Shown: positions 1 to 14,376 of the stretch, in pieces
How the letters are laid out: each line of letters begins with the position of its first letter
Position numbering within the stretch: position 1 is the first letter of the stretch
Source: Thermoflexales bacterium
GTDB taxonomy: Bacteria > Chloroflexota > Anaerolineae > Fen-1058
Assembly: GCA_030834835.1 (NCBI GenBank)
Contig: JAUQXD010000419.1
Location: 1-14,376, forward strand
Direction: 5' to 3'
Length of the DNA stretch: 14,376 nucleotides
The notes under the pieces: model-generated
The model's input: the letters and a program-made list of their open reading frames with translations, nothing else
What the model was told of the DNA's origin: nothing
The model's database searches: none
Program-made: the position numbers and the translations under genes

Positions 1-1
1 G

Positions 2-1855
2 TTGAAAGCAGAGGCTGATCGCCAGGCGGCCATCAAGGCGGAGCAAGACCGAATCGCCGCCGAACAGGTCCGCCTGAGTGAAGAGATTCTCGATACAGCC
101 AGACGACAGGCTGTCTCGACGGCGCATTTAGTGGTGCAAAGCGGGCCTAATGCGGGTCAGACCTTCGCGCTGCAAACGGGTATCAACATCATTGGCCGCA
201 CTGTCCGCGCCACGGTCCAGTTGTCGGACGTGCTGATCTCGCGGCAGCATGTGCGCCTCAATGTCGCGGCCGGGCGTGTGACGTTGGAGGACCTGGGCAG
301 CGCCAACGGCACTTTCGTCAACGCGCAAAGAATCAGCGGCGCACTTCCCGTCACACTCAATGCTGGCGATACGATTGCCATCGGCGATACGGTGCTGGTC
401 TTGCAGACGAAGGCTGACGCGCCGATCGTGCAGCCAGAAGAGCCTCACCCCGGACCGTTAGCTATCGAGCAGACCTTTATCGCGGAAGCCTCACCGCCGA
501 AATCATTTGCCGATCAACTGGTGGCTGATCAACCGACGCGACTGTCTCTTGGTGATACTCAGTTGAGCACTGCATTTGCCGCGCGGCTGAAGGTCATTGC
601 CGTTCCGACGTTGATTGCCGCAGCAGGCTTTGGCTTAAGCCTTGTGCTATGGATATCGGCCGTGAAAGGAGCATCTGACCTGACCCCGATCCTGGTATTG
701 TCGGTCGTAGCCATTGGGCTGCAATGGACCGCAATGGGCCTGGCGTTGCGACAGCTGCGGGTGCCGGTATCGCCGCAGCGCTTAGTAGCTGTCGCAGTGG
801 GGTGGGGCGTCGCGGGCGGGGCGAGCGTTGGTACGATCTATGCGCTGGTTGGGTTTTTCAACGATATCCCTGCATCTGATGTCACTGGCGCTACCGTGGG
901 CGCGATTTTAGGCGCGGTGTGCGGACTTGTCGGCGGACAGATCACCGGCCGCATCCTGCGCTCGCCTGTGCCAACGCTGCGTTTGGGCGCTACGACCTGG
1001 GGCTGGGCTTTCGCGTTGACTGCGGGGGGCGGTGGGTTAATGTCCACGGTCTTTGGCGGCAGCGGTGAAGGCCTCGATTCGGCGTTTGCCGTGTACGGCG
1101 CGCTGATCGGCGCGATTGGCGGCGGGATAATGTTCTGGCAAATCGCGCAGGGGCATGAGTCGGCCGCTCCTCACCGCTCTGTGTCTACCGTCGTCAAATC
1201 GCAGGCCGCACCGAACAGTTCCGCAACCGCCAGGCTTGATCTTTCGTCACCGATGGTGCGAGCCATTGGCATTATCTGCGGCGGGTGGGTCTTGATTGAG
1301 CTGCTTGTTGTGCTGGTCGGTCAAACTGCCTCATCGGCGGAAGAGACGGCCACGTTTCTCAGTCTGGGCCTGGGGGTGGGCAGCCTCGGCGTGGGTTACG
1401 TGTTGCAGCGCGCCATCCCGTCGATGAAGCGTGCGGCGTGGTGGATGGCGGCTATCTGGTCGCTGGCCTTAATCGGTGCGATACAGATCGGCGTTGTCAC
1501 TCATGTCGAATCGAGCGCGCTCAACGCTGTGGCGGTGGGGGTGTGCGGTGTCGTCAGCGCCTGGGCCGTGCTGCGTGACGTGCCGGGCGTGCCGCGCTGG
1601 CAATACGGCGTGATCGGCGCAATCTGGCTGGTAACCTATGCCATCGGCAGCGGCTACGCCTGGCATATGATCGCCTACAAAGCCCAGAATAATGGCTGGC
1701 GGATGGCGGACACCATGAACGCCCTCGGCCTGGACGTGTTCTCATTGACATTAGGCGCGATATTGAGCGCGGTTGCAGGCGGCGTGGTGTTATACCGCTT
1801 GCTGGATCGGGCGCGCGAGACGACCATCAACGCCGCCGGGGACGATCGGGGCTAG
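2..1855 (+). CDS. FHA-domain polytopic membrane protein (5' end at or beyond window edge)
   Basis: Residues 41-136 form a forkhead-associated (FHA) domain, a phosphothreonine-binding module. The hallmark residues are present: IIGR at 63-66, SRQH at 80-83 and SANGTF at 100-105. The first ~35 residues are rich in Ala, Glu, Arg and Lys and could be the end of a coiled coil. From about residue 197 to the end there are roughly twelve hydrophobic segments, many Gly/Ala rich, with no recognised transporter motif. The frame is open to the first base and begins with a TTG at position 2, so the true start is probably upstream and the protein is a fragment. The membrane part probably anchors a cytoplasmic FHA reader. 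Its FHA domain closely resembles that of the next protein, and a 23-bp stretch is identical between them (290-312 and 3132-3154). The FHA call is firm; the function of the membrane part is unknown. Confidence 0.85.
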   Translation: MKAEADRQAAIKAEQDRIAAEQVRLSEEILDTARRQAVSTAHLVVQSGPNAGQTFALQTGINIIGRTVRATVQLSDVLISRQHVRLNVAAGRVTLEDLGSANGTFVNAQRISGALPVTLNAGDTIAIGDTVLVLQTKADAPIVQPEEPHPGPLAIEQTFIAEASPPKSFADQLVADQPTRLSLGDTQLSTAFAARLKVIAVPTLIAAAGFGLSLVLWISAVKGASDLTPILVLSVVAIGLQWTAMGLALRQLRVPVSPQRLVAVAVGWGVAGGASVGTIYALVGFFNDIPASDVTGATVGAILGAVCGLVGGQITGRILRSPVPTLRLGATTWGWAFALTAGGGGLMSTVFGGSGEGLDSAFAVYGALIGAIGGGIMFWQIAQGHESAAPHRSVSTVVKSQAAPNSSATARLDLSSPMVRAIGIICGGWVLIELLVVLVGQTASSAEETATFLSLGLGVGSLGVGYVLQRAIPSMKRAAWWMAAIWSLALIGAIQIGVVTHVESSALNAVAVGVCGVVSAWAVLRDVPGVPRWQYGVIGAIWLVTYAIGSGYAWHMIAYKAQNNGWRMADTMNALGLDVFSLTLGAILSAVAGGVVLYRLLDRARETTINAAGDDRG

Positions 1856-1883
1856 CTCGATGCGTGACGGACCGTTCGCGAAT

Positions 1884-1925
1884 TTGACCGTTATCATCGA
1901 TTGCTGAATAGATACAAGGACTGGC
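1884..1925 (+). promoter_or_regulatory. Weak promoter candidate and ribosome-binding site of the caspase-FHA gene
   Basis: A TTGACC box lies at 1884-1889. The best -10 candidate, TAGATA at 1909-1914, is poor and the spacing of 19 bp is long, so the promoter is only a suggestion. AAGGA at 1916-1920, five bases before the ATG at 1926, is a credible ribosome-binding site and supports that start. The gap to the preceding gene is only 70 bp, so read-through is also possible. Confidence 0.35.
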
Positions 1926-4900
1926 ATGGCGCGCAAACTGGCCCTGATCATCGGCAACAGCCACTATCAAGACCCCAATCTTGCTAAATTGGTCGCGCCG
2001 GGTGAAGACGTCACTGATCTGACCGACGTGCTGGGCGATGCCGCCATCGGCGGCTTCGATCAAGTCATCCCGCTGATCAACGAAACCGACGCCGCGATTC
2101 GCCTGAGCATCGAAGATTTCTTCGCCGACAAAAAGCCCGATGATTTGCTGGTCATCTATTTCTCCGGCCACGGCGTGCGCGACGAACAGGGTCAGTTGTA
2201 TCTGGCCGTCAACAACACGCGCGCCAATCGGCTGCGCGCCACGGCCATCCCCGCTGAGTTCATCACGAGAGAGATGGATCGCAGCCGATCCAAACGGCAG
2301 GTGTTGATCCTCGATTGTTGCCACAGCGGCGCGTTCGCGCAGGGCGCCAAAGCCGTCACGGGCGAAAGCGCCGGCACCGGTCCGACGTTTGAAGGCAGCG
2401 GCTATGGCCGTGTGGTGCTGACGGCCACGGATGCGACGCAGTACGCGTGGGAAGGCGACAGGGTCATCGGCGAAGCGGACAATTCGCTCTTCACGCATTT
2501 CATGGTGGAGGGGCTGCGTACCGGCTCAGCCGATACTGACGGCGACGGCCAGATCACACTCGATGAGATGTACGATTACGTCTACGAACAGGTCGTGACG
2601 CGGACACCCAGACAAACGCCCGGCAAGTGGTCGTACAAGCAGCAAGGCGACATCATCATCGCCCGCAATCCCCGGCCAATCGTGAAGCCCGCCGAACTGC
2701 CCGCCGAAGTGCAGCAATTGCTCGATGATACTCGGCCATTGGTGCGTGAAGCGGGTGCGCGCGAATTGGCTCAACTATTGCGTAGCGACAATTCGGGCCT
2801 GGCATTGACTGCTTTGACGGCGTTAAAGAAACTGGCCGAAGATGACAGCCTGCGAGTGCGAATGGCCGCGACACAACTACTCCAGGCCACCGCACCGCCC
2901 ACAGTTACGACCGGTGAAGCCATCCACGAAACTGCCCCGCGTCTGCCCGCTGTCACGCCGGCCCGCGTGGTCATTCGCAGCGGACCGCTGGCGGGGAAGC
3001 ACTTTGCCTTACAGCCCGGTGTCAACGTGATCGGGCGTGGCCCGGCCAATGAGGTCAGTCTGGCTGACGACAGTTCGGTTTCGCGGCGGCATTCGCAGAT
3101 TGTGGCGCAGGGCAATCGCTTCACGCTGGAAGACCTGGGCAGCGCCAACGGCACCTTTATCAACGGCCAGTCTCTCACCGGCATTCACGTTCTGCGTGAA
3201 GGTGATGCGATTGCTGTGGGTGATACGACTTTGCTGTTTGAACTGAAATCGGCCGCACCGGCGCCTGTTCGCGAACTACCTGTTTCAATTCCAGTAGCGA
3301 CTGGCGAAACGTCGATTCAACCACCCGTCGAAATCCCCGGTGTGATAACTCAGTCGGAACAGTCTGCGGTGGCGGCTGCGCCCGATCGGGTGCGCGCGGA
3401 ACCGATCGGATCTCGGCCATCCCAACTTGATCGACGGTGGCTGGTGGCGGGCATCGTCGCCGCGCTGGCGATTATCGTTTTGATCGCCATCCCGTCACTC
3501 AATTCACCGGCAACCGCGCCCGCTGTAAAACCTCGGCCCACCAGCGAGGGGAGCGTGGCAACACCGTCTGCAGACTCGACGGAAGCGCCACAGCCGACTG
3601 ATGAGTCTCAAGTCACGCCGGCCCCTGAATCGTCATTTGAACCTGTATCAGTGTCGGCCTCTGACTGTACCTACGGGGGCCTCTTTAAGACTATCGAGAC
3701 GGTGGACGATCACACCGTAAGATTTGTGTTGTGTTCGCCGGATCCCGCGTTTGCTTTCAAACTGGCTTATCCCTCATTTGGTATTCAGTCGGCGCGGCAT
3801 CTGGCAGCCAGCGAGGGCAAGCCGCTTGATACGCCCCTGGGCACGGGGCCGTATAAACTGGCCGGCTGGTCACGCGGTGACCAGATCACGTTGGTTGCGA
3901 ATCCAGAATATTGGGGTGAAGCGCCGCACATGCAGACCCTCGTCGTCCGTTGGAACGAGCAGGCCGATGCGCGCGCGGTGGAGCTGCAAGCCGGTACGGT
4001 GGACGGCATCGACAATCCAGCCACCGAGCAGATCGCCCGTCTGCAGTCCGACTCGGCAGTGAAAGTGTATTGGCGCGCTGGCCTGAATACTTTCATGGTC
4101 GGCTTCAGCAATAATCAGGCCCCGTTCGATAATGAGATGGTCCGCCGGGCCATGGCCGTTGGCCTCGATCGCGCAGCCATAATCGAGAAGGGCTATCCCG
4201 GCGGCGCGACGCTAGCCGATTATGTGACGCCCTGTGAGATCGCGACGGGCTGTGGCGGCGAAGCCTGGTACGCTTACGATCGTGAGCTGGCTAAGGCGCT
4301 GCTGGCTGAGGCAGGTTATCCAGATGGCTTCACGATTAAGTTATCGTATCGCGATGTCGTCCGACCGTATCTGCCATCACCGCAGTTGGTGGCCGAGGAA
4401 ATTCAACGGCAATTGGCCGAACTGAACATTCAGGTTGAGCTGGATCCCCAGGATTCCGCCGAATTCTTGGAAGTGTCTGCGCGCGGCGAACTGGCGATGT
4501 TTCTTATCGGCTGGCAAGCCGATTACCCCGATCCGTCTGTCTTCCTTGCACCCAACTTTGGCCGGGACGCGGGCAACCGGTTTGGCTCACAGTTCGATGA
4601 TTTGGTTGATGTGCTTGATCAGTCCGCCACAATCAGCGTGGTGGCCGAACGCACGGACTTGTTCGCCCAGGCTAACAACCTGATCCGGCAGCATGTGCCG
4701 GCCATCCCTATCGCGCACAGTGGTCTGCCGCTGGCCTTCAGCGCAGCCGTTGAAGGCGTCCACGCTAGCCCGATGGGGCTGGAGGATTTTCGGACCATGC
4801 GCGTGTCTGGACAGGATACGTTGACTTGGCTGCAAGCCACCGAACCGCCCAGCCTGTACTGTGCCGATGAAACCACGCTCGACAGCCTGCGCGTCTGCGC

Positions 4901-5168
4901 ACAAATCTTCGACACACTGGTGAGTTATGCGCCCGGTTCAACCCGGCTCGTCCCCGGTCTGGCCGAAACGTGGGGATCCAGCGGTGATGCCACTGAATGG
5001 CTCTTCATTCTCAATTCCGGTGCGCGGTTTTCTGACGGCACGCCGTTGACGGCCAACGATGTCGTAATGACCTTCGTTGTGCAGTGGGACGCCGCTCATC
5101 GCCTCCACACGGGCAACTCCGGCGACTTCTTGTATTGGTACTTGTTCGGCGAATTCCTCAATCGGTAA
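1926..5168 (+). CDS. Transmembrane caspase-like protease / FHA / permuted SBP_5 receptor-like fusion
   Basis: A multidomain protein of 1080 aa. Residues 1-245 are a caspase-like (peptidase C14) domain starting with RKLALIIGNSHYQ, with catalytic His82 in YFSGHG and Cys132 in LDCCHSG. A full EF-hand-type loop, DTDGDGQITLDE, sits at 203-214. Residues 258-322 are Ala/Leu-rich helices, HEAT-like. Residues 346-438 are an FHA domain (VIGRG 368-372, SRRH 386-389, SANGTF 406-411). RRW followed by a hydrophobic helix at 505-523 predicts one membrane pass, N-terminus inside. A Pro/Thr/Ser linker covers 525-575. Residues 581-1080 match the family 5 solute-binding (oligopeptide-type) domain, but in permuted order: the usual C-terminal part comes first (581-960) and the usual N-terminal part last (961-1080). 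There is no signal peptide. Inferred role: a surface ligand sensor coupled to a cytoplasmic protease and a phosphothreonine reader. The domain calls are strong; the signalling role is a hypothesis. The start is supported by AAGGA five bases upstream. Confidence 0.9.
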   Translation: MARKLALIIGNSHYQDPNLAKLVAPGEDVTDLTDVLGDAAIGGFDQVIPLINETDAAIRLSIEDFFADKKPDDLLVIYFSGHGVRDEQGQLYLAVNNTRANRLRATAIPAEFITREMDRSRSKRQVLILDCCHSGAFAQGAKAVTGESAGTGPTFEGSGYGRVVLTATDATQYAWEGDRVIGEADNSLFTHFMVEGLRTGSADTDGDGQITLDEMYDYVYEQVVTRTPRQTPGKWSYKQQGDIIIARNPRPIVKPAELPAEVQQLLDDTRPLVREAGARELAQLLRSDNSGLALTALTALKKLAEDDSLRVRMAATQLLQATAPPTVTTGEAIHETAPRLPAVTPARVVIRSGPLAGKHFALQPGVNVIGRGPANEVSLADDSSVSRRHSQIVAQGNRFTLEDLGSANGTFINGQSLTGIHVLREGDAIAVGDTTLLFELKSAAPAPVRELPVSIPVATGETSIQPPVEIPGVITQSEQSAVAAAPDRVRAEPIGSRPSQLDRRWLVAGIVAALAIIVLIAIPSLNSPATAPAVKPRPTSEGSVATPSADSTEAPQPTDESQVTPAPESSFEPVSVSASDCTYGGLFKTIETVDDHTVRFVLCSPDPAFAFKLAYPSFGIQSARHLAASEGKPLDTPLGTGPYKLAGWSRGDQITLVANPEYWGEAPHMQTLVVRWNEQADARAVELQAGTVDGIDNPATEQIARLQSDSAVKVYWRAGLNTFMVGFSNNQAPFDNEMVRRAMAVGLDRAAIIEKGYPGGATLADYVTPCEIATGCGGEAWYAYDRELAKALLAEAGYPDGFTIKLSYRDVVRPYLPSPQLVAEEIQRQLAELNIQVELDPQDSAEFLEVSARGELAMFLIGWQADYPDPSVFLAPNFGRDAGNRFGSQFDDLVDVLDQSATISVVAERTDLFAQANNLIRQHVPAIPIAHSGLPLAFSAAVEGVHASPMGLEDFRTMRVSGQDTLTWLQATEPPSLYCADETTLDSLRVCAQIFDTLVSYAPGSTRLVPGLAETWGSSGDATEWLFILNSGARFSDGTPLTANDVVMTFVVQWDAAHRLHTGNSGDFLYWYLFGEFLNR

Positions 5169-5230
5169 CAACTGTCCGCCAGTTCATTGCCCGCCGGGCC
5201 AAAACGCCTGGCTCGAATTGGCGCGAATCG

Positions 5231-5239
5231 TGCTATACT
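5231..5239 (+). promoter_or_regulatory. Extended -10 promoter element before the TPR gene
   Basis: TGCTATACT is an extended -10 box (TGnTATAnT type) whose 3' end lies 46 bases before the ATG at 5286. No good -35 hexamer lies 16-18 bp upstream, which is acceptable for extended -10 promoters. It sits in the 117-bp gap after the caspase-FHA gene, so the TPR gene probably has its own transcript. No clear Shine-Dalgarno sequence precedes the ATG. Confidence 0.5.
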
Positions 5240-5285
5240 CTGAGACAGTCAACCGCTGTTCACTCTGGTTTGACTGGCAGACACT

Positions 5286-6257
5286 ATGGGCACTAAAGAA
5301 CTGCTGGGCCAGGCCATCCTCACCGCACAGCGCGGGTCGCCGGACAAAGCGCGCGACCTGTTTCATCTCGTACTGATTGCCGAGCCGCGCAACGAGCACG
5401 CCTGGGTCTGGCTGGCTTCCATCGCGACCAACGACGCCGAGCGCGAGGAATGCCTGCGGCAGGTCGTCGCCATCAACCCCGGACATCCCAGCGCCGTGGC
5501 CGAATTGCAGCGTGTGATCGAGAAACGCCAGCGAGAACTATCGGCGCAGGTGACCGCTTTGAGTGCCGCGCCGGTGCCGCCCCCGATTGATCCGGCGGCG
5601 ACTACTGCGGCCGGCGCCTCGACCACGCGCGGAGCAGCACCCGCCCGCCACCGTGGCGCGCTGAGCACTGGCCGCAAACCCATCCGGCCTCGCAATCAAC
5701 GCATGATTTTGTACGTGGGCGGTGGCGGCGTGATTGTCATCTTGATCGCAATCCTGGTCTCGCTGGTCGCCAATCGGTCTGCTGCTTCGACCCTATCCAC
5801 ATCGACACCGACGGTTACGCTGACCTTTACGCCGACGGTCCCGCCCACGTGGACGCGGACATTTACACCCTCGCCGACGAATTGTCCGCCGAATATCTGC
5901 ACGCCGACGCCGACCCTGACGCCGACACCCACCATTACGCCGACGGCCACATCGACGCTCACTTTGACGCCCAGCCGCACTTCGACGTCGACGCGCACGC
6001 CGACCCTGACGCGCACCCCCACGTCCACGAAGACCGAGACGCCGACGCGCACGGCCACATCAACCGCGACCAACACCGCTACGGCGACTTCAACCTCGAC
6101 GGCTACGTCGACTTCGACCGTCACCGCCACGCCGTCGCCAAAGGCCTCGTCATCACCCACGGTCAGCGTCACGCCCTCACTGACCATCACCCCGTCGCCG
6201 AAGGCTTCGCCGTCGCTGACGATTACGCCGTCGCGCACGGCAACCCGTACGCCATAA
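5286..6257 (+). CDS. TPR-like single-pass membrane protein with Thr/Pro-rich tail
   Basis: A 323-aa protein. Residues 4-80 resemble tetratricopeptide repeats: alternating amphipathic helices with motifs such as KARDLFHLVLIAEPRNEHAW and a second unit around VVAINPGHPSA. A Pro/Ala linker and a basic stretch (RKPIRPRNQR, 130-139) precede a hydrophobic helix at 141-162. This predicts a cytoplasmic N-terminus and an exported C-terminus. Residues 165-323 are almost entirely Thr, Pro and Ser with TPT and TST runs and the odd Arg or Lys, a mucin-like stalk that may reach into or beyond the cell envelope. Only two Cys lie in the tail (CPPNIC, around residues 203-208). No enzyme motif was found. The TPR part probably binds a protein partner, which cannot be identified here. 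The low-complexity DNA also leaves other frames open, but the TPR and membrane segments identify this frame as coding. Confidence 0.8.
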   Translation: MGTKELLGQAILTAQRGSPDKARDLFHLVLIAEPRNEHAWVWLASIATNDAEREECLRQVVAINPGHPSAVAELQRVIEKRQRELSAQVTALSAAPVPPPIDPAATTAAGASTTRGAAPARHRGALSTGRKPIRPRNQRMILYVGGGGVIVILIAILVSLVANRSAASTLSTSTPTVTLTFTPTVPPTWTRTFTPSPTNCPPNICTPTPTLTPTPTITPTATSTLTLTPSRTSTSTRTPTLTRTPTSTKTETPTRTATSTATNTATATSTSTATSTSTVTATPSPKASSSPTVSVTPSLTITPSPKASPSLTITPSRTATRTP

Positions 6258-6273
6258 TCGCGCAAATTGGCTG

Positions 6274-6282
6274 TGGTATAAT
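6274..6282 (+). promoter_or_regulatory. Consensus extended -10 promoter of the HD-domain gene
   Basis: TGGTATAAT is a perfect extended -10 element: TG, one base, then TATAAT at 6277-6282. It starts 17 bp after the TPR stop codon. Transcription would start near 6289, giving a leader of about 60 nt that is almost wholly occupied by the hairpin at 6298-6347. No good -35 is visible. Confidence 0.65.
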
Positions 6283-6297
6283 CCCGCGCACATTACC

Positions 6298-6347
6298 AAG
6301 ACCCTTCGGATTAAGCGGCTTTGCCGCGACGTAATCCGAAGGGTCTT
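6298..6347 (+). promoter_or_regulatory. Perfect 16-bp hairpin in the leader of the HD gene, covering the putative RBS
   Basis: AAGACCCTTCGGATTA at 6298-6313 is the exact reverse complement of 6332-6347. The loop holds a second perfect hairpin, GCGGC-TTT-GCCGC (6315-6327). The 3' arm contains GAAGGG (6338-6343), the only Shine-Dalgarno-like sequence before the ATG at 6349, so folding would hide it. No T-run follows the stem, which argues against an intrinsic terminator, although a role in ending the TPR transcript cannot be excluded. It could also be a copy of a dispersed palindromic repeat. Confidence 0.7.
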
Positions 6348-6348
6348 C

Positions 6349-6939
6349 ATGAGAATCGTCATGAATCGCGATGAAGCCTGGAACATTGTTACTGAATTTA
6401 CGGCCAGCGACTCGCTGCGTAAGCACATGCTGTCGGTCGAGGCGGCCATGCGCGCTTACGCGCAGCACTATGCCGCCGATGTCGATCGCTGGTGCGTGGT
6501 CGGCCTGCTGCACGACTTCGACTACGAGCGCTATCCGGACGTAGCCGTTGAAGGACATCCCGTCGTCGGGTCCAAGATTCTGCGCGAGCGCGGCGTGGAC
6601 GAGGAGATCATCCGCTGTATTTTGTCGCACGCCACGGAAGTGACCGGCGTCGAACGTGAGACGTTGATGGAGAAGGCGCTGTACGCGTGCGATGAATTGA
6701 CCGGCCTGATCACGGCGACGGCGCTGGTGCGCCCGAGCAAGAATATCGCCGATGTGGCCGTGTCCAGCGTCAAGAAAAAGTGGAAAGACAAAGTATTTGC
6801 CGCCGGGGTCGATCGAACGGAGATCGAACACGCCGCGGCCGATCTGGGTGTGCCGCTCGATGAACACATCGGCCGGGTCTTGCAGGCGATGCAGGCCATC
6901 GCCCCAATTCTGGGCCTGGATGGTAGTCTGGCGAAATGA
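6349..6939 (+). CDS. HD-domain (HDIG-type) phosphohydrolase-like protein
   Basis: A 196-aa soluble protein with HD superfamily metal ligands in order: His26 (SLRKHML), His55-Asp56 (LLHDFDYE), His70 (EGHP), His94 (LSHATEV) and Asp115 (CDEL). The length fits the stand-alone HDIG hydrolase group seen in many bacteria. HD proteins of this kind are metal-dependent phosphohydrolases; the substrate cannot be read from the sequence. The start at 6349 uses GAAGGG inside the leader hairpin. A second in-frame ATG at 6361 lacks any visible ribosome-binding site but would remove only four residues. The stop codon overlaps the next start (ATGA, 6936-6939), so translation is probably coupled to the LysM gene. 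Confidence 0.88.
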   Translation: MRIVMNRDEAWNIVTEFTASDSLRKHMLSVEAAMRAYAQHYAADVDRWCVVGLLHDFDYERYPDVAVEGHPVVGSKILRERGVDEEIIRCILSHATEVTGVERETLMEKALYACDELTGLITATALVRPSKNIADVAVSSVKKKWKDKVFAAGVDRTEIEHAAADLGVPLDEHIGRVLQAMQAIAPILGLDGSLAK

Positions 6940-8192
6940 AACTGCGTCGATCTGGCACGCCGCGTGAGGCGGAACCAAACGCGGCTGCGCCCGACAAGGC
7001 GGCGGCCGATAAAGCAGGCGCTGACCAACAGCGCAGCTGTCCGCAGTGCGGCTCGTTGATTTCCAGCCGCGCTAAGACGTGCCTCCATTGCAACGCCGAT
7101 CTGGTGGCGATTGCCAAAGCCGAAGCAGCCAAAATCAAGCAGTTGCAGCGCCAGCAGCAGGAAAAGCGCGAAGAGGCCGCCACGCTGCCCACGCGCGTCA
7201 TCGTCGTCATCGTCACGGCCTTGATCGTGGTGGCCATTCTAGCGTTGATCGTGCAAGGCTCGCAAGAATCGGCGCGATTGGCGTCGACGCCCACCGTGAC
7301 GCGTACGCCCACCCGCACGGTCACCCCTACGCGCACGCCGCAGCCTTCGCCGACGAAGGCCTCTACACCGACCATTCCGCCGCCGCTGGAATACATCGTC
7401 AAGAGCGGCGACACGCCCGGCGCCATCGCCGCCTTCTACGACATCAGTGTCGAAGAACTTTACGGCTTCAACGGCAAGCAGCCCGATGATTTCATCATCC
7501 CTGGCGAAGTACTCAAGATTCCGGTGCCCACGCCCAAACCGACGTCGACGCCCACCCCGATCGGGTTTGAGTTGACGCGCACGCCTGTGCCGCCTACGCC
7601 GGCTGAGGCTGTGTACACCGTTCAACAGGGTGACACGCTCCTCGCTATCGCCATCAAACTGAAGGTTTCGATGGAGGCGATCCAGCAGCGCAATAACATC
7701 GACGATCCCTCTGAATTGCAGGTGGGCCAGCCGTTAATCATCCCGCTGGGCGCGACGCCGACCTTTACGCCCGCGCCGGTGCCGGCCAATTCCACGCCCA
7801 CGCCGCGGTCCAACTATCCGGCCGTTAGATTGCTTACGCCGCTGGACGGCGAGATCATCGTGGGCAATGATCAGCCGGTGTTGCTGCAATGGCTCTCGGT
7901 GGGGGTGCTGCAACCGAACGAACTGTATCGGGCCGAAGTGGTGCAGTTGAACAGCGCGCGTTCGCCCTTGACGCTGCGCACGCTGGCGACCAGCTGGCGC
8001 TTGCCGCTGGATCTGTTCCCATTGCCCGGCGATCGCAATCGCGTGTTCCGCTGGACGGTCGAGATTATCCGGCAGGTCGGCGCCGGCAGCGACGGCGCGC
8101 CCATCTACGAAGTGGTGAGCCAGCTCAGCCAGTATAGCTTCCAGTGGCTGGCCGCCGCGCCCACGCCCACCGCCACCCCGACGCCGCGCTGA
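6936..8192 (+). CDS. Zinc-ribbon, single-pass membrane protein with two LysM domains
   Basis: A 418-aa protein. A CPQCG/CLHCN zinc ribbon (Cys35, 38, 49, 52) lies in a charged N-terminal region, followed by a short Lys/Gln/Glu-rich helix and a membrane helix at about 87-107. The rest is predicted outside: a Thr/Pro linker, LysM 1 (about 152-197, YIVKSGDTPGAIAAFYDISV), a second Thr/Pro linker, LysM 2 (about 226-272, YTVQQGDTLLAIAIKLKVSM), and a C-terminal beta-rich region of about 287-408, possibly Ig- or fibronectin-like, ending in a TPTATPTP tail. LysM domains bind N-acetylglucosamine polymers such as peptidoglycan, so this probably ties the membrane to the wall. No catalytic domain is visible. 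The 4-nt overlap with the HD gene marks an operon. Confidence 0.88.
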   Translation: MKLRRSGTPREAEPNAAAPDKAAADKAGADQQRSCPQCGSLISSRAKTCLHCNADLVAIAKAEAAKIKQLQRQQQEKREEAATLPTRVIVVIVTALIVVAILALIVQGSQESARLASTPTVTRTPTRTVTPTRTPQPSPTKASTPTIPPPLEYIVKSGDTPGAIAAFYDISVEELYGFNGKQPDDFIIPGEVLKIPVPTPKPTSTPTPIGFELTRTPVPPTPAEAVYTVQQGDTLLAIAIKLKVSMEAIQQRNNIDDPSELQVGQPLIIPLGATPTFTPAPVPANSTPTPRSNYPAVRLLTPLDGEIIVGNDQPVLLQWLSVGVLQPNELYRAEVVQLNSARSPLTLRTLATSWRLPLDLFPLPGDRNRVFRWTVEIIRQVGAGSDGAPIYEVVSQLSQYSFQWLAAAPTPTATPTPR

Positions 8193-8207
8193 TTTTTTCG
8201 TGGCAAA

Positions 8208-8236
8208 TGGACATTCGATTGTCCATCGTTTATAAT
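8208..8236 (+). promoter_or_regulatory. Sigma-70-type promoter of the HTH-dehydrogenase operon
   Basis: TGGACA (8208-8213) is followed by a 17-bp spacer and a perfect TATAAT (8231-8236). This matches 11 of 12 consensus bases and is the best full promoter in the window. Transcription would start near 8243, giving a leader of about 80 nt that holds a short hairpin (8281-8298) just before the ribosome-binding site. Confidence 0.75.
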
Positions 8237-8309
8237 CAATTCAGTTGTTTGATGCGCACGCGTAACATCGCCGTTGACCACTGGCGGCCAGCCGCCGGTG
8301 AGAAACCCT

Positions 8310-8315
8310 GGAGGT
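8310..8315 (+). promoter_or_regulatory. Strong ribosome-binding site that fixes the GTG start of the HTH gene
   Basis: GGAGGT lies six bases before the GTG at 8322. A longer reading from TTG at 8274 would run through this site and through the upstream hairpin, so GTG 8322 is preferred. An ATG at 8317 is out of frame. Confidence 0.8.
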
Positions 8316-8321
8316 GATGGC

Positions 8322-8549
8322 GTGGCAATCAATCTTGATCGGCCCATTGAGGAGTTGACCCCGCGTGAACTTGAGGTGTTGCGGTTGATGGCTCAAGGCT
8401 TGCCCAATCGCAAAATCGCCGAACAGCTGGCCGTGAACGAGCGGACCATTAAGCACCACGTCAGCGAGATCTTATCCAAACTCGGGGTCGACAATCGTAC
8501 GCAGGCGATTACGTTTGCGGCCACACACGGCCTGATCACGTTGAACTAA
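8322..8549 (+). CDS. Stand-alone LuxR-type HTH (GerE domain) regulator, 75 aa
   Basis: The protein is almost only a LuxR/NarL C-terminal DNA-binding domain. LTPRELEVLRLMAQGLPNRK starts at residue 12, KIAEQLAV is the scaffold helix, and ERTIKHHVSEILSKLGV (residues 40-56) holds the recognition helix. No receiver or ligand-binding domain is attached, so its activity must be set by its level, by dimerisation or by a partner. Full-length family members have the same fold at the end of 200-250 aa proteins. The start is GTG, fixed by GGAGGT six bases upstream. The next gene begins 8 nt after the stop, which suggests co-transcription with the dehydrogenase and possible control of it or of the promoter at 8208-8236. 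Confidence 0.88.
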   Translation: MAINLDRPIEELTPRELEVLRLMAQGLPNRKIAEQLAVNERTIKHHVSEILSKLGVDNRTQAITFAATHGLITLN

Positions 8550-8557
8550 GAATCAGC

Positions 8558-9550
8558 ATGTCGAAACCCCGCCTCTTCGTCACGCGCATCATCCCGCCAA
8601 AAGGGCTGGATATGGTGCAGGCCCTCAGCGCCGATTACGACATCGAGGTCTGGCAAGACCCGCTGCCGCCCGCACACGACGTGCTGATCGAGAAGGTTAA
8701 AGGCTTGACCGGCCTGCTCTGTCTTCTCACCGACCAGATCGACGCGAATTTGATGGACGCCAGCGGGCCGCAGCTCAAGGTCATCAGCCAGATGGCGGTC
8801 GGCTTCGACAACATCGATATTCCGGCGGCCACCGCGCGGCGTATCCCCATCGGCCATACGCCCGGCGTGCTCACCGACGCCACCGCGGATTTTGCCTGGG
8901 CGCTATTGATGGCGGCGGCGCGGCGCGTGGTGGAAGGTGACAAATTCACGCGCGCGGGTCAATGGCAGACGTGGGGGCCGATCGATTTTCTTGGCCCGGA
9001 CGTGAGCGGCGCGACGTTAGGCATCGTGGGTTTTGGCCGCATCGGGCAGGCCGTCGCCAGACGCGCGCAGGGCTTCGATATGCGCGTCCTGTACTTCGAT
9101 CCCAAGCGCCAATCCGAAGCCGAACAAGCCTGTCACGCTGAATACGCCGATCTGGACACGGTGCTGCGCGAAGCCGATTTCCTGTCGATTCACACGGTCT
9201 TGTCGAAAGAGACCTATCACTACTTTGACGATGCGAAGCTGAAGTTGATGAAGCCGTCGGCGGTGTTAATCAACACCGCGCGCGGGCCGGTGGTTGATCC
9301 GGCGGCGCTCTATCGCGCACTCAGCACGGGCACGATCGCGTACGCGGCACTTGACGTGACTGAACCCGAACCGATCAACATGGATGATCCGTTGCTGACG
9401 CTGGATAACATCATTATCGCGCCACACATCGCCAGCGCCAGCTTCACTGCGCGCAACAAGATGGCGACGATGGCGGCGGCCAATCTCATCGCGGGTCTCA
9501 AGGGTGAGCGGCTGCCCAACTGTGTGAATCCGCAGGTGTATGAAGCGTGA
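8558..9550 (+). CDS. gyaR: D-2-hydroxyacid dehydrogenase, glyoxylate/hydroxypyruvate reductase type
   Basis: A 330-aa NAD(P)-dependent D-isomer-specific 2-hydroxyacid dehydrogenase. The nucleotide-binding GFGRIG motif is at 158-163, and the expected active-site residues are present: Arg242 (NTARGPVVD), Glu271 (DVTEPEP) and His290 (IAPHIASAS). VGFDNIDIPAA (81-91) and HTPGVLTDATADFAWALL (100-117) are typical of the glyoxylate reductase/D-glycerate dehydrogenase branch. Such enzymes reduce glyoxylate or hydroxypyruvate to glycolate or D-glycerate in the cytoplasm. The exact substrate and cofactor preference are not certain from sequence alone, so the symbol is a family-level assignment. The length is normal. 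It follows the HTH gene by 8 nt; the ribosome-binding site is weak (AAGAA). Confidence 0.92.
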   Translation: MSKPRLFVTRIIPPKGLDMVQALSADYDIEVWQDPLPPAHDVLIEKVKGLTGLLCLLTDQIDANLMDASGPQLKVISQMAVGFDNIDIPAATARRIPIGHTPGVLTDATADFAWALLMAAARRVVEGDKFTRAGQWQTWGPIDFLGPDVSGATLGIVGFGRIGQAVARRAQGFDMRVLYFDPKRQSEAEQACHAEYADLDTVLREADFLSIHTVLSKETYHYFDDAKLKLMKPSAVLINTARGPVVDPAALYRALSTGTIAYAALDVTEPEPINMDDPLLTLDNIIIAPHIASASFTARNKMATMAAANLIAGLKGERLPNCVNPQVYEA

Positions 9551-9680
9551 CTGGTAATCGGTTGATCAGTCATCGGTAGATTGGTAGATTAGTAGAATAG
9601 TGATCGGTCAACTGGTAACGGGTCAACTTGCCACTCGCCTGACCGATCACCAATCACCGATTGACCAGTTGACTGCTCAC
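9551..9680. repeat. Inverted array of degenerate 7-8 bp units filling the intergenic gap
   Basis: Ten GGT/AGT-centred units occur from 9553 to 9621, spaced 7 or 8 bp apart (for example CATCGGTAGATTGGTAGATT). After a short centre (about 9628-9640) come ACC/ACT-centred units at 9642, 9649, 9656, 9664 and 9672, in the opposite sense. The two sides are partly complementary, for example GTCAACTGGT at 9607-9616 and ACCAGTTGAC at 9664-9673. The string ATCACCGATTGACCAGTT (9653-9670) recurs exactly at 14315-14332. The rest of the 164-bp gap (9681-9714) is AT-rich without a recognisable promoter or ribosome-binding site. Confidence 0.75.
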
Positions 9681-9714
9681 TAATTTTTCAGGCAACCAAT
9701 CCACCAACACCATC

Positions 9715-10695
9715 ATGTGGCTCAATCGTCCCGTACTCGTCACCGGTGCGACCGGCTTTGTGGGTAGTCATCTGGCGGAGCGCCTCGTCGCCGAGGGCGC
9801 GCGGGTGCGCGTGCTGGTGCGCGATCCTTACAAACTGACTGATTCACTGCGCGATCGAGTTGAGATCGTTACCGGCGATCTGCTTCAACCCGATTGTTTT
9901 GCGCCTGCGACCCGGGACATCGACACGGTTTTTCATGTGGCCGCGTGGCTAGGCACGCCCAACCGCGTCGAAGCCGCGCACGCTATCAACGTCACGGCGA
10001 CACGCCAACTGGCCGAAGCCGCCCGCTCGAACAACGTGCGGCGCTTCGTGTATACCAGCAGCATCGCCGTGTACGGGCCGGTGAAGAGTGGCGTAGCCGA
10101 TGAAACGCAGCCGCACTGGCCGGTGTATGTTTACGGCGAAACGAAGTCGCTGGGCGAACAGGCCGCGTTGGCGACACGCACGGACCGATTTGAAGTAACC
10201 ATCATCCGTCCGGCGATGGTGTATGGCGCGCGCGGCGCGGCCTGGACGACATTGCCGGTGAAGTTGGCTCGGCGCGGACTGCCATCGCTTGTAGGTGGCG
10301 GCTATGGCTTCAGCCATCCCGTGTACGTTGAAAACCTGGTCGATGCCTATTTGCTGGTGGCCGAATGTGACAAGGCTGCGGGCGAGGCCTTCACCATCAG
10401 CGACGGCGATGTGCCGTGGCGCGAGTTCTTCGGGCGCTACGCGGCGATGATGGGTAAACGCGCCCGATCGATGCCGGCGGCCCTGGTGTGGCTAGGTGCG
10501 GCCGTGGCTGAGATTGCATCAAAGGTCACTCGTCGTCCGCCGTCGATTTCGCGCGCACAGTTAGGCTTCGTGACCGGGCAGGCGCGATTGAGCACCGCCA
10601 AAGCGCAGCGTCTGTTAAGTTGGATGCCGCGCTTCTCACTGGATGAAGGACTGCGCCGCACGGAAGCGTGGCTGCGTGAAGAAAAGTATCTGTGA
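9715..10695 (+). CDS. NAD-dependent epimerase/dehydratase family protein (extended SDR)
   Basis: A 326-aa extended short-chain dehydrogenase/reductase. The Rossmann motif GATGFVG is at 11-17, with the catalytic set TSS (114-116) and Tyr140-x-x-x-Lys144 (YGETK). RPAMVYG (165-171) and HPVYVENLVDAYLL are typical of the NAD-dependent epimerase/dehydratase family, whose members act on nucleotide sugars, sterol-like or flavanol-like substrates. The substrate cannot be named. No Shine-Dalgarno sequence is visible before the ATG at 9715. The gene lies downstream of one repeat array (9551-9680) and upstream of another (10699-10813). The nearby membrane protein and methyltransferase could form a loose cluster with it, but the repeats separate all three. 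Confidence 0.88.
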   Translation: MWLNRPVLVTGATGFVGSHLAERLVAEGARVRVLVRDPYKLTDSLRDRVEIVTGDLLQPDCFAPATRDIDTVFHVAAWLGTPNRVEAAHAINVTATRQLAEAARSNNVRRFVYTSSIAVYGPVKSGVADETQPHWPVYVYGETKSLGEQAALATRTDRFEVTIIRPAMVYGARGAAWTTLPVKLARRGLPSLVGGGYGFSHPVYVENLVDAYLLVAECDKAAGEAFTISDGDVPWREFFGRYAAMMGKRARSMPAALVWLGAAVAEIASKVTRRPPSISRAQLGFVTGQARLSTAKAQRLLSWMPRFSLDEGLRRTEAWLREEKYL

Positions 10696-10698
10696 ATG

Positions 10699-10813
10699 CA
10701 TCGTGCTTAGTTCATAATGCATAATGACGTTGCCGCGCACTGCTGCACTAAATTATGAACTATGAATTATGCACTATGCATTGAGAATTGAGCATTGATC
10801 ATTGAGCATTGAA
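10699..10813. repeat. Inverted array of exact-period heptamers
   Basis: Four heptads (CATCGTG, CTTAGTT, CATAATG, CATAATG; 10699-10726) are followed by a 24-bp GC-rich centre. Nine contiguous heptads then occupy 10751-10813, starting AATTATG, AACTATG, AATTATG, CACTATG and drifting to CATTGAG, AATTGAG, CATTGAT, CATTGAG, CATTGAA. The period is exactly seven throughout. TAGTTCATAAT (10708-10718) pairs perfectly with 10752-10762, so the two sides can form a hairpin. The last two units overlap the first codons assigned to the next gene. Confidence 0.85.
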
Positions 10814-11665
10814 ACCGGTCACTTCATTCGAATACAAATTCCGGCCCGTTCGCGGGCGCTGTGGCTAAGTCCTGCCTGGGCGGTCGTATGCGGCATCGTC
10901 GCGTCGAGCGCCTTTGTGTGGACGGGGCGCGATGTGCTGATCGCGATGCTGGCGGTGCTGCTGGCCGACGGTGCGTGGGCGACGGCCTGGTGGGGCTTAG
11001 TGGAAACAGATTGGCCGCAGTTGATCGCGCGTTGGCCACAGGTCACGCCCGATCCGATTGGTCAGCCGTGGCCGCTGGCACGCGCCGGCTCGCCCGCCGA
11101 TCGCGCTCAGCATTGGACGGCGCGCACGCGCGTGTGGTGGCGCGAGGTCTTGTGGCCGGAAGCCAGCACGCCGGTCTTGAGCGCACTCGCCTCGAGCGCG
11201 CTGGCCGTGGTGCTGAGCGCCATCATCGGTTGGGCGGCGTTGACGTTGAGCCTGGGCGCGTTCGCCCTGACGCAGATCGGAGTGTTGCTGGAGCATCAGC
11301 ATGGTCGGGCCTCGCACGTGGCGCGCGGCGCGATGGATGTGGGCCTGGCCTGGGCGCTGGGTCACGCAACCTTTGGCGCCTTGACGCCGCTCTCGGCAGG
11401 TGTGGCGGCGTTGTTCGCGATTGCGTATGGCAGTTCAGTCGATCTGGCGCGCGGCGGACAACAGGCGCGGTGGTGGCTGCTGCCGCAAGTGCTGGTCGTG
11501 GTCATCCTCGTGTTGATTCAGCAGCCGCTGGCCGCGTTTGCCGTGATCTCGTTATTGATTGCGCAGTCGCTGCTGGCGACGGTCCGGCGCGGTTTGCCCT
11601 TCGCACAGGGCGCGCAAGTGTGGCTGCTGCTGGCGATGTTAGTGACGGCGCTGGCGATACGTTAA
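10802..11665 (+). CDS. Multi-pass membrane protein, family not recognised
   Basis: A predicted 287-aa integral membrane protein with about seven or eight hydrophobic segments (roughly 24-40, 44-65, 124-146, 148-164, 190-211, 225-239, 241-258, 270-286). A hydrophilic loop at about 68-120 is rich in Trp and Arg (TARTRVWWREVLWPE). No transporter or enzyme motif was recognised. The start is uncertain: TTG at 10802 lies inside the heptamer array, an in-frame stop lies just upstream at 10796-10798, and no ribosome-binding site is visible. A later start is possible, for example the GTG at 10916 or the ATG at 10946, though the latter would cut into the second hydrophobic segment. The regular hydrophobic pattern supports this frame over an Arg/Gly/Ala-rich competing frame at 10861-11730. 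Confidence 0.72.
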   Translation: MSIETGHFIRIQIPARSRALWLSPAWAVVCGIVASSAFVWTGRDVLIAMLAVLLADGAWATAWWGLVETDWPQLIARWPQVTPDPIGQPWPLARAGSPADRAQHWTARTRVWWREVLWPEASTPVLSALASSALAVVLSAIIGWAALTLSLGAFALTQIGVLLEHQHGRASHVARGAMDVGLAWALGHATFGALTPLSAGVAALFAIAYGSSVDLARGGQQARWWLLPQVLVVVILVLIQQPLAAFAVISLLIAQSLLATVRRGLPFAQGAQVWLLLAMLVTALAIR

Positions 11666-11666
11666 A

Positions 11667-11722
11667 CGTGTTCCGTGGTGCGTGTTTCGTGATGGTTCAC
11701 GCACTACGCATCACGCATCACG
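11667..11722. repeat. Eight-unit inverted heptamer array between two genes
   Basis: Four heptads in one sense (CGTGTTC, CGTGGTG, CGTGTTT, CGTGATG) are followed without a gap by four in the other (GTTCACG, CACTACG, CATCACG, CATCACG). CGTGATG and CATCACG are reverse complements. The array starts one base after the membrane-protein stop and ends 7 bp before the methyltransferase ATG at 11730, so it is essentially the whole intergenic gap. No ribosome-binding site remains between it and the ATG. Confidence 0.85.
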
Positions 11723-11729
11723 TCAAATA

Positions 11730-12674
11730 ATGTCCCCGCTGATTCTCATCCTTCTCTTCGTTCTCCTCGCTGCCTTTCTCTACTGGCAGTTAATTCTGGC
11801 GGAAGGCGCGTACCTGGGCAAGCGCGTGGTTGCCTGGTTGTACGATGTCGTCGCAACACGCTATAACGCCATCAAGCATTATGATCCCGATGACGATGCG
11901 CGTTTTCTGGGTGAGCCATTAGTCATGTCGCTGCAAGGCGAGAGCGAGCCGCTGGTGCTGGATGTGGCGACGGGCACCTCGCGGCTGCCGCTGGCCCTGT
12001 GTCAACAACCGCTCTTTCACGGCCGCATTATCGCGCTGGATAATGCCCGCCGCATGTTGCGCGAGGCCACGCGCTACGTGGCCGATCATCGCGAGCGTGT
12101 GACGTGGGTGTGGGCGCACGCCGTGCCGCTGCCCTTCGACGACAACACGTTCGAGTTGGTGACGTGCCTGGAAGCCCTGGAATTTATGCCGGACACGCGC
12201 GCGGCGTTAGCAGAATGCGTGCGCGTGCTGAAGCCGGGCGGCTTGCTGCTGGCGTCCAATCGCATTGCCACCGGCGCAAAGTTGATGCCGGGCAAGACTT
12301 TTTCCAAAGCTAATTTTGAAGCGTTGTTGCAGGCGTTGGGCCAATCGGATGTGACCACGCAAGTGTGGCAGTTCGATTACGATCTGGTCTGGTCGATCAA
12401 GCCGGATGACGAGGCCAGTGTCATTCCGAGTCTCGAAGGGACGAGGAATCTACATGCCGATGGGGGGCATGACTCATCGGGTGACGAGATTCCGCGCTCG
12501 CCTTGTCCGCCGCAAAGCGGCGGAGGCGCGCCGGGCGTCGCTCGGAATGACATGTTGCTGCGCTGCCCGATCGATCGCGGCCTACTCGATCGCGTGGATG
12601 CGGCTTATCAGTGCCGCACCTGTTCGCGCCGCTATCCGATCGGGGCGGATGGGGTCATTGAGTTGTTGCGGTGA
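11730..12674 (+). CDS. Membrane-anchored class I SAM-dependent methyltransferase with Trm112-like C-terminus
   Basis: Read from ATG 11730, the protein has 314 aa. Residues 3-24 are a hydrophobic anchor (PLILILLFVLLAAFLYWQ). Residues 75-177 form a Methyltransf_11-type fold: VLDVATGTS (76-84) is the SAM-binding motif, LPFDDNTFELVTCLEALEF (134-152) is motif II, and RVLKPGGLLLASN (165-177) is motif III. Residues 277-314 resemble a Trm112-type zinc ribbon (LRCPID, CRTCSRRYPIGADGVIELL), but the second Cys of the first CxxC pair is Asp. Between the two parts, residues 230-275 are encoded by a 134-bp palindromic element. The methyl acceptor is unknown. An in-frame GTG at 11682 would extend the protein, but those codons lie inside the heptamer array, so ATG 11730 is preferred. 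Confidence 0.85.
   Translation: MSPLILILLFVLLAAFLYWQLILAEGAYLGKRVVAWLYDVVATRYNAIKHYDPDDDARFLGEPLVMSLQGESEPLVLDVATGTSRLPLALCQQPLFHGRIIALDNARRMLREATRYVADHRERVTWVWAHAVPLPFDDNTFELVTCLEALEFMPDTRAALAECVRVLKPGGLLLASNRIATGAKLMPGKTFSKANFEALLQALGQSDVTTQVWQFDYDLVWSIKPDDEASVIPSLEGTRNLHADGGHDSSGDEIPRSPCPPQSGGGAPGVARNDMLLRCPIDRGLLDRVDAAYQCRTCSRRYPIGADGVIELLR
12419..12552. repeat. 134-bp palindromic (MITE/REP-like) element inside the methyltransferase gene
   Basis: The ends are a perfect 12-bp inverted repeat: TGTCATTCCGAG (12419-12430) and CTCGGAATGACA (12541-12552). Inside are further nested pairs: GGAATCT/AGATTCC (12445-12451, 12487-12493), CATGCC/GGCATG (12453-12458, 12466-12471), CCGATG/CATCGG (12457-12462, 12475-12480) and a perfect 8-bp stem TCCGCCGC-AAA-GCGGCGGA (12506-12524). 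Ends of the type GTCATTCCGAG...GAGGAATCT resemble dispersed palindromic repeats known from many environmental bacterial genomes (recalled, not searched). The reading frame passes through it without a stop. Confidence 0.82.
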
Positions 12675-12721
12675 GTCGGTAATGGAGTGTCGGACTGACT
12701 CTACACACAGCATGTCAGAAT

Positions 12722-13546
12722 CTACGGAATCGATTCGGCCAAGCGAAGCAGACTTTCTTGGGAAAGCGCCGTTGAGTCAGCCGCCAACATGAACGTCCGG
12801 CCGTTGCTTTCCCAGATCATCGATGCGCCTTTTGTAACATCCCTGTTTGACTTCCAACGAGAAGGATTCCATTTTCGCACTGAACCAGTTAGATCGGCCA
12901 GCCCGGTAACGCCACGGTAAAAAATGGCGGGTTGACCATTGAGCATGATTACTTGTGGTTCACTATCCGGCCCTACGCTAATGTATGACGCAAGAGCACA
13001 ACCTGAGGTTGGATCATGGGATGGTCCGTCAGGACAAGAGCCTTTCATGATGTGTAACTGGATTGTTTCACCGGCATCATTTTTCCATTCAAACAGAGCA
13101 GAAAACGGTGTCTCGTCAAACATAGACGCATAATAAAGCGCCCCTCGCGCTTGAAGTGTATAGCCGGATGGAATCCAGGTCGGCAGTCTTGCAAAGAATG
13201 AATAGCCGGTAGAAACATCGTTCGGACTTATCGGCGTCCAGATCAGAGAATAGTCTGCGCCGTCCCCGGTGGGTGCTGGTGGTTCTGCGCTGACAATGAC
13301 GGTCGTGCCTCGCACGGTTATTCTTGCAATGATATCGTCGATAGCCGCACGGACAGCCGGCGATACGGCAATCGTCAAGACGAACATCACGCCCAGGGCC
13401 ATCAGGGCAAAAGCCAGTCGTTTTGCAGCGGAGGTCCGGCTAACAGGTGCCTTGGCTTCTGCCTCTCGCGCCAGCCGTGCATAAAGCGATCGGGCAAACT
13501 CCGGTCGCGGCGACTGGCGAGACTTCGAAAGGAAATCGTCGTTCAT
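12722..13546 (-). CDS. Anti-sigma-factor-like single-pass membrane protein with DUF4367-like C-terminus
   Basis: A 274-aa protein encoded directly after, and overlapping by 4 nt, an ECF sigma factor. The first ~43 residues are charged (PRPEFARSLYARLAREAEAK) and likely cytoplasmic, as expected for a sigma-binding tail, but no zinc-binding HxxxCxxC motif is present. A membrane helix covers about 44-62. The outer part (about 70-274) is mostly beta-like. Segments such as LPTWIPSGYTLQ, VIMLNGQPAIFYRG and MIWESNGRTFMLAA are typical of DUF4367-type domains found in anti-sigma and lipoprotein-like sensors. Two Cys (171, 183) may form an outer disulfide. Inferred role: membrane sensor that holds the sigma factor. 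GGAGG at 13554-13558, seven bases from the ATG, supports the start. Confidence 0.78.
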   Translation of the reverse strand: MNDDFLSKSRQSPRPEFARSLYARLAREAEAKAPVSRTSAAKRLAFALMALGVMFVLTIAVSPAVRAAIDDIIARITVRGTTVIVSAEPPAPTGDGADYSLIWTPISPNDVSTGYSFFARLPTWIPSGYTLQARGALYYASMFDETPFSALFEWKNDAGETIQLHIMKGSCPDGPSHDPTSGCALASYISVGPDSEPQVIMLNGQPAIFYRGVTGLADLTGSVRKWNPSRWKSNRDVTKGASMIWESNGRTFMLAADSTALSQESLLRLAESIP

Positions 13547-14079
13547 GGTTTTTCCTCCCAGGCAGCACGTAATTGCTGCGTTACGCGATGGAGAATGGTG
13601 CCTACGTTGGATTCACTCATCCCAATCAGCTGAGCGATGGCGCGATTGGTAAGGCCCGCGCCGTATTTGAGTGCAACTAATTCGCGGTCACGGTCTGTCA
13701 AGCGGGCCAGCAGAATCGAGAGCCGTTCAAAATCTGACCGCTGTTGAACCACGCCTTCCACTGTTTCGTCGTCGGCTACCTGAAAGGCAGTATCAAGCGA
13801 GACTTCGGGATGGGGCCGGCGGAAGAAATCAACGACTACATGCCTGGCGATCGTGAATAGCCATGTCGAGAATGCGGCCAAATCGTGCCGGTATCGACGA
13901 CGATTTCGCCATGCTCTCTCGAAAGTCTCGGCCGTCAAATCTTCAGCCAGCCGGTCGTCGCCGACTCGATAGCGAAAGAAGTTGTAGAGCCGCGGTAAAT
14001 CTGCCTGGTACGCGGCTTCCCAGTCGACTTCGTGAGTGAAAGTGCTCAATCTTCCGAAGATGCGTGATTGGTCTGTCAT
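13543..14079 (-). CDS. ECF-type RNA polymerase sigma factor
   Basis: A 178-aa sigma-70 family protein with only regions 2 and 4. Region 2 spans about 24-90, with LPRLYNFFRYRVGDDRLAED followed by LTAETFERAW and the promoter-melting helix FSTWLFTIARHVVVDFFRR. Region 4 spans about 116-172, with LTDRDRELVALKYGAGLTNR followed by AIAQLIGMSESNVGTILHRV, the helix-turn-helix that reads the -35 box. The length is normal for the group. It would direct transcription of a small regulon in response to a signal passed by the membrane protein encoded next. The start ATG (14077-14079) has no spaced Shine-Dalgarno sequence, and the promoter at 14088-14116 suggests a leaderless transcript. Confidence 0.93.
   Translation of the reverse strand: MTDQSRIFGRLSTFTHEVDWEAAYQADLPRLYNFFRYRVGDDRLAEDLTAETFERAWRNRRRYRHDLAAFSTWLFTIARHVVVDFFRRPHPEVSLDTAFQVADDETVEGVVQQRSDFERLSILLARLTDRDRELVALKYGAGLTNRAIAQLIGMSESNVGTILHRVTQQLRAAWEEKP
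13554..13558 (-). promoter_or_regulatory. Ribosome-binding site of the anti-sigma gene
   Basis: GGAGG on the minus strand lies seven bases before the ATG at 13546-13544 and inside the last codons of the sigma factor gene. Together with the ATGA overlap, it gives both coupled and direct initiation. Confidence 0.8.
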
Positions 14080-14087
14080 CCTACAAC

Positions 14088-14116
14088 ATTATACGTTGTC
14101 GCTGCAAAAGTATCAC
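14088..14116 (-). promoter_or_regulatory. Promoter of the sigma/anti-sigma operon, apparently leaderless
   Basis: On the minus strand, GTGATA (14116-14111) is followed by a 17-bp spacer and a perfect TATAAT (14093-14088). The expected start of transcription, about seven bases further on (14081-14082), falls two or three bases before the ATG at 14079. The hexamers fit the housekeeping sigma consensus, not the GGAAC-type -35 expected for self-activation by an ECF factor. Confidence 0.65.
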
Positions 14117-14147
14117 ACTGCGCCCGCACCATTACAGTTTCGTTGCT

Positions 14148-14213
14148 CATTGCGGGCTGCCACGCTTCGCGCGCAGCATTGCCGCTGGATTGCCAAATCC
14201 AGCGAGAGCAGCC
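14148..14213. repeat. Palindromic hairpin element in the intergenic region
   Basis: A perfect 9-bp stem with a 4-nt loop, CGCTGGATT-GCCA-AATCCAGCG (14183-14204), lies inside an outer pair GGCTGC (14155-14160)/GCAGCC (14208-14213). CATTG (14148-14152) and CAATG just beyond can extend the outer stem. It resembles a REP-type element. No T-run follows. Bases 14214-14250 and 14117-14147 show nothing recognisable. Confidence 0.6.
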
Positions 14214-14250
14214 AATGGTAATCCCGCTCAAGTCAACGGCCTGTCCTGCC

Positions 14251-14335
14251 ACCAGCTGACCGGTTACCAATCACCAATCACCAATCTACCAATTTACTGA
14301 TTGACCAATCACCGATCACCGATTGACCAGTTACC
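14251..14335 (+). repeat. Phased array of ACC-centred 7-8 bp units
   Basis: ACC (once ACT) recurs at 14251, 14259, 14266, 14273, 14280, 14288, 14296, 14304, 14311, 14318, 14326 and 14333, always 7 or 8 bp apart, with AATC, GATC or GATTG between. It belongs to the same family as the right side of the 9551-9680 array and shares an exact 18-mer with it (14315-14332). Within this window only one orientation is present. Confidence 0.82.
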
Positions 14336-14351
14336 CCTCCCCGCCTATACT
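14323..14351 (+). promoter_or_regulatory. Promoter whose -35 box lies in the repeat array
   Basis: TTGACC (14323-14328), part of a repeat unit, is followed by a 17-bp spacer and TATACT (14346-14351). Ten of 12 consensus bases match. The predicted transcription start (about 14358) coincides with an ATG at 14358-14360. Confidence 0.55.
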
Positions 14352-14357
14352 TGCCGC

Positions 14358-14376
14358 ATGCGTTCTCGCCGATGGC
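14358..14376 (+). CDS. Possible start of a further gene, cut by the window end
   Basis: An ATG at 14358 opens a frame of six codons (MRSRRW) up to the window edge. It lies six bases after the -10 box TATACT and has no room for a ribosome-binding site, so it would be leaderless. Too little is present to judge the product; the call rests only on the well-placed promoter. Confidence 0.3.

What the first reader, a model, noticed from the sequence alone, without database searches (positions are those of the whole stretch)
1926..5168. One-protein receptor candidate: outer solute-binding domain, membrane helix, inner FHA reader and caspase-like protease
Seen: intact caspase His/Cys motifs (H82, C132), an FHA domain, a single membrane helix at 505-523 preceded by basic residues, and a full-length SBP_5-like domain after it, in one frame without breaks. 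Known: caspase-like proteases are cytosolic effectors, FHA domains bind phosphothreonine, and SBP_5 proteins bind oligopeptides and similar ligands, usually as lipoproteins serving ABC importers. Inferred: ligand binding outside is passed to a protease inside, with Ser/Thr phosphorylation as a second input. I do not know of a described system with this architecture.
Basis: partly seen in the sequence, partly recalled or inferred. Interest (0 to 1): 0.88.

Follow-up and report, generated by a model that had tools for sequence, protein, structure and literature searches.

The report
Membrane caspase with rearranged peptide sensor
A bacterium, likely of the Chloroflexota, encodes one protein that joins a caspase-type protease, predicted to sit inside the cell, to a peptide-binding-type domain, predicted to sit outside, whose usual order of parts is shuffled end to front; it would let an outside peptide switch on an inside protease, and the same outer module is also found joined to TIR and kinase domains.

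Summary
Window 1926-5168 is one intact 1080-residue frame: caspase domain with its His/Cys pair, HEAT-like helices, FHA domain, one predicted membrane helix (506-524) and a complete SBP_5 domain. A database protein repeats the whole architecture at 77% identity, so it is not an assembly join. Its canonical N-terminal ~119 residues come last. The order is widespread: strong matches occur in 147 of 396 genomes sampled from the class and in some outside it, mostly as free lipoproteins of the transport type. The genome's own Opp operon carries a second, different permutation. The residues matching DppA's dipeptide anchors are kept. The caspase passes the NCBI cut-off for the 'EACC1-associated' subfamily. 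The same outer module occurs on TIR (four proteins), a Ser/Thr kinase (one) and another caspase, and trees reject a single origin of the caspase fusions. Most likely it is a peptide-gated membrane caspase. That is not wholly unprecedented: Kaur et al. 2020 already mention caspase-TM-PBP proteins in EACC1 systems. New, as far as my searches go, are the permuted DppA-type sensor, the FHA insert and the recurrent reuse of the module. Ligand, activation and target are untested.

The parts
1926..5168 (+). Whole gene: caspase - HEAT-like - FHA - TM - circularly permuted SBP_5 (1080 aa)
   Evidence: full-length homologue P0002, 77% over 100%
1932..2624 (+). Caspase (Peptidase_C14) domain, residues 3-233
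   Evidence: Pfam 71.7 bits; NCBIfam NF047832 'caspase, EACC1-associated type' 174 bits, cut-off 140
2169..2171 (+). Catalytic His82 (predicted)
   Evidence: SGHG motif in 28 of 28 proteins on file with a caspase match at E <= 1e-20, P0001 included
2319..2321 (+). Catalytic Cys132 (predicted)
   Evidence: DxC[HN]SG motif in the same 28 of 28
2532..2567 (+). EF-hand-like loop DTDGDGQITLDE, residues 203-214 (calcium binding only predicted)
   Evidence: strict loop pattern in 25 of the 28; the printed table shows DADGSGRITIDE in the other three
2709..2894 (+). HEAT-like helices, residues 262-323
   Evidence: HEAT_2 21.7 bits, below its cut-off of 27.7; helices, block pLDDT 90-96 for 261-320
3027..3221 (+). 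FHA domain, residues 368-432, with GR 370-371, SRRH 386-389 and NGT 408-410
   Evidence: Pfam 63.1 bits; motif scan
3441..3497 (+). Predicted membrane helix, residues 506-524, signal anchor with N-terminus inside
   Evidence: hydropathy scan; helix 503-520 in the model
3639..4808 (+). SBP_5 domain, canonical middle and C-terminal parts placed first (residues 572-961)
   Evidence: aligns to HbpA/DppA chain residues from about 120 to the end
4809..5165 (+). SBP_5 domain, canonical N-terminal part placed last (residues 962-1080)
   Evidence: aligns to chain residues 10-122 of HbpA2 3tpa
4362..4364 (+). Arg813, counterpart of DppA Arg355 (mature; Arg383 in precursor numbering)
   Evidence: alignment to 1dpe; Arg in 82 of 82 SBP rows
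4521..4523 (+). Asp866, counterpart of DppA Asp408 (mature; Asp436 in precursor numbering)
   Evidence: alignment to 1dpe; Asp in 82 of 82 SBP rows
2..1855 (+). Neighbour upstream: C-terminal 617 residues of another caspase-FHA-multi-TM gene, cut by the contig end; P0008 (1094 aa, source not shown) is the whole gene, 616 of 617 identical here and 295 of 296 identical to the cut caspase at the end of contig C80

Best explanation
This gene joins, in one unbroken frame, an EACC1-type caspase domain, an FHA domain, a predicted membrane helix and a circularly permuted DppA-like peptide-binding-type domain, and its product is predicted to act as a receptor in which a short peptide bound outside likely switches on the caspase inside. 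Proposed steps: (1) the membrane helix acts as a signal anchor, caspase/HEAT/FHA inside and SBP outside (predicted); (2) the SBP cleft closes on a short peptide, held by Arg813 and Asp866 (inferred from DppA); (3) closure changes the pairing or spacing of receptors through the membrane helix and the flexible linkers, and the caspases activate by proximity or cleave themselves (inferred); (4) the FHA domain recruits a phosphothreonine-bearing partner, so that a Ser/Thr kinase sets where or when the protease can fire (inferred), and calcium may act through the EF-hand-like loop (speculative); (5) the released or activated protease cuts cytosolic targets, probably in a conflict or regulated-death pathway as proposed for EACC1 caspases (inferred). 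The circular permutation is shared with a phylum-wide set of free transport-type lipoproteins, so it most simply predates the receptor (inferred from its distribution).
Against: No ligand, activity or topology data; the charge bias across the TM is weak in P0001 (3 against 2 Lys/Arg). P0001 keeps only 66 of 83 columns that are invariant in 74 non-fused rows, and the P0001/P0002 stem is long (1.0-1.1 changes per column), so the specificity may have changed. Effector fusions are rare: none was recognised among 396 class genomes besides this one, though searches used strict thresholds with 2 candidates scored per genome and only 20 long frames were read. Of the 5 genomes of the family, G002 and G003 have no permuted SBP at E <= 1e-90. 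P0003 has no FHA match, so phosphothreonine input is not general. Caspase loops 138-153 and 170-174 have pLDDT under 50, and the full-length model does not fix how the domains are arranged (pTM 0.54). Kaur et al. place the sensor in the EACC1 partner and read the C-terminal domains as effectors.
Confidence: 0.6

Rival explanations
1. EACC1-style device: a membrane partner of the neighbouring cluster senses the trigger and activates the caspase; the outer SBP is a passive anchor or an extracellular effector freed by self-cleavage, not the sensor.
For: The caspase passes the NF047832 cut-off. Kaur et al. propose that EACC1 senses at the membrane and that the caspase then deploys the C-terminal domain by autoproteolysis. 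Contig C80, which P0008 links to the upstream side of this window, holds two complete caspase genes, the cut third one, and an unidentified 203-aa gene.
Against: The 203-aa gene had no Pfam match above its cut-off and no NCBIfam match, so no EACC1 partner is shown. The SBP keeps its ligand anchors, which a mere anchor need not. The same SBP is joined to TIR and kinase domains.
Confidence: 0.16
2. Transport accessory: the SBP delivers peptides to an Opp-type permease in trans, and the caspase/FHA part reports on or limits that transporter.
For: Free relatives look like transport lipoproteins; in C900 a permuted SBP is followed by two permease genes and an ABC ATPase gene, and in G001 (L016) a permease gene lies beside one. 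In DppA the same two anchors also contact the permease's scoop loop.
Against: No permease among the 10 window ORFs scanned; the Opp operon already has its own SBP. Fusion to three kinds of signalling domain fits sensing better than transport.
Confidence: 0.1
3. The caspase part is mainly a scaffold: the FHA and HEAT-like parts assemble a kinase complex at the membrane, and ligand control of proteolysis is minor or absent.
For: FHA motif intact and the linkers are long and disordered (442-503 and 521-568 under pLDDT 50).
Against: Catalytic His and Cys motifs kept in 28 of 28 caspase-bearing proteins on file; the caspase is the most conserved part (93% between P0001 and P0002).
Confidence: 0.09
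4. Artefact: a mis-assembly of two genes or of a tandem SBP repeat, which would also explain the odd order of the SBP parts.
For: The genome is a 1452-contig assembly with 7% contamination, and tandem permuted SBPs exist (P0122, P0123).
Against: P0002 repeats the whole layout. The permuted order runs through 257 of 284 database proteins on file, and most of the rows listed for the 147 class genomes with a match span the domain in that order.
Confidence: 0.02

Closest known systems
EACC1-associated caspases ('System 4', Kaur et al. 2020, eLife, PMC7159879; section 33 read; NCBIfam NF047832)
   Same: N-terminal caspase of the same subfamily (174 bits, cut-off 140), variable C-terminal domains, and instances with TM helices followed by an extracellular periplasmic-binding-protein domain.
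   Different: That section mentions neither a circularly permuted or DppA-type PBP nor an FHA domain between caspase and membrane; it reports the system as prevalent in actinobacteria and sporadic in proteobacteria, with a 5' EACC1 gene, not shown here.
Metacaspases with receptor domains in cyanobacteria (Asplund-Samuelsson et al. 2012, PMC3501461; passages): ANF_receptor and CHASE2; also EACC2-caspase proteins with CHASE2 (PMC8195603; passages)
   Same: Caspase predicted inside, ligand-binding domain predicted outside, one polypeptide.
   Different: Other outer domains; the terms FHA, SBP and 'binding protein' do not occur in the 2012 text.
E. coli DppA and other family-5 (cluster C) solute-binding proteins (PDB 1dpe, 1dpp, 3m8u, 3tpa)
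   Same: Fold, 28-30% identity, both charged dipeptide anchors.
   Different: Circularly permuted, no lipoprotein or secretion signal of its own, fused to cytosolic domains; far below the DppA equivalog cut-off (207 against 1005 bits).
TpMglB-2 (Tp0684), natural circularly permuted glucose-binding protein (PMC4990184; passages)
   Same: A naturally circularly permuted, membrane-tethered solute-binding protein; its authors raise tethering as a possible reason.
   Different: Type I / cluster B sugar binder of other lineages; the terms oligopeptide, cluster C and Chloroflexi do not occur in that paper.
Free permuted SBP_5 lipoproteins of Chloroflexota (e.g. P0005, P0007, P0124; L016)
   Same: Same permuted order, same pocket residues, up to 53% identity to P0001.
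   Different: Lipoprotein signal instead of caspase-FHA-TM; beside a permease gene in L016.

Membership tests
Caspase / Peptidase_C14 (clan CD) | Pfam profile above its cut-off and His/Cys pair present | tested here: met
   71.7 bits, cut-off 21.4; SGHG and DCCHSG
Caspase / Peptidase_C14 (clan CD) | Proteolytic activity | not testable with these tools
   needs assay
Caspase, EACC1-associated type (NF047832) | NCBIfam subfamily-domain model above its cut-off | tested here: met
   174 bits, cut-off 140; four related proteins (P0008, two of C80, one of C374) 150-179 bits
EACC1 two-gene conflict system | A 5' gene encoding EACC1 | tested here: inconclusive
   The gene directly upstream is another caspase-FHA-TM gene; an unidentified 203-aa gene lies before that gene on C80, with no match above cut-off in Pfam or NCBIfam, and no model named EACC1 came up to test it with
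FHA domain | Pfam profile above its cut-off, GR...SRRH...N motif | tested here: met
   63.1 bits; GR 370, SRRH 386-389, NGT 408
FHA domain | Binding to phosphothreonine | not testable with these tools
   needs binding assay
SBP_bac_5 / cluster C solute-binding proteins | Homology and fold | tested here: met
SBP_bac_5 / cluster C solute-binding proteins | Canonical linear order of the domain | tested here: not met
   M1-M2-N instead of N-M1-M2; a canonical control, L021, matches the profile in one stretch 2-362
DppA equivalog (NF043070) | Equivalog cut-off | tested here: not met
   207 bits, cut-off 1005
ABC-transporter solute-binding lipoprotein | Lipobox signal peptide and permease neighbours | tested here: not met
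   frame starts with the caspase; no permease among the 10 window ORFs scanned with Pfam
TpMglB-2-like circularly permuted SBPs (Type Ic) | Cluster B fold with that break point | tested here: inconclusive
   The listed sequence matches of the SBP part are family-5 proteins, but TpMglB-2 itself was not compared

The most novel reading that the evidence does not exclude
Chloroflexota have a family of Toll-like single-pass receptors built on one portable outer sensor, a circularly permuted peptide-binding protein, plugged more than once onto different inner effectors (caspase with an FHA reader, TIR, Ser/Thr kinase): extracellular peptides would trigger proteolysis, NAD-related signalling or phosphorylation directly, without a transporter or adaptor. 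The sensor itself comes from what may be the first phylum-wide family of naturally circularly permuted cluster C binding proteins, which has been permuted a second time in this genus.
Probability: 0.4. Interest if true: 0.82.

Novelty: new variant of a known kind. Interest (0 to 1): 0.62.

Why it matters
If right, a bacterium reads an outside peptide with a transport-type binding protein and answers with a caspase in the same molecule, the layout of a death or immune receptor. Direct fusions make the ligand testable: the outer domain can be made alone, and its DppA-like anchors say which ligands to try first. The permuted SBP_5 family is of interest by itself: a large, natural, twice-permuted protein family with canonical relatives, tandem forms (P0122, P0123) and recurrent fusions, in which one can study how circular permutation arises and whether it favours use as a tethered sensor.

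Tried and rejected
Assembly artefact: rejected by P0002 and by the spread of the permuted order. The idea that the permutation evolved for the receptor: set aside, since free lipoproteins carry the same order across the class and matches occur in 22 genomes of the phylum outside the class (the 22 were counted by hand from the rows marked 'same phylum' among the 53 of 400 with a match). A single origin of the caspase-SBP fusions: rejected by the AU test (I had seen the quick tree first, but the group is defined by architecture). One origin of P0003, kinase and TIR fusions: not rejected (p 0.25 for three rows, p 0.11 for six rows), so I claim at least two origins, not more. The canonical relative L021 as outgroup: its branch came out at 6.8 changes per column and I dropped it from the later trees, so those trees are unrooted. 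The trees use chosen rows: 80, 48, of the SBP proteins then on file. An EACC1 identity for the 203-aa gene on C80: suspected from recall, no model match. More effector fusions in class genomes: none found with P0229 or P0003 (8 and 7 of 396 genomes matched, all rows starting after the effector part), at strict thresholds with 2 candidates scored per genome. Of the longer open frames around permuted SBPs, 20 were fetched (792-1348 aa); about 20 more of 785-850 aa were not. By reading their printed starts they begin with lipoprotein-type signals and other domains rather than effectors, except where an upstream extension or a contig end hides the start. The genome-contig scan returned 80 loci whose matched ranges all lie within residues 297-527, that is around the FHA domain; they were not used further. 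The sequential aligners cover mainly model residues 17-405, as expected for a permuted domain; they do not by themselves show where the last 119 residues pack. PADLOC: P0001 only a weak caspase match (45.7 bits); the kinase part of P0163 matches PD-T4-6 models (309 bits) and the TIR part of P0229 matches SAVED-TIR and Thoeris models (58.5 bits and less); these show domain kinship, not a defence role. Literature: circular permutation with binding-protein terms, orthocaspase with Chloroflexi (PMC6426788 passages, no FHA or SBP), caspase with FHA, Chloroflexi and solute-binding, metacaspase with solute-binding domain, TIR with binding-protein terms, EACC1; only open-licence PMC papers are held, so absence there is weak.
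Full report
What is there. Window 1926-5168 on the + strand is one open frame of 1080 residues. Pfam gives a caspase domain (3-233), a HEAT match below its cut-off (262-323), an FHA domain (368-432) and SBP_bac_5 (273 bits in two stretches). His82 and Cys132 stand in SGHG and DCCHSG, motifs present in 28 of 28 proteins on file with a caspase match. A loop DTDGDGQITLDE at 203-214 fits an EF hand; the strict pattern is met in 25 of those 28. One membrane helix is predicted at 506-524. The AlphaFold2 model of the full protein (mean pLDDT 80.2, pTM 0.54) shows caspase, helices, FHA, TM helix and SBP joined by disordered linkers 442-503 and 521-568; caspase loops 138-153 and 170-174 are poorly predicted and the arrangement of the domains is not fixed.

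It is real. P0002, from another source, has the same layout at 77% identity over the whole length: caspase 93%, FHA 74%, TM and the linkers beside it 42-52%, both SBP parts 81%. Conserved domains with drifting linkers are what selection on a working protein would leave.

The permutation is shared with transport-type proteins. In 147 of 396 class genomes a match at E <= 1e-90 was found, and most listed rows span the domain in permuted order (the list is cut and at most 3 candidates per genome were scored). In 53 of 400 phylum genomes there was such a match, 22 of them outside the class by my count of the rows. The free proteins look like lipoproteins: a lipobox-like pattern near the start in 210 of 228 proteins of 500-640 aa on file, the 18 others including 5 caspase proteins and truncated starts. 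C900 has two permease genes and an ABC ATPase gene after its SBP, and L016 has a permease gene beside its SBP. In the window's genus the Opp binding protein (G000 C900 and G004 C509) has a second break point, M2-N-M1, and in unrooted trees it groups with M1-M2-N proteins (96/84, 96/94), which suggests a second permutation of an already permuted gene. P0122 and P0123 carry two permuted copies in tandem, the kind of form that permutation by duplication would need.

The sensor goes with different effectors. Among the 284 proteins on file (P0001 and those listed, best 120 of each) eight join the permuted SBP to an inner domain with a predicted TM helix between them: caspase in P0001, P0002 and P0003, Ser/Thr kinase in P0163, TIR in P0229 and P0241-P0243. 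The three caspase proteins do not form one clade (p-AU 7.6e-94), nor do all eight (p-AU 2e-9); the four TIR proteins do (100/100), and P0003 pairs with the kinase protein P0163 (97/92). A common origin of P0003, kinase and TIR forms is not excluded (p 0.11). So there were at least two fusions. Conversely, caspase-FHA relatives carry other C-terminal parts: multi-TM regions (P0012), a PF06439 domain (P0046); a kinase follows the caspase in P0104, which has no FHA match.

Pocket and location. DppA's Arg355 and Asp408 (383 and 436 in the precursor) align with Arg813 and Asp866; both are kept in 82 of 82 rows, among them the eight fused forms. In E. coli these residues bind the dipeptide's ends and the double charge reversal abolishes binding (PMC12136057, passages). 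Six cysteines are kept in 80-82 of 82 rows, which suits an exported domain. On the other side, P0001 keeps only 66 of 83 columns that are invariant in 74 non-fused rows, against 81 of 83 in P0003 and P0163 and 68-74 in the TIR forms, so its ligand may differ.

Mechanism. Shown: the domains, their order, the permutation, the conserved motifs, the recurrence. Predicted: topology, fold. Inferred: peptide binding, activation of the caspase through the membrane, FHA and calcium inputs, target. The caspase passes the NCBIfam cut-off for the EACC1-associated type (174 bits, cut-off 140), as do P0008, two complete genes of C80 and one of C374. Kaur et al. 2020 (section 33 read) propose for such proteins a role in biological conflict with effector deployment by self-cleavage, and already mention TM helices with an extracellular periplasmic-binding-protein domain in the C-terminal position. 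They assign sensing to the EACC1 partner; that partner is not shown here. The retained ligand anchors and the recurrence with TIR and kinase make the outer domain the likelier sensor.

Known and new. Caspases with outer receptor domains are in print. The literature searches listed under Tried and rejected showed me no permuted cluster C binding protein, no caspase-FHA-SBP protein and no TIR-SBP receptor in the held open-licence library; most hits were seen as listings only. The closest permuted binding protein found is TpMglB-2, a cluster B sugar binder. I therefore rate this a new variant of a known kind, with an unusual sensor family behind it.

Noticed in passing
L009 (G000 C900) SBP frame ending at 3605 and L017 (G004 C509) 1164-2930: Opp-operon binding proteins with a second circular permutation (order M2-N-M1), break in the loop before 'VRQAL/VRQAI'; seen in both genomes of the genus that were searched.
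   Followed up: partly
P0122, P0123 (database proteins): Two permuted SBP_5 copies in tandem in one chain; the copies of P0122 are nearly identical in the tree.
   Followed up: partly
P0016, P0036, P0039, P0079 and many of L120-L139 by eye: Permuted SBP_5 domains fused behind other binding-protein domains (SBP_bac_3, Peripla_BP_6/ANF, SBP_bac_8, Peripla_BP_4) in single, mostly lipoprotein-like chains.
   Followed up: partly
L127 ORF 933-3635: One such chimera shows a CxxCH haem-type motif near its start, next to letters that read X; not examined.
   Followed up: no
L010 (G000 C80) 1945-7183: Three tandem caspase genes; the last is cut by the contig end and, by P0008, continues at the start of this window. 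A 203-aa gene (5672-6283) before it has no family match; its C-terminal GGDIVGRDK-type stretch recurs in five other places of the genome.
   Followed up: partly
L011 (G000 C374) 3-5192, - strand: A further caspase locus: caspase gene followed by two large genes, one with a weak AAA_22 match, and a third frame that looks regulator-like at its C-terminus by eye.
   Followed up: no
L021 / L146 (G001 C184): Canonical-order SBP_5 domain in the middle of an open frame of 1852 aa, with repeat-like regions before it and an unidentified region after it that looks protease-like to me by eye only (no Pfam match besides SBP_bac_5 in the 1299 aa scanned).
   Followed up: partly
window 5286-6257 (+): 323-aa ORF with a membrane segment and a long Thr/Pro/Ser-rich low-complexity tail; no Pfam match.
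   Followed up: no
window 12722-14079 (-): Sigma-70 family factor followed by a gene with a weak DUF4367 match; looks like a sigma/anti-sigma pair.
   Followed up: no
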